Below, piece by piece: positions 1-57,497 of a stretch of DNA of 57,497 bases (position 1 is its first letter; each line of letters starts with the position of its first letter). The translations under genes and the position numbers were made by a program. The notes under the pieces are model-generated. The model did no database searches. It worked only from the letters and a program-made list of their open reading frames with translations, and was not told where the DNA came from. Source of the stretch: Candidatus Peribacteria bacterium (GTDB lineage Bacteria; Patescibacteriota; Gracilibacteria; Peribacterales; Peribacteraceae); the NCBI GenBank assembly GCA_023245935.1, contig JAHFJM010000004.1, forward strand, positions 77,924 through 135,420. The letters run 5' to 3'.

Positions 1-342
1 GCGGCACTGGAACACTGTACATCCTGCGAAAACTTGATCGGGATCGGACAGGTTCTTGCGACACTTTTCCCCAGATCGACACCGGTCTCGATCGAAGAGC
101 TGAGAGAAGCCTCAAAGAATCAAATCACGGAGGCGCTCTACATTCCGGTGGAGAGATCGCTGACGATACTCGAGTCAAATCCTCATTTGGCATGGCAAGC
201 GCTCGATCTTACCGAAAAGAAACTCGCTAAGCTTCCACCGACCGCACTGCATAAAGTTCCATTGGAGTTGGTGCTTGATGCATGCAAAAAACAGATTGCT
301 GACCAGTGGAATCACCAGCGTCAGCTCGCACAACGATTCTGA
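1..342 (+). CDS. Hypothetical protein, 5' partial
   Basis: The reading frame is open to the left edge of the window, so the visible 113 residues are probably the C-terminal part of a longer protein. A TTG at 34 could be a start, but nothing marks it as one. The visible part has a CTSC pair near its beginning and is otherwise polar and likely helical. It stops with TGA just before the groESL promoter. No family is recognised. A role linked to the downstream chaperonin genes cannot be claimed. Confidence 0.5.
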   Translation, partial: AALEHCTSCENLIGIGQVLATLFPRSTPVSIEELREASKNQITEALYIPVERSLTILESNPHLAWQALDLTEKKLAKLPPTALHKVPLELVLDACKKQIADQWNHQRQLAQRF

Positions 343-349
343 TGACTGC

Positions 350-392
350 TTGACTCATCCAAATTATCACTCTACACTGGAGACTGATAATT
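350..392 (+). promoter_or_regulatory. groESL promoter with inverted-repeat operator candidate
   Basis: A -35 TTGACT (350-355) and a -10 TACACT (373-378) are separated by 17 bases. A perfect 8-base inverted repeat, AATTATCA (362-369) and TGATAATT (385-392), flanks the -10 box. It is not the CIRCE (HrcA) consensus. Its position over the promoter core of a chaperonin operon suggests a repressor site. The expected start near 385 gives a leader of about 60 bases, unlike most genes in this window. Confidence 0.6.
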
Positions 393-446
393 CGTCGTGC
401 ACCTTCCGCACCCGGATCTTTTGCCATCTTTTCCCCATCCTTCCTT

Positions 447-806
447 ATGTCTCCCAAAGACTCCCGCAAGGTCGAAGACCTCGCAACAACAATCGAACCG
501 CTCGGCGACCGCGTCATCATTCACCCCCTTGAGAAGGAGCAAGTCTCTTCCTCAGGCATCGTGATTCCGGAAACGAGCAACAAGGAGAAACCGCAGGAAG
601 GAGTCGTCATCGCTCTCGGCAAGGGCGGCATCATGAATGACAAAGGCGTGCTCTGTCCCGATCCAAACAAGTACCTGAAACTCGGCGACATTGTTCTGTT
701 TGGCCGATACGCAGGAGATGATCTGAAAGTGAAAACCAAGAGCGGAAAGGATATTGAGCTCAAAGTGCTGCACCTCGATTCTGTTCTTGGCATCGTAAAA
801 TCTTGA
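447..806 (+). CDS. groES: Co-chaperonin GroES
   Basis: GroES forms the heptameric lid of the GroEL folding chamber in the cytoplasm. The 119-residue product has the core signature PLGDRVIIHPLE at about residues 18-29, the mobile loop around SSGIVIPETSNKEKPQEG (34-51), and the C-terminal strand with VLGIVKS. It is longer than the usual 95 or so residues because of about 15 polar residues at the N terminus. The ATG at 447 has no Shine-Dalgarno sequence. groEL follows after 72 bases, the usual groESL order, and both probably depend on the promoter at 350-378. Confidence 0.96.
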   Translation: MSPKDSRKVEDLATTIEPLGDRVIIHPLEKEQVSSSGIVIPETSNKEKPQEGVVIALGKGGIMNDKGVLCPDPNKYLKLGDIVLFGRYAGDDLKVKTKSGKDIELKVLHLDSVLGIVKS

Positions 807-878
807 TGAGTATCGCAGGTCGGAGACCTGCACTTTTGATTCTTTTTCCTCCTTTATTTCCTTTTATTCCTCACAATT

Positions 879-2522
879 ATGTCTTCCAAAATCCTCACCT
901 TCGGCGACGATGCTCGCCACAAGATCGTCTACGGCATCAAGAAACTCGCGGACGCTGTTCGAGTCACCATGGGTCCGAACGGCCGCAATGCGCTGATCAG
1001 CAAGAGTTACGGCGCTCCGACGGTCACGAAAGACGGTGTGACGGTTGCCAAAGAAATCGAACTCGAAGATCCGTGGGAGAACATGGGCGCACAGCTCGTG
1101 AAGGAAGCGGCAACGAAAACGAATGATGCCGCCGGTGACGGAACAACCACGGCAACGGTTCTCGCGGAAGGTCTGATCTCGGAAGGGCTCAAGTTCCTCA
1201 CCGCCGGTGCCAATGCCATCAGCATGAAGAACGGCATCATGAAAGCAGTCGAGGCTGTTGTTGCCGATCTCGATAAGCAGAAGAAAACGATCTCAACGAA
1301 GGAAGAGTACGCCGCTGTCGCAACGATCTCTGCGCAAGATCCGCAGGTCGGACAGATCATCTCCGAAGTGATGGAGGAAGTCGGCTCCGACGGTGTCGTC
1401 ACGGTGGAAGCCGGTCAGACGATGGGGCTTGAGAAAGAGTACGTGGAAGGCATGCAGTTCGATTCCGGCTATATCTCTCCGTACTTCGTGACCGATGCCG
1501 CTCGCATGGAAGCGATCTACAAGAATGCATCGATTCTGATCACCGATAAGAAAATCGCATCGATTCAGGAAATTCTCCCCGTCCTCGAAGCACTCGCACA
1601 GAAAGGGAAGAAAGAAATCGTCATTATCTCCGAGAACGTCGAGGGAGAAGCGCTCGCAACGCTCGTCGTGAACAAAATCCGAGGGACGTTCAGTGCAATC
1701 GCAGTGAAGGCTCCCGCATTCGGCGACCGTCGCAAAGAAATCCTCAAGGACATCGCTATCCTCACCGGAGGACGTGTAATCAGCGAGGAAGTCGGCTTGA
1801 AACTCGAGAACACGAAACTCGAAGACCTCGGGCAGGCAGGCAAGATCGTCATCACGAAAGACACGACACTCATCGTCGACGGTGCCGGCTCGAAGAAAGA
1901 CATCGAGGCACGGGTCAATGAAATCAAAGCGAACATCGAGAACACGAAGAGCGACTTCGATCGCGAGAAATTGCAGGAACGCATGGCAAAGCTCAGTGGT
2001 GGTGTCGCCGTCATCAAAGTCGGTGCCGCAACGGAAGTCGAGCAGAAAGAACTCCAGCATCGCGTGGAAGATGCTCTGTCCGCCACTCGTGCCGCAGCCG
2101 AAGAAGGCATTGTTGCAGGAGGCGGAGCCGCGTTGATTCACGCACTTCGCTCTCTCGAGAAGCTCAAAGGCATCAACGAAGACGAGCAGATCGGTATCGA
2201 CATTGTCCGGATGGCCTTACCTTATCCCCTCAAGAACATCGCATCGAATGCGGGACTCGAAGGCTCCGTCATCGTCGAGCACGTCAAGACCGCGAAGGAT
2301 CAGAAGATGGGATACAACGTCGTCTCCGGGAAAGTTGAAGACCTGATCAGTATCGGCGTCATCGACCCGAAGAAAGTCACACGCTCGGCACTGCAGAATG
2401 CAGCCTCCGTCGCTGCCATGTTCCTCACGATCGAAGTTGCCATCGCAGACGCACCGAAGAAAGAGTCTGCCGCAATGCCACAGATGCCGGGAGGCATGGG
2501 CGGAGGAATGGGAGATTTCTAA
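879..2522 (+). CDS. groEL: Chaperonin GroEL
   Basis: ATP-dependent double-ring chaperonin that folds cytosolic proteins with GroES. The 547 residues match the usual length. The nucleotide-binding motif GDGTTT is at residues 86-91, the intermediate and apical regions follow the normal order, and the protein ends in the Gly/Met-rich tail [10 protein letters not shown]. The ATG is supported by the conserved start of the first helix. A strong intrinsic terminator follows 10 bases after the stop, so groES-groEL is a complete bicistronic unit. Nothing unusual is seen in the active-site region. Confidence 0.98.
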
Positions 2523-2531
2523 TCGGTTCTC

Positions 2532-2560
2532 ACCCCCGCGCAAGCGGGGGTTTTTGTTTT
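2532..2560 (+). terminator. Intrinsic terminator after groEL
   Basis: An 8-base-pair GC-rich stem (2532-2539 with 2544-2551) closes a GCAA tetraloop and runs into TTTTTGTTTT. This is a canonical rho-independent terminator. Confidence 0.93.
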
Positions 2561-2571
2561 CCCAACATTCT

Positions 2572-2763
2572 ATGGATACATCGCAAATCCAGAAAAAGTG
2601 CGAAGAGTTTCTCGCATCCACCGGACTTCCAGGATTTATCGTCCTCGGCTTCCAGACCGATCCCGAGAACACGCAGATGGTCTATTCCCTCAAAGACATG
2701 CCGCTCAAGGGTGTCGTGAAAGGGCTGACGCACACGCTGAATGATTTGGTGGGAAGGATATAA
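2572..2763 (+). CDS. Small conserved-looking hypothetical protein
   Basis: A 63-residue soluble protein starting MDTSQIQKKCEEFL at an ATG 12 bases after the groEL terminator. A longer frame exists, but its upstream part lies inside groEL. The protein has no signal peptide or membrane segment, one Cys, and an alpha/beta look (a VLGFQTD strand and a C-terminal helix with LTHTLNDL). It ends 20 bases before tmk. No family or function is recognised. Confidence 0.6.
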   Translation: MDTSQIQKKCEEFLASTGLPGFIVLGFQTDPENTQMVYSLKDMPLKGVVKGLTHTLNDLVGRI

Positions 2764-2783
2764 CGGCTGCTATACTCCGTTCC

Positions 2784-3368
2784 ATGAAAGGAAAATTCAT
2801 CGTCCTCGAAGGTCCGGATGGGTCCGGTACGACCACCCAGAGCAAGCTTCTTGCGGAAAAGTTTCGCTCGATGGGAAAAGAGGTGATCCTGACCGCGGAA
2901 CCGACAGACAGCGCCATCGGCAAATTCATCCGCGAACAACTGAAGCTGAAGACGATTCCGTCTGCATCCGCACTCCAGCTTCTCTTCTGCGCCGATCGTG
3001 CAGCGCACATCGAGACGGTGATCAAACCTGCGCTCGAAGCCGGGAAGATCGTCATCTCGGATCGGTACGTGATCTCGACGCTTGTGTACGGCGAAGCACT
3101 GGGCTTGGACCCCGATTGGCTGCTCCGTGTGAACACGCCCTTCCTCGAGCCGGACATCATGATGATCGCACTGCCGTCGTTCCCGGTCTGCATGGAACGA
3201 CTGAAGAAACGCAGGAAGCTGGATGTCTTCGAAAACGCGAAGTTCATGCGGAAAGTGCATGATCTGTACGAACGTGCGATACACGATGACCCAAGCATTC
3301 GCCACATTGATACGGAGAAATCGCTCGAAGCAGCTGCGAAGCAAGTGTATGAGGCGTCGACGCAATAA
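2784..3368 (+). CDS. tmk: Thymidylate kinase
   Basis: Phosphorylates dTMP to dTDP with ATP in dTTP synthesis. The 194 residues begin with FIVLEGPDGSG, the P-loop strand of the family, and contain the DR(Y/H) motif as SDRYVIST and an arginine-rich lid (RLKKRRKLD). The P-loop reads GPDGSGTTTQ: the Walker A lysine position is threonine (codon ACG), which is unusual. A -10 box TATACT (2771-2776) with an upstream TG lies 7 bases before the ATG, so the mRNA is probably leaderless. Confidence 0.93.
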   Translation: MKGKFIVLEGPDGSGTTTQSKLLAEKFRSMGKEVILTAEPTDSAIGKFIREQLKLKTIPSASALQLLFCADRAAHIETVIKPALEAGKIVISDRYVISTLVYGEALGLDPDWLLRVNTPFLEPDIMMIALPSFPVCMERLKKRRKLDVFENAKFMRKVHDLYERAIHDDPSIRHIDTEKSLEAAAKQVYEASTQ

Positions 3369-3441
3369 TCTGTCTCTGCGTGTTTGATTTTTCAAACCTA
3401 TGAGCGGATACTTTCAAATAGATTCCCCTCCATCCAAAAAC

Positions 3442-4389
3442 ATGCAGAAACCAATTGCAGTTCTTACAGCCGTCACGATGCTCGGCGTTGCCGTTCTCGT
3501 TGTCACTCAGCAATTTGGATTTCAACTTCCTTCGGGGGGACATTTGAGGGGGGCTACCGTATCGACAAGTTCCACAACGGGCCCTTATTGCTGTGCAATT
3601 TTCCCCCTTTCCCCACCAACATTGCCGTTAAGCGCCGTTACTTTCTGCATTCAAAGAAGCACCGGGGGGGGTGACAATTGCGCCACGTTCACCAGTAACC
3701 ACCCGACAAACACATGCGATGGTCAGTGCAATACGCTCAACCCTGCGGGCTATGCATGCTCTCCTTCTTCGTCTCCTTCCAACTGCACTGCGGGTGATAT
3801 TTCATGCAATAGAAGCATCTGCAAGTCTCTTTCTCAAAATATGGGACAATGCACGTATCCTGTACTGCCAAGTACTTGTGTCACAAGCAGCGCAGGATCT
3901 GCAAATCCATTGTCTCTTCCTCAATGTCAAAATCCTGCCGTCAATTGCGATTGGAGCAAGTGTAGAAATCGTACAACAGGAGTCTGTACATGCAGAACTG
4001 TTGCTTTTGGAGCTCTCAATCCCTGTGGAAGTGACGATACTCTCAATACCTATGGCAACAGCTCTCTCTGCAATGCCGATACGGCTTGCCCTCCTCCCGT
4101 CTCTTCGGCTCCTCCGCCTCCTTCATGCATTCCCTTTGCCCTCGGCTGCAGTGTAAATGCGCTCACTCCCTATACCTCAACAACACCCTGCTGCGATGAT
4201 GGAAACAATGAATGCCGGAGATTTGGAAACCCTCCTATTTCTCCGAATCCTGACAATAGACCGTACCAGTGCAGACTGAAATCTTCCACTTCTACTTCCG
4301 CTTCAGCACCTCCAACAATAGCGCCTTCAGCAGCTATGAAAAAAAAGACAAGTGTCTCTTCTGCCGCTTTCGTACGATCATCTCGCTAG
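3442..4389 (+). CDS. Cys-rich secreted or anchored protein, copy 1
   Basis: The start is placed at MQKPIAVLTAVTM because the second copy begins at the equivalent MQKFLAVVIGLVM; an ATG at 3400 would add 14 residues. Residues 5-22 form a hydrophobic signal or anchor segment. The rest (316 residues in all) is rich in Ser, Thr, Pro and Asn and holds about 26 cysteines, including CC pairs (YCC, PCCDD), which suggests a disulfide-bonded extracytoplasmic protein. Its C terminus is Ser/Thr/Ala-rich and basic. No domain is recognised. It is paralogous to the gene at 4563 and was probably duplicated with part of folD. Confidence 0.75.
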   Translation: MQKPIAVLTAVTMLGVAVLVVTQQFGFQLPSGGHLRGATVSTSSTTGPYCCAIFPLSPPTLPLSAVTFCIQRSTGGGDNCATFTSNHPTNTCDGQCNTLNPAGYACSPSSSPSNCTAGDISCNRSICKSLSQNMGQCTYPVLPSTCVTSSAGSANPLSLPQCQNPAVNCDWSKCRNRTTGVCTCRTVAFGALNPCGSDDTLNTYGNSSLCNADTACPPPVSSAPPPPSCIPFALGCSVNALTPYTSTTPCCDDGNNECRRFGNPPISPNPDNRPYQCRLKSSTSTSASAPPTIAPSAAMKKKTSVSSAAFVRSSR

Positions 4390-4424
4390 TAGAGAAATGT
4401 CAACGGAGACTCTATGATAGAGCC

Positions 4425-4502
4425 ATGTCCCCTCTCCTCCTCGCCGGTCGACCCGTTGCAGACGCACTGCTCGAGAGCTTGAAAGGTGAGATCAAGAAAT
4501 AA
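4425..4502 (+). pseudogene. Truncated folD 5' fragment (25 codons)
   Basis: The 25-residue frame MSPLLLAGRPVADALLESLK... matches the first 25 residues of intact folD at 5721 with only a few substitutions, then ends in TAA where folD continues. It keeps its own -10-like box TATGAT (4413-4418) six bases before the ATG, equivalent to TACATT before folD. It lies between the two Cys-rich paralogues, as expected for a tandem duplication of [Cys-rich gene + folD start]. It could still be translated as a short peptide. Confidence 0.85.
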
Positions 4503-4562
4503 AATTGATTTCCTTTCTCCCTGAGCGGATACTTTTCAGTAAGCCTCCTCCCCCCTCCAAAA

Positions 4563-5651
4563 ATGCAGAAGTTTCTTGCGGTCGTGATTGGACTTGTGAT
4601 GTTCGTGGCAGCGGGAGTTGTGGTGCAGCAAAAGATAGGAGGGGAGCTGGGATCGGATACCACGATACGGGGTCTTCTGAAGCCACCTACTATTATCAAG
4701 ACATCAAAGTCTCCGGCTGTTAAGGCGCCTGCGGCAACGGCTTCGACTACATATTGCTGCCAGGCTGGAACGTGCATGCCGCATACGACAGGAATGATAT
4801 GTGGTGCGACTTATAATAATGATCCAACATGCAACAATAGTTGTGGGAACGTAGCCTACTGTTGTGTCGGAACTACATGCAAACAAGCAATACCATTAAT
4901 GACGCCAGCGTGTAACACTGCTCCTGCTCCAACGTATTCTGGTACAAGTCCGACATGTGGAGGTCCTGCGGCATGCAATCCGACCACGAAACGATGCACC
5001 ACTGCGGGAGATGATTTATGCCAATGTGTCACAAGTCCTGCAAACTGCCCTGCAGGGTACAATACTGCTCAAACCTATACGGGCGCAGCCGGTGCGACGC
5101 AATGTTCAATGGACTGTAAGTGTAAATTGCCTCTTTCGTGCAACAATCCCAATCCTCCAATCAATGGATGCATCACCGGTACCAGTATCGGAAGAATGGA
5201 TTGCTCCTCTCAAAATCGGTGTTGTACACCTACATCAGCTATCACGTGTGCGTCACTTGGCAAGTCATGTATTGCTTCAGATAACTGTATGACCGGTACA
5301 GTTGATACAACTGTGACCTGTCCGAGCGCTCTTCAGTCTTGTTGTATGCCTGAGCCACCACAACCTGCTTGTACCGGAAGATGCGATACTGCTTGCACGG
5401 CAACAGAAACCAATAATGCGCTTACAAACTGTGGTTCTCTTAATCCGGGTCCTCCCAGGAAAGATCGTTGTTGCACGTCTGCTCCGACTGGATATCAACA
5501 ATGCAAAAAGCCTTCAGGAACTGCACCGACCTGTTTTTGTGTGAGCACCGCAAGTACTACAGTCTGTGCAGGAGCGACAACACGTCCTAAACCTCCTTGG
5601 CATGACACTACCATTTTCCCAACCCTTCTACAGTGTCAGAATGCCTGCTGA
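4563..5651 (+). CDS. Cys-rich secreted or anchored protein, copy 2
   Basis: A 362-residue paralogue of the product at 3442. It has a similar N-terminal hydrophobic segment (FLAVVIGLVMFVAAGVVV) followed by about 42 cysteines. Recurrent CC motifs (TYCCQAGTC, AYCCVGTTC, NRCCTP, QSCCMP, DRCCTS) suggest several small disulfide-stabilised repeats. The leader shares TGAGCGGATACTTTT and the following pyrimidine-rich stretch with copy 1, which marks the 5' edge of the duplicated unit. The function is unknown; a surface structural or adhesive role is speculative. folD follows after 69 bases. Confidence 0.8.
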   Translation: MQKFLAVVIGLVMFVAAGVVVQQKIGGELGSDTTIRGLLKPPTIIKTSKSPAVKAPAATASTTYCCQAGTCMPHTTGMICGATYNNDPTCNNSCGNVAYCCVGTTCKQAIPLMTPACNTAPAPTYSGTSPTCGGPAACNPTTKRCTTAGDDLCQCVTSPANCPAGYNTAQTYTGAAGATQCSMDCKCKLPLSCNNPNPPINGCITGTSIGRMDCSSQNRCCTPTSAITCASLGKSCIASDNCMTGTVDTTVTCPSALQSCCMPEPPQPACTGRCDTACTATETNNALTNCGSLNPGPPRKDRCCTSAPTGYQQCKKPSGTAPTCFCVSTASTTVCAGATTRPKPPWHDTTIFPTLLQCQNAC

Positions 5652-5720
5652 AAGTGTCTGAATTTTAGCTCAATAAGCCACCAACTCGTGTGGTTTCTTG
5701 AAGTGTTGTACATTATCCGT

Positions 5721-6572
5721 ATGTCCTCCCTCCTCCTCTCCGGTCGACCTGTTGCAGATTCACTGCTTGGGAGCTTGAAAGGCGAGATCAAGAAACTGAA
5801 TCCGAAGCTAGTGGTTGTGCAGGTCGGGGATGATCCGGCGAGTGCAAGTTATATCAAACAGAAACTGAAGAGTTGTGAGGCGGTCGGGCTGCGGCATGAG
5901 CATAAACATCTTCCGGAGAAGACAACGCTCAGTGAATTGATGATGCTGATCGGCACACTGAATACCGATCCCGATGTTACCGGCTTCATCGTGCAGCTGC
6001 CGCTTCCGAAACATTTGCAATCACACGTGCCTGACATCATCCGTGCGATCGACCCGAAGAAAGACATCGATGGTTTCGGTGCGTACAATCTTGGAAAGAT
6101 GTTTCTGTCAGTGGAGTTTGAGCATCTGCCGCCGGCAACACCGTCAGGGGTGATTGAACTTCTGAAGTACTACAAACTTCCAATTGAAGGAAAGCATGCG
6201 GTCATCGTCGGGCGGAGCAACATCGTCGGGAAACCGCTTGCGATCATGCTCCTCAATCGCGGCGCAACGGTGACGATCTGCCATAGCAAAACGAAGAATC
6301 TGTCTGCAATGACGAAACAGGCGGATATTCTCGTTGCTGCAGTCGGCTCTCCGAAGATGATCACGAAAGACATGGTGAAGCTTGGTGCCGTTGTCATCGA
6401 CATCGGCGTCTCGAGAGTTGACGGAAAACTGTGCGGTGACGTTGATTTCGATGCTGTGAGCGAAGTCGCTTCTGCAATCACTCCTGTTCCGGGAGGCGTT
6501 GGACCGTTGACGGTTGCAAGCTTGATTCGGAATTGTGTCACAGCGAAACGAAGGCAGATGGAGAATGCTTAA
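5721..6572 (+). CDS. folD: FolD: methylene-THF dehydrogenase / methenyl-THF cyclohydrolase
   Basis: Bifunctional enzyme that interconverts 5,10-methylene- and 10-formyl-tetrahydrofolate with NADP. The 283 residues carry the family motifs SYIKQKLKSCEAVG (catalytic Lys), VTGFIVQLPLP, DIDGFGAYN, the nucleotide loop VIVGRSNIVGKPLA and PVPGGVGPLT. The ATG at 5721 is preferred over 5688 because TACATT (5709-5714) lies six bases upstream and the duplicated fragment at 4425 starts at the same codon. The one-carbon product can feed purine synthesis, whose genes purF and purD lie a few kb away. Confidence 0.96.
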   Translation: MSSLLLSGRPVADSLLGSLKGEIKKLNPKLVVVQVGDDPASASYIKQKLKSCEAVGLRHEHKHLPEKTTLSELMMLIGTLNTDPDVTGFIVQLPLPKHLQSHVPDIIRAIDPKKDIDGFGAYNLGKMFLSVEFEHLPPATPSGVIELLKYYKLPIEGKHAVIVGRSNIVGKPLAIMLLNRGATVTICHSKTKNLSAMTKQADILVAAVGSPKMITKDMVKLGAVVIDIGVSRVDGKLCGDVDFDAVSEVASAITPVPGGVGPLTVASLIRNCVTAKRRQMENA

Positions 6573-6573
6573 C

Positions 6574-6697
6574 GATCCTCATCCCCTAGCCCCTTCTCCA
6601 TCGGCTGGAGAAGGGGGAGCCTGAGCTTTTCTCAATACAAATCTTCCTCTCTTCGCCGTAGCGGAGAGAGGTGTCCCGCAGGACGGAGTGAGGATTG
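6574..6697. repeat. REP-like double palindrome between folD and the P-type ATPase
   Basis: Two hairpins sit side by side: a 10-base stem (6590-6599 with 6607-6616) and an 11-base stem (6646-6656 with 6661-6671). Outer ends of the type GATCCTCAT and GTGAGGATT are themselves inverted. The element fills the whole gap between two convergent genes and can fold as a cruciform. It resembles the widespread bacterial palindromes of the CCCTAGCCCC...GGAGAAGGGG type. It may also end transcription from both sides. Confidence 0.75.
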
Positions 6698-9133
6698 TCA
6701 GTACGTCTCCGGCCACACCCGATACACACCTCGTTTGATGCAATCAAACACCAGGAAATACCCGACTGCGAGACCTGCGATGCCAAACGCAACCGTTGGC
6801 GAGAGTGCGGTGAGCTTGAGTGGAACTGCGAAGGCAGGAACATACACACAAGCGAAGATCGCTGCGACGACAACGACGGAGATCAGCGAAAGGAACATCG
6901 ATGGTGCCGCATCCTGAAAGAAAAACCGTCTGCTTCGAACGCTGAAGAGCGATGCGACTTCCGCGAGTGTCGAGAACAGGAACCATCCGGACTGGACTTC
7001 GCTGACTTGCAGATGTCTGAAAAACGCAAAGTAGGTGAGGTCGGCAGCGGAACTGACAAAACTCAGGATGATCATGAATCGGATGAGATTCCCGAACTTC
7101 AACTTTCGCGGTCTCCTCGTCGCCGTGTGATCCACGTGATCGGTGGCAATGGCGAAGTGAGGGAAATCCGTAATCAGGTTCGTGAAGAGGATCTGCACCG
7201 GCAACATCGGCAGGTACGGAATCATCAGTGAGAGCACGGAGATCGAGAGAAAGTTCCCGAGGTTCTCAGTGAGTGTCGCGCGCAAGTACTTCGACACATT
7301 TTCGAAGACCGCTCTCCCCTGCTCGATGCCGCTCACGATGACGTGGAGTCCGCGCTTCAGAAGAATGATATCAGAGGCGCTCTTGGCAATATCCGTGCCG
7401 TTACTGACGGAGATGCCGACATCGGCAAGCCGAAGACTCGGAGCATCGTTCACGCCGTCACCGACGTAGCCGACGACTTCCCCCTGCTGCCCGAGAATCC
7501 TGACGAGTTCATACTTCTGAATCGGGAGGAACCTCGCGAAGACGGCGGAAGCTTGTGCGACTGATTTTTTTTGATCGTCGGAAAATTGTTCCCAGTCGAA
7601 ACCGGTGATGACTCTCTCGCCTGCACCAAGCAGATCAAGCTCCCTGGCAACGGCACCGGTGACAAGCTCGCTGTCGCCGCTGATCACCTTCACTCGAATA
7701 CCGAGATTTTTCGCATGTGCAAGAGCTTTCTTCGCAGTTGCGCGTACGGGATCTGTAAAGGAGACAACTGCGGCAAGAGTCGACACTCCGTTCTCGGTGA
7801 CGGCGAACGCAAGAATACGTTGACCGTCTGACTCCCGCTTCCTGATCCACTCGTCCATTGCATCAGCGGAAACGCGCGAAGCATCGCGCTCCCCTTGATT
7901 CTTGCAAAGAACTTCATACGCTCCTTGCATTACCGTCACCTCACGGTTTTCAAACATCACTGTAAATTCCGCAGAGCGACTGGCGGCATCGAAGGGTCTC
8001 GCATGCAATAATTTCACATGAGAGAAGCTGTGACCGGAAATCGCAGGCGGAATGCCTGCTCCCTTTACTGTCAGTCCTCTCTGAACCGCAAGTGCCTTCT
8101 GGTACGGATCAGCAATCTGATCCTTCAGCCCTGAAGCGATATTCAGAATTTCTGTAAATGCAGCCTCGTCATGAATAAAATGCCCGTTCACCGTCAACAG
8201 GTTTTCGGTGAGTGTTCCCGTCTTATCCGAACACAGCACCGTAATCGACCCGAGGTCTCTGATTGCGGAGAGGTTCCGAACGACGACGCCGAGACGTGAG
8301 AGCTTGAGAGCGCCATTGCTCAGGGCAACAGTTGCAATCAGCGGCAGAGTTTCGGGGAGAATGCCGATGCAGATGGCGAGAATGAAAATGATGAAGTTGA
8401 TGCTCAGAGCTGCGGACGGATTGAGAAGAAGTTTCGTCAGGAAGAGGAGCGACGCCGTCAGCACGATGATGCCGATGCAGAGCTCGCTGAGCTTCCGGAT
8501 CTCCTTCTCGAAATTCGTGGGACGACCCGTTTCCGCAAGGTTGATGATCTGTCCGAACAGTGCGTCTTTGCCGATAGCCGTCACGATCCCCTCTCCCATG
8601 CCGCGAACGACGACCGTGCCCATATCGGCAATGCTGTCCGGTCCCGCTGCCTTGTCCACCGGAAGGCTCTCGCCGCTCACCGACGATTCGTCGATCGCAA
8701 GACCCTGCGCATGCACCAGCGCCATGTCTGCCGGAACAATGCTGCCTGCGATCAACTGCACCAGATCACCTTTGACAATATCCGCACAGAGAATTTGCGT
8801 GAACACGCCGTCACGTTTGACCGTCGCGGTCGGCTGCACCAGTTTCGAAACATCGTAGAGCTTCTTCTCACTCCGGACTTCCTGCAGAAATCCGACGACT
8901 GCATTCACGAGGATGATCAGCAAAATGATGACCGCACCCTGAGAATCCCCCACCGCAAACGAGATCGCAGCAGCGACGAGAAGCAGAATGACGATGGCAC
9001 TCTTGAACTGTCCGAGAAAAATCTGCAGCGTCGTCTTCCGGTGCTCCGGGATGAGGTTCTTGCCGAATTCTTTCTGTCGCAGCACCGCCTCGGCTGTCGT
9101 CAGTCCAAGAAACTGTGTTTGTGTATCGGACAT
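6698..9133 (-). CDS. mgtA: P-type cation ATPase, MgtA-like (P3B)
   Basis: Membrane ATPase that probably imports Mg2+. The 811 residues have the actuator motif SGES (153-156), the phosphorylated Asp in DKTGT (D303), the hinge GDGVNDAP and about ten membrane segments. The M4 motif PETLP (260-264) and the C-terminal membrane region (LPMLPVQILFTNLITD, RFMIIL) look more like MgtA/MgtB than Ca2+ or Na+/K+ pumps, but the ion is inferred. The start at 9133 is chosen because TATACT with an upstream TG lies six bases before it; a 51-residue upstream extension is unlikely. Confidence 0.9.
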   Translation of the reverse strand: MSDTQTQFLGLTTAEAVLRQKEFGKNLIPEHRKTTLQIFLGQFKSAIVILLLVAAAISFAVGDSQGAVIILLIILVNAVVGFLQEVRSEKKLYDVSKLVQPTATVKRDGVFTQILCADIVKGDLVQLIAGSIVPADMALVHAQGLAIDESSVSGESLPVDKAAGPDSIADMGTVVVRGMGEGIVTAIGKDALFGQIINLAETGRPTNFEKEIRKLSELCIGIIVLTASLLFLTKLLLNPSAALSINFIIFILAICIGILPETLPLIATVALSNGALKLSRLGVVVRNLSAIRDLGSITVLCSDKTGTLTENLLTVNGHFIHDEAAFTEILNIASGLKDQIADPYQKALAVQRGLTVKGAGIPPAISGHSFSHVKLLHARPFDAASRSAEFTVMFENREVTVMQGAYEVLCKNQGERDASRVSADAMDEWIRKRESDGQRILAFAVTENGVSTLAAVVSFTDPVRATAKKALAHAKNLGIRVKVISGDSELVTGAVARELDLLGAGERVITGFDWEQFSDDQKKSVAQASAVFARFLPIQKYELVRILGQQGEVVGYVGDGVNDAPSLRLADVGISVSNGTDIAKSASDIILLKRGLHVIVSGIEQGRAVFENVSKYLRATLTENLGNFLSISVLSLMIPYLPMLPVQILFTNLITDFPHFAIATDHVDHTATRRPRKLKFGNLIRFMIILSFVSSAADLTYFAFFRHLQVSEVQSGWFLFSTLAEVASLFSVRSRRFFFQDAAPSMFLSLISVVVVAAIFACVYVPAFAVPLKLTALSPTVAFGIAGLAVGYFLVFDCIKRGVYRVWPETY

Positions 9134-9191
9134 CCGGAAAGTATAGCAGATTTTGGCTTCTCCTGCCATTCCCGACGCTTCGCTGATGCAC

Positions 9192-10997
9192 TTACGCAGT
9201 CCTCTTGCTGCCTCTCTTCCGATCGATCGCATTGAGAAGTTTTTTGCGAAGTCTGATGCTGATCGGCGTGACCTCGACAAGCTCATCGTCCTGGATGTAC
9301 TCGAGTGCCATGTCGAGCGTCATGAGTCTCGGCGGCGTGAGGCGAATGGCTTCGTCCGCGCCGGAACTGCGCATGTTGCTGAGTTTCTTCTCCTTACTGA
9401 CGTTGACCTCGATGTCCTGACCGCTCGGCGATTCCCCGACGATCATGCCTTCGTATACCGGAACGCCCGAGCCAATGAAGAACGTACCGCGCTCCTGCAA
9501 CTGCCAGACGGCGTACGCAACGGACTGACCGGTGACACCGGAAATGATGGACCCCGTGGAACGCCCGGGCATATCGCCGGCATACGGAGTGAACCTCTGA
9601 AACGCGTGTGTCAGGATGCCATCGCCTCGCGTATCGATGATGAATTCGTTGCGGAAGCCGAGGAGACCTCGCGTTGGAATTTCGTACGTCAGACGTGCGA
9701 TACCGTTCTTCGTTTCCATGTTCTGCATCAGCCCTTTCCTGCGACCGAGTTTCTCGATCACACCTCCCGCGTACGCTTCCGGCACATCGATGTACGCAAC
9801 TTCAAGCGGTTCCATTTCAACACCGTTCTCCTTGTGCATGATTACTTCAGGACGGGAGACCGCGAGTTCGAAGCCTTCTCTGCGCATGGATTCGATGAGC
9901 ACACCGAGGTGCATTTCGCCGCGACCGGAGACTCGGAAAGCATCCGTACGCTCGCCGAAGTCGATCTTCAGTCCGACGTTGGTCTCGAGTTCTTTCTCAA
10001 GCCTCTCGCGGATGTGGCGCGTCGTCACCAGCTTGCCTTCTTTTCCTGCAAACGGAGAGTCGTTGACCATGAAGTCCATGGCAACTGTCGGGGGATCAAT
10101 CGTAATCGCTGCGAGCGGCTCAGTCTCAGGATCCGCAACGACGGTATCACCGACGTAAATCTCCGGAAGTCCCGCAATCGTCACGACGTCACCGGCAACC
10201 GCCGTATCCACTTCGACCTGCCCGATGCCTTTGTAGACGAGAATCTTGGTGATGCGACCCTGCTTCGAAATTCCTTCCGGCTTCTTCACGAAGACCGCCT
10301 GGTTCTTGCTGAGGGTTCCCTCGAAAATTCTTCCGACCGCCAGGCGTCCCGCGTACGAATCGTACCCGAGGTTCACCGGCTGAAATCGGAGAGGCTTCGT
10401 CGCATCGTTCGCTCCCGGCTTTACGTGCTCCAAAATCATATCGAACAGCGGCGTGAGGTCTTTGGACTCGTCTGCTACTTTCCGCTTTGCCACGCCGTCT
10501 CTGCCGATGGCATACACGTAAGGGAAATCGAGCTGAGCATCCGACGCTCCAAGCTGCACGAAGAGATCAAAAACGAGACTGAGTGCGCGCTCGGGATCTG
10601 CGCCGGGTCGATCGATCTTGTTGATGATGACGATGGGTTTGATGCCGATCTCGAGAGATTTCTTGAGCACAAACCGAGTCTGCGGCATGGGACCGTCGAA
10701 CGAGTCGACGAGCAGACACACGCAGTCACACATCTTCAGGACGCGCTCGACTTCGCTGCCGAAGTCCGCATGCCCCGGTGTGTCGACGATGTTGATCTTC
10801 GTATTTTTATAGAGAATCGAACAGTTCTTGGCGTAGATCGTGATTCCGCGTTCCTTCTCTTGTTCGTTGCTGTCCATCACGCGCTCGGTAATTTCCTCAT
10901 GCTCATTGAACGCACCCCCCTGACGAAGGATTTGATCCACGAGCGTCGTCTTGCCGTGGTCGATGTGCGCGATAATGGCGATGGTTCGAAATTCCAT
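9192..10997 (-). CDS. typA: Ribosome-associated GTPase TypA/BipA
   Basis: Translational GTPase of the EF-G family, involved in 50S assembly and stress or cold adaptation. The 601 residues match the family length. Motifs: AHIDHGKTT (P-loop), the RGITI switch I sequence, DTPGHADF and NKIDRPGA, followed by EF-G-like domains and the TypA C-terminal domain ([16 protein letters not shown]-like region, [14 protein letters not shown]). Its promoter (TTGTAC-17-TACACT) shares its -35 palindrome with the divergent purF promoter. The ATG is 10 bases after the -10 box. Confidence 0.96.
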
Positions 10998-11007
10998 AAG
11001 ACGAGGC

Positions 11008-11057
11008 AGTGTAGCGATTTTTCAAGGCTTGTACAAGGGACGAAAGCTGTGTACCAT
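11008..11057. promoter_or_regulatory. Divergent typA/purF promoters sharing one -35 palindrome
   Basis: The perfect palindrome CTTGTACAAG (11028-11037) supplies TTGTAC on both strands. On the minus strand it lies 17 bases from TACACT (11008-11013, typA). On the plus strand it lies 17 bases from TACCAT (11052-11057, purF leader). The two RNA polymerase sites overlap and should exclude each other. The palindrome could also bind a dimeric regulator. Confidence 0.65.
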
Positions 11058-11063
11058 TCATTC

Positions 11064-11132
11064 ATGGTAGGTTCAATCCTTCCATCGGCGTCTTCGTTTT
11101 CCACGGAGGCGTGCTTTGCCGTACTTCTGTAA
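11064..11132 (+). CDS. Possible 22-residue leader peptide before purF
   Basis: A short frame, MVGSILPSASSFSTEACF..., starts at an ATG six bases after the -10 box TACCAT and ends in TAA three bases before the purF ATG. The spacing matches the leaderless pattern of other genes here, and the tight junction would allow translational coupling. There is no run of a single amino acid to suggest classical attenuation. It may simply be chance. Confidence 0.4.
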   Translation: MVGSILPSASSFSTEACFAVLL

Positions 11133-11135
11133 TCT

Positions 11136-12641
11136 ATGTGTGGGATCATCGCCGTCTCCGGCTTCCGCGATATCATCCAGGATCTGTATGACGGACTGAT
11201 CGTGCTCCAGCACCGAGGGCAGGATGCCGCCGGCATCGTGACGTTCGACAATCAATTTCACCTGAAGAAGTCGACCGGAATGGTCAGCGAAGTCTTTCAT
11301 GGCAGTTCACTGCAACGTCTGAAAGGTCCGATGGGCATCGGTCATGTACGCTATCCGACCGCAGGCTGCAGCAGCGAATTCGAGGCGCAACCGTTCTTCG
11401 TGAATTCGCCCTTCGGCATGGCACTTGCTCATAACGGCAATCTCACAAACGCAGCCGATCTCGCGAGAGAAATCCGCGAACAGGATTACCGCCATCTCAA
11501 TACGAACTCGGATTCGGAGGTTCTCTTGAATGTCTTCTCCCTCGCACTTCGAAAGCAGCGACCGAAGAAACTGAATCCCGAGCACATCTTCCGCGCGGTG
11601 AAGACGGTCTTCCGCCGTTGCAGAGGAGCGTACTCGGTGGTCTCCCTCGTCGGCGGGCAGGGCATCGTTGCATTTCGCGATCCGCACGGCATTCGTCCGC
11701 TGCAACTCGGTCGCCGTCGCTACGGGATGAAGTACGAGTACATGATCGCATCCGAGAATACCGTGTTCAAAGCGCTCGACTTCGAGTTCGTGCGCGACAT
11801 CGCACCCGGCGAGGTCGTCTTCATCGACCAGAACAATCGTCTTCACAGCAGAGTCGTAAAGAAGGGAGAGCTGAATCCCTGCATTTTCGAATGGGTGTAC
11901 CTCGCGGCACCGGACTCCACGATCGACGGCGTGAACGTGTACAAAGCGAGAGTGCGCATGGGCGAGTCGCTCGCGAAGCAGATCAAAGCCGCCGGCATCC
12001 ACATCGACTCGGTGATCCCGATCCCCGATACCGGCAGACCGGCGGCAGCGGGACTCGCCGACAAACTGAAGGTTCGGTACCGCGAAGGCTTTGTGAAGAA
12101 CCGCTACATCGGTCGCACGTTCATTATGCCGGGGCAGGAACTCCGCAAGCGCAGCCTCAACTTCAAACTGCACCCCATCGATCTCGAATTCAAGAACAAC
12201 TCCGTCCTCCTCGTCGACGACTCCATCGTCCGCGGCAACACGAGCAAGAAGATCGTCGAAATGGCACGCAAAGCGGGAGCCAAGAAAGTGTACTTCGCCT
12301 CCGCTTCACCGCCGATCATCGGACCCGATCCGTACGGTATCGATCTTCCTACGACGACCGAGTTGATCGCGACGGATCATACGATCCCCGAGATCTGCAA
12401 AATGATCGGTGCCGACGGTCTCTTCTTCACCTCCATTCAGGATCTTCGCAATTCGGTACGCATCGGCAATCGAAAAATCCACCGGTTCAGCGAAGGATGT
12501 TTCACGGGCAAGTACCCGACACCCGAAGTGACACCGAAGTTGCTTCGCAAACTCGGGTGCGGTCGGAACATCACACGCGAATCGTTTCGGAAACAGGAGG
12601 ATGGAAACCCGGATCAGACGAAGATGATGGCTTTAGTCTAG
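11136..12641 (+). CDS. purF: Amidophosphoribosyltransferase PurF
   Basis: First step of de novo purine synthesis: PRPP plus glutamine to phosphoribosylamine. The 501 residues begin MCGIIAVSG, so the nucleophile Cys2 is exposed after Met removal and there is no propeptide. The glutaminase domain shows LQHRGQDAAG, RYPTAG and LAHNGNL; the phosphoribosyltransferase domain shows PIPDTGRPAAAG and the PRPP loop VLLVDDSIVRGNT. purD follows 64 bases later. Both pathway neighbours are unusual for the more reduced CPR lineages. Confidence 0.96.
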   Translation: MCGIIAVSGFRDIIQDLYDGLIVLQHRGQDAAGIVTFDNQFHLKKSTGMVSEVFHGSSLQRLKGPMGIGHVRYPTAGCSSEFEAQPFFVNSPFGMALAHNGNLTNAADLAREIREQDYRHLNTNSDSEVLLNVFSLALRKQRPKKLNPEHIFRAVKTVFRRCRGAYSVVSLVGGQGIVAFRDPHGIRPLQLGRRRYGMKYEYMIASENTVFKALDFEFVRDIAPGEVVFIDQNNRLHSRVVKKGELNPCIFEWVYLAAPDSTIDGVNVYKARVRMGESLAKQIKAAGIHIDSVIPIPDTGRPAAAGLADKLKVRYREGFVKNRYIGRTFIMPGQELRKRSLNFKLHPIDLEFKNNSVLLVDDSIVRGNTSKKIVEMARKAGAKKVYFASASPPIIGPDPYGIDLPTTTELIATDHTIPEICKMIGADGLFFTSIQDLRNSVRIGNRKIHRFSEGCFTGKYPTPEVTPKLLRKLGCGRNITRESFRKQEDGNPDQTKMMALV

Positions 12642-12687
12642 TCATGGTGAGGAGCACGAACATTCATGAGTGCGTCTCGAACCATGA
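12642..12687. repeat. REP-like palindrome between purF and purD
   Basis: TCATGGT (12642-12648) and ACCATGA (12681-12687) are exact inverted ends around GAGGAGCACG...GAGTGCGTCTCG. The same layout with similar bases recurs at 15187-15232, so both belong to one dispersed family. It sits directly after the purF stop and just before the purD -10 box. Confidence 0.7.
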
Positions 12688-12705
12688 CGTGCTATCGTTT
12701 GAACA

Positions 12706-14058
12706 ATGAAAATCCTTCTCGTCTCCAACTCCGCACGCGGTCACGCAATCGCCGAGGCCTTTGCCAGAAGTCCCCAGAATCCGGAGATCATCGCGGCATG
12801 CACGCTTCGCGATCCTGGCATGATGAAGCTTGCGAAGGATCTGCGAGTCGTCGACATCAACGGGCTCTCCGGCATCGTGCAGATCGCGAAGGAAACGAAA
12901 CCGGATTTCGCATTCATCGCTCCGGATGATCCGATCGGTGCGGGCTTAAGCGACCGGTTCGAATCGATCGGCGTTCCCTGCGTCGCACCGAAGAAGAACC
13001 TTGCGAGGATCGAAGCGAGTAAAGGGTTTGCGAGAAATCTCATGCAGAAGTATGGGATCGGCGGCAGTCCGAAATTCCGAGTCTTCACCTTCTCGTCGAT
13101 GGATGCCAAGAGACAACTCGACCTGGATATCCGTCACTACCTCGAGTATGAGCTCAAGGGTCAATACGTCGTGAAGTACGACGGTCTGAAAGGCGGCAAA
13201 GGCGTGAAACTCAGCGGCGAACATCTCAAGACCATCGACCTCGGTGCGAAGTACGCGATGGAATGCATTGAACAGTGCGGCACGGTGGTGATCGAAGAGA
13301 AGCTTGTCGGTGTCGAGTTCAGTCTGCTGTCATTCGTGTCGGGCACGACGACCGTCGATATGCCGGCGATCCAGGACTACAAGCGCGCGTACATCAATGA
13401 CGAAGGCTTGAATACGGGAGGCATGGGCACCTACAGCGACAGTAATCACCTTCTGCCGTTTTTATCGGAAGCCGATGTCAAGATTGCAAGCTCGTTCAAT
13501 GCGCAGATCGCGAAGGCGCTGATGGAAGAGTGCGACGAGCCGTACAAGGGAATCCTCTACGGCGGCTTCATCGCGACCGCTGACGGAGTGAAGATCATCG
13601 AGTACAACGCCCGTTTCGGCGATCCCGAAGCGCTGAATATTCTTCCGATTCTCGAGACGGATTTCGTTGCGATCTGCCAGGCGATTATTTCCGGGACTCT
13701 CACAAACGACCTCGTGCGCTTCGCTCCTCTCGCAACGGTCTGCAAGTACATCACGCCACGGAGTTACCCTGAAGATAAGAAAGAGAAAGGTCAACGCGTG
13801 ATCGTGCCGGATAAAGTTCCGGACAACGTGCGCATTTACTACGGCGATGCCCACATGAGCGACTCGGGAGTGGTCCTCCTCGGGACTTCACGCGCAATCG
13901 GCATCGTCGGGATCGGAACGACGATCAATGAGGCAGAGGAACTTGCGCAGGAAGTGTGTGAGAAAATCTCCGGACCGGTGCGCTTTCGCGAAGACATCGC
14001 GACGGTGGAATCGATTCAGAAGAGAGTTGATCTGATGCAGAAATTGAGAAGGAGGTAG
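12706..14058 (+). CDS. purD: Phosphoribosylamine-glycine ligase PurD
   Basis: Second enzyme of purine synthesis, an ATP-grasp ligase. The 450 residues start with the Rossmann-like strand KILLVSNSARGHAIAEAFA and carry the ATP-grasp segment YVVKYDGLKGGKGV, the GMGTYSD motif and the metal-site sequence EYNARFGDPEA. It is slightly longer than the usual 420-430 residues. The -10 box TATCGT (12693-12698) with an upstream TG is seven bases before the ATG, so purD has its own promoter although it follows purF. It ends back-to-back with the convergent gene at 14059. Confidence 0.95.
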   Translation: MKILLVSNSARGHAIAEAFARSPQNPEIIAACTLRDPGMMKLAKDLRVVDINGLSGIVQIAKETKPDFAFIAPDDPIGAGLSDRFESIGVPCVAPKKNLARIEASKGFARNLMQKYGIGGSPKFRVFTFSSMDAKRQLDLDIRHYLEYELKGQYVVKYDGLKGGKGVKLSGEHLKTIDLGAKYAMECIEQCGTVVIEEKLVGVEFSLLSFVSGTTTVDMPAIQDYKRAYINDEGLNTGGMGTYSDSNHLLPFLSEADVKIASSFNAQIAKALMEECDEPYKGILYGGFIATADGVKIIEYNARFGDPEALNILPILETDFVAICQAIISGTLTNDLVRFAPLATVCKYITPRSYPEDKKEKGQRVIVPDKVPDNVRIYYGDAHMSDSGVVLLGTSRAIGIVGIGTTINEAEELAQEVCEKISGPVRFREDIATVESIQKRVDLMQKLRRR

Positions 14059-14385
14059 CTATTCGTCATTCAACTGAAAAATAGGACCATTTTCAGGAAT
14101 TCCAAGGCAGCCCTGCCAACGACTCAAACTACGATCAAGTAAGTAAAAGACATTTGTCCTGATGGCACCGATCAGTGCATGGGCAACATTCGGTCTGACG
14201 GCATTCGAGTGCACGTCAGCAAGAAGTTTTTGCGCACTCAGAATTTCCTGCGAGAGTTCCCTGGCTGCAGAACGCTCGTGCGAAAGTGACTCTTCATTTA
14301 TTACGATTCGATTACAAGCTTCAGGATCGATCGAAGCAATTTGCTCAAGTATAGAAACGCTCTGTGAATTGAACTCACTTTCCAT
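14059..14385 (-). CDS. Hypothetical protein, 108 residues
   Basis: A soluble, helical-looking 108-residue protein (start MESEFNSQSVSILEQIAS). It abuts purD, stop codon to stop codon, with no spacer. There is no signal peptide, membrane segment or recognised motif. Its AT content is higher than that of its neighbours, as for other small hypotheticals here (35540, 36198, 47741), which may mark a class of lineage-specific or acquired genes. Confidence 0.6.
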   Translation of the reverse strand: MESEFNSQSVSILEQIASIDPEACNRIVINEESLSHERSAARELSQEILSAQKLLADVHSNAVRPNVAHALIGAIRTNVFYLLDRSLSRWQGCLGIPENGPIFQLNDE

Positions 14386-14486
14386 AGTTTAATAATATGA
14401 ATTTTCTGAACAAAGTCAAATACTGTCATTGACAATCGTAATTATAGTGTTAACATTCTCTCCTTTTACATTTCCTTCCAATTTCT

Positions 14487-15110
14487 ATGGAACAACTCAC
14501 CCGTCAGCTGAGCGCAGTGCAGACCGCTGCGACAGCGAGCATTGTCACAGCAGCACTTCTCTCACTCCCGCTGTTTGCGGCAAGTACGGATACGACAGTG
14601 GCAATACGCAATGAATACGATGCAAAACATCTCGTGAGTGTTTTCCAGAAAACCGGTGCGGAAACGACCGGATCATTCACCAATCGATCCATCGACGAGA
14701 GCGGATTCGATTTCACAGCCTACAGAAGCAACACATGTTTCAGTCCGACTGAAAACGATCTTGCAGCATGCAGGCAGGAATTCGGTGCCTACGCAGACCT
14801 GCGTGCAACGTATGAGTCCGGTGAATTGAATGTCATTCTGGAAACCGTTCCGTATCTCAAGGATGCCGCTGCATTCGCACCTGCACCAAAAACCATGCAG
14901 ACGATGGAGCGAAGTCCGGAGAGCGAAGGCGCAAGCAACAGCGTTCAACTGACAACGCCGATTGAAAGGCTCATCCGTGAGCGCAGCGAGAAGCTTTGGA
15001 AGGAGTGTCAAATCAAAGAACCGAGCCGCGAAGCTGCCTCACGCTGCTATCAGCGGAACATTCGCAGAACGCAGGAGTGGAACCAGCCTGCGGAGGGGAA
15101 TGTGTATTAA
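14487..15110 (+). CDS. Exported hypothetical protein
   Basis: A 207-residue protein with an N-terminal hydrophobic segment (IVTAALLSLPLFAAS, about residues 19-33) that looks like a signal peptide cut after a small-residue site. The mature part is polar with several Cys (TCFSPTENDLAAC, ECQIKEPSREAASRC), which could form two disulfides, and has a basic C-terminal helix. No domain is recognised. A REP-like element follows immediately. Confidence 0.65.
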   Translation: MEQLTRQLSAVQTAATASIVTAALLSLPLFAASTDTTVAIRNEYDAKHLVSVFQKTGAETTGSFTNRSIDESGFDFTAYRSNTCFSPTENDLAACRQEFGAYADLRATYESGELNVILETVPYLKDAAAFAPAPKTMQTMERSPESEGASNSVQLTTPIERLIRERSEKLWKECQIKEPSREAASRCYQRNIRRTQEWNQPAEGNVY

Positions 15111-15112
15111 CG

Positions 15113-15232
15113 GTTCGAGACCCTTCGAGAACCTCAGGGCAGGCTCAACTGATGTGCTCCTCACCGTGACAAACCCTCGTGAATTGTCATGCTGAGGAGT
15201 GCGAGTTTCAGCGAGCGCGTCTCGAAGCATGG
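15113..15232. repeat. Long REP-like inverted repeat before prfA 3' end
   Basis: The gap between two convergent genes is an imperfect long palindrome. CTCCTCACCGTGACAA pairs with TTGTCATGCTGAGGAG around a small loop, and TTCGAGAC pairs with GTCTCGAA at the outside. The right half (15187-15232) matches the element at 12642. The left half contains the CTTCGAGAACCTCAGGGCAGGCTCA type of sequence seen in REP families of many bacteria. Confidence 0.75.
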
Positions 15233-15236
15233 CAAT

Positions 15237-16292
15237 TCATAACTGTTTCAACAGTTCTTCCTCTTCCCACTTCTTCATTCCGGCAACAATCGGGCCGAGT
15301 TTGCCCTGCATGATCGCCGGGATGTTGCTGAAGTTCAGATTTGCACGGTGATCCGTGACACGATCCTGCGGGAAATTGTACGTCCTGATCTTCTCGCTTC
15401 TGTCTGCCGTTCCGACTTGCCCTGCGCGCAGATCCGTTCGCTCTTTCTGCAGACGTTCCTGTTCTGCCGCGTAGAGTCGGCTCCGCAGGAGCGACATCGC
15501 AAGTGCGCGGTTCTTGAGTTGCGAACGCTCGGTCTGGCACGCGACGATCACGCCGGTCGGAAGATGCGTGATGCGAATGGCACTCTCGGTCTTGTTCACG
15601 TGCTGTCCTCCGGCGCCGCCGGAGCGATACGTGTCGATCCTCAGATCTTCATTCCGTATTTCAATCTCCGCTTCTTCCGCCTCGGGAAGAATGGCAACCG
15701 TTGTCGTTGAGGTGTGAATACGACCCTTCGCCTCCGTCGTCGGAATCCTCTGCACGCGATGCACGCCGGATTCGAACTTCAGTTCGCCGTACACGCCGAC
15801 TCCATCGATCTTTGCAGCAGCCTCTTTAACGCCTCCCGCATCGGCATCGGAAAGATAGAGCAGCTCTGTCTTCCAGCCTTGCTCTTCGGCATACCGCAAG
15901 TACATCTTCAATTGCTCGGCGGCAAACAGCGCCGCCTCTTCTCCACCTGCACCGGCTCGCACTTCAAGAATGACGCTCTTCTCATCATCGGGGTTTCGCG
16001 GAATCAGAAGACGTTTCATTTCTTCAAGGAGCAGAGGAATTTTCTCACGTCCTTTCGCGGCATCTTCAGCTGCAAATGCCTGCAATTCAGGATCGCCTGC
16101 AAATGCTTTTTCATCGGCAATCGCCTGCTCCGCCTTGCGGTATTCCGCATACTTCTCTTCAAGCGGAAGGAGTTGCTTCATCCGACGCGAGAGCTTCGTC
16201 ACCTCTTTCACATCTCCATACACTGCGGGATCTTCCATTTTCTTTCGAATGGAATGAAGTTCTTCGATGCAGGCACGGACTTTGTCGATCAT
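15237..16292 (-). CDS. prfA: Peptide chain release factor 1
   Basis: Releases nascent proteins at UAA and UAG. The 351 residues contain the peptidyl-hydrolysis motif GGAGGQHVNKTES and the codon-recognition stretch HRVQRIPTTEAKGRIHTS, where the PxT tripeptide is PTT. An alpha-helical N-terminal domain and the usual C terminus complete the family architecture. The -10 box TACAAT with an upstream TG (16299-16304) lies six bases before the ATG. No prmC methyltransferase gene is adjacent. RF2 is not in the window but is expected, since UGA is used as a stop here. Confidence 0.96.
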   Translation of the reverse strand: MIDKVRACIEELHSIRKKMEDPAVYGDVKEVTKLSRRMKQLLPLEEKYAEYRKAEQAIADEKAFAGDPELQAFAAEDAAKGREKIPLLLEEMKRLLIPRNPDDEKSVILEVRAGAGGEEAALFAAEQLKMYLRYAEEQGWKTELLYLSDADAGGVKEAAAKIDGVGVYGELKFESGVHRVQRIPTTEAKGRIHTSTTTVAILPEAEEAEIEIRNEDLRIDTYRSGGAGGQHVNKTESAIRITHLPTGVIVACQTERSQLKNRALAMSLLRSRLYAAEQERLQKERTDLRAGQVGTADRSEKIRTYNFPQDRVTDHRANLNFSNIPAIMQGKLGPIVAGMKKWEEEELLKQL

Positions 16293-16313
16293 AAAAGGAT
16301 TGTAACAAGGAAT

Positions 16314-16389
16314 GAGTGATTAGTAAGTAGTGGTTAGTGGTTAGTAAAAAGCAGAATACTAACCACTGATTACCAACCACTAGCCACTC
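16314..16389. repeat. Heptamer-phased hairpin (TTAGTGG type)
   Basis: The left arm (16314-16346) reads in 7-base units such as GTGATTA, GTAAGTA, GTGGTTA, GTGGTTA. The right arm (16357-16389) holds TACTAAC, CACTGAT, TACCAAC, CACTAGC, CACTC. The arms are complementary over about 33 bases around a 10-base loop. It lies between prfA and the DUF5671 gene, both read on the minus strand. Confidence 0.85.
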
Positions 16390-16391
16390 AC

Positions 16392-17486
16392 CTACTTCGT
16401 CCTCTGATCCAGCGCATCGAACTCGAAGCAATGCTCTCCTGCGGGATGGTTCCAGAAGATGTCATACCCAAGATCGCGCGTGAGTGCGAACGTCGCACAG
16501 AGCTCGAACGAGGAGCCGTTGATTGTGTACATGTACGGAGCAGACGTCTCGGGATCTGAAATGCGAAGCTTCTGATAAAGAGCGTTCGCAGCAACGGTTT
16601 CCAGGTCTTTCGGGAGTGGCTTTGGCAGCACTTTGGTTCCTGCGGGAATTGCAGGAACAGGTACTCCGCGTGCTTCGCCGTAGACAACGTTCAAGATCTC
16701 GTTCTGAATCGCCCGTAGGTCGCTGATGCGCTGCTCATCGAACTTCTCTGCACGCCCCTGCATGGGGCTACCGACGATAAAGATTCCGTAGACGACGAAG
16801 AGTGCCGTGAGAACGACGGACGACCAAAGGTAACGTGAATGAATCGAACTCGATTTGTACTGCTCATGCTCGATGCGGAGCACCGAGAAGTAATACCCGA
16901 AGGGCAAACCGCTGAGCACGAGCACGGCAAAAACTTTCAGAACGAACCGAAGGGTCAACTCACCGCTGAGCAGCGTAAAGAGCAGCGTGATGCCGTCACC
17001 GATGAGCGCGCAGGCGGTGACGAAGAGCGTGAGGTACGTAAGCCAACGACGTACGCCTGAGTTGAGTTTCTCGGGTTTCGCGCAGAATTCGCGATGCAGA
17101 ATGCGTGAGAGGAAAAGAAAAATCGGAAACGAGAGAACGATCACCGCAATCGACCAACGAATAGTCGAAGCATCAGCTGCCGTTCCGTACGCGTAATCCG
17201 TAATCGCCGCATCGGGGAACCAACGACCGATGTACGTGAATGCGAGAATGACCAAACTGATGACTGTTGCGTAGAGTGTCGTGAAGGCGAGTAAATGAAA
17301 GAATGCATCTCGTGCGGAACCCGTGTCACTCGGCAGCGGTATCGGCATCGTGAGTGTCTCGGATGCCATGGCAGCGGCAATGTCTTTCTCTTTCCATCCA
17401 GCAGACAGGAGAAGCATGCGGATCGTCTGATGATCCATATTTTTGGATCTGGCGTGCGCGATGAAGGACGAGAGTGAGTTTTGCAT
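16392..17486 (-). CDS. DUF5671-type membrane protein
   Basis: A 364-residue membrane protein with a short helical N-terminal head (about 50 residues), five to six membrane segments (for example FFHLLAFTTLYATVISLVIL and SIAVIVLSFPIFLFLSRIL), and a C-terminal soluble domain of about 110 residues (LRAIQNEILNVVYG onward). The repeated pattern resembles DUF5671 proteins common in Patescibacteria; function is not known. TACACT with an upstream TG (17494-17499) is seven bases before the ATG. It lies just beyond the terminator of the small unit upstream, so it is transcribed independently. Confidence 0.8.
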   Translation of the reverse strand: MQNSLSSFIAHARSKNMDHQTIRMLLLSAGWKEKDIAAAMASETLTMPIPLPSDTGSARDAFFHLLAFTTLYATVISLVILAFTYIGRWFPDAAITDYAYGTAADASTIRWSIAVIVLSFPIFLFLSRILHREFCAKPEKLNSGVRRWLTYLTLFVTACALIGDGITLLFTLLSGELTLRFVLKVFAVLVLSGLPFGYYFSVLRIEHEQYKSSSIHSRYLWSSVVLTALFVVYGIFIVGSPMQGRAEKFDEQRISDLRAIQNEILNVVYGEARGVPVPAIPAGTKVLPKPLPKDLETVAANALYQKLRISDPETSAPYMYTINGSSFELCATFALTRDLGYDIFWNHPAGEHCFEFDALDQRTK

Positions 17487-17512
17487 AACGGGAAGTGTAG
17501 CACATCCACGAC

Positions 17513-17544
17513 AAAAAACCTGAGGAGAGCGAACTCCCCCCAGG
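17513..17544 (-). terminator. Terminator of the small transcript
   Basis: Read on the minus strand, an 11-base-pair stem (17534-17544 with 17519-17529, two G-U pairs) closes a TTCG tetraloop and is followed by TTTTTT. This is a canonical intrinsic terminator. Confidence 0.9.
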
Positions 17545-17568
17545 CGCCAAACTAACCGCGCTTAGCGG

Positions 17569-17601
17569 TCAGGCCAGCACTGCACAAAGCATGCGCTTCA
17601 T
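17569..17601 (-). CDS. Micro-ORF encoding MKRMLCAVLA
   Basis: A 10-codon frame on the minus strand preceded by AAGGAGGTG (17606-17614), one of the clearest Shine-Dalgarno sequences in the window, six bases from the ATG. The peptide has a basic start and a hydrophobic end. It ends in TGA just before a hairpin and the terminator. It could be a leader peptide or a tiny membrane-active peptide. Confidence 0.5.
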   Translation of the reverse strand: MKRMLCAVLA

Positions 17602-17645
17602 GCTGCACCTCCTTTCTATTCGAGGAAAAGTAGAGGTGAGAGAGG

Positions 17646-17673
17646 AGTATGAGGATCTATGTCATACTGTCAA
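17646..17673 (-). promoter_or_regulatory. Promoter of the small transcript
   Basis: On the minus strand, the consensus -35 TTGACA (17668-17673) is followed after 16 bases by CATACT (17646-17651). The -35 ends one base before the mnmA ATG, so the two divergent promoters overlap. Confidence 0.7.
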
Positions 17674-17674
17674 T

Positions 17675-18772
17675 ATGCGTATTCTGGTTGCCATGTCCGG
17701 CGGAGTCGACTCCAGCGTCGTCGCGCATCTGCTTCGTGAGCAGGGACATGAGCTTATCGGCGTGCGGTTCTCACTCTGGATCGACCCGCTCGCCCCGGCA
17801 CTTGCGCAGGTACTGCCGAGCAAGTGCTGTACGACGCAGAACATCTCGCGAGCATCGACCGTTGCAAAGAAACTCGGAATCCCACTGCATATCATCAATC
17901 TGGAAGATGAATTCAAGAAACAGGTTGTCGATCCGTTTCTGGATTCACACAGGAAAGGTCTGACACCGAACCCATGCATCGGGTGTAATCGGACGATCAA
18001 GTTCGGAAAATTGATCAACCTGATGAGTGAACTCGGATGCGAAAAACTTGCGACGGGACACTATGCGAGAACGGCGACCGAACGCATGCCTGACGGTACG
18101 GAACGCGCGATTCTGCTTGAGGCTTTGGACTCGCGAAAAGATCAGAGTTATTACTTATATGGACTTGACCAGAAGCAACTCAGTTCCGTGATGTTTCCGC
18201 TTGGAGGGATGCGGAAAGATGAGGTCTACTCACTCGCAAAGCATTTCGATCTTCCTCTGTCGGATAGCTACCGCGAGAGTCAGGATCTCTGTTTCTTTCC
18301 GGAGAAAACGCCGCAGGAATTCCTAAAACGTCACCTGAGTGCGAATCTGAAACAGGGCAACATCGTTCGTCGTGACGGAACCGTCGTCGGCACACACGAA
18401 GGATTGCCCCTCTACACCGTCGGTCAGAGGCGCGGGCTTGGGATCGGCGGACTCAAGATTCCGCTTGAAGTCGTTGCAAAGAAAACCGAGAGCAATGAAC
18501 TCGTCGTCGCGACGAAAGGCGAAGAGCACTGCAATTGCGTGACACTCTCGGATCTTCGATTCATTTCGTGGAAACCGGATGAGAATGAACTGACTCCCTT
18601 CGAATGCAGAACGCGCTCACTTTCGATGAAGAGGAAGGGAACGCTGAAACTCGATGGTTCCAAAGCAGTATTTACGTTCAGCAGTACTGTTCCAGTGCAA
18701 GCTGCCGGACAATCACTCGTGCTCTATCGTGGCGAGGAAGTCGTGGGTGGCGGGGTGATGGAAGCTCACTAA
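17675..18772 (+). CDS. mnmA: tRNA-specific 2-thiouridylase MnmA
   Basis: Thiolates U34 of Lys, Glu and Gln tRNAs. The 365 residues start MRILVAMSGGVDSS, the PP-loop ATP-binding motif. The two catalytic cysteines lie in NPCIGCN and in ESQDLCFF, and the central domain has the QRRGLGIGG signature. The start at 17675 is preferred over an upstream ATG because CATACT (with an upstream TG) is six bases before it and the family begins there. The upstream extension would overlap the minus-strand small transcript. Confidence 0.95.
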   Translation: MRILVAMSGGVDSSVVAHLLREQGHELIGVRFSLWIDPLAPALAQVLPSKCCTTQNISRASTVAKKLGIPLHIINLEDEFKKQVVDPFLDSHRKGLTPNPCIGCNRTIKFGKLINLMSELGCEKLATGHYARTATERMPDGTERAILLEALDSRKDQSYYLYGLDQKQLSSVMFPLGGMRKDEVYSLAKHFDLPLSDSYRESQDLCFFPEKTPQEFLKRHLSANLKQGNIVRRDGTVVGTHEGLPLYTVGQRRGLGIGGLKIPLEVVAKKTESNELVVATKGEEHCNCVTLSDLRFISWKPDENELTPFECRTRSLSMKRKGTLKLDGSKAVFTFSSTVPVQAAGQSLVLYRGEEVVGGGVMEAH

Positions 18773-18830
18773 ACAATGTGAAAGTAGTATTTTGTCAAAG
18801 TGCGCAGAAGCGGCTCCTGTGCTATAATAA

Positions 18831-20138
18831 TTGACTACTTTGCTCACCGTGCACTCCGCTCACTACGACAGCTTCGGCAATATCATCCTCGATGACGGGG
18901 AGAGGGTTTCGATACGCGATTCGGAAGAAACTGAAGTACACGTTTCCAGCAAGCATGTTGATGAGCCGAAAAAGCCGCACTCAACTTCATGGACTGCGAT
19001 GCACGATGCGCCTGCAAGACATTCACGCATCGACAGGATGGAAGTCCCGAAGACTCCTCCGGAGCAACCGAGGAAGCTTCTGCAATCGCAGGCACCGAAA
19101 AAGTCTGCAATGAAAAAACTCGGAGAGAAAACGAAAGACATTCTCACGCGAGGCACGAATGAAAGTGCATCCCAACTGTATGCGACAGTTTCCGAAACGG
19201 GCAGGGAGTTCCACTCTCTGATGACGGCATGCAGAGCGATGCCGAAGCGCATGCACAGCGCACTGAACAGTTTTCTGCAAAGTGCCAATGCGCCAATCCG
19301 GATACCGTCATTCATGAAACAGGGCAAAAAGCCGCCGACGAGGCTGAAGCTCTTCCTCGTCGACACCGTCCGCTTCGGCGGAACATTTGCGGGAATCTTC
19401 TTCGTGCTCTTCCTCGGCATCAACGCGCAGAGTTTCTTCCAGATTGGGAAGGCGGAACTGGCACTCGGCAGTGATCTGCACGAACAGCAGGGGCTGGAGC
19501 AGATCGTCAGCGGAAAATCAGGAGAGAGCCAAAGTCCAAGTGATATCAATGCAACAAGCTCATCTGATCTTCTCTCGTTTCTCCCTTCCGTCGGACCCTA
19601 CGAGAACAGATTGATCATTCCGAAGCTCGCAGAAAACGTTCCGATCGTACGACCGAGTCTCCAAAATTTGATGCAGGAGAACTGGAAGAAATTTGAAGAT
19701 GATATTCAAGCGGCTCTCCATGACGGTGTCGTGCACTACCCCGGCTCCGCAAAGCCCGGGCAAGCGGGAAACTTCTTCCTCACCGGTCACAGCTCGTACT
19801 ACCCGTGGGACGACGGCAAGTACAAAGATGTTTTCGCGAGACTCAAGGACTTGAGCCCCGGTGACACGTACTCCGTCTACTACGGCGGAGACAAACACAC
19901 GTACCGCGTCACGGCGAAGAAAGAAGTGAAACCGAGCGATGTCTCGGTCCTCGATCAACCGACGAACAAGCGCACCGCAACACTCATGACCTGCTCACCG
20001 GTCGGCACGACGCTTCGGCGTTTGATCGTGACCGCAGATGAGATCGATCCGGAAACGGGCGAAGCGCTCAGTGTCGGCGAGAAAGTAAAAGACGATCTCA
20101 AAACACCGACGTCGAGGCTGGAGTCATTGCCTATTTAA
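18831..20138 (+). CDS. Sortase-family transpeptidase, class E/D-like
   Basis: A membrane-anchored cysteine transpeptidase that should link sorted proteins to a surface acceptor. It has a long polar N-terminal cytoplasmic region (about 1-170), one membrane segment (about 183-200, TFAGIFFVLFLGIN), then a sortase domain with His320 in LTGHSSYYPW, Cys388 in ATLMTCSPVGT and Arg397. The start is uncertain: the listed codon is TTG, GTG at 18849 is an alternative, and a TG-extended TATAAT (18823-18828) lies just upstream. It overlaps the convergent EamA gene by four bases. No clear LPxTG protein was found here. Confidence 0.88.
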   Translation: MTTLLTVHSAHYDSFGNIILDDGERVSIRDSEETEVHVSSKHVDEPKKPHSTSWTAMHDAPARHSRIDRMEVPKTPPEQPRKLLQSQAPKKSAMKKLGEKTKDILTRGTNESASQLYATVSETGREFHSLMTACRAMPKRMHSALNSFLQSANAPIRIPSFMKQGKKPPTRLKLFLVDTVRFGGTFAGIFFVLFLGINAQSFFQIGKAELALGSDLHEQQGLEQIVSGKSGESQSPSDINATSSSDLLSFLPSVGPYENRLIIPKLAENVPIVRPSLQNLMQENWKKFEDDIQAALHDGVVHYPGSAKPGQAGNFFLTGHSSYYPWDDGKYKDVFARLKDLSPGDTYSVYYGGDKHTYRVTAKKEVKPSDVSVLDQPTNKRTATLMTCSPVGTTLRRLIVTADEIDPETGEALSVGEKVKDDLKTPTSRLESLPI

Positions 20139-21148
20139 ACGTTTTTGGGCAGCAATGCCACATTTCCATTGACGGTTGTCGCACCTTTTCGGAGCGGGAG
20201 ATGATGGAACATCGCGGAGTGCGAGCGAATCGAATCCATCGCTCCGTCACTCACCTGTTCGAGCATCAGACCGAAGAGAATGAAGATGCAACCGAGGATC
20301 TGAAACGACTGGATTCTTTCGCCGAGGATGAGTGCTGCGAAGAAAATACCGATGACGGGTGTCGCAACCTGAATGAGCGCGAGTGTCGTGGCACTCAGAC
20401 GATCGAGAGATTCGTAGAAGAACGTCAGGTTCAGGTAACGGGAGAAGAACGTGAACGCGAGAAGCAGCAGAACTTTCTCAAGCGGGAATGCAGTCACTTC
20501 CTTCACGAAGGATCCGTGGAGGAAGAGCGCGACAATAGAAATCACGACAATGGCGCCGATGTTGCGGATGAGGATCGCAAGCTCCGGCATGACGTGCGAG
20601 AGGTATCTCTTGAAGAGCACGGATCCCGCGCCGGAGAAGAGCGCTCCGGCAACGATGAAGAAGTCACCGAGATGCACGCTGGCAGAGACGCCTGTTCCCG
20701 CCGTATTCACGATGAGCACACCCGCCATGACGATCGCTCCCCCGAGCATCTGCATGTGACTCACTTTCTCCTTGAGGAGGAAATGTGCACCGATGAGCAC
20801 GATGATGATATCCGCGGATGACAGCATGGATGCATTGATCGCTGATGTGCGCGCAAGCCCCGTGAAGAACAGCAGCGGCGCAACGGCAGAGCAGAAGAGT
20901 CCGACGACCACGGACATGACAATGGATTTCCCATCCATCTTCTTCAGTTCCTTCAGGAGTGGGAAAAGCCCGAAGGTCATCAGAATGAAGAGTGCTGTCA
21001 GCGCCTCACTGAGAAGAAGTAGTGTGACGGGTGACAGAAACGGTGTCAGCCCCTTCGCAAGCGCGTTGTACGTACCATTCCACAGGAGTGCACCAAATCC
21101 GAGGATGATGCCAAGGTGGTACTGATGTTTTTCGTAGGTCAATTTCAT
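20135..21148 (-). CDS. EamA-family (DMT superfamily) transporter
   Basis: A 337-residue inner-membrane protein with about ten membrane segments arranged as two EamA halves (first half LGIILGFGALLWNGTYNAL through GGAIVMAGVLIVN; second half LGDFFIVAGALFSGAGSVLFK through LGCIFILFGLMLE). Substrates of this family are usually small metabolites and cannot be read from sequence. The start MKLTYEKHQ is chosen because the frame further upstream runs through tRNA-Leu and the asparaginase-like gene. The last 40 residues are polar. Confidence 0.9.
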   Translation of the reverse strand: MKLTYEKHQYHLGIILGFGALLWNGTYNALAKGLTPFLSPVTLLLLSEALTALFILMTFGLFPLLKELKKMDGKSIVMSVVVGLFCSAVAPLLFFTGLARTSAINASMLSSADIIIVLIGAHFLLKEKVSHMQMLGGAIVMAGVLIVNTAGTGVSASVHLGDFFIVAGALFSGAGSVLFKRYLSHVMPELAILIRNIGAIVVISIVALFLHGSFVKEVTAFPLEKVLLLLAFTFFSRYLNLTFFYESLDRLSATTLALIQVATPVIGIFFAALILGERIQSFQILGCIFILFGLMLEQVSDGAMDSIRSHSAMFHHLPLRKGATTVNGNVALLPKNV

Positions 21149-21215
21149 AGGAATGTAAGTGTTTGTCTTTTCTATATTATAGTATATTTTAAGTATTTTG
21201 TAAACTATTGATTTT

Positions 21216-21303
21216 TGGTGCCGAGGGTGGGAATTGAACCCACACATCCGATAGTGGATAAGGGATTTTAAGTCCCTCGCGTCTACCATTCCGCCACCTC
21301 GGC
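21216..21303 (-). tRNA. tRNA-Leu (anticodon UAA)
   Basis: Folds with acceptor GCCGAGG/CCTCGGC, discriminator A, an encoded CCA, the anticodon loop CTTAAAA (anticodon TAA) and a long variable arm as in class II tRNAs. A -10 box TATACT (21312-21317) lies only eight bases from the 5' end, so the transcript may need little or no 5' trimming. Confidence 0.97.
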
Positions 21304-21360
21304 ATACCTTCAGTATAGCCTTCGAAAACGCAGGAAGCATCCCGCTCCCGAAGTTCAAAA

Positions 21361-22356
21361 TTATCCCTCTGTCAGCTCTCCCACCAAATTCTTCTCCATG
21401 AGCTCGCGAAGTCGCTTCGGATTCTTCGTCTGCGTCAGCGCCCACATGAGCTTCGTGACGGCGCACTCGTACGTCATGTCTTTGCCGGAAATGACGCCGA
21501 GTTCCTCGAGTGCAAGCTGCTTCATGTAGAGCTGCAGATCGATGGATCCGCGGAGAAGCTGCGAGGTGATGACGATCGGAATCCCCTTCTTCGTGACTTT
21601 TCGAATCCACGGAAAGAGGTGCTCCGGGAGCATTCCAAGCCCATAGGTGCGCAGAACGATACCGTGGGGTTTTGCTTCGAGCATTGCATCGAAATACGCT
21701 TCGGGCATTCCGGGATGCAACGTGATGGAAACGACATTGGAGTCGAACGTCGGCAGACATTCGAGCGTGCGCTTGCGACGGACGATTCTCCACGGATGCA
21801 GAGACGTGGACAGATTGTACTCGACGAGCGGAGGAAACCGCGGACTGTCGAACGTCTCGAGGATCGACTGATCCGATTTCTTCGCGCGCGTGCCGCGGAG
21901 CACTCTGGGTCCGAGTGCGATGCACACTTCGGCAAGATCAAGCTCCGCGGTGCGAATCGCGTACGCGAGATTCATTCTCGCATCGCTGCCGACATCGCCG
22001 ATCGGCAGAAGTGCTCCGGTCAGCACCACGGGCTTGCTGAGGTTCTGAAGTGCAAAACTGAGTGCTGCAGCGGTGTACGCCATCGTATTCGTCCCGTGAA
22101 TGATGACAAAACCCTCAGTGTGACTCTCGAGCTTCGCAATCATCTTCGCAATCGATACCCAGTGCGCTGGGGTGATGTCCGACGAACCGACATTCGCAAT
22201 CGAATGGAATTGCAGTAACGCTTCGCTCTGCGCCTCCGGAATGTGACGATGAATTTCGGCAAGAGATTCGATCGGTTCAATACGACCGGTCTTACGACTT
22301 CTGATCATTCCGATCGATCCGCCGACGTAGAGAATGGCAATCGTTGGTCTTGGCAT
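21361..22356 (-). CDS. L-asparaginase-like amidohydrolase
   Basis: Resembles type I (AnsA-like) asparaginases over 331 residues: AILYVGGSIGM, FVIIHGTNTMAYTAAALS, GALLPIG and LRGTRAKK...SPRFPPL. Two active-site positions differ from the usual enzymes: the first nucleophile Thr is Ser14, and the HGTD motif reads HGTN (Asn90). The Lys of the second triad appears kept. TATCCT with an upstream TG lies six bases before the ATG at 22356. It starts four bases after the M24 peptidase stop. Asparagine hydrolysis is the default call; a different amide substrate is possible. Confidence 0.85.
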   Translation of the reverse strand: MPRPTIAILYVGGSIGMIRSRKTGRIEPIESLAEIHRHIPEAQSEALLQFHSIANVGSSDITPAHWVSIAKMIAKLESHTEGFVIIHGTNTMAYTAAALSFALQNLSKPVVLTGALLPIGDVGSDARMNLAYAIRTAELDLAEVCIALGPRVLRGTRAKKSDQSILETFDSPRFPPLVEYNLSTSLHPWRIVRRKRTLECLPTFDSNVVSITLHPGMPEAYFDAMLEAKPHGIVLRTYGLGMLPEHLFPWIRKVTKKGIPIVITSQLLRGSIDLQLYMKQLALEELGVISGKDMTYECAVTKLMWALTQTKNPKRLRELMEKNLVGELTEG

Positions 22357-22360
22357 GGGG

Positions 22361-23365
22361 TCAGGATACCACAATCGTTTCTTCAATCCTCATCCCCCAC
22401 CGGCCTTCGAAATACAGCCCCGGTTCGATGGTGATCACTTCATTTTTCTTTATTTTTTGAGTCGGCGCACGCGATGACAGTGTCACTCCTTCATGAATAT
22501 CGAGACCGACACCGTGCCCCAGAGCATGCGAAAATTCCTTGTCGTATCCGTAGGACTTGAGCACCGAGCGAGCGCACGCATCGAGAGCACGGTTTGTCAC
22601 ACCCGGCTTCAGTATGTTCATTGCCGCGGCACTCGCTTTCTTCAAGGCTGTCATCGCTCTCTTCTGATCAGCTGTCGGCTTCGCCGTGAAGTACACACGA
22701 CTGTAGTCACTGCAGTAACCGGCGAATTTCGTCCCCACATCGATCTGCACCAGATCGCCCTTCCGCAACTTCCGATCCGTCGGGTGATGATGCGGAACAG
22801 CCGTATGCTCTCCGAATGCAACGATGCTCTCGAATGCCATGCCGCTTCCGCCGCGCTTTCGACATTCAAGTTCGAGAATCCATGCAAGATCTTTCTCCGT
22901 GATGCCGGGTTTCAAAAAACGCGGAATCAGACGCAAGACAGATTGTGTGATTGCACAGGCGCGCTTGATACGACGAAGTTCATCCGGTGATTTCGATCGT
23001 CGAAACTCCTCGATGATTCCTACAGTTTGAACAAATTTTGTATTCTTAAATTTCCTCTTCCATCTGTTCATTCTCGATAGTGTGACATTGTCAGATTCTA
23101 TGCCGACATTCTTCAGATTTTCGAGAGCGTTCTGAAGCGTGTCGATCGGGCAAATCTTCAACCCCTTCGACTGTATTTTCTTCGCCGACTCCAGATAGCG
23201 ACTGTCAAGAAACAGAGAATATCCCTTCCCAGTCACGAGAATGCACCCTGCGGAGACACTCAAACCGGTCAGATACAGAATGTTTGTGAGATCGGTGACA
23301 AGAAGTGCTTTCGTGCATGCTTTTTTGAGCAAAAACGAAGGCTTTGGTCGGCTGGAAGAAGGCAT
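22361..23365 (-). CDS. M24 metallopeptidase (Xaa-Pro dipeptidase/aminopeptidase family)
   Basis: A cytoplasmic di-metal peptidase of the pita-bread fold, 334 residues. An N-terminal creatinase-like domain (about 1-125) is followed by the catalytic domain with metal ligands in VQIDVGT and CSDYSR (Asp pair), GHGVGLDIHE (His), ITIEPGLYF (Glu) and RIEET (Glu). Together with the adjacent asparaginase-like enzyme it suggests peptide and amide salvage. The asparaginase promoter lies inside the last codons of this gene. It cannot be assigned securely to pepP or pepQ. Confidence 0.92.
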   Translation of the reverse strand: MPSSSRPKPSFLLKKACTKALLVTDLTNILYLTGLSVSAGCILVTGKGYSLFLDSRYLESAKKIQSKGLKICPIDTLQNALENLKNVGIESDNVTLSRMNRWKRKFKNTKFVQTVGIIEEFRRSKSPDELRRIKRACAITQSVLRLIPRFLKPGITEKDLAWILELECRKRGGSGMAFESIVAFGEHTAVPHHHPTDRKLRKGDLVQIDVGTKFAGYCSDYSRVYFTAKPTADQKRAMTALKKASAAAMNILKPGVTNRALDACARSVLKSYGYDKEFSHALGHGVGLDIHEGVTLSSRAPTQKIKKNEVITIEPGLYFEGRWGMRIEETIVVS

Positions 23366-23428
23366 GAAGAGATCTGGTACTGAAAGCCAAAGTATGGTAT
23401 CATAAGATGATTATTTCACACTCACTCC

Positions 23429-23818
23429 ATGCAACAGATTCTCCCACGATTGCGACACTGCCTGACCGCCCTCACAAGCGTGATGGTTTCTGTTCTTGCA
23501 TTGAGCAAAGCATATGCCTCCGTCTACTGTCCCGGGGGTGCCGCTTCATGCGGAGGACTGAACGCAACACCCTTTGGGGGAATGAGCACCAGAACCAGTG
23601 TGGTGTCGATTGTTCTCGTCATCATCACGTTCATTCTGAATATCATCGTCATTATTGCCATCCTGGCAATCATCATTGCGGGGGTGTACCTCATCGTGAG
23701 CGGAGGCGATGAAGGACAGAAAGACAAAGCGAAGAAGATCATTCTCTATGCCGTGATCGGCATCATCGTCATCGTTATGGCTCGTGTCATCGTTCTCATT
23801 GCAGAGAATTTGTTCTGA
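23429..23818 (+). CDS. VirB2/TrbC-like pilin-type membrane protein
   Basis: A 129-residue protein with a signal-like first segment (about residues 11-30, ending KAYAS), then two hydrophobic helices (VSIVLVIITFILNIIVIIAI... and IILYAVIGIIVIVMA) joined by a polar loop VSGGDEGQKDKAKK. This layout is that of VirB2/TrbC-like pilins, which are frequent in Patescibacteria. It lies seven bases upstream of the PKD protein and is probably cotranscribed with it. No other type IV secretion gene is in the window, so a pilus role is inference. Confidence 0.75.
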   Translation: MQQILPRLRHCLTALTSVMVSVLALSKAYASVYCPGGAASCGGLNATPFGGMSTRTSVVSIVLVIITFILNIIVIIAILAIIIAGVYLIVSGGDEGQKDKAKKIILYAVIGIIVIVMARVIVLIAENLF

Positions 23819-23825
23819 ACCATCC

Positions 23826-25841
23826 ATGCGAAACGCTTCAAGAGTTCTCGTCGGCTCGACCATCAGCCTCTGCGCAATTCTGTTCGCGTCTGTCGTTTTT
23901 GCACAGAATGACGGGAGCCCTGTCGACACCATTCAGATCGAAGCCGGCAAGATGCTGGAGATCAGCACCGATACGATCACGACAAAACCAGATTTCAGCT
24001 GGATCCTCACGAAAGACCGGAAGTTCCTGAATGCAGAGCGCACGAGGTTCTTCCAGACACGATTCGCACAGACCGGCAATTACATTCTGGATGTGAGCGT
24101 GCAGGACGCACAACCTGCCAAGAACGATTACAACGCATTCCATATCACCGTGACGGAACCCGGAACGGAAGCGACGCCGACGAGTACCACTACAACGCTG
24201 AAAGCTGTGCTGAAGACGATTCCGGCTTCCATCCAGGGAACAGTGTACGTTTCACCGAACGGCGGCATCGTCACGATCGACGGCAGCTCGTCGACCGGAA
24301 AGATTTCGTCGTACTTCCTGGATCTTGACAATGGTGTTGATACGGATGGCAATGGAGATCCAACCGACGACAGAGACAATCAGGACACGTACTCCGCTCA
24401 GAGCGGATCGCCGATCCTCTATCTGATGAAGAACAAGTCCGGTGCGCGAAAGATCACACTCACGGTGACGGACGCAACGACGGGGCAAACGAGCCGTGCA
24501 TCCGTCAATGTGGTCTTCGGGCAAGCACCGGCAGGAATGGGCAGTCAGCCGCAGACCGATCCCGGCAGTCCGATCACCATCGACCAAACAAACGGAATTG
24601 CCAGGTTCAGCGCGCAGATGCCGGACGCTGAAACTGCGGGAAGGGAACTGCTCTACGAATGGAACTTCGGCGACGGAGGCAGGAGTCTGCTGATGACCCC
24701 TGTCCACACGTACGCGATCAGCGGAACGTATGCAGTCAGCCTCACCGTTCGCGACATCTCGAACGGTCAGATCGTGTATCAAGGATCGACGAGTGTGCAG
24801 GCGGAAGCATCGCCGGCTGCAATGGGCAGCCAAAGCTCAGCATCGAGTGATTCGCAGGGAGGAGACACGAAAACTCCATCGGGGTTCTGGTCGACTGTGA
24901 AAGTTGGATTCATCGTCATCTTTTTAATCGCACTCGCTATCGGTTTGTACATGCTCTTCACGTGGATCAAGCGGAAGACAACGGGGACACTCGTCACGAC
25001 GATCGAGAACATGGAGAAGACGATCGTGAAGAGCGACAAAACAACCGACGGGAAACCGGAACCGCTGAAGATCAAGAAAGACAATCCCACGACGGAGGTT
25101 CGGACTCCCGTTCAGGGGGATCTCCTCGACAAAGAAAAATCGAAGACGGAGTTCTCCGGCACGAAGCGTGATAACGCCGTTCCGGTCGCCGCATCCGGTC
25201 CGGTTCCCAGCTGGCTCGCGAAAGCATCGACCACTCCGATAGCGAGCCCTGCTCCGACTGCCCCTGCTCCCATCCCCGCTCCGGTGATCGATGCGACTGT
25301 ATCTCCCGCAAAAGTTGAACCGCAAAAACCGTCTGCTGCACCAAAAAGTCCAGCGGCTCCTGTACCGGATTGGCTGAAAGAAGCACCACAGAAAAAAGAA
25401 GCAAAACCAAGTGCCCCGACCGCTGCAGCCGTCACTCCGATCCCTGCTTCTACGGCAGCAAAACAGGAACCGAAGCAACCCGCTCCGCTAGCAGCCGCAC
25501 CCAAAGAACAACCAAAGCCGCAGAAGCCAAGCGTACCGGCTGCACCAATTCCTGCACCGAAGACACTTCAAGAACCACCAAAACCGAAGGCGATCACAGC
25601 TCCTGTAGTTACTGAGAAGAAGGAAGTGAAAGTGCAGGCTCCGGCACCGGCACCGCAGCCGCCAAAGAAGCCGACACCAGCTCCTGTGAAACCAAGCCCT
25701 GCTCAGACAGCAACTAAGCCAGTCCCTCAGGATATTCCGAAAGATGAGAAAGCGTCATCGAAACCTTCGGCAAAACCAAAGACAAACGGAGGCGACGAAC
25801 CGCCGATTGCGATCATCAAAGCAGATAGTTTGATGAAGTAG
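23826..25841 (+). CDS. PKD-domain surface protein with Pro-rich cytoplasmic tail
   Basis: 671 residues: signal peptide (1-26, ending SVVFA), a beta-rich region (about 30-230) with an Asp-rich segment at 172-185 (DTDGNGDPTDDRDN) that could bind calcium, a PKD domain (about 240-328, LYEWNFGDGG and HTYAISGTYAVSLTV), one membrane segment (358-380), and a 290-residue tail very rich in Pro, Ala and Lys. The tail carries a twice-seen motif VP(S/D)WL. It may link the surface to a cytoplasmic partner, perhaps with the adjacent pilin-like protein. The start at 23826 begins the signal peptide; an ATG at 23784 lies inside the previous gene. Confidence 0.85.
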   Translation: MRNASRVLVGSTISLCAILFASVVFAQNDGSPVDTIQIEAGKMLEISTDTITTKPDFSWILTKDRKFLNAERTRFFQTRFAQTGNYILDVSVQDAQPAKNDYNAFHITVTEPGTEATPTSTTTTLKAVLKTIPASIQGTVYVSPNGGIVTIDGSSSTGKISSYFLDLDNGVDTDGNGDPTDDRDNQDTYSAQSGSPILYLMKNKSGARKITLTVTDATTGQTSRASVNVVFGQAPAGMGSQPQTDPGSPITIDQTNGIARFSAQMPDAETAGRELLYEWNFGDGGRSLLMTPVHTYAISGTYAVSLTVRDISNGQIVYQGSTSVQAEASPAAMGSQSSASSDSQGGDTKTPSGFWSTVKVGFIVIFLIALAIGLYMLFTWIKRKTTGTLVTTIENMEKTIVKSDKTTDGKPEPLKIKKDNPTTEVRTPVQGDLLDKEKSKTEFSGTKRDNAVPVAASGPVPSWLAKASTTPIASPAPTAPAPIPAPVIDATVSPAKVEPQKPSAAPKSPAAPVPDWLKEAPQKKEAKPSAPTAAAVTPIPASTAAKQEPKQPAPLAAAPKEQPKPQKPSVPAAPIPAPKTLQEPPKPKAITAPVVTEKKEVKVQAPAPAPQPPKKPTPAPVKPSPAQTATKPVPQDIPKDEKASSKPSAKPKTNGGDEPPIAIIKADSLMK

Positions 25842-25849
25842 AGGGAGAT

Positions 25850-26287
25850 TCAGTGATCTCCGCAGCATTCATGTACCTGAGTCGCAGTGTCGTTTTTTTG
25901 CGCAGCCAATCTCGCTTTTCTTTCATCGTCGAGTATGGCTTTTGCAGCAGGATTGATGCTACTGAGAGCATGCAGAGCATCGTGACGAAACGGAGAATGC
26001 TGATCGAATGCAAACTTCTCGATTGGTGCAAGCAAATGAGCCGTATGCTTCTTCGAAGTCAGCACTTCACTCAAAGCAACGACCAATTTCATAATCTCCC
26101 TAGTCCAGGAATCATTCATATTCGGTCGCACCTCAATAAACCTCGACATTAACATCTCTTCAGACGCATCATCAGAAAGATTGGCAAGATAGTCACCAAG
26201 ACCAAGTGGCTCTAGTTTCGCACGAGCCTGCGAAAGCAGACTCACCCCTTCAGTCTCTGCCGATGATTGAACAAGTTCGTTATTCAT
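25850..26287 (-). CDS. Hypothetical protein, 145 residues
   Basis: A soluble helical protein starting MNNELVQSSAETEGVS. A longer frame exists but runs into tRNA-His. It has no signal, membrane segment or recognised motif and ends CCGDH. It is convergent with the PKD gene, with eight bases between stops. The helical pattern (LSSINPAAKAILDDERKARLAAQKND) suggests a HEAT-like or coiled structure, but this is only an impression. Confidence 0.6.
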   Translation of the reverse strand: MNNELVQSSAETEGVSLLSQARAKLEPLGLGDYLANLSDDASEEMLMSRFIEVRPNMNDSWTREIMKLVVALSEVLTSKKHTAHLLAPIEKFAFDQHSPFRHDALHALSSINPAAKAILDDERKARLAAQKNDTATQVHECCGDH

Positions 26288-26335
26288 ATACCACAATGCT
26301 GCGCTTCCTGTGGCATAAGTCAAGAAAATGGTGAC

Positions 26336-26414
26336 TGGGGCGATCGACGGGACTCGAACCCGCGACCCTCTGGACCACAACCAGATGCTCTAACCAAGCT
26401 GAGCTACGATCGCC
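26336..26414 (-). tRNA. tRNA-His (anticodon GUG)
   Basis: The cloverleaf has anticodon loop TTGTGGT (anticodon GTG). The gene encodes the extra G at position -1, pairing with C73, which is a histidyl-tRNA identity element, and it encodes CCA. It is divergent from hisS, whose ATG lies 70 bases away. Confidence 0.96.
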
Positions 26415-26483
26415 ATGGGAGAAAGAAAAGAACAACTGACGAGAGCATAGCTTTTTTATGTGCGCCCCGCTACACTCCCCCGC

Positions 26484-27839
26484 ATGGCTGAGCTGAAATA
26501 TCGTTCACCGAAAGGCGTGCATGACGTGCTCCCGTCGGATCACCAGTACATGACGTACATCAAGAAAGCAGTGCGTCACCGCGCGCGCCAGGCGGGCTTC
26601 AAACGCATTGATCCGCCGATCTTCGAGGAGCGTGCGCTCTTTGAGCGGGGCATTGGTGAACACACCGATATCGTCGAGAAAGAACTATTCACTGTCTCCA
26701 GAAAAGGTGCGGAGGACACCGCAAGCAAAGACTATGCGCTCCGTCCGGAGTTCACAGCCGGCATCTGCAGGAGTTTCATCGAGCAAGGGATGCAGGAATT
26801 GCCGCAACCGGTGGAGCTCTATGCCATCGGACCGTGCTTTCGCTACGACCGACCGCAGAAGGGTCGGTATCGCCAGTTCCACCAGTTCGACTTCGAAGTG
26901 ATCGGACTCAGTGATCCCTCCATCGACGCGCAGCTCATTCATATGGTCGTGAAAATCTTCACCGATCTGAAGATCCTCGGTCGTCTGTCACTGCAGGTGA
27001 ATAACATCGGCTCACCCGAGGATCGGAAGAACTACGTCCAAGCACTCAAAGATTACTTCGTCGGAAAGGAACGTAATCTCCCCGAACTCGATCGGAAGCG
27101 TCTTGCGGTAAACCCGCTCCGGCTCCTCGATTCCAAAGAGGAAGACACGATGATTCTCATCAAGATGGCTCCAACGCTCGATCAATTCATCGGAACGGAG
27201 AGCAAGAAATACCACGCGGTGCTTCTGGAGTACCTCGACACGCTCGGCATTCCGTACACGCAGAATATGGGGCTGGTCCGGGGGCTCGATTACTACAATC
27301 AAACGGTCTTCGAGTTTTGGGACAGTTCGACCGGCGCGCAGAATGCGGTCGGTGGAGGCGGTCGGTACGACTACTTGCTTGAAGAGCTGGGAGGAAAGGC
27401 AACGCCGGGTGTCGGCTTCGCGGGAGGAATGGAGCGGATCATGTGGCACATGCAGGAAGCAGGCGTTCTCGCCCCGAACAAGGATCAGGTGGACGTCTTC
27501 GTGGCGCAGCTCGGACCCGAGGCGAAGAAAAAGTCTCTGCCGCTTGTCAGCGAACTCCGGGACCTCGGCATTCACACCGTCGGTGCCCTCGGCGAAGCAA
27601 GCCTCAAAAGCCAGATGCGCCTCGCAGATCGTTTCCAGGCAAAGTACACGCTGCTCCTCGGACAGCTTGAGGTGAAGGAAGATACGATCATTCTCCGCGA
27701 CATGGCAGCCGGGAAACAGAAGCAAATCCCCTTCTCCAAAGCGATCCCCGAGATCGTCAAATTGATCGGAAAAAATCATCTCGACAGCTACTCGATCACG
27801 GACAAGTTCGGAAAGTTTTCAGATCCGGGGGAGGGCTAG
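26484..27839 (+). CDS. hisS: Histidine-tRNA ligase
   Basis: Charges tRNA-His, whose gene lies just upstream in the opposite direction. The 451 residues have class II motif 2 as FRYDRPQKGRYRQFHQFD, the histidine-binding stretch GLVRGLDYYNQTVFEF and motif 3 GVGFAGGMERI, then an anticodon-binding domain (about 340-430). The position usually read as RPEGT is RPEFT. The start at 26484 is chosen because TACACT (26471-26476) lies seven bases before it, the leaderless pattern. The last 20 residues are an extra tail. Confidence 0.95.
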   Translation: MAELKYRSPKGVHDVLPSDHQYMTYIKKAVRHRARQAGFKRIDPPIFEERALFERGIGEHTDIVEKELFTVSRKGAEDTASKDYALRPEFTAGICRSFIEQGMQELPQPVELYAIGPCFRYDRPQKGRYRQFHQFDFEVIGLSDPSIDAQLIHMVVKIFTDLKILGRLSLQVNNIGSPEDRKNYVQALKDYFVGKERNLPELDRKRLAVNPLRLLDSKEEDTMILIKMAPTLDQFIGTESKKYHAVLLEYLDTLGIPYTQNMGLVRGLDYYNQTVFEFWDSSTGAQNAVGGGGRYDYLLEELGGKATPGVGFAGGMERIMWHMQEAGVLAPNKDQVDVFVAQLGPEAKKKSLPLVSELRDLGIHTVGALGEASLKSQMRLADRFQAKYTLLLGQLEVKEDTIILRDMAAGKQKQIPFSKAIPEIVKLIGKNHLDSYSITDKFGKFSDPGEG

Positions 27840-27854
27840 ATCGAAGCGAAAGAC

Positions 27855-30169
<2,315 letters not shown>

Positions 30170-30215
30170 TCAATGCATGCTGAATCGCTCATTTTGGCTT
30201 CGGCTTGCGATGAAT

Positions 30216-30351
30216 TTGACATTATTACTTTATGTTACTTGATAATATCAATGATCTTCCCTATACTTTGCCAATGCCGCGCGCAGTTATTGTTTCGGTA
30301 TTGCACCGAGCGCTGCGCAAAGCATCATGGTCTTTCAGAAGGAGTCTTGCC
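30216..30351 (+). promoter_or_regulatory. csrA upstream region with two promoter-like sites
   Basis: TTGACA (30216-30221) precedes GATAAT (30241-30246) by 19 bases. A second -10 box TATACT (30262-30267) lies six bases before an ATG (30274) in frame with csrA. The csrA Shine-Dalgarno AGAAGGAG (30337-30344) contains a GGA and lies between CATGG (30326-30330) and CCATG (30350-30354), a layout compatible with CsrA binding to its own leader. Confidence 0.5.
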
Positions 30352-30558
30352 ATGTTGGTTCTTTCCCGAAAACGCGATGAGAAGATCCTGATCACACTGC
30401 CCGATGGGCGTCTGGTCGAGATCATGGTTGTCGATATCCAGGGGGATAAAGTCCGCCTGGGAATCGAAGCACCGAAGGAGGTGCCCGTCCATCGCCAAGA
30501 GGTCTATGAGGCCATTCAGAAAAAACAGAATGTGCCTGTCGCCTCCACAAAGAACTAG
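30352..30558 (+). CDS. csrA: Carbon storage regulator CsrA
   Basis: A small RNA-binding dimer that blocks or stabilises mRNAs at GGA motifs. The 68 residues start MLVLSRKRDEKILI and include the RNA-contact segment VRLGIEAPKEVPVHR(Q)EVYE, full length for the family. The start is set by the family N terminus and by AGAAGGAG seven bases upstream. An in-frame ATG at 30274 with a close -10 box could add 26 residues, which would bury the conserved N-terminal strand. A terminator follows. It is divergent from gyrB. No flagellar gene or fliW is nearby. Confidence 0.94.
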   Translation: MLVLSRKRDEKILITLPDGRLVEIMVVDIQGDKVRLGIEAPKEVPVHRQEVYEAIQKKQNVPVASTKN

Positions 30559-30589
30559 CAATCAGTCTCACGGCTGGTTGCAACCGATC

Positions 30590-30623
30590 GAGAGGGTGAC
30601 GTTCGCGCCACCCTCTCCTTTTT
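30590..30623 (+). terminator. Intrinsic terminator after csrA
   Basis: A 9-base-pair stem, GAGAGGGTG with CACCCTCTC (30590-30598 with 30609-30617), is followed by CTTTTTG. Confidence 0.92.
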
Positions 30624-30698
30624 GTATCTTCTCCTCCTCTCTCCGCTTTGCTATTCTCCATTGTCAATCCTCCCCTTCCTCCCTACAATCTCTCCGCT

Positions 30699-31217
30699 AT
30701 GACAACCACCAACCCACCCGCTGCCGGATTCGTCGAGAACGAAGACATGCTCATCACGAAGGAAGGCTTGAAGAAAATTAAAGAAGAGCTCGATTTCCTC
30801 AAGACCACGAAGCGTCAGGAAATTGCGCAGCGACTGAAAGAAGCGATCTCGTATGGAGACCTCTCCGAGAACGCCGAGTACGAGGAAGCCAAGAACGATC
30901 AGGCGTTCATCGAGGGACGCATTCTGGAGCTCGAGAAGCAGATCAAGAACGCAAAACTCATCACCGAAGGCATCGTCTCGAAATCCAAGAGCAAGACGAT
31001 CGATATCGGTTCGATCGTGACGGTGCGCAACAAGACGGACAGCGACGAGCCCGAGACCTACACGATCGTCGGCAGCATGGAAGCAGACCCGATCGAGCAC
31101 AAAATCAGCAACGAATCCCCGATCGGCAAAGCTCTGCTCGGTCGTGAGAAAGGAGACATCGTGGATGTCGTCGCACCGGCGGGAAAGTTTAAGTATGAGA
31201 TACTGAAAGTTGCGTAA
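30699..31217 (+). CDS. greA: Transcription elongation factor GreA
   Basis: Rescues backtracked RNA polymerase by stimulating transcript cleavage. The 172 residues have the coiled-coil domain with acidic tip (AISYGDLSENAEYEEAKNDQ) and the FKBP-like C-terminal domain (SPIGKALLGREKGD, FKYEILKV). About 17 residues precede the usual start (MLITKEGLKK). TACAAT (30684-30689) lies nine bases before the chosen ATG, supporting that start. A heptamer-phased hairpin follows the stop directly. Confidence 0.95.
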   Translation: MTTTNPPAAGFVENEDMLITKEGLKKIKEELDFLKTTKRQEIAQRLKEAISYGDLSENAEYEEAKNDQAFIEGRILELEKQIKNAKLITEGIVSKSKSKTIDIGSIVTVRNKTDSDEPETYTIVGSMEADPIEHKISNESPIGKALLGREKGDIVDVVAPAGKFKYEILKVA

Positions 31218-31291
31218 TTGAATTACGAATTATAGAACATTGCTGCTCTTGGGTGGGCTTCCTAATTCATAATTCTTAATTCATAATTCAT
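31218..31291. repeat. Heptamer-phased hairpin (TAATTCA type)
   Basis: The right arm (31263-31291) is TAATTCA TAATTCT TAATTCA TAATTCA; the left arm (31217-31233) is the complementary TGAATTA CGAATTA. The loop holds GGGTGGGC. It fills the gap between greA and the next gene. Confidence 0.8.
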
Positions 31292-31293
31292 CC

Positions 31294-31680
31294 ATGGCAG
31301 ACCAATCCCAACCGCAGACCTCCGCTCTCGTGATCTCTCCTGAAATTCAGGAAAAGTTCGGTTCGCTTCTTGCGCTCATCCAGGGATCGGAAAGCATGAA
31401 TAATGAAGAGAGACAGTACTGGATCAACATCCTTCCGGTCATGACACCCGAGCAGATCAAAAATCTGGATGACATTCTGACGAATGAGAAGAAGCAGCTT
31501 GCCGCCATCGATGAGAAGTACAGCAAGGAAGCAGCCGGATCCGGAAAAGTGATCGACAGCAAAGCGATGGAAGAAAAGATAAAGACAAAGAAGAAGCAAC
31601 GTGAAAAAATTGAAAAAGCGGCTGCGGAGAAAGAAGAGCAAACCGAAGAAGAGATACTCGGGAAGATACAGGCAATGTAG
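31294..31680 (+). CDS. Hypothetical coiled-coil protein
   Basis: A 128-residue soluble protein. The first half is helical (FGSLLALIQG, IKNLDDILTNEKKQL); the second half is very rich in Lys and Glu (KAMEEKIKTKKKQREKIEKAAAEKEEQTEEEIL), typical of a coiled coil. It ends two bases before the convergent holA stop. No function is recognised. Confidence 0.7.
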   Translation: MADQSQPQTSALVISPEIQEKFGSLLALIQGSESMNNEERQYWINILPVMTPEQIKNLDDILTNEKKQLAAIDEKYSKEAAGSGKVIDSKAMEEKIKTKKKQREKIEKAAAEKEEQTEEEILGKIQAM

Positions 31681-31681
31681 G

Positions 31682-32650
31682 TTAGGAGTGGGGGTTCGTC
31701 ATTAAGATCATCCGCTCGCTCAGTGCGATTACCTCTCCCGGACGGTCTGCCGAGTAATGGTAACCACCGGATTTCAGCTGAATGTCTGCATCGGCTGCCA
31801 TCGCAACAAGAGCACGCATTCGAGCTAGACCTATCGACTTCGCAAGCGGCAGAAGCCCCCGTACCTGCATGAAGTACAACCCCGTCGACGTTGCAATGGA
31901 ACGCTCGTTCGTAATCCCGGCATCGACTGAGGCAACGACGAGAGTGAGATTCTTGATCATCGAGAGGAGAATCGTCCAGAGTCCGTACGCATCTTCTCCG
32001 CGTTCAATGCGACGGACGAAGAACGCATGTGCCTCCGTTGCCTTTCCCGAGCCGATCAAATCGGTCAGTTGCCATACAATCTGGTCTCCCGACGGCACCG
32101 CGAGAGTCTCGACTTCTCGAATGCCGATCTCGCCCTTCGAGAGTGCCGAGAGCTTTTCGAGTTCGCTTTCGAGCATCCACTGATCGGTACCGACAATCGA
32201 GAGCAGTAACTTCTCCGCATCGGAATTGATGGTGCTGCCGAGTGCGTGCACAGTTTTTTGCACCCACTGAAGAAGTTCTGCGGGTGAGAGAAGCGGAAAA
32301 GATTTTCCCTCCGCAGTCTTCTCGATGTGCTTCAGAATCCCAAGCCTCTTATCCGGTTTCGATTCGACGATCGCAAGAACCGTCTGCGGGTGAATACTCT
32401 CGATAACCCGCTGAAAATCTTCCTTCTCGATCTTCGGAAGCCCTTCCAGAATCACCAATCTCTTCTCCGCAATGAACGGCATGACCGAGACGGCATCCAG
32501 AAGATCCGACACCGTCTTGCCGGGTGCCTGCAGAACCAGCAAATTCTCGGGTCCGTGCTTTTCCGTAAAAATACCCTTCCAACGAAGAATTTCTTTCGAG
32601 AGGGCATACGTGTTTTCGCCTCTGAAGAAGTAGAGATTCTTGAGATCCAT
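31682..32650 (-). CDS. holA: DNA polymerase III subunit delta
   Basis: Clamp-loader subunit that opens the sliding clamp. The 322 residues follow the HolA pattern: an N-terminal strand LKNLYFFRGEN, RLVILEGLP, a mid-domain with SPAELLQWVQK, and the C-terminal helical collar domain (QIVWQLTDLIGSGKATEA, GEDAYGLWTILLSMIKNL). Sequence conservation in the family is low, but order and length fit. TACGAT with an upstream TG lies nine bases before the ATG. Confidence 0.85.
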   Translation of the reverse strand: MDLKNLYFFRGENTYALSKEILRWKGIFTEKHGPENLLVLQAPGKTVSDLLDAVSVMPFIAEKRLVILEGLPKIEKEDFQRVIESIHPQTVLAIVESKPDKRLGILKHIEKTAEGKSFPLLSPAELLQWVQKTVHALGSTINSDAEKLLLSIVGTDQWMLESELEKLSALSKGEIGIREVETLAVPSGDQIVWQLTDLIGSGKATEAHAFFVRRIERGEDAYGLWTILLSMIKNLTLVVASVDAGITNERSIATSTGLYFMQVRGLLPLAKSIGLARMRALVAMAADADIQLKSGGYHYSADRPGEVIALSERMILMTNPHS

Positions 32651-32737
32651 GAGAGTGCTATCGTAACATCATATCCTCTATATTAGTCAATTCTTCTCCG
32701 TGGAGAAAAATGCCATTGTGGGCTATAATGATAGGAA

Positions 32738-33064
32738 ATGAAACATTCCTATTCTTTCTTCGGCAAGAAATCCCTGCGCACGATTGCCATCGTCGGAAGC
32801 AGCATGACGGTTGCGTTCATCCTCGGTGTTCGCACTGCGGGTGACGTACAGCCGGTCGTCGGTGAGACGCGTGCGGGCGGCGCCGTCATTCTCGGTGATC
32901 TGAATGGAAACGGCATCGTGGATATCGATGATGCGAAGAAAGCTCTGGAACTCGTGAAGGGTCTGCGAACCCCTCTCCCGCAGGAACTGGCTGCCGATCC
33001 CGATCAGAACTTCACGATCACGATCGATGACGTACTTTCCATCCTCAACTCGATCAAGAAATAA
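32738..33064 (+). CDS. Exported dockerin-like protein
   Basis: A 108-residue protein with an N-terminal hydrophobic segment (IAIVGSSMTVAFILGV, about 16-31) and a dockerin type I-like module: GDLNGNGIVDIDDAKKALELVKG and a second, weaker copy, ADPDQNFTITIDDVLSILNSI. The DxNxNGxVDxxD loop is a typical calcium site; the second copy keeps only some ligands. TATAAT (32724-32729) is eight bases before the ATG. The next gene encodes a cohesin-like protein, its natural binding partner. Confidence 0.8.
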   Translation: MKHSYSFFGKKSLRTIAIVGSSMTVAFILGVRTAGDVQPVVGETRAGGAVILGDLNGNGIVDIDDAKKALELVKGLRTPLPQELAADPDQNFTITIDDVLSILNSIKK

Positions 33065-33099
33065 AAAGAGTCTCAGAGATCATACAAACATACAACTCT

Positions 33100-34380
33100 A
33101 TGAAGTCCCCTCGACTCACATCAATTCTTGCAACCAGCGTCCTCTCTGTTCTTGCGTTTTCGCGGATGGCACTGGCACAAGACAGCAATCCCATCGGACT
33201 CGTGCTCGAGCCGCACTGTGCGAACGAGGATCGAACGCACTGCCCCGTGTTCGATGTGCTGAATCCAACGCATCTTTCGACCAACGTTCTGGAAGTCGGT
33301 GACATTCTCGATGTCGACGTCGTCCTCCTGAATGGAATGAAGACGGGAATCAAGACGATCCAGAGCTGGCTTTCGTACGATCCCGAGAGTTTGGAAGTTC
33401 GCAGTGTCAGCCTGACGCCCGTTCTCGCAAAACCGACCCCGGGAGAGCAGAAGGCAGATCCGACACTCAAGATCATCAAGATCGGCGGTGACACGGGCGA
33501 CATCAAAACGAACAGAGTGTCCATCGCTCGCATCACATTCCGCGTGAAGGAAACAGGAAAAAACAATCTCCTCTCGTTCGATAACTTCCGCGAGGATGGC
33601 ATGGGGCAGACATCCGTACGAGGGGACTCCGTTCTTCATGACACGAACGGGGGGCTTGGCGAGGTTCCCTGTTTTGCGGGAATGGTTTGCAGAAAAGATC
33701 TGGTTTCACTGCTGCAGACCGAGCCGAGTGCGCTTGCGGTTCTCGTTGCGGGAATGAAGAAAGCGGCAAACGATCTGGTTTTCCCTCCGGCAGCATCTCT
33801 GCAAAGTTCTGCGGCAATGCCGATCACGCCTGTCAGCCAACCTGCTGAGACGAATCCGGTGCAGGCGAACACTGCATCGTCCTTCGGGCTGCTGCAGGTG
33901 CAGAATGTGCGCGTCACATCCAGAGACAGCAGTATTTTCCTCGGATGGCAGCCGCTGCAGAGCAGTGCGCTTGCCGGATACAACGTCTACTACGGCACCG
34001 TCAGCGGCAGGTACATCCAGAGACGCTCGGTTCCGGCAAACACGTCCAGTCTGGTGATTCGCGATCTGGAACCGGGAACAATGTACTTTTTCGCAGTGCG
34101 AGGGTACGACGCAAATGATCTGGAAACGGTCTTCAGTCAGGAAGTTTCCGTCACCGTCGGCAGCCCGGAAAGTTCGTCTGCACCACTGGTCGGAGGGATT
34201 CCGGATGTGCAGACCGCTCCTCAAAATTTGATCAAGAGTCGCGGCGGAACGGAGGTCAACGGAACGACCGGCACAAGCGACACTCTCATTGTCTTTGCCG
34301 TTCTCTGCGCCTTCATCGGAACCGCATTTGCCGCACACAGGCAATATGCTCTGTTGCGTCCCCTTCCTTATGTCAGATAA
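33100..34380 (+). CDS. Cohesin-like plus fibronectin III surface protein
   Basis: 426 residues: signal peptide (1-26, ending RMALA), a cohesin-like beta domain (about 60-175, VGDILDVDVVLLNGMK, SWLSYDPESLEV, ISIARITFRV-like strand), a low-complexity linker, one Fn3 domain (about 262-352, VRVTSRDSSIFLGW, YNVYYGT, LEPGTMYFFAVRGYD) and a C-terminal membrane helix (about 393-412) with a basic tail. It probably sits on the cell surface and may bind the dockerin-like protein encoded 35 bases upstream. It overlaps the next gene by 11 bases. Confidence 0.82.
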   Translation: MKSPRLTSILATSVLSVLAFSRMALAQDSNPIGLVLEPHCANEDRTHCPVFDVLNPTHLSTNVLEVGDILDVDVVLLNGMKTGIKTIQSWLSYDPESLEVRSVSLTPVLAKPTPGEQKADPTLKIIKIGGDTGDIKTNRVSIARITFRVKETGKNNLLSFDNFREDGMGQTSVRGDSVLHDTNGGLGEVPCFAGMVCRKDLVSLLQTEPSALAVLVAGMKKAANDLVFPPAASLQSSAAMPITPVSQPAETNPVQANTASSFGLLQVQNVRVTSRDSSIFLGWQPLQSSALAGYNVYYGTVSGRYIQRRSVPANTSSLVIRDLEPGTMYFFAVRGYDANDLETVFSQEVSVTVGSPESSSAPLVGGIPDVQTAPQNLIKSRGGTEVNGTTGTSDTLIVFAVLCAFIGTAFAAHRQYALLRPLPYVR

Positions 34381-35470
34381 CCCTCTCTCCTCCGGCTGGA
34401 CGAACGTGGACGACGAACAGGTTCCGGTTCGTGTCGCATCATCCGCAGCACCTGCATCGCAGAAAATTTCTGCGTCTCCCGCTTCGGTTGATCCTCAGCA
34501 AGAACACACTCATCATAAAAGAGCCGAAGCGTCCATCGCACCGAACCCCGGAGCGATGCGCCTATCGGCATTTGCCGGAATCGCAATCGTGCTCATATTC
34601 GGAGCACTGTACCTCGGCATCGACAGTCTCCGTGGAAGTCTGACGAACGACACTGCGAGCGGGACGACGGTGACCATCACCGCAGACGGTCAATTCTCAC
34701 CGTCGAACGTCAGTGTGACAGCGGGGGGAACCTTGGTACTCGAGAACAAGAACAAGGATCCACAGGTCATCAAAGTGAGAGGGAGCGGCAGTGAACTCTT
34801 CCCTGTACAGGTGCTCTTTGATACACCGTATACGTTCGTGATCCCTGTGGATGTCACGGGCGTCTTCACCTACGTTTCCGAAACGCTCCCGGACAGTCAG
34901 CAACTGACGATTACGGTCACGCCTGCCATGGAAGCAACTGCTGCTCCGACACCGGACGCTGCATCAAACACGAACTCTCTTCCCATTTCCGACCCTCAGG
35001 CTGTCGTGCCGATTCCGGATACCCAAACACCGCAGAACACCGCTGATATCCCACTGCCATTCGGCGAATCTGATGCACGGGTCGCAGCGCAGACGACGGA
35101 AGTTCCCGTACTCGACACAAGCGTCTCGGTTCAACCGACCGAACAAGCAACGACGATCACTGCGGCAACGGAAGACGGCAATGCAACGGAAATTTTCAGC
35201 GTCGGAGCATCGAAGAGTTCTGCGGAGCCGACGTCTGTGCAGCCATCCGGAACAATCGCGATCAATCCGTACACGGTAGGAAGTGCAAAGAATGAAGGAT
35301 CGACTATTGCGAAGAGCGCGAAGAACCTTCATAGCGGTGCACCGCTTCTTCAAGCGCGCAGACGCCCGAGCATGAATGCATCAACAGGACCTGCCGCATG
35401 GGGAGTGTTCCTCGGATCAATATTGTTGATGATGTTCGCCTACCAATTTCTTCTCAGGAAATTTGAATAG
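34370..35470 (+). CDS. Membrane protein with cupredoxin-like domain lacking copper ligands
   Basis: 366 residues: a polar cytoplasmic head, a membrane segment (64-83), then a domain (about 100-183) with the cupredoxin-like pattern QFSPSNVSVTAGGTLVLENK and FTYVSETL...LTITV. It has no Cys, and the expected His and Met ligands are absent, so copper binding is unlikely. A long Thr/Ser/Pro-rich region and a C-terminal membrane helix (340-358) follow. The start at 34370 gives an 11-base overlap with the cohesin-like gene, implying one operon. Confidence 0.72.
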   Translation: MSDNPLSSGWTNVDDEQVPVRVASSAAPASQKISASPASVDPQQEHTHHKRAEASIAPNPGAMRLSAFAGIAIVLIFGALYLGIDSLRGSLTNDTASGTTVTITADGQFSPSNVSVTAGGTLVLENKNKDPQVIKVRGSGSELFPVQVLFDTPYTFVIPVDVTGVFTYVSETLPDSQQLTITVTPAMEATAAPTPDAASNTNSLPISDPQAVVPIPDTQTPQNTADIPLPFGESDARVAAQTTEVPVLDTSVSVQPTEQATTITAATEDGNATEIFSVGASKSSAEPTSVQPSGTIAINPYTVGSAKNEGSTIAKSAKNLHSGAPLLQARRRPSMNASTGPAAWGVFLGSILLMMFAYQFLLRKFE

Positions 35471-35505
35471 CGATTCATGAGTCTCTAAGGAAAACAACAC
35501 AGTAG

Positions 35506-35533
35506 TTGACAAATTCAATTATATTTTTATAAT
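35506..35533 (+). promoter_or_regulatory. Consensus sigma-70-type promoter
   Basis: TTGACA (35506-35511), a 16-base spacer and TATAAT (35528-35533): both hexamers are perfect. The ATG of the next gene is six bases after the -10 box, so the mRNA should be leaderless. Confidence 0.85.
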
Positions 35534-35539
35534 GCAAAT

Positions 35540-36085
35540 ATGCAACTGCCTTGTGAAGAAATTGCAGAAGCGGCTTCTCACCAGAAAGTGGATCTCGAGC
35601 GTCTCTTTACCGAAATGATCGAATCTGTCGCTCTTCGACTTCATTCTGTTGGCATTGAGGGTGGTCTTCGTGCTTCGGGAACGGAACTTACTGCATTGAC
35701 TCAGAAAATTCGCTCGCTCGGATTTACAGGTCTTTCCAATGGGCAGTGGAAAAAAGTTCTCGATATGGAAGAGATCGAAGCACCTTCCATTCTTGAGAAT
35801 CTTGAAAGCCTCATTCGTGCCTTCGGTCGCTACTGCACGATTAATGATGCTATGGATCTCCGCATCAGTATTCAAGCATGGAGAACGATCGGTTCAGATC
35901 TTCCCGTCGATGCATTTCTCAATTGCCTCGCGGAAACGGCAGTCAACCAACAGCTGGATGCTCAAAAAATCGGCGTAGCTGAGATGAGACTTGTGCATTC
36001 CCAAATCGATGTGGATCTCCTGAACGAAAACAGGAAAATTGTGCTGATGACACGCGGGAAAATCGATGCGCTGCTGAGAAGCTGA
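35540..36085 (+). CDS. Hypothetical protein, 181 residues
   Basis: A soluble, mostly helical protein (MQLPCEEIAEAASHQ...), without signal peptide or membrane segment. It is driven by the best promoter in the window and so may be abundant. Like the following gene it has no recognised domain. The two do not look homologous but share size, composition and setting. Confidence 0.7.
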   Translation: MQLPCEEIAEAASHQKVDLERLFTEMIESVALRLHSVGIEGGLRASGTELTALTQKIRSLGFTGLSNGQWKKVLDMEEIEAPSILENLESLIRAFGRYCTINDAMDLRISIQAWRTIGSDLPVDAFLNCLAETAVNQQLDAQKIGVAEMRLVHSQIDVDLLNENRKIVLMTRGKIDALLRS

Positions 36086-36159
36086 TACGGGGTCTTCACG
36101 GAATAAGGCTGATTTTTGGCTTAGGGAAAAGCTCATTTCTATACTGTTGCTCTCTACAT

Positions 36160-36187
36160 TTGACATATTCCCGATACTGTTTACAGT
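36160..36187 (+). promoter_or_regulatory. Promoter of the 36198 gene
   Basis: TTGACA (36160-36165), 16 bases, TACAGT (36182-36187). The ATG follows after ten bases. Confidence 0.65.
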
Positions 36188-36197
36188 GCATCAAACT

Positions 36198-36755
36198 ATG
36201 AATGCCGCCCAATGCATCATCACCAAACGGTTTGCAGGTTCACTCGAGCATGCTGAGGCGTGCCTGCGTGATTCCAATGTCGATCTTGCAGATGATGTAT
36301 CGGACATCGATATTCATGGCACGATGACGGATATGCGTTGGGCACATGCGACGATTCTGACTGAGAAAGTTCTTCTCGTTGCGTTTGCGGAAACTGTTGA
36401 AACCGCAGCAATGACGATTGAAGGATTGATCGACGTTGCCCGAAGAAAACTTTTCGAAGGAGACACTCTGAAAGGAAAATTTGTCGACGGCATCGTGGGG
36501 TACTACCAAGACATTGGAATGATTCAAGATGTCGAACCTCATCTCCTGAGTGTCTACCAAATGATCAGAAGTGAATTCAGGAGAGTGGTGCAGGAACTCT
36601 GTCCCGAAGAATCTCCGAAAAAAAAGAGAAGCCTCGAAGGAAGACCGCGACTCGATTGTACGAAGCCCCGAGAAAAGAACCACACAACCAAGAAAAATGT
36701 CTATAACAGAACAAGAATGCGCTGCGAACCGGGCAGTGAGTTGAAAAGCTTTTGA
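36198..36755 (+). CDS. Hypothetical protein with basic tail
   Basis: A 185-residue protein starting MNAAQCIITKRFAG. The first 135 or so residues look helical and acidic to neutral; the last 50 are strongly basic (KKKRSLEGRPR, KPREKNHTTKK), suggesting nucleic-acid contact or disorder. An upstream ATG at 36147 is rejected because it lies before the promoter. No family is recognised. It ends three bases before the tRNA-Tyr CCA end on the other strand. Confidence 0.65.
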   Translation: MNAAQCIITKRFAGSLEHAEACLRDSNVDLADDVSDIDIHGTMTDMRWAHATILTEKVLLVAFAETVETAAMTIEGLIDVARRKLFEGDTLKGKFVDGIVGYYQDIGMIQDVEPHLLSVYQMIRSEFRRVVQELCPEESPKKKRSLEGRPRLDCTKPREKNHTTKKNVYNRTRMRCEPGSELKSF

Positions 36756-36758
36756 GGT

Positions 36759-36844
36759 TGGTGGGCCGGGCTGGATTCGAACCAGCGAAGGCATAAGCCG
36801 TCAGATTTACAGTCTGATGCGTTTGTCCACTTCGCTACCGACCC
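36759..36844 (-). tRNA. tRNA-Tyr (anticodon GUA)
   Basis: Acceptor GGGTCGG pairs with CCGGCCC (one G-U pair), the discriminator is A and CCA is encoded. The anticodon loop CTGTAAA gives GTA, and the long variable arm fits bacterial tRNA-Tyr. Confidence 0.97.
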
Positions 36845-36890
36845 ACGAGTAACGACGGTGATTTCAGGGAAAGAACGTATTTACTGCGTG

Positions 36891-36919
36891 AGTGTATGGC
36901 AAGCAACCTCATTATTCAA
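36891..36919 (-). promoter_or_regulatory. tRNA-Tyr promoter
   Basis: On the minus strand, TTGAAT (36914-36919), 17 bases, TACACT (36891-36896). This places the transcript start about 40 bases before the tRNA, downstream of the small RNA terminator. Confidence 0.6.
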
Positions 36920-36944
36920 TTTATAAAGAATTTCACACCATCAG

Positions 36945-36977
36945 AAAAGGAACCCAACACAGTGAAGTGGGGGTTCC
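36945..36977 (-). terminator. Terminator of the small RNA
   Basis: On the minus strand, GGAACCC (36971-36977) pairs with GGGTTCC (36949-36955), with further CAC/GTG pairs inside after a small internal loop, then TTTT. Confidence 0.8.
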
Positions 36978-37030
36978 AATCGATTAGTCCGGTGAAGGAC
37001 CAGTCTGGACAATCTTTTAAGGGATTGCTT
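36945..37030 (-). ncRNA. Probable small RNA with own promoter and terminator
   Basis: A minus-strand unit of about 86 bases with consensus promoter (37037-37065), no good reading frame, a CAATC...GATTG hairpin, a CTGGT...ACCGG hairpin enclosed by TCCA...TGGA, and an intrinsic terminator. No start codon lies in the leaderless window. It does not match tmRNA, SRP RNA, 6S or 5S features that I can recognise. Confidence 0.65.
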
Positions 37031-37036
37031 AGAAAC

Positions 37037-37065
37037 AGTGTACCACTCCCCTATCCGGTTGTCAA
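37037..37065 (-). promoter_or_regulatory. Promoter of the small RNA
   Basis: On the minus strand, TTGACA (37060-37065), 17-base spacer ending in TGG, TACACT (37037-37042). The -35 is perfect and the -10 carries an upstream TG. It is divergent from the histone-fold gene. Confidence 0.8.
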
Positions 37066-37084
37066 CACCGTCTAGAATGCTTCC

Positions 37085-37113
37085 TTGTGCTCGTAAGGGG
37101 TCTTCTCTAGAAT
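37085..37113 (+). promoter_or_regulatory. Promoter of the histone-fold gene
   Basis: TTGTGC (37085-37090), 17 bases, TAGAAT (37108-37113). The leader to the ATG would be about 25 bases, with no Shine-Dalgarno sequence. Confidence 0.45.
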
Positions 37114-37145
37114 CCCGTCCATCTACTTCTTCCCCTTTTATTCCC

Positions 37146-37310
37146 ATGATCGTTCAATCACACGTCAAGGAAACTCTCTCGAAGATGGGTCTTCGCTGCG
37201 GTGGCGACTTCTGCGATGCCCTCGCCAAGGAGTGCGAGAACCTCGTCAAGAAGGCTGCAATGCGCTGCAAGGAGAACAAGCGCCAGACAGTCTACGGATG
37301 TGACTGCTAA
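37146..37310 (+). CDS. Small DUF1931-like histone-fold protein
   Basis: The 54 residues follow the DUF1931/bacterial histone pattern: a first helix (VQSHVKETLSKMG), a loop, a long second helix (FCDALAKECENLVKKAAMRC) and the loop signature KRQTVYGCD, equivalent to the R-T...D motif of histones. It should dimerise and may bind DNA. It ends right after that motif, so there is little or no third helix. Six Cys (18, 23, 30, 41, 52, 54) are very unusual and could bind metal or form disulfides. It has its own promoter and terminator. The assignment rests on pattern only. Confidence 0.7.
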   Translation: MIVQSHVKETLSKMGLRCGGDFCDALAKECENLVKKAAMRCKENKRQTVYGCDC

Positions 37311-37322
37311 TTAATTGAAATA

Positions 37323-37361
37323 AAAAAGGTCATCTCTGTCGAAAGGCAGGATGACCTTTTT
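37323..37361 (+). terminator. Intrinsic terminator after the histone-fold gene
   Basis: AAAAAGGTCATC (37323-37334) pairs with GATGACCTTTTT (37350-37361), so the stem ends in a U-run. It may work in both directions. Confidence 0.9.
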
Positions 37362-37362
37362 A

Positions 37363-37404
37363 GGTATGGAAAGTATGGAAGGTTACATTCTCTACTTTCC
37401 ATAC
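37363..37404. repeat. Nonamer-phased hairpin (GTATGGAAA type)
   Basis: GTATGGAAA GTATGGAAG on the left faces CTTTCCATA on the right. The right side continues into the end of the permease gene. Confidence 0.7.
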
Positions 37405-38619
37405 TTATTCGTACCGAAGCGCCTCCATCGGGCTCAGTGCGGCTGCTCTCCGTGCCGGATAGATACCGAAGACCAAGCCTGTTCCTATTGCCATCGCAAG
37501 TGCCATGAAAATGGCTGAGAAAGAGAGGACGAAATGGAACTCACCGAGGAAACGTGCTGCGACGGCACTCAGGAGCCAACCGAAGAAAATGCCGACGACG
37601 GTGCCGATCGCACCGCCCGTGAGAGTGAGCGAGACGGCTTCGAGGAGAAACTGAAGCAGGATATCCGCCCTCCTCGCTCCTACTGCTTTCCGAAGACCGA
37701 TCTCTTTCGTGCGCTCGGTAACGGAAACCAACATGATGTTCATGATGCCGATGCCGCCGACGAGCAGAGAGATCGCGGCAACAAGCGAGAGGAAAATCGT
37801 CAGCCCGAGCGTGACGGAATTGATGATCTGCGTGATCTGTTCGGCACTGCGCGCGATGAAGTCGTCCTTGTCGGGATCACCGGTGGGATTATCGAGATGA
37901 TGCCTCTGCCTGAGTAGCATCGTGATGTCTTGTTTGGCAAGATCCGTATCATTGACAGCCTTCAGCGTCATATAGCTCAGGTGCTTCTGACCGCTGACGG
38001 CTTTGGCAGTCGAGAACGGAACAAAGACGAGACTGTCGAGGTTCTGAAGTAGGAATGACCCAACACTCTTCAGTTGCCCGACGACGGTGAACGAGAAGTC
38101 ACCGACCGTGATCTTCTTGCCGACAGGATCGGCATTGCCGAAGAGATCTTGTGCGGTCTGATACCCGAGAACAGCGACAGATTTCGCTCCGTCCACATCA
38201 CTCTCATCAATCAGCCTGCCGTGGTCCAACTTCAGTCCGTAGTTGATGGTGATCTGCCCGTACGAACCCATCACCATCGGCGATACTTCCTCCTTCCCGA
38301 CTTTCACGGATTTCGAGACGAGAATGATCGGCACGACATTGGTGACAGTGGAGAGCTGCGAAACCGCCGTATAATCGTCGAACGTGAGACTGTCGAGGTT
38401 GCCGCCGAACTTCTCGAAGCCTTTTGGAAAGACGTCGATTGTATTCGAACCGAAGGACTCGACCTGCGAGACGATGTAATTCTGGAAACTTGAACCGAGA
38501 GAGACCATGAGCACGACCGATGCGACGCCGATGATGATCCCGAGCATGGTCAGTGCGGCACGGTTCTTATTGACCGTGATTCCTTTGAAGGAGGTGGTGA
38601 GGGTGTCTGCGAGCAACAT
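37405..38619 (-). CDS. MacB-like ABC permease 1
   Basis: 404 residues with the MacB/FtsX layout: one membrane helix near the N terminus (ALTMLGIIIGVASVVLMVSLG), a large extracytoplasmic domain (about 45-270), then three helices with the signatures LLVGGIGIMNIMLVSVTERTKEIGLRKA and IYPARRAAALSPMEALRYE. The start MLLADTLTTSF at 38619 aligns with the paralogue at 39948; an ATG at 38631 adds four residues. It is the distal gene of an export operon and is separated from permease 2 by a heptamer-phased hairpin. Confidence 0.92.
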   Translation of the reverse strand: MLLADTLTTSFKGITVNKNRAALTMLGIIIGVASVVLMVSLGSSFQNYIVSQVESFGSNTIDVFPKGFEKFGGNLDSLTFDDYTAVSQLSTVTNVVPIILVSKSVKVGKEEVSPMVMGSYGQITINYGLKLDHGRLIDESDVDGAKSVAVLGYQTAQDLFGNADPVGKKITVGDFSFTVVGQLKSVGSFLLQNLDSLVFVPFSTAKAVSGQKHLSYMTLKAVNDTDLAKQDITMLLRQRHHLDNPTGDPDKDDFIARSAEQITQIINSVTLGLTIFLSLVAAISLLVGGIGIMNIMLVSVTERTKEIGLRKAVGARRADILLQFLLEAVSLTLTGGAIGTVVGIFFGWLLSAVAARFLGEFHFVLSFSAIFMALAMAIGTGLVFGIYPARRAAALSPMEALRYE

Positions 38620-38631
38620 ATGCGTTGGCAA

Positions 38632-38717
38632 CGAATTATGAATTAAGAATTATGAAGTATGGAATGCTGCGTAGAGTAATAGAGTTGAAACATAATTCTT
38701 CATTCATAATTCGTTAA
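38632..38717. repeat. Heptamer-phased hairpin (GAATTAT type) between permeases
   Basis: The left arm GAATTAT GAATTAA GAATTAT (38632-38656) faces ATAATTC TTCATTC ATAATTC (from 38690). The spacer is about 33 bases. It lies in the 3' to 5' junction of two co-oriented genes, where it may reduce or process the transcript. Confidence 0.8.
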
Positions 38718-38721
38718 TAGT

Positions 38722-39948
<1,227 letters not shown>

Positions 39949-39951
39949 AAT

Positions 39952-40683
39952 CTATTTGAGTGCGTCCTTCTCCCCCGCCATCACACGCTTGAAATCCTTG
40001 CTGTCACTCATGATGCGACCGTCCTTTATGTGAAGAATGCGTTCGGCATGCTCAGCAGTCGTACGCTCATGCGTGACGAGAATGATCGTATGCCCCTGCT
40101 TGTTGAGCTTCTGCAGAACCTGCATGACGGCTGTGCCGGAAGCGGAATCGAGGTTACCGGTCGGCTCATCGGCGAAGATGAGATCGGGATTCGTCACTAG
40201 AGCGCGTGCGATCGCAACTCGCTGCTTCTGACCGCCACTGAGTTGGTTACTCAGATAGTCTTTGCGATCGGTGAGACCGACGATCGCGATTGCCTCAAGA
40301 GCCCTCTTCTCCCTCTCCGAAACCGGAATGGTGGGATGGTAGAGAAGCGGCAGCAGCACGTTCTCCAGAACGGTGGTACGCGGAAGCAGATTGAACGCCT
40401 GAAAGACGAAGCTCACGCGCGTCGCCCGAATGCGTGCAAGATCATCATCACTCAGGCTTTTGGTCGGCTCTCCCTGAAACAGGTAGTCACCGCTCGTGTG
40501 TCCGTCGAGGAACCCGAGAATGTGCATCAGAGTCGACTTTCCGGAACCGGAGGGTCCCATGATTGAAACGAATTCTCCTCGCCTGATTTTCAGATTGATA
40601 TCGAAGAGGACGGGCGTCAGCACGCCGTCATTCTCATACGACTTGTAGAGTGCCTTGGTTTCGATGAGAGGAGTGGTCGACAT
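39952..40683 (-). CDS. ABC transporter ATPase, MacB/LolD-like
   Basis: 243 residues with Walker A GPSGSGKST, Q-loop FQAFNLLP, signature LSGGQKQRVAIARAL, Walker B LIFADEPTGNLDS and the switch His in THE. It powers the two adjacent FtsX-type permeases. The substrate is not evident; in this family it ranges from peptides and lipids to macrolides. A heptamer-phased hairpin separates it from the upstream adaptor gene. Confidence 0.95.
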   Translation of the reverse strand: MSTTPLIETKALYKSYENDGVLTPVLFDINLKIRRGEFVSIMGPSGSGKSTLMHILGFLDGHTSGDYLFQGEPTKSLSDDDLARIRATRVSFVFQAFNLLPRTTVLENVLLPLLYHPTIPVSEREKRALEAIAIVGLTDRKDYLSNQLSGGQKQRVAIARALVTNPDLIFADEPTGNLDSASGTAVMQVLQKLNKQGHTIILVTHERTTAEHAERILHIKDGRIMSDSKDFKRVMAGEKDALK

Positions 40684-40693
40684 GGAAGTTAGT

Positions 40694-40825
40694 TGAATGA
40701 AAATTTTGAATTGCGAATAAGGAATTATAAATTCTGAATTGTGAATGAAAAATTATGAAGGGCATTAATCATCAATATGAGTGTAGCGGTGAACATAATT
40801 TTTCATTCACAATTCAGAATTTAAA
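40694..40825. repeat. Long heptamer-phased hairpin (AATNNNN type)
   Basis: The left arm (40694-40760) holds about nine 7-base units, each beginning AAT or GAAT. The right arm (40794-40825) has CATAATT TTTCATT CACAATT CAGAATT. The inner 26 bases of the arms are almost perfectly complementary, making a stable AT-rich stem. Confidence 0.85.
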
Positions 40826-40827
40826 CC

Positions 40828-42603
40828 TCACTGTTTGATAAGAACAACAACTACTTCGCCTTCTTGTACTCCCGTCACCTCAACATTTCCTCCGATCCCT
40901 TCCATCCCTGTGACAACAGTTCGTTCGTCGAACGATTTTCCATCCGCACGCAGAATTCGCACTACTTTCGTTCCGGTTTCTTTCTCAAGCACAGAACGAA
41001 GAGGAACACTGATCACATCTTTCTTCATACCGGTGGTGATTTCCCCATCACCGGTCATGCCGACTTTGAGCCCTTCCTGCGGCGAAACGAGATCGAGCTT
41101 CACGCGATACTTGGACACTCCGTCTTTATCGGTTGCTGCTGAATCGATCTCACTCACAATCAGAGGGATATCCTGATTCTGAAACGCATCGAGCTTGATG
41201 GAACCTGTCTGCGACAATTTGACTTTGGGGATATCCACTTCGGATACGAACATTTCGATGCGGTACGGAGAGTCTCCGAGCATCGTGACAGAAGCCTCCG
41301 CCGATGGACGCATCTCACCCGCCTTCACGTTCACCTTCGTGACAATGCCAGCAACCGGTGCAACGAGGATCGTGTCATTGAACTGCGCGGCAGCGCGCGC
41401 AAGATCCGCCTGCGCCTGCCGAACGCGTGCACTTGCCGCATCGATATCGGTCTGCCGTGCCGGTGCACGCTTCAGAGCAAGTTGCGCCTGGTCGATCTGG
41501 AGAGAGGTCTGGTACGTCGCGATATCAGCATTCGAACGATCGCGCGTGCCCTGGAGTGAGGTAATCTGAGCCTGCTGAGCGGAAATCTTCGTGTCGTATC
41601 CGGCGGATCCATCACGGAGCGACTTGGAAGCAGTATCGATTGCAGAGAGTGCCGACTGCACAGAAGACTTCTGCGTCGCGATGGTCGACTTGTTCGTCTC
41701 GCGCGATTCGTTCGTGAAGTACGACGTGAGCGGCAGTGCAGAGAGAATATCGTAGGCACGGTTCAGAATATCCGTACTCGTGAACAGAATTTGTCGTGCT
41801 GCATCGTAGTTCTTGAGAGCCGTCTGATAATCCGCCGCAGACGCGGTGAGTTGGAGTGAACCAATGGCAGAGAGTGTTGATGTGATATTCTGCTGCATCG
41901 TGTCATACCCGGTCGGGTTCCCCTTCACAACTGCATCCTGTACGTCATTGGCATTGAACACTCCTTGTGTTGCGATCAATGCAGTTTTTGCTGTGGCAAG
42001 ATGCTGAGAAATCGTGCTCTCCGCAGCAGCAACCTGTCCCGACAAACTGACCGACGCTTCGTTCTGAATCGTCCTCAGCTGTGCTTCCGCAATGAGCAAA
42101 TTATCTTCTGCGTTTCTTAGTGTCTGCTTCACCGCTTCCAGCGAAGCGACTTTGTTCGCAACCTGCGCCTCGACGATCGCAATGTCTTCGGGACGTGATC
42201 CCTGGAGCAGAGCATCGAGCTGCGCCTGCGCCGATTGTCTGTTTGCGCTTGCACTCGCGACACTCGCGGCAAGACTCCCTGACCGGAGCGCAGCAAGCTT
42301 CTGCCCTGCCTTCACGGTATCTCCTTCCTTCACAAATACTTTCGACACGACATCGATCGTCGGAAACTGCAACGATAGATCTTTCTCGGAAATCACCGTT
42401 CCCACCGCTTCGACGGTCTGACGAAGATCACCTCGCACTGCAGCCGCAGTGACGTACGTTGCTTGCTTTGGACGCGTGACGGCGTACGAAACCCATGCGA
42501 GGACAAGAACGACGAACACGGCAATGGATGCCTTCAGGTGACTGCGAAGGAATCTCAAGGCGATAAAAGCCTTTCCTTTAATGGCGGAGAGAAGAGAACG
42601 CAT
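40828..42603 (-). CDS. HlyD/MacA-type membrane fusion protein
   Basis: 591 residues: an N-terminal membrane helix (about 28-45, SIAVFVVLVLAWVSYAV), a biotinyl-lipoyl-like half motif (VVSKVFVKEGDTVKAGQKLAAL), a long coiled-coil region (about 120-415), the second lipoyl half (ILVAPVAGIVTKVNVKAGE) and beta-barrel domains. It is much longer than MacA because of the extended helical hairpin. It is the adaptor for the ABC proteins encoded just downstream. No outer-membrane TolC-like gene is present, which fits a cell without a classical outer membrane. The start at 42603 begins the basic stretch before the helix. Confidence 0.9.
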   Translation of the reverse strand: MRSLLSAIKGKAFIALRFLRSHLKASIAVFVVLVLAWVSYAVTRPKQATYVTAAAVRGDLRQTVEAVGTVISEKDLSLQFPTIDVVSKVFVKEGDTVKAGQKLAALRSGSLAASVASASANRQSAQAQLDALLQGSRPEDIAIVEAQVANKVASLEAVKQTLRNAEDNLLIAEAQLRTIQNEASVSLSGQVAAAESTISQHLATAKTALIATQGVFNANDVQDAVVKGNPTGYDTMQQNITSTLSAIGSLQLTASAADYQTALKNYDAARQILFTSTDILNRAYDILSALPLTSYFTNESRETNKSTIATQKSSVQSALSAIDTASKSLRDGSAGYDTKISAQQAQITSLQGTRDRSNADIATYQTSLQIDQAQLALKRAPARQTDIDAASARVRQAQADLARAAAQFNDTILVAPVAGIVTKVNVKAGEMRPSAEASVTMLGDSPYRIEMFVSEVDIPKVKLSQTGSIKLDAFQNQDIPLIVSEIDSAATDKDGVSKYRVKLDLVSPQEGLKVGMTGDGEITTGMKKDVISVPLRSVLEKETGTKVVRILRADGKSFDERTVVTGMEGIGGNVEVTGVQEGEVVVVLIKQ

Positions 42604-42684
42604 GAATGGAAGACGAGTGAACTGCGTAATTATTACAATGAAATTATAATTCAATTATATTTATATGTCAATATCTTCCATGGC

Positions 42685-43584
42685 TTACACAAGAGCTTTC
42701 AGTGCTTCCTCCACCGCTTCACTCACAGGCAACATCTTCACCCCTTCCTGCGAAATTTTCTCCGAAGACAACATGCAATTGCTTCTGCCTGCTTTCACGA
42801 CATTCGACAGATTTTCGAGCGTCAACCTCTCGAACACGTGCTTGGGATCGACGATCTCACGGTACCGTACCATGATCTCATACGGCGAAATCGTACCGGG
42901 ATTCACGATGTTGTAGATGCCAGTTTTTCGCTTGGCAATGAGAGTTTTTGCAGCGACGAGAAAATCAGGAAGATAGGTGAGTGAGTTCTGTTCATCCAGT
43001 ACCTTCGGATAGTGTTTGATCTTGCTAATCAAGTTTCTTGGATGGCTCGTCCCGTCAAACGGCATGCGCAGTCGCAACTGCAAGACCGGAAAATCCTTGA
43101 GGATCTGATCGATCCACAGCTTACTTCTCGAATAGAAGCTTCCCGTGAAATTCGGAGAATCCTTCTCGGTAAATCCGCTTCCTCCGTTATCCCCCTCATA
43201 CGTGCAACCGGAGCCGATGTGCACCCAGTAGATGCTTCGCTTGCTGCAGGCATCGAGAAGATTCAGCGGTCCCTGCACATTGCTGAGAATCGTCTCGAGC
43301 TTATGATCTTCGCACCAATCGACATTGGGCTTTCCGGTTTTGCCTGCTGCATTGATGACAACGTCCGGCTTCTCGAGATCGAGAATCTTCCCAACTGCCC
43401 TGGCATCACAAATATCAACCTGAGGAAAAACCGCGGTCGGAAACACGCTCCTCAAATGCCCTGCAATGTATCCTCTGCCGCCAAAGATGAGGACACGGCT
43501 GTGAGGTGAGGAAGGGTGAGTAGGTATGGAAAGTAAGGAAAGTGATACGAGAAAATGAACAGTGGACAGCGTATCATAAATCAC
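42685..43584 (-). CDS. NAD(P)-dependent sugar-nucleotide reductase/epimerase (RmlD-like)
   Basis: An extended SDR enzyme: glycine motif VLIFGGRGYIAGHL, DVVINAAGKTG, a Ser/Thr followed by Tyr and Lys (SFYSRSKLWID), about 270 residues of recognisable domain. It probably acts on a dTDP- or UDP-sugar for surface glycans. The start is unclear: no ATG lies near the glycine motif, and the nearest usable codon upstream is GTG at 43584, inside a nonamer-phased hairpin shared with the divergent gene. Confidence 0.8.
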   Translation of the reverse strand: MIYDTLSTVHFLVSLSLLSIPTHPSSPHSRVLIFGGRGYIAGHLRSVFPTAVFPQVDICDARAVGKILDLEKPDVVINAAGKTGKPNVDWCEDHKLETILSNVQGPLNLLDACSKRSIYWVHIGSGCTYEGDNGGSGFTEKDSPNFTGSFYSRSKLWIDQILKDFPVLQLRLRMPFDGTSHPRNLISKIKHYPKVLDEQNSLTYLPDFLVAAKTLIAKRKTGIYNIVNPGTISPYEIMVRYREIVDPKHVFERLTLENLSNVVKAGRSNCMLSSEKISQEGVKMLPVSEAVEEALKALV

Positions 43585-43640
43585 ACAATCAATCCCCTTC
43601 CAAACCTCACATACTTTCCGTACCTTCCTTACTTCCCTTT
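43523..43640. repeat. Nonamer-phased hairpin between divergent genes
   Basis: The left arm GGTATGGAAAGTAAGGAAA (43523-43541) faces right-arm units CCTTCCAAA, CCTCACATA, CTTTCCGTA, CCTTCCTTA, CTTCCC (43595-43640). It overlaps the possible N-terminal codons of both flanking genes. Confidence 0.75.
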
Positions 43641-44312
43641 CAAATCGAGCGAACGAAAAACCGCACATCACGTGCGACAATCCGGAATGGAGCAATACTG
43701 ATTCGTCTCGCGAAAAATCTTTCTACGACAGAGGAGGCAAGGCATATCGACGTGCTGCTGAAGCGCATGGCAAAAGCATTCATAAAGGAGAAAACGCGAA
43801 CGACCATCGATCCGTTTGCAGGAATTCTTCAGGGAGAAACCGAAACAACCGTTCATCTCGTCACGGGACAATCCGTGCAATTCGAAATCGCAGAGGGCGG
43901 AAGAACACGGACGAAAGCGATGCGAAACGGATGGAGAATCACGAGAGCACCACACGCAGACAAGCGAACGCTTCATCGTTCTCTGTGGCATTTGCTAGCT
44001 CTGTCGGCAAGTGTATCGGTTCGCTCGCTGGTTCGCGGCATCAATGAAGAGACGCTGCAGGTGAACATCACGAGTGTCGCGCTCAAGTTGATGCGATCGC
44101 GGTGGGGAAGTTGCGGGCGACGAGGGCAGATCGCACTCTCCACTCCGCTGCTCCTCACGAGCCCCCAAATTCTCCGGTACGTCATCATTCATGAACTCGC
44201 TCACATGCCGCACCCGAATCACTCGGCGAAATTCTGGCGAACCGTGGGAGAATTTGAGCCAGGGTACAGGAAGAGAGTGAGGGAACTACGAAAGTTCAAG
44301 CTGCCATCATGA
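43542..44312 (+). CDS. YgjP/SprT-like zinc metallopeptidase (M48 type)
   Basis: The C-terminal half carries the family signature SRWGSCGRRGQIALSTPLLL and the zinc motif HELAHMPHPNHSAKFW (HExxH plus a downstream His). The domain begins near FQIERTKNRTSRATIRNG. The true start is uncertain: the listed GTG (43542) gives 256 residues but includes about 33 that are read from the repeat hairpin. The substrate is unknown. It is divergent from the RmlD-like gene, with overlapping 5' ends. Confidence 0.82.
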   Translation: MIRENEQWTAYHKSHNQSPSKPHILSVPSLLPFQIERTKNRTSRATIRNGAILIRLAKNLSTTEEARHIDVLLKRMAKAFIKEKTRTTIDPFAGILQGETETTVHLVTGQSVQFEIAEGGRTRTKAMRNGWRITRAPHADKRTLHRSLWHLLALSASVSVRSLVRGINEETLQVNITSVALKLMRSRWGSCGRRGQIALSTPLLLTSPQILRYVIIHELAHMPHPNHSAKFWRTVGEFEPGYRKRVRELRKFKLPS

Positions 44313-44320
44313 AAAGGAAT

Positions 44321-44403
44321 GTATGGAAAGTACGGAAGGTATGGAATGTATAGGAGGAAAAAATCCCTTCCTCACTTTCGCTACCTTCCAAACCTTCCGT
44401 ACC
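44321..44403. repeat. Nonamer-phased hairpin before ftsK
   Basis: The left arm GTATGGAAA GTACGGAAG GTATGGAAT GTATAGGAG (44321-44356) faces CCTTCCTCA CTTTCGCTA CCTTCCAAA CCTTCCGTA (from 44366). The period is exactly nine in both arms. Confidence 0.85.
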
Positions 44404-44452
44404 TCTTGAGTCATCTACCGAATTCCCCCGCTCTGAGCTATACTCTTCCCCG

Positions 44453-46690
44453 ATGCCAAAAGTCCGTCGGAAGGCCACACTTCGAAGGCGACGCAGAACC
44501 CCGAGGAAATCGAAGCCTCTGTTCGTGCTTGAGGAACACACCAGCAGGCAGGTAAAAGCAATCCTTGCGATCGGTCTCGGATTGGTGCTCTTCCTCGCTC
44601 TCCGCGGCAGTGCCGGAGCGATGGGGCTTGGCATCAGCAGAATTCTCACGTTTCTGTTCGGTACCTGGAATGTCCTTTTTCCCGCGATGCTCATCGCTCT
44701 CGGATGTCTGCTGATGATCGGCACATCCCCGAATATCGAAATTAAACGTACCGTTGGACTCCTCCTCTGCCTCAGCTCGTTTCTCGGGATCATCACGCTC
44801 CTCTCCCCTGCCATCGACATGGCGGATCATCGGGATGAGCTCGGGGGCGCCGTCGGTTTCATGGTGGCGTTTCCCTTCGTGGCATTCCTCAGCAAGGGGG
44901 CGGGATACATCATGCTGTTTGCTGTTTTTTTGATCGGACTGTTCGTGACATTCGAGCCTGATATTCCCGCAATGATTGTGAGCTTGAAAACTCCGAAGAA
45001 AGAGAAACGAGGTGCGAAGATAAAAGAAAAAGAAGAGAAGGAAGAGGAAGAAGAACCGGAAGATCTGGAAGATTTGATCGAACAGGGTGCGAAAGAAGCG
45101 GATCTCAATATCGTCCGACCCGAATTTGCGAAGCCGTTCGAAGAGAAGAAGAAAGACGAGCCGAAAGTACAGACGGTTGCGAAAGCGAAAGCAGGCGAGA
45201 TGCTCGAGATGAAGAACACACGCTTCGAGGAATGGAAATTCCCTGAGCTTGACTTGCTCGATTCGCGCAGAAGCACGCTCACCATCGACGATGAAGAGCT
45301 GAAGCGTCAGGCGGCACGCATCAAGGAGAAACTCGCCGAGTTCGACGTGGATGTGACCATGAAAGACGCTCACCCCGGTCCCACCGTCACGCAGTTTACG
45401 CTGCAACCGGCGGAAGGCATTCGGCTGAGTAAAATCGAAAACCTGAAGGATGATCTCGCCCTTGCGCTTGCAGCACAGAGCCTGAGAATCGAAGCACCGA
45501 TCCCCGGCAAAGCACTCGTGGGCATCGAGATGCCGAATGAGAAACGTTCGACGGTGTACCTGAAAGAACTGCTGGAATCGCAGGTCTTCCGGCAGTCGGA
45601 GTCGCCGCTCACGATCCCGCTCGGACGCGGCGTCAGCGGAGATGCGATGGTTGCAACCATCGAAGATATGCCGCACCTTCTCATCGCGGGAGCGACGAAT
45701 TCCGGCAAATCGGTCGCGATGAACACATTCCTGATTTCTTTGCTCTTCCAGAACGCCCCCCACGAACTGAAGCTCATTCTCATCGACCCGAAGCGCGTCG
45801 AGCTGATGCCCTACAACGGCATCCCGCACCTTCTGACTCCGGTCATTACTGAATCCGAGAAAGCATTGCAAGCGCTACGATGGGCGATTGCAGAAATGGG
45901 ACGTCGCCTGCATCGCTTCTCGGAAATCGGCGTCAAGAACCTCGCGGAGTATAACGAGAAACAGACGGAAGATGACAAGAAACTGGCACGCATCGTCATC
46001 GTCGTGGACGAACTCGCGGATCTCATGATGCGCCAGCACCGCAAAGACACGGAAACGATGATCGCCCGCATCTCTCAGATGGCGCGCGCTGTGGGTATGC
46101 ACCTGATCATCGCGACGCAGCGCCCCAGCGTGGATGTGATCACCGGCCTCATCAAAGCGAATATCCCCACGCGCATTTCCTTCCGTGTCGTCAGCTCCAT
46201 CGACTCGAGAACCATCATCGACAGCATTGGGGCAGAAGATCTGCTCGGGAAAGGTGACATGCTGCTGATGAATGCCGTGACCCCCAAGCCCGTGCGCATT
46301 CAGGGCATCTTCATCTCGACGAAGGAAATAGAACGGATCATCAACTCGGTGAAGGTTGCCGGAGGAGGCATGCTGACGGAGGAAATCACGTTCGGTGAGG
46401 GAAGCGAGCCGGGCGAGGGAGGAGGGATGCTTGCCCACCGTAGCCTTGGCGAAGGTGGGATCGATCTCGACCAGGATGACAACGGAGGAGACGATCTCTT
46501 CTTCGAAGCAGTCCGTGTCGTGCAGGAAACGAATAAAGCATCGGCAAGCCTTCTCCAAAGGCATCTGAAGGTGGGCTACGCACGCGCGGCACGCCTGCTC
46601 GACATCATGGAAGGGAAAGGAGTCGTCGGTCCGGTCGATGGTGCCAAGCCACGGAAGGTCTACATTGACAAGATGGCGGAGAGTGAATAG
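44453..46690 (+). CDS. ftsK: DNA translocase FtsK/SpoIIIE
   Basis: Septum-located motor that clears chromosomal DNA during division. 745 residues: a very basic N terminus, four membrane segments (about 35-168), a Lys/Glu-rich linker (180-260), the alpha/beta motor with Walker A GATNSGKS (413-420) and VVDELADLMM, and a winged-helix gamma domain at the end (about 678-745). Between motor and gamma lies an insert with HRSLGEGG (about 661-668), encoded by a palindromic repeat. TATACT (44439-44444) is eight bases before the ATG. Confidence 0.96.
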   Translation: MPKVRRKATLRRRRRTPRKSKPLFVLEEHTSRQVKAILAIGLGLVLFLALRGSAGAMGLGISRILTFLFGTWNVLFPAMLIALGCLLMIGTSPNIEIKRTVGLLLCLSSFLGIITLLSPAIDMADHRDELGGAVGFMVAFPFVAFLSKGAGYIMLFAVFLIGLFVTFEPDIPAMIVSLKTPKKEKRGAKIKEKEEKEEEEEPEDLEDLIEQGAKEADLNIVRPEFAKPFEEKKKDEPKVQTVAKAKAGEMLEMKNTRFEEWKFPELDLLDSRRSTLTIDDEELKRQAARIKEKLAEFDVDVTMKDAHPGPTVTQFTLQPAEGIRLSKIENLKDDLALALAAQSLRIEAPIPGKALVGIEMPNEKRSTVYLKELLESQVFRQSESPLTIPLGRGVSGDAMVATIEDMPHLLIAGATNSGKSVAMNTFLISLLFQNAPHELKLILIDPKRVELMPYNGIPHLLTPVITESEKALQALRWAIAEMGRRLHRFSEIGVKNLAEYNEKQTEDDKKLARIVIVVDELADLMMRQHRKDTETMIARISQMARAVGMHLIIATQRPSVDVITGLIKANIPTRISFRVVSSIDSRTIIDSIGAEDLLGKGDMLLMNAVTPKPVRIQGIFISTKEIERIINSVKVAGGGMLTEEITFGEGSEPGEGGGMLAHRSLGEGGIDLDQDDNGGDDLFFEAVRVVQETNKASASLLQRHLKVGYARAARLLDIMEGKGVVGPVDGAKPRKVYIDKMAESE
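46434..46459. repeat. Palindromic element inside ftsK
   Basis: CCCACC-gta-GCC-tt-GGC-gaa-GGTGGG is a nested inverted repeat in the linker before the gamma domain. It is read in frame as part of LAHRSLGEGGI. Similar CCACCTTCGCCAAGGCTACGG sequences occur as dispersed repeats in other bacteria. Confidence 0.65.
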
Positions 46691-46712
46691 GATACAATGC
46701 TTTTCTTCCTCT

Positions 46713-46910
46713 ATGCCACTAGAACACGATTTAGATGACCACGAGCCGCTCATTGATGATCATCTGAAACAGATCATCGGCGATGATGAAGAAGAACTCC
46801 CTGTTGAGGATGAAGCAATTTTTTCACTGAGATTTGGAGTGAGGAATAAACTTGTAAACACCAATTGGTTCCCGAATACCGATGAGGACAATCTTTCCGA
46901 TGTCGCCTAA
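46713..46910 (+). CDS. Small acidic hypothetical protein
   Basis: A 65-residue protein, strongly acidic in its first half (MPLEHDLDDHEPLIDD...). TACAAT lies 14 bases before the ATG. No signal, membrane segment or motif. It lies between ftsK and the ITPase gene and is probably cotranscribed with the next gene. Confidence 0.55.
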   Translation: MPLEHDLDDHEPLIDDHLKQIIGDDEEELPVEDEAIFSLRFGVRNKLVNTNWFPNTDEDNLSDVA

Positions 46911-46918
46911 CTTGGATC

Positions 46919-47158
46919 ATGCGCATTATTGTTCTTCATCCCGACAGCGCAATGATTCTGGGCTCCTCTCGACCTAGATCAAAAGAAAACCCGCCCATTG
47001 TGCCGTTGCAATTCGAAATACCTACAGGAACGGCGTCGCATGAGAAAGTGATGGCAGAAATGGCGGAAGCACGCAAACGCTTCAATGCACGGTTCGGCAC
47101 AATGACCGAGTCCGCGGTAGACTCCATCTATGAAGCTCCTCCTCGGAACAAACAATAA
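46919..47158 (+). CDS. Small hypothetical protein overlapping the ITPase gene
   Basis: A 79-residue protein, MRIIVLHPDSAMILGSS..., eight bases after the previous stop. Its last 29 bases overlap the start of the ITPase gene, which suggests coupling. The second half is helical and charged (EKVMAEMAEARKRFNARFG). Not recognised. Confidence 0.55.
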   Translation: MRIIVLHPDSAMILGSSRPRSKENPPIVPLQFEIPTGTASHEKVMAEMAEARKRFNARFGTMTESAVDSIYEAPPRNKQ

Positions 47159-47744
47159 GGGCAAGATCATCGAAATGACAGAGGTGCTTTCCGGGCTTCC
47201 GCTGACACTTCTGACTCCCGGAGAACTGAAACTGAATGCTGACGTGGATGAAACAGGACAGACGTTTCAGGAGAATTCTCTGATCAAAGCGCGACACTTC
47301 TTTCAAGCGTCACAACTTCCGACGCTTGCAGACGACTCCGGCATTGTCGTCGATGCACTGAAGAATGAACTGGGTGTGTCCACTCGCCGATGGGGAGCGG
47401 GATTAACGGCGACGGATGAAGAATGGATTTCATTCTTTCTCGAGAGAATGAAGAAAGAGAAAAATAAGAAAGCACGATTCGTCTGCTGCCTCAGTTTCAT
47501 CGATGAACTTGGTTCCGAGCACGTATTCAATGGAACGTGCGACGGTGTGATCACCGAGGCGCTGGAGGCGACGTATCTGCCTGGGCTTCCGATCTCTGCA
47601 TGTTTCAAGCCTGATGGATTTTCTTGCGTTTATTCAGCCATGAGTATTGAACAAAAGAATAGTACAAGTCATAGGGGAAGGGCGATGAAGAAGATGAAAG
47701 AATTTCTGAAGAAAACTCTCGAGAGAGAACATGCTGAACACTAG
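47130..47744 (+). CDS. rdgB: Non-canonical purine NTP pyrophosphatase (HAM1/RdgB)
   Basis: Hydrolyses ITP, dITP and XTP to keep them out of nucleic acids. 204 residues with the N-terminal substrate motif LLLGTNNKGKIIEM, the metal site ENSLIKARHFF, ADDSGIVVDAL, and the family ending SHRGRAMKKM. The middle is somewhat diverged (YLPGLPISACFKPDGFSCVYSAM in place of the usual GYDPIF motif). It overlaps the preceding gene by 29 bases and its stop overlaps the convergent gene by four. Confidence 0.9.
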   Translation: MKLLLGTNNKGKIIEMTEVLSGLPLTLLTPGELKLNADVDETGQTFQENSLIKARHFFQASQLPTLADDSGIVVDALKNELGVSTRRWGAGLTATDEEWISFFLERMKKEKNKKARFVCCLSFIDELGSEHVFNGTCDGVITEALEATYLPGLPISACFKPDGFSCVYSAMSIEQKNSTSHRGRAMKKMKEFLKKTLEREHAEH

Positions 47745-48151
47745 TCCCGGACAGCAATGAAAGAGAAGGGCACCCCTCCGATCAAGCGACCTTTTCCGTC
47801 GAGCAGCAATTCTACATTCGGAAAATCAGGGTGTTTCCAGACTTTGAGGTCGCCACGATGATAATCACGACAGGTGAACGGAATATGCATGTGCAAATGA
47901 CCTCTCCTGTACTCAAAAACATCAGTATTTTTCATAATAAGACCCTTGCGAATCGGTTGTCCAGAAATACAGACATTCCACACGGGATTGGATGAACGCA
48001 CAACACCGTTCTTTTGGAGACGAATAATATTTGGCGGTATGAATGAAACAACCTGAGAAAAACTTGTCTCTCCTTGGAGAAAATCGTCAACAGACAAAAT
48101 CGATGGCAGGAGCGGCCGAAGAAGAAAAGTAGTCAAGAGGAAGTGCATCAT
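47741..48151 (-). CDS. Hypothetical protein, possibly exported
   Basis: A 136-residue protein with a hydrophobic N terminus (MMHFLLTTFLLRPLLPSILS) that could be a weak signal or anchor. The rest is polar with a His-rich stretch (RRGHLHMHIPFTCRDYHRGD). It ends in a beta-like segment (VELLLDGKGRLIGGVPFSFI). No family is recognised. A start at the second ATG is equally possible. Confidence 0.6.
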   Translation of the reverse strand: MMHFLLTTFLLRPLLPSILSVDDFLQGETSFSQVVSFIPPNIIRLQKNGVVRSSNPVWNVCISGQPIRKGLIMKNTDVFEYRRGHLHMHIPFTCRDYHRGDLKVWKHPDFPNVELLLDGKGRLIGGVPFSFIAVRD

Positions 48152-48171
48152 CGATCAGTACACCGTACGGA

Positions 48172-48378
48172 ATGACGCAAGGAAACAGCATCGATATTTC
48201 GCAACGGAAACAATCCAAGAAATGGCTTGTAGAAAGCATCTATGGTGTTCTTAATCTGTGCAGAACCGATGGCAATCTCCATGCGAAGAAGCATGTTGCG
48301 GAGTCATCGTTCTCTGACCCTCGTCCATCAACTACTGAAACTTCGGAAGACCCAATTCCTCGATGGCGAGCGCCTTAA
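48172..48378 (+). CDS. Doubtful small ORF
   Basis: A 68-residue frame filling most of a 180-base gap. TACACC lies seven bases before the ATG, the spacing typical here. However, the 3' end overlaps the opposite gene by 47 bases and the product is polar and featureless. It may not be a gene. Confidence 0.25.
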   Translation: MTQGNSIDISQRKQSKKWLVESIYGVLNLCRTDGNLHAKKHVAESSFSDPRPSTTETSEDPIPRWRAP

Positions 48379-48856
48379 ACCTAATATCCGAAGTACGACT
48401 GATCGCCTGAGAAAGAAGTGCAACTCTTCGTTTGTGCTCATCGCGAGCATTCAGAGCCGCTTCACTCGGAAGCAAATATCTTTTCGTCCGAATGACCGTG
48501 GATCCCAGAACGGAAATGACCATGCCTGCTACCATCGCCTGCAAAATCATCGCGCTCAGCCCGATGCTTGCAGCGACCGTCGTCAACTTCATCTCTCGCT
48601 GAAGAATCGCATACCATGACGATCTCATTTCTTTGCCCACACGCGTGCAGAGAAACTCAAATTCTTCGTACACATCGATCTTGGTTTTATCTTCTTTCAA
48701 TTCCTGAAGACGAACGTTCAAAGCGTCGTGAGTGCGTTGCAGAATCGTACAGAGCTCCTTGTCCTTGCTCATGATTTCCGCAGAAATAGCAGCAGAAATC
48801 ACATCGAGACGATCCTTCACGCTTTCGACTGCCCATGAGGGAACAGGTTCTGCCAT
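48332..48856 (-). CDS. Hypothetical membrane protein
   Basis: 174 residues from MAEPVPSWAVESVK. A helical, charged N-terminal half (about 1-85, IMSKDKELCTILQRTHDALN) is followed by one or two hydrophobic helices (about 93-122, LTTVAASIGLSAMILQAMVA) and a charged tail. A longer start at 48919 would add 21 residues. Function unknown. Confidence 0.65.
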   Translation of the reverse strand: MAEPVPSWAVESVKDRLDVISAAISAEIMSKDKELCTILQRTHDALNVRLQELKEDKTKIDVYEEFEFLCTRVGKEMRSSWYAILQREMKLTTVAASIGLSAMILQAMVAGMVISVLGSTVIRTKRYLLPSEAALNARDEHKRRVALLSQAISRTSDIRFKALAIEELGLPKFQ

Positions 48857-48948
48857 GCGAATGCATGAGTATTGCCGTACGCAAAGAAGGTCGCAAATAA
48901 TGAAGAAGATACGAAGCAATACTGCCTTTCGGATGCGAAAAAGTCTTA

Positions 48949-51942
48949 TTACTCCCCTCTCTCAATCGGCGCGAAATCCAATGCAAGAATTTTCTTCCAT
49001 ACAAGTCTGATCAGCGACCGAAGATCTTCTTTCTCAGCATCAAGAATGGAAAACTGTCGACTGATGTGCTGCTCCCCGCGCTCACCGATGAATTCAAGTG
49101 AGAATGCTTGTGGCACAAGCATCGGTTCCGCTTGCTCGAGAAGCAACGAGTAGAACACAAGCTGACGGAAATTGTCGCCATCACGCGTGCGGGAAACTCT
49201 CCCCGGCTCCATGCCACCGCGGATCGCAGCAGGCGCTTTCGGTTTTCCGGTTTTGTAATCGATGACCACCGCATCAGCCGACGTCGCCGATGCCGTATCG
49301 ATACGATCGATTTTTCCTTTGATCGGAATCCCTGCTTCTGGGGAGTCGGAAGAGATGCTCAACACCACACGATAGTCGCGTTCGACTGCATAGATGAAAG
49401 GCGTCGCGCCCTGCAGACGCTGTTCAAAGTAGAGGGGCAGCGCATCCTTCGCTTGTGAGAGAAGATCATCGCACTGCTTCTTCGTCAGAATCGTTCTCTC
49501 GGAAAGATACCACTGGAACGCCGCAAGGAATTGATGCAGGTCGAACGTTGTACCTTTCCTCACCGCAGTCGCCCATTCTTTCAGAGCCCAGTGGGCTGCG
49601 CTTCCGTAGCCGAGGGCACGCACCGACGATTCGGTGAGCCTCTCGGGCTGCCCGAGAAGATAGGTTCGTCGGAATTCCCGGGGATCATCCAAGAATGCAG
49701 AAAGAGAGCTTGGAGACAGTGCAAAATCGGCAATCCGTTCACGCAAGTACGCCTCCAGTTCTCTGTCCGGCTTCCGCTCCGGCTTCAGGAGCAGCAGTGA
49801 CGACTTTTCCCCATCCTTCAGGGCTCCATCGATTTCCGGAAGCGGACCAGCTTCCGCGAAGAACACCGAAGGAGCAACTGCCCTGGCACGCTCACCGACG
49901 GCAAATTCCTTCGGGCAGAGCATGAAGAGTTCACGCTTGGCTCTCGTCATCGCAACGTAGGCAACACGTCTCTCATCCTGATGTTTCTCGAATGTTTTCC
50001 GCTCGCTCTCCCATCCGAAAAGCAGATCCTGCGGCACCGACAAGCCGGACTTCTTCGAACGGTCGTCCCAATGCCCTTCCCGAAAACCGCTGAGAATCAC
50101 CGTATGGAACTCGAGACCTTTGCTCTGGTGCGCTGTGAGAAGTTGCACGCCTGCAGTCACCAGATGCGGCATCTGATACGTGAGGCGGAGCTGAGAGTAG
50201 CCCTCGTCGGCGTACAAGTTCAGGTCGGACAGAAATGCACGAAGCGTCAGAAACGGATGATCGAGACAGCGCTGTTTCACGTACCGGAAGAATGCTTCGA
50301 TTGCTGCAAGATCGAGCGGGTCGGCGAGACCATCCTCCAGGGAAAGACCGGACTCCCGAAGCACATGCTCAACGGTTTCGAGCACCGAACGCGAGTGCTG
50401 TTTCTGCTCGAAATCGAGCAGTGCATCCCGTGCACGAATAAGGGTCTTACGATCGGTGAAGTCGATGCCTGATGTCTCGATCTCAAGAAGAAGATTCTTC
50501 CCGCTCTTCTTTGCCTCTCTCGCTGCCGCAATCACGCGTCCGATATCGGCGGGGTGACAACCGAAACACTCGCAAGAAAGTGCATGGAGAAATTCAGTAT
50601 CGGAAGACGACTCGACACTCCGAAGAATCGCAAGCGCCTGCGAAACAATCGGATGCGTGAGGAGATCAGATTTCCCCATCAGGATCACCGGAATTTTTCT
50701 GGCACGAAGCACGTCGTAGATCGGGAGGAGCTCCGCATTCGTCTGCACAAGAACGACGATTTCCTGCGAGGGAATGCCGGCATGGAGACGCTCGTCGATG
50801 AGATCGGCGATCAACCACGGCTCTGCCGTGTCGGACGGCGGTCGCAGGAGGACGGGATCCGTTCCGACATCCTTCGTGAAAGCGTTCAGATCTTTCTTCA
50901 GGTCCGGAATCCTGCCGATCAGTCTCTCTTCGTTGTGCGCAATCAAACGTCCCGCTGCATCGAGAATTTTCTGTGTCGAGCGATAGTTCGTCGTGAGCAC
51001 GATGACGGGTGCGCTCGGAAAACGGTCGCGAAAGCCGAGAAGATGTTCCATGTTCGCACCCTGAAACCGGTACACGGATTGATCGTCATCACCCACCAGG
51101 AAAAAATTTGGTTCGTGCGGGACGGTTGCGTACGTCGTCAGCTTCTCGATCACCTTCCACTGCGCACCGTTTAAGTCCTGCGCTTCATCGACAAGAATGT
51201 ACTGGTATCGCTCCTGGAGAGACTGCAACAACCACTCTTCGGAAGAAAACGCAGCAATCACGGTCAGAATCATGTCGTCGTAATCGTAAAGATTCTGTTC
51301 CTGCAAGGCTTCCTGATAACGCCTGAAGAGATCTGTGAAATCTCGAAACTTTAGAGCCTGCAGCAGATTTTTTTCATGCTGCTTGGTGCCCTTCTTGCTC
51401 TTGCTTTGCATAAGAGCGTCGTACTCGTCAGCAACTCTGAGGAGATCCTGCAATGATTTTCCTTCGCGCTTGCAGTCGCTGATGCGACCGAGAATATCCG
51501 GAATTCTGTCGTACGGATTCTTCGGATTGATCAAGGCGGAATTGTCACTGACGGAATCGACAATCGACTGCAGCAGTCTGTACTTCTCGAGATCCGATAT
51601 CGCCTTCTTCGATTCCCAGTCCGAAAACGTCGCCGTGTTGCGTGCAATCACCGAGTCGCAGAAACCGTGCACGGTGGATACCGTCACTCCGTACGCATCA
51701 GATCCGATGATTCTTTGGAGGCGCTCCCTCATCGCGACGGCACCGCTCGTTGAAAATGTCAGACACAGGATGTTACTCGGCTTCGCATGAGTCTTGTTCA
51801 GGATATTGGCTGTGCGCATCGCAAGAACCTGCGTCTTCCCCGTTCCCGGTCCGGCAACGACCATCAACGGACCTTCGACCGTATCCACGGCACGCTTCTG
51901 CTCCGGGTTCAGGCGCTTGTATTCCGAAGAGAAAGTGGGCAT
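48949..51942 (-). CDS. UvrD/Rep-type helicase with C-terminal PD-(D/E)XK nuclease
   Basis: 997 residues. Helicase motifs: GPGTGKT (31-37), VSTVHGFCDSVIA, ILVDEAQDLNGAQ, GDDDQSVYRFQGA, TTNYRST, VQLLTAHQSKGLEF and VAYVAMTRAKREL. The last 250 residues have the RecB-like nuclease pattern with IDRIDTA, VIDYKTGKPK and QLVFYSLLLEQ. This architecture resembles one-subunit AddA-like or UvrD-exonuclease proteins of DNA repair. The start is placed at MPTFSSEYKRLN because TATACT (51949-51954) is six bases upstream. It is the last gene of the dnaG-rpoD cluster. Confidence 0.93.
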   Translation of the reverse strand: MPTFSSEYKRLNPEQKRAVDTVEGPLMVVAGPGTGKTQVLAMRTANILNKTHAKPSNILCLTFSTSGAVAMRERLQRIIGSDAYGVTVSTVHGFCDSVIARNTATFSDWESKKAISDLEKYRLLQSIVDSVSDNSALINPKNPYDRIPDILGRISDCKREGKSLQDLLRVADEYDALMQSKSKKGTKQHEKNLLQALKFRDFTDLFRRYQEALQEQNLYDYDDMILTVIAAFSSEEWLLQSLQERYQYILVDEAQDLNGAQWKVIEKLTTYATVPHEPNFFLVGDDDQSVYRFQGANMEHLLGFRDRFPSAPVIVLTTNYRSTQKILDAAGRLIAHNEERLIGRIPDLKKDLNAFTKDVGTDPVLLRPPSDTAEPWLIADLIDERLHAGIPSQEIVVLVQTNAELLPIYDVLRARKIPVILMGKSDLLTHPIVSQALAILRSVESSSDTEFLHALSCECFGCHPADIGRVIAAAREAKKSGKNLLLEIETSGIDFTDRKTLIRARDALLDFEQKQHSRSVLETVEHVLRESGLSLEDGLADPLDLAAIEAFFRYVKQRCLDHPFLTLRAFLSDLNLYADEGYSQLRLTYQMPHLVTAGVQLLTAHQSKGLEFHTVILSGFREGHWDDRSKKSGLSVPQDLLFGWESERKTFEKHQDERRVAYVAMTRAKRELFMLCPKEFAVGERARAVAPSVFFAEAGPLPEIDGALKDGEKSSLLLLKPERKPDRELEAYLRERIADFALSPSSLSAFLDDPREFRRTYLLGQPERLTESSVRALGYGSAAHWALKEWATAVRKGTTFDLHQFLAAFQWYLSERTILTKKQCDDLLSQAKDALPLYFEQRLQGATPFIYAVERDYRVVLSISSDSPEAGIPIKGKIDRIDTASATSADAVVIDYKTGKPKAPAAIRGGMEPGRVSRTRDGDNFRQLVFYSLLLEQAEPMLVPQAFSLEFIGERGEQHISRQFSILDAEKEDLRSLIRLVWKKILALDFAPIERGE

Positions 51943-51963
51943 GGAGAAAGTATAGCGCAAGGC

Positions 51964-52827
51964 TTATGCCATCCTCTCACTGAGAATCATCAGAAAAAAC
52001 ATTTGAAAAGAAACCGTACCAAAAAACAGTAGAAGCCAGAGAAGAAAACCAAGTTTGATCGACAGCAGCGAGACGAGGGACACAAGAATGATCAGCAGGA
52101 AAAGAGTGGCTGCACTGACCACCGCAAGCCCGAGAAGCGAAGCGATCACTCGAAACCAGTGATGCTTCGTTCGCCTCATACTCTCTCGAAGGCTTTCAAA
52201 AATCCCCATGCTTCCGCTTGCGAGAATGGCAGGTGCGAGAACGAGACGGGGAACCATCACGAATGCGATCAGAGGACCCACAAAGGGAATCCAGAGGAAG
52301 GAACGGACGAAGAACCAAAACATGAGCAGAAGCATCCGGAGCGTCATCATCGGGAGGCGGCAAACAACTTCATAACCGGATACTACGGAACCGCCTGCGA
52401 GGAGAAGAAAAAATACGCATGCGATGAAGAGAATGGTCATATTGAAGAGAAAGGAGAGGAAAACCCACGGAGCGACATTCACGATGAACTTGAAAGCATC
52501 ATCATTTGGCTGTGAATCCGGAGAAGTAGTCTCTTTCCAATCTCGCATTGTCATGTGTCGAACGAGGACTGCCGCATCCCGTTCATCGAATACCGCCAAG
52601 CGCTTGTCGATAGTCACCTGCAGCTGTTCCCAGGAAATACCCGCATCGGTTGTGATCCGGTCTTCAAGTGTCGAGACCGCCTGCCCGGTAAATGTCGAGA
52701 CGATCGCCGACAGCAACGCAAAGCACAGGATGGCAACACCGACGACGTTCTTCTTCATCCGAAGCAGCGCAAGACTCGACACGAACACCGAGGAAAAACC
52801 GACAGGTTGTTTGCGGCTTTTTGCCAT
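51964..52827 (-). CDS. Polytopic membrane protein of unknown function
   Basis: 287 residues with about six membrane segments: one after a basic head (VVGVAILCFALLSAIVSTF), a soluble loop of about 80 residues, then five (for example WVFLSFLFNMTILFIACVFFLLLAGG and VVSAATLFLLIILVSLVSLL). The mid-part resembles generic DUF4013-like membrane proteins. It starts five bases after the rpoD stop and is surely cotranscribed with it. MAKSRKQP is taken as the start; the upstream extension overlaps rpoD. Confidence 0.8.
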   Translation of the reverse strand: MAKSRKQPVGFSSVFVSSLALLRMKKNVVGVAILCFALLSAIVSTFTGQAVSTLEDRITTDAGISWEQLQVTIDKRLAVFDERDAAVLVRHMTMRDWKETTSPDSQPNDDAFKFIVNVAPWVFLSFLFNMTILFIACVFFLLLAGGSVVSGYEVVCRLPMMTLRMLLLMFWFFVRSFLWIPFVGPLIAFVMVPRLVLAPAILASGSMGIFESLRESMRRTKHHWFRVIASLLGLAVVSAATLFLLIILVSLVSLLSIKLGFLLWLLLFFGTVSFQMFFLMILSERMA

Positions 52828-52832
52828 AGAAA

Positions 52833-54248
52833 TCAGTCGCGAGGAGTCTCGATCGTATACGCGCAACGATCACACTTGAGGAACATCGATCCGCCCTGAT
52901 GGATCTCGACCAGAGAACCCTTTCGACACTCCGGGCACTGCTTTCCGCTCATGAATGACGGTGATGAGAAAGCCGTCACCTTTGCCTCCGGCGAATGCTC
53001 TCGAATGGACACCGACCGCGGGTGATCGCGCAGTTTCTGGAGAACCTTGGCTTCGATCTGACGAATGCGCTCGCGTGTGACGCTGAATTCTTTGCCGACT
53101 TCCTCGAGGGTATGACCGATGCCGTCACGCAGTCCGAAGCGCATTTCGATGATCTTGCGTTCACGCGGAGTGAGGTACTCAAGCATCGCGTGAACATTCT
53201 CCTTGCGAAGTTGCCGATTGGTCGCATCGAACGGGTTCACCGCCTCTTCGTCCTCGATGAAATCACCGAGCTTGCTGTCTTCTTCGGAACCAACCGGAGC
53301 TTCGAGCGAGATGATGTCCTGACTGATTTTCTGAATGTGGCGGACTTTCTTGATGTCCATCTCCATTTCCACGGCAAGTTCCTCAACCGTCGGTTCGCGT
53401 CCGAGCTCCTGCACGAGACGCCGCTGCGTGTGCGTGAGCTTGTTGATCGTCTCGACCATGTGCACGGGGATGCGGATCGTGCGTGCCTGATCGGCGATCG
53501 CGCGCGTGATCGCCTGACGAATCCACCACGTCGCATACGTGCTGAACTTGAATCCGCGCTCTGGATCGAACTTTTCCACGGCACGGAACAGTCCGATATT
53601 TCCCTCCTGAATAAGATCGAGGAACGAGAGTCCGCGACCGATGTACTTCTTGGCAATCGAGACGACGAGACGAAGGTTCGCCTCCGCAAGCTGCTGCTTC
53701 GCTCCGGCATCGCCCTTGCGAATGCGACGGGCAAGCTCCACTTCCTTCCGTCCGTCAATCAGCGGAACACGACCGATCTCCGAGAGGTACATGCGGACAG
53801 AGTCATTGCTGATTTCGAGCAAATCCACCTCGCGCTCCTTCTTCTTTTTCTTGTCATCCGCAGCGGCTTTCTTTGGATCAACGGCGATGCTGATGCCTGC
53901 AGTCGCAACAACAAGAAGAGATGCATCATCCGTGTCCGCAGCCGTTGTCGCTCCCGTCCCGGCTTCGCTGTCCTGCAACTGCGCCGGGGTCTGGGTGTTC
54001 GCTTTCCGCTGCCAGATGAGCGTGTCCTTCACGTCGATCACGTCGATGCCGAGACCAACGAACAGTGAATACACCTCATCGAGAAGATCGATATTCTCTT
54101 CGGCATTGGGAACAGCCCTCAGAATTTCCTGATGGGTCACGTAGCGCTGCTCTCTGCCTTTTTTCACCAGATGACGAATCTCCTCCGGAAACGCCTTCAA
54201 TTCGTCATCAGTCGGCTGATGAATGAAGCTTCGTGGGTGCGAGGCCAT
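52833..54248 (-). CDS. rpoD: Primary sigma factor RpoD with C-terminal zinc ribbon
   Basis: 471 residues. Region 1.1 (about 11-75), an Ala/Asp/Lys-rich linker, region 1.2 ([16 protein letters not shown]), region 2 ([32 protein letters not shown]), region 3 and region 4 ([31 protein letters not shown]). Where primary sigma factors normally end, this one continues with about 55 residues holding CPEC (438-441) and CDRC (459-462), a four-cysteine zinc ribbon. dnaG lies upstream by 44 bases, the classic dnaG-rpoD pair. TATACT is 14 bases before the ATG. Confidence 0.95.
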
Positions 54249-54292
54249 AAAAGTAGAAAGAGAGTATAGGCAGGCGGCATGTAGCGCAAGCG

Positions 54293-56053
54293 CTATTTGT
54301 CCACCATCCTCGTCAATTTCACCAGCTGCTGATACTGCGTCAGCAGACGCACCTCTTCATCAGCTCTGCCGTTTTTCCGTGCGACTTTGAGTTCACTGAT
54401 GAGCATCACCTGACGACTGACGACAAGTTCCCTGTTTGCCGCCGCGCACATTTTCTTCACTTCTTTCTGAGCAAGGGTCTCGGACCAGACCGGAAAGTTT
54501 TCCTCGCAGTAGAGGGCAAGCACCTGCATACGTTCCCTGATGATCGGATCGATGGCGAGGGGAAGAACAATCGCAAGCACGTCCGCTTCTCTCTGAGCCG
54601 AAGCGACGGCAACCCTGACCGTCTCGAGATCGGTGCCGGAGAGAGGGATGAGCTCAGCCAGAAGTGAACGCTGTGCGGGATAGAGAAAACCGAGACCGAT
54701 GGCAAGTTCGGCACTCGAGAACGGTGCGTCTTTCAGATTGGACTTGGGTGCGACCTTTCGCGGATCCTGCATTGTCTTCACAAATGCACGGAAATCCTGA
54801 GCGAGCTCGCTAGTCACGACGCCGAATTCCTGCGCAGCTTTGTCGAGGTACGCCCGAAGCTCGACCGAGGTCGGAAGCGCTTCCAGTAGGGGAAATAGTA
54901 CTTCTACAATCCGATGCTTGCCGCTCGGTTCGGTTCGATCGGGAAGAAGCTTAAGACGTGCGATGACGGAATCCAAATACGGAATCGCACCTTCATCCAC
55001 GATTGTTTTAAACAGCGCCGGATCACGCTGCACGAGTTCATCGGGATCTTTCGCGGGGAGCGTCACCGAGAGAATCTTGAGCTGCGCTTTGCAGAGGAGA
55101 TCGAACGCGCGACCCGCCGCAAGCTGACCGGCATTGTCCTGATCAAGACAGAGGACAACCTCGTCCGCGTACCGTTTGATGATTTTGATGTGCTCTTCCG
55201 TCAGCGCAGTCCCGCTCACAGCAACGACATTTTCGATGCCGGCTTTATGCGCGGCAACCGCATCGAAGTAGCCTTCGACAAGGACGACACGATGTGTTTT
55301 GCGGATCGCATCCCGCGCCTGAAACAGACCGAAGAGGACAGCCGATTTATTGTAGAGAATCGTTTCCGGAGAGTTTACGTACTTCGCGTCGCTCTCGCCC
55401 ATTGTTCTGCCACCGAAGCCGATGATCATTCCCTGTGCATCCGTGATCGGAAACTGGATCCGGTGACGGAATCGATCGTAGATTCGCTCCTGCGCAAGTT
55501 CCTTCTGCACGCCCAGACCGCATCCGATAATTTCAGCTCTGCTGAAACCTGCCTTCAGCAAATGCTCATACGTTTCGGAGAATGAATCAGGTGCGTAGCC
55601 GATGCAGAATTTTTTCTGCAACTCGGTCGTCACGCCCCGTTTGAGAACGTACTCTTTCGCAATCGGAGTCGATTCGAGCTTTGCCATGAAATATTTTTGA
55701 GCAGTTTCGAGGCACTCTCGAAGCCGCTCTTTCTCGTCCTTCGTGACAGTAGGTTTGTGTGTTCGCATCCCCTCTTTCGGTAATTCCACTCCCGCTTTCT
55801 CCGCAAGCATCCTGAGTGCTGCTGGAAAATCGATCCCTTCGATCTTCTGCACGAAGCTGAAAATATCCCCTCCGCTCTGGCACGCGAAGCAGTACGCGAT
55901 ACCCTTGTCGGGAGACACGAGAAGGCTCGGCTTGCTGTCATTGTGGAACGGACAGAGCGCGACGAAGCTCCTGCCTTTTCTCTTCAGTTGGCAATACTGG
56001 GCAACGAGTTGATCGATCGGCAGCCGAAGCTTGATCTCGTCTTTGGCATCCAT
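54293..56053 (-). CDS. dnaG: DNA primase DnaG
   Basis: Makes RNA primers at the fork. 586 residues: the CHC2 zinc finger ([23 protein letters not shown], about 34-66), the catalytic core with [17 protein letters not shown] and the Asp pair in LCLDQDNAG (Toprim), and a helical C-terminal domain that should contact DnaB. Length and order are normal. TATACT (56062-56067) is eight bases before the ATG. Confidence 0.96.
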
Positions 56054-56078
56054 AGGGGAAGAGTATACCTTGAAGAAG

Positions 56079-56169
56079 TTCGGTAGGTAGGGAAGGTTGG
56101 GTACGTTTGGTAGGTCTGAAAAGGAAACATACTGTGCCTACCATACTTACCCAACCTACCAAACCTTCG
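56079..56169. repeat. Nonamer-phased hairpin between methyltransferase and dnaG
   Basis: The left arm GAAGTTCGG TAGGTAGGG AAGGTTGGG TACGTTTGG TAGG faces CTACCATAC TTACCCAAC CTACCAAAC CTTCG. The period is nine in both arms. Confidence 0.85.
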
Positions 56170-57497
56170 CTAAGAAAACATTCTCACCATATCCCTCGGC
56201 AACCGATTCATTACGATTCCCGCCTTCAGCACGCCGCGACCGACGATCATCTTCCTTCCGAGTACCGGAAACTCGACGACGAGAAGCACATCCCCGTCAT
56301 CCATTCCCTTCGGGGTCGTCACGGGAAGGTTGATGCCTTTCATCATCTCACGCATCTGGGACTCGGTGATGATGAGTGTCTGCTTCCGCGCATCGAGCCC
56401 CCGGAGTGTCGACACTTCGTGCGAGAGTCTCACGAGTCCGTGATTCGTTGATTTCCCGAACGGAAGACCGCCGAGATACGGTTGCAGCGGCAGATGAAAA
56501 TCCAGAAGACGACTCGGCAGAATCGATAGTTGCTCTTTATATTCCGTCAGCATTTCATCATCACGTATGAACGATGTTCCGTACAAGTCGATCAAATTCT
56601 CTGCCATCTCTTTCACCCTCGCTTTCGGCAGGACCTGCCACCGATGCGACTCGTTTTTCTCCCTCGGATTTCCGCGGTCCCGCGTCGGCGCACGCTTCTC
56701 AAGTACGGCGCAGAAGAAGCCTTCGGTGTCGTAGGTTTGGGGCCAGAGACGAAGACATGGAGCTGTGAGCTCTGAGCTTTGAGCTTTGAGTGAAGATTGA
56801 ACTTTTTCAGAATCGGAAATCGCCGGTAAAAAGAAATCCTGCATACTCATAGCTCTCAGCTCATCGCTCATAGCTTCAGCAGGATCAAGCACTACAAGCT
56901 GAGTACTAAATTTGTTCAATACTGATCGCACTACCTCTTCATTTTCCTCGGGTGTTAGTGTGCACGTTGAGTAGACGACACGCCCTCCCACCTTGCATGC
57001 ATGCACAGCAGACTCCAGAAGCTCTCTCTGCAGCTTCGCCATCTTTCCGATATTATCCATGGAACAGTAATCCAGTGAATCGCTGTCCTTACGAACCGTT
57101 CCCTGCGCCGTGCACGGAGCATCGCACAGCACACGATCGAATCGCTCGGTCATGTTCCCCGCAAACCACTGTCCTACTTTTCTTGTGACGACTGCGTTCA
57201 TCACACCCGACCGCTGCAGATTCGTAATGAGCGACCAAATGCGTTTTTCCTGCACGTCGTTTGCAATGAGTACTCCCCTGCTCTGCATTCTGTCCGCTAT
57301 TTGTGTCGTCTTACTTCCGGGAGCAGCACTCATATCGAGAATGACTTCTCCCGGCTTCGGATCGAGAAGTGCAACAGGCAACATGCTCGCCGCTTCCTGC
57401 ATGTAGAAACAACCGAAGAGATGCAGAAGATCTTTCCCAAGAGCCTCGCGCTTTGGACTACCTTCTACTTCACCCAGCCGACATGCCGACCGAAGCC
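56170..57497 (-). CDS. RsmF/NOL1-Nop2-Sun type rRNA m5C methyltransferase, 5' partial
   Basis: The frame is open to the right edge; upstream residues LGKDLLHLFGCFYMQEAASM continue the family pattern, so the start is outside the window. It has the SAM motif LDMSAAPGSKTTQIA, the catalytic cysteines in CDAPCTAQGT and YSTCTLTPEENEEVV, and a C-terminal RsmF-type domain (about the last 170 residues). It methylates a cytosine in rRNA. A heptamer-phased hairpin lies inside the coding sequence (56760-56880) at the end of the catalytic domain. Confidence 0.93.
   Translation of the reverse strand, partial: LRSACRLGEVEGSPKREALGKDLLHLFGCFYMQEAASMLPVALLDPKPGEVILDMSAAPGSKTTQIADRMQSRGVLIANDVQEKRIWSLITNLQRSGVMNAVVTRKVGQWFAGNMTERFDRVLCDAPCTAQGTVRKDSDSLDYCSMDNIGKMAKLQRELLESAVHACKVGGRVVYSTCTLTPEENEEVVRSVLNKFSTQLVVLDPAEAMSDELRAMSMQDFFLPAISDSEKVQSSLKAQSSELTAPCLRLWPQTYDTEGFFCAVLEKRAPTRDRGNPREKNESHRWQVLPKARVKEMAENLIDLYGTSFIRDDEMLTEYKEQLSILPSRLLDFHLPLQPYLGGLPFGKSTNHGLVRLSHEVSTLRGLDARKQTLIITESQMREMMKGINLPVTTPKGMDDGDVLLVVEFPVLGRKMIVGRGVLKAGIVMNRLPRDMVRMFS
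56760..56880. repeat. Heptamer-phased hairpin inside the methyltransferase gene
   Basis: The left arm GAGCTGT GAGCTCT GAGCTTT GAGCTTT (56760-56787) faces CATAGCT CTCAGCT CATCGCT CATAGCT (about 56848-56875), with a loop of about 60 bases. Seven is not a multiple of three, so the encoded peptides are not repetitive, yet the reading frame is kept. Confidence 0.8.

Follow-up and report, generated by a model that had tools for sequence, protein, structure and literature searches.

A probable face-to-face histone with a lineage-specific set of six cysteines in Candidatus Peribacteria

A short gene of a freshwater Peribacterium (host assembly of 1.2 Mb, 99% complete) was found to encode a 54-residue protein with cysteines at positions 18, 23, 30, 41, 52, and 54 (MIVQSHVKETLSKMGLRCGGDFCDALAKECENLVKKAAMRCKENKRQTVYGCDC, the translation of the forward-strand ORF 37146-37310). 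Coordinates refer to the window, by which we mean the whole stretch of DNA that was analyzed (57,497 nt). Judged from sequence profiles, the protein is almost certainly a histone and very probably a member of the FtF (face-to-face) alpha3 class. The explanation that we favor as a whole, at a probability of about 0.6, is that of an FtF histone which exists beside HU, forms tetramers, and has recruited cysteines. We regard the protein as a real case of an under-annotated FtF histone with an unusual, lineage-specific Cys set; standard family models miss it, and the family-wide presence of such a histone in Peribacteria, alongside HU, widens the known range of the class.

Gene call, histone identity, and class

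The gene is genuine and under purifying selection, as all six cysteines are kept in eight Candidatus Peribacteria genomes (that of the window and seven others) with pairwise dN/dS values of 0.02-0.18 among the six-Cys orthologues. The seven further orthologues are 89-98% identical to the window protein, those with names come from Candidatus Peribacteria MAGs, and the Cys codons of the set show two synonymous TGC/TGT differences. The six cysteines in 54 residues reported by an earlier, sequence-only reading of this DNA were confirmed by the translation and by these orthologues. Protein similarity starts at the ATG at 37146 in all orthologues. A longer ORF from a GTG at 37038 was considered and rejected as the true gene: with a conserved -10 box situated 38 nt before the ATG, the GTG start would precede the promoter.

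When the single sequence was searched against the PDB, HTkC (E-value 0.0012) and HLp (E-value 0.0044) were retrieved, and a family profile built from 16 relatives matched HLp at 8e-17, HTkC at 2.9e-13, and HBb at 3e-11. An AF2 monomer run on a shallow alignment predicted helices at residues 2-13 and 20-43, bearing out the helix-loop-long-helix fold that had been proposed from the letters; its confidence was middling (pLDDT 69.8, pTM 0.44), with residues 47-54 and the short alpha3 below 50. Foldseek returned HLp as the top solved structure (probability 0.89, with a weak E-value of 0.15). VIA-align Z scores were middling and unspecific; therefore, the sequence profiles were relied upon. Pfam and NCBIfam gave no histone match for the window protein, none to PF09123 (DUF1931) was listed at E-values up to 10, and the PHROGs alignment scan yielded nothing useful. 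Alignment scans gave weak histone matches only, for other family members, with some relatives weakly matching DUF1931, and the viral_contigs search gave one chance match, inside an unrelated ORF (L106). The sequence-only reading had assigned a DUF1931-like histone fold and sought a DUF1931 profile match. The fold stood, on the PDB profiles, AF2, and the Foldseek match to HLp, whereas the label did not: Pfam and NCBIfam gave no such match, PDB histones match instead, and the protein is a singlet with an FtF signature. DUF1931 proteins share the histone fold with it but are pseudodimers with two histone folds per chain, a class ruled out by the 54-residue length and the missing PF09123 match.

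The FtF HMM has the signature residues R48, N52, R54, T56, and D61 and an alpha1 lysine at position 16 (PMC11390915). With one constant offset, K16/R48/N52/R54/T56/D61 correspond to K8/R40/N44/R46/T48/D53 of the window protein, and R40, N44, R46, T48, D53, A37, and K8 were invariant across 63 relatives. The class is also marked by the shortening of alpha2 and by an alpha3 just 3-4 residues long, in keeping with the two predicted helices and with a chain that stops one residue past D53, and by significant similarity to solved FtF histones, which the family profile showed for HLp and HTkC. Among the other classes considered, HMf-like archaeal nucleosomal histones have an alpha3 of ~10 residues and a longer alpha2; the present chain ends after one possible turn, and the family profile matched HMfA at an E-value of 0.0057 with partial coverage. 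ZZ histones carry an N-terminal ZZ zinc finger, and no extra domain is present within the 54 residues. Neither of these two classes applies here.

Two further accounts were weighed on this evidence. One takes the product for a small peptide of the zinc-ribbon or metallothionein kind with no relation to histones, which would agree with six cysteines in 54 residues and with a weak Pfam match to a C2HC zinc finger (E-value 0.22); the clear PDB histone matches and the retention of the sequence pattern in near relatives without Cys make it exceedingly improbable. The other supposes a histone-fold protein that stays dimeric and bends DNA like HBb or regulates locally, with no wrapping tetramer. HBb (Bd0055), a bacterial dimer histone (PDB 8FVX, 8CMP), has the same alpha3-truncated fold and is a significant profile match, but HLp and HTkC outscore it, and bacterial dimer histones lack R48/N52 (PMC11390915), the residues whose equivalents R40 and N44 are both invariant here. 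We therefore judge a purely dimeric protein improbable and reject the HBb-like class. With the R48/N52 equivalents present and DUF1931 proteins being pseudodimers, neither the dimer nor the DUF1931 label fits, and assignment to the FtF class is retained.

Table 1. Features of the histone locus, in window coordinates
Feature	Position	Strand	Basis
tRNA-Tyr(GTA), upstream neighbor	36759..36844	-	Kept in most six-Cys loci
-35 element TTGTGC, 17-nt spacer	37085..37090	+	Family footprint TTGC...TAGAAT/TACAAT
-10 element TAGAAT, 38 nt before ATG	37108..37113	+	Family footprint
Pyrimidine-rich leader without Shine-Dalgarno motif	37121..37145	+	88% C+T over 25 nt
Six-cysteine histone gene, probable FtF type, 54 residues	37146..37310	+	Stop codon included
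Predicted helix alpha1, residues 2-13; K8 is the conserved alpha1 lysine (FtF HMM position 16)	37149..37184	+	AF2; K8 invariant in 63 relatives
Predicted loop L1, residues 14-19; C18 at the HLp DNA-contact T27 position	37185..37202	+	AF2; PMC12701072
Predicted helix alpha2, residues 20-43; C23, C30, C41, FtF tetramer residue R40	37203..37274	+	AF2; HLp mapping
N44, loop L2 with R46-x-T48-x4-D53, truncated alpha3; C52 and C54 where HLp has its tetramer-interface residues T61 and F63	37275..37307	+	FtF signature; HLp mapping
Intrinsic terminator hairpin ending in T run	37323..37361	+	-24.1 kcal/mol, z -6.7

Expression signals, distribution, and coexistence with HU

The histone gene forms a single-gene transcription unit (Table 1). 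A consensus promoter/terminator scan missed both its promoter and its terminator, as the -35 element is weak and the hairpin lies outside the scan rules; these elements were called by conservation footprint and folding. A -10-like hexamer was found 5' of the ATG in 67 of 69 relatives, mostly 34-41 nt away and in most of them TAGAAT or TACAAT, with a TTGC-type element ~16-18 nt further 5' in most relatives. A hairpin followed by a T run stands at the equivalent place in most relatives. The promoter and terminator that the sequence-only reading had ascribed to the gene are both supported (conserved -35/-10 footprint; hairpin z -6.7). An A run on the other side of the terminator would permit bidirectional action. 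The GC3 of the histone gene is 0.74, compared with at most 0.72 for other window ORFs, and together with the single-gene unit this is consistent with good expression.

The histone leaders of relatives are ~85% pyrimidine, and an SD-like motif was found in none of the 69. Leaders of this pyrimidine-rich, SD-less kind were also observed upstream of many other window ORFs, whereas strong SD sites of the AAGGAGGTG type precede the histone genes in other families of Patescibacteria (L087-L096); this contrast between Peribacteria and other Patescibacteria suggests a different mode of translation start. Of the seven six-Cys loci that were scanned, five retain the tRNA-Tyr neighbor; among the remaining two, the sequence of L007 stops 48 nt before the gene, and no such tRNA is seen in L003. 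Downstream, the convergent genes form a MacB/FtsX-type ABC export operon with no evident link to the histone. Also in the window, 33100-34380 (+) encodes a protein in which cohesin and fibronectin type III domains are combined, and the adjoining 32738-33064 (+) a product with a dockerin-looking stretch, DLNGNGIVDIDDAKKALELVKG; the two are a possible cohesin-dockerin pair in Peribacteria.

A relative of the histone was detected in 68 of the 74 genomes of the family (f1), counting that of the window. Outside f1, only two genomes of family f5 matched well in a class-level search, and a phylum-wide sample added families f25, f32, and f62. Among the f1 genomes in which no histone was detected (G016, G029, G034, G036, G053, and G067), G029 consists of one contig, is 98% complete, and may represent a true loss. 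Histone doublets with two FtF-type folds per ORF (~120 aa) were observed at L072 (G019), L081 (G003), L082 (G031), and L071 (G077); these are a natural single-chain dimer, in three of which R40 is lost from the first half and retained in the second. HU, which the sequence-only reading had proposed to look for, is encoded in 136 of 144 related genomes including the host; thus, the histone adds to HU without replacing it and is not the sole packaging protein. Searches of the open-licence literature turned up no account of histones in Peribacteria or Patescibacteria, and two broad surveys of prokaryotic histones leave Patescibacteria unmentioned in their main texts.

The six cysteines and their origin

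At the Cys fraction of 1.4% obtained from 48 mechanically chosen window ORFs of at least 100 aa, the probability of six or more Cys in 54 residues is ~1.3e-4. Among other Peribacteria, singlets carry 0-4 Cys, and the number in 31 archaeal relatives is 0-2, upholding the earlier claim of an unusually high Cys content for a histone; Cys is reported to be under-represented in archaeal histones (PMC13260811). Two adjacent predicted proteins of the window, 3400-4389 and 4563-5651 (+), have 26 Cys in 329 residues and 42 in 362, respectively, with an N-terminal hydrophobic segment and no Pfam match, and have the appearance of secreted proteins rich in disulfides.

The six-Cys form arose once, and the proteins that have it group as a single clade (88/89 support), next to three genomes sharing only C52 and C54. 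Thirteen positions that are fixed in the clade differ from both nearest relatives; four of these are changes to Cys (P = 1.0e-5, 2.8e-5, and 4.7e-4 at Cys frequencies of 1.1%, 1.45%, and 3%, respectively), and another is a new His at position 6. The Cys gain in this lineage is thereby shown to be non-random. The invariance of the cysteines within the clade is not special, since 46 of the 54 positions are invariant anyway. C23 is always accompanied by C18 (Peribacteria and archaeal sets) and C54 by C52 (Peribacteria set). Carriers of the C18+C23 pair were seen among Aenigmatarchaeota, in the genome G009, and within the six-Cys clade. When Cys co-occurrence was tested on the tree, the independent events were too few for significance. 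FtF-type histones with a paired C-x4-C at L1 and the alpha2 start were also noted at L010, L011, L013, L107, L108, L110, L113, and L118, from Aenigmatarchaeota and the same phylum sample.

HLp was aligned by profile without gaps (offset 9 in the numbering of its paper), and its residues T27/V32/L39/T50/T61/F63 correspond to C18/C23/C30/C41/C52/C54. In HLp, the tetramer joint brings R49, S52, and N53 together with F63', T61', and R55' of the opposing dimer. M26 and S28 make contact with T56' and V58' from the partner chain, the dimer core includes L39, and DNA is contacted by T27 and G29 (PMC12701072). Because the ungapped alignment pairs these residues, (i) C52 and C54 map to positions of the dimer-dimer (tetramer) interface; (ii) C41 maps next to interface residue R40; (iii) C30 maps to the dimer core, where it would replace a core Leu/Val; and (iv) C18 maps to the DNA-contact position in L1. 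The earlier placement of the cysteines at loops held for C18 in L1 and not for C23, which AF2 puts on the first turn of helix 2, with C30 and C41 within that helix. Residues at the N' and N4 positions of a helix normally touch (hydrophobic staple). With alpha2 starting at residue 20, as modeled, C18 would be N' and C23 N4, and we infer that the two may be expected to touch.

Proposed assembly, thiol chemistry, and comparison with known histones

FtF histones form tetramers, and HLp wraps ~60 bp of DNA. By analogy with HLp and HTkC, two chains of the window protein would form a crossed-helix histone dimer, two dimers would join into a ring-shaped tetramer via R40, N44, R46, and the C-terminus, and DNA would wrap this ring via K8, the alpha1 start, L1, and T48. 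In this lineage, cysteines have been recruited to L1 (C18), the alpha2 start (C23), the dimer core (C30), a site beside R40 (C41), and the dimer-dimer interface (C52 and C54). Their thiolates could bind a metal, either zinc or copper(I), or the cysteines could form reversible disulfides that bridge the L1/L2' and dimer-dimer joints. Such thiols would reinforce the tetramer or render DNA wrapping sensitive to metal or redox conditions. It is the mapped residue positions that make metal or redox control, which the sequence-only reading had called possible, plausible; we hold this mechanism tentatively, at somewhat less than an even chance. As the lineage-specific cysteines map to interface sites and to a DNA contact, this protein would allow a cheap, concrete test for a metal- or redox-gated histone ring, and metal or redox gating of a histone is the question raised for eukaryotic H3 C110.

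The main rival view is that of a plain FtF histone whose cysteines are neutral or serve packing, as small and semi-hydrophobic replacements for Ala/Thr/Val/Leu, with no metal or redox role. The residues found at the Cys positions in relatives, mostly A, T, S, V, or L, agree with this, as do the coming and going of single cysteines (C52 alone in many relatives, C38 in others) and the few independent origins of Cys pairs; C30 in particular may be plain packing. However, four changes to Cys among 13 fixed changes are improbable by chance, the cysteines sit at mapped DNA-contact and interface positions, and the C18+C23 pair is also present in Aenigmatarchaeota and G009, so that we place this account appreciably short of even odds. 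A full metallo- or redox-switched histone, in which the thiolates of C18/C23 of one chain and C41/C52/C54 of its neighbors would build metal sites or disulfides at the ring joints and wrapping would be metal- or redox-dependent, appears less likely than not. An FtF histone beside HU with recruited cysteines remains our preferred reading.

The closest known system by profile and Foldseek is HLp, the tetrameric FtF histone of Leptospira perolatii (PDB 9QT0-9QT2; PMC12701072), which shares the histone-fold core, the RxxxNxRxTxxxxD C-terminus, and an end one residue after the clamp Asp. HLp differs in having an N-terminal tail and none of the six Cys, and Leptospira lacks HU whereas the window genome encodes it. 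HTkC, the archaeal FtF histone of Thermococcus kodakarensis (PDB 9F2C; PMC11390915), represents the same class and is the best single-sequence match, but it is archaeal and its aligned stretch lacks Cys. In the eukaryotic H3-H4 tetramer, C110 of H3 plays a part in the binding and reduction of copper by that histone (PMC11988410). That assembly is different and has one Cys only. Both systems have thiols in or close to the interface of a histone tetramer, and an alignment on the RxT motif would place H3 C110 one residue from C41.
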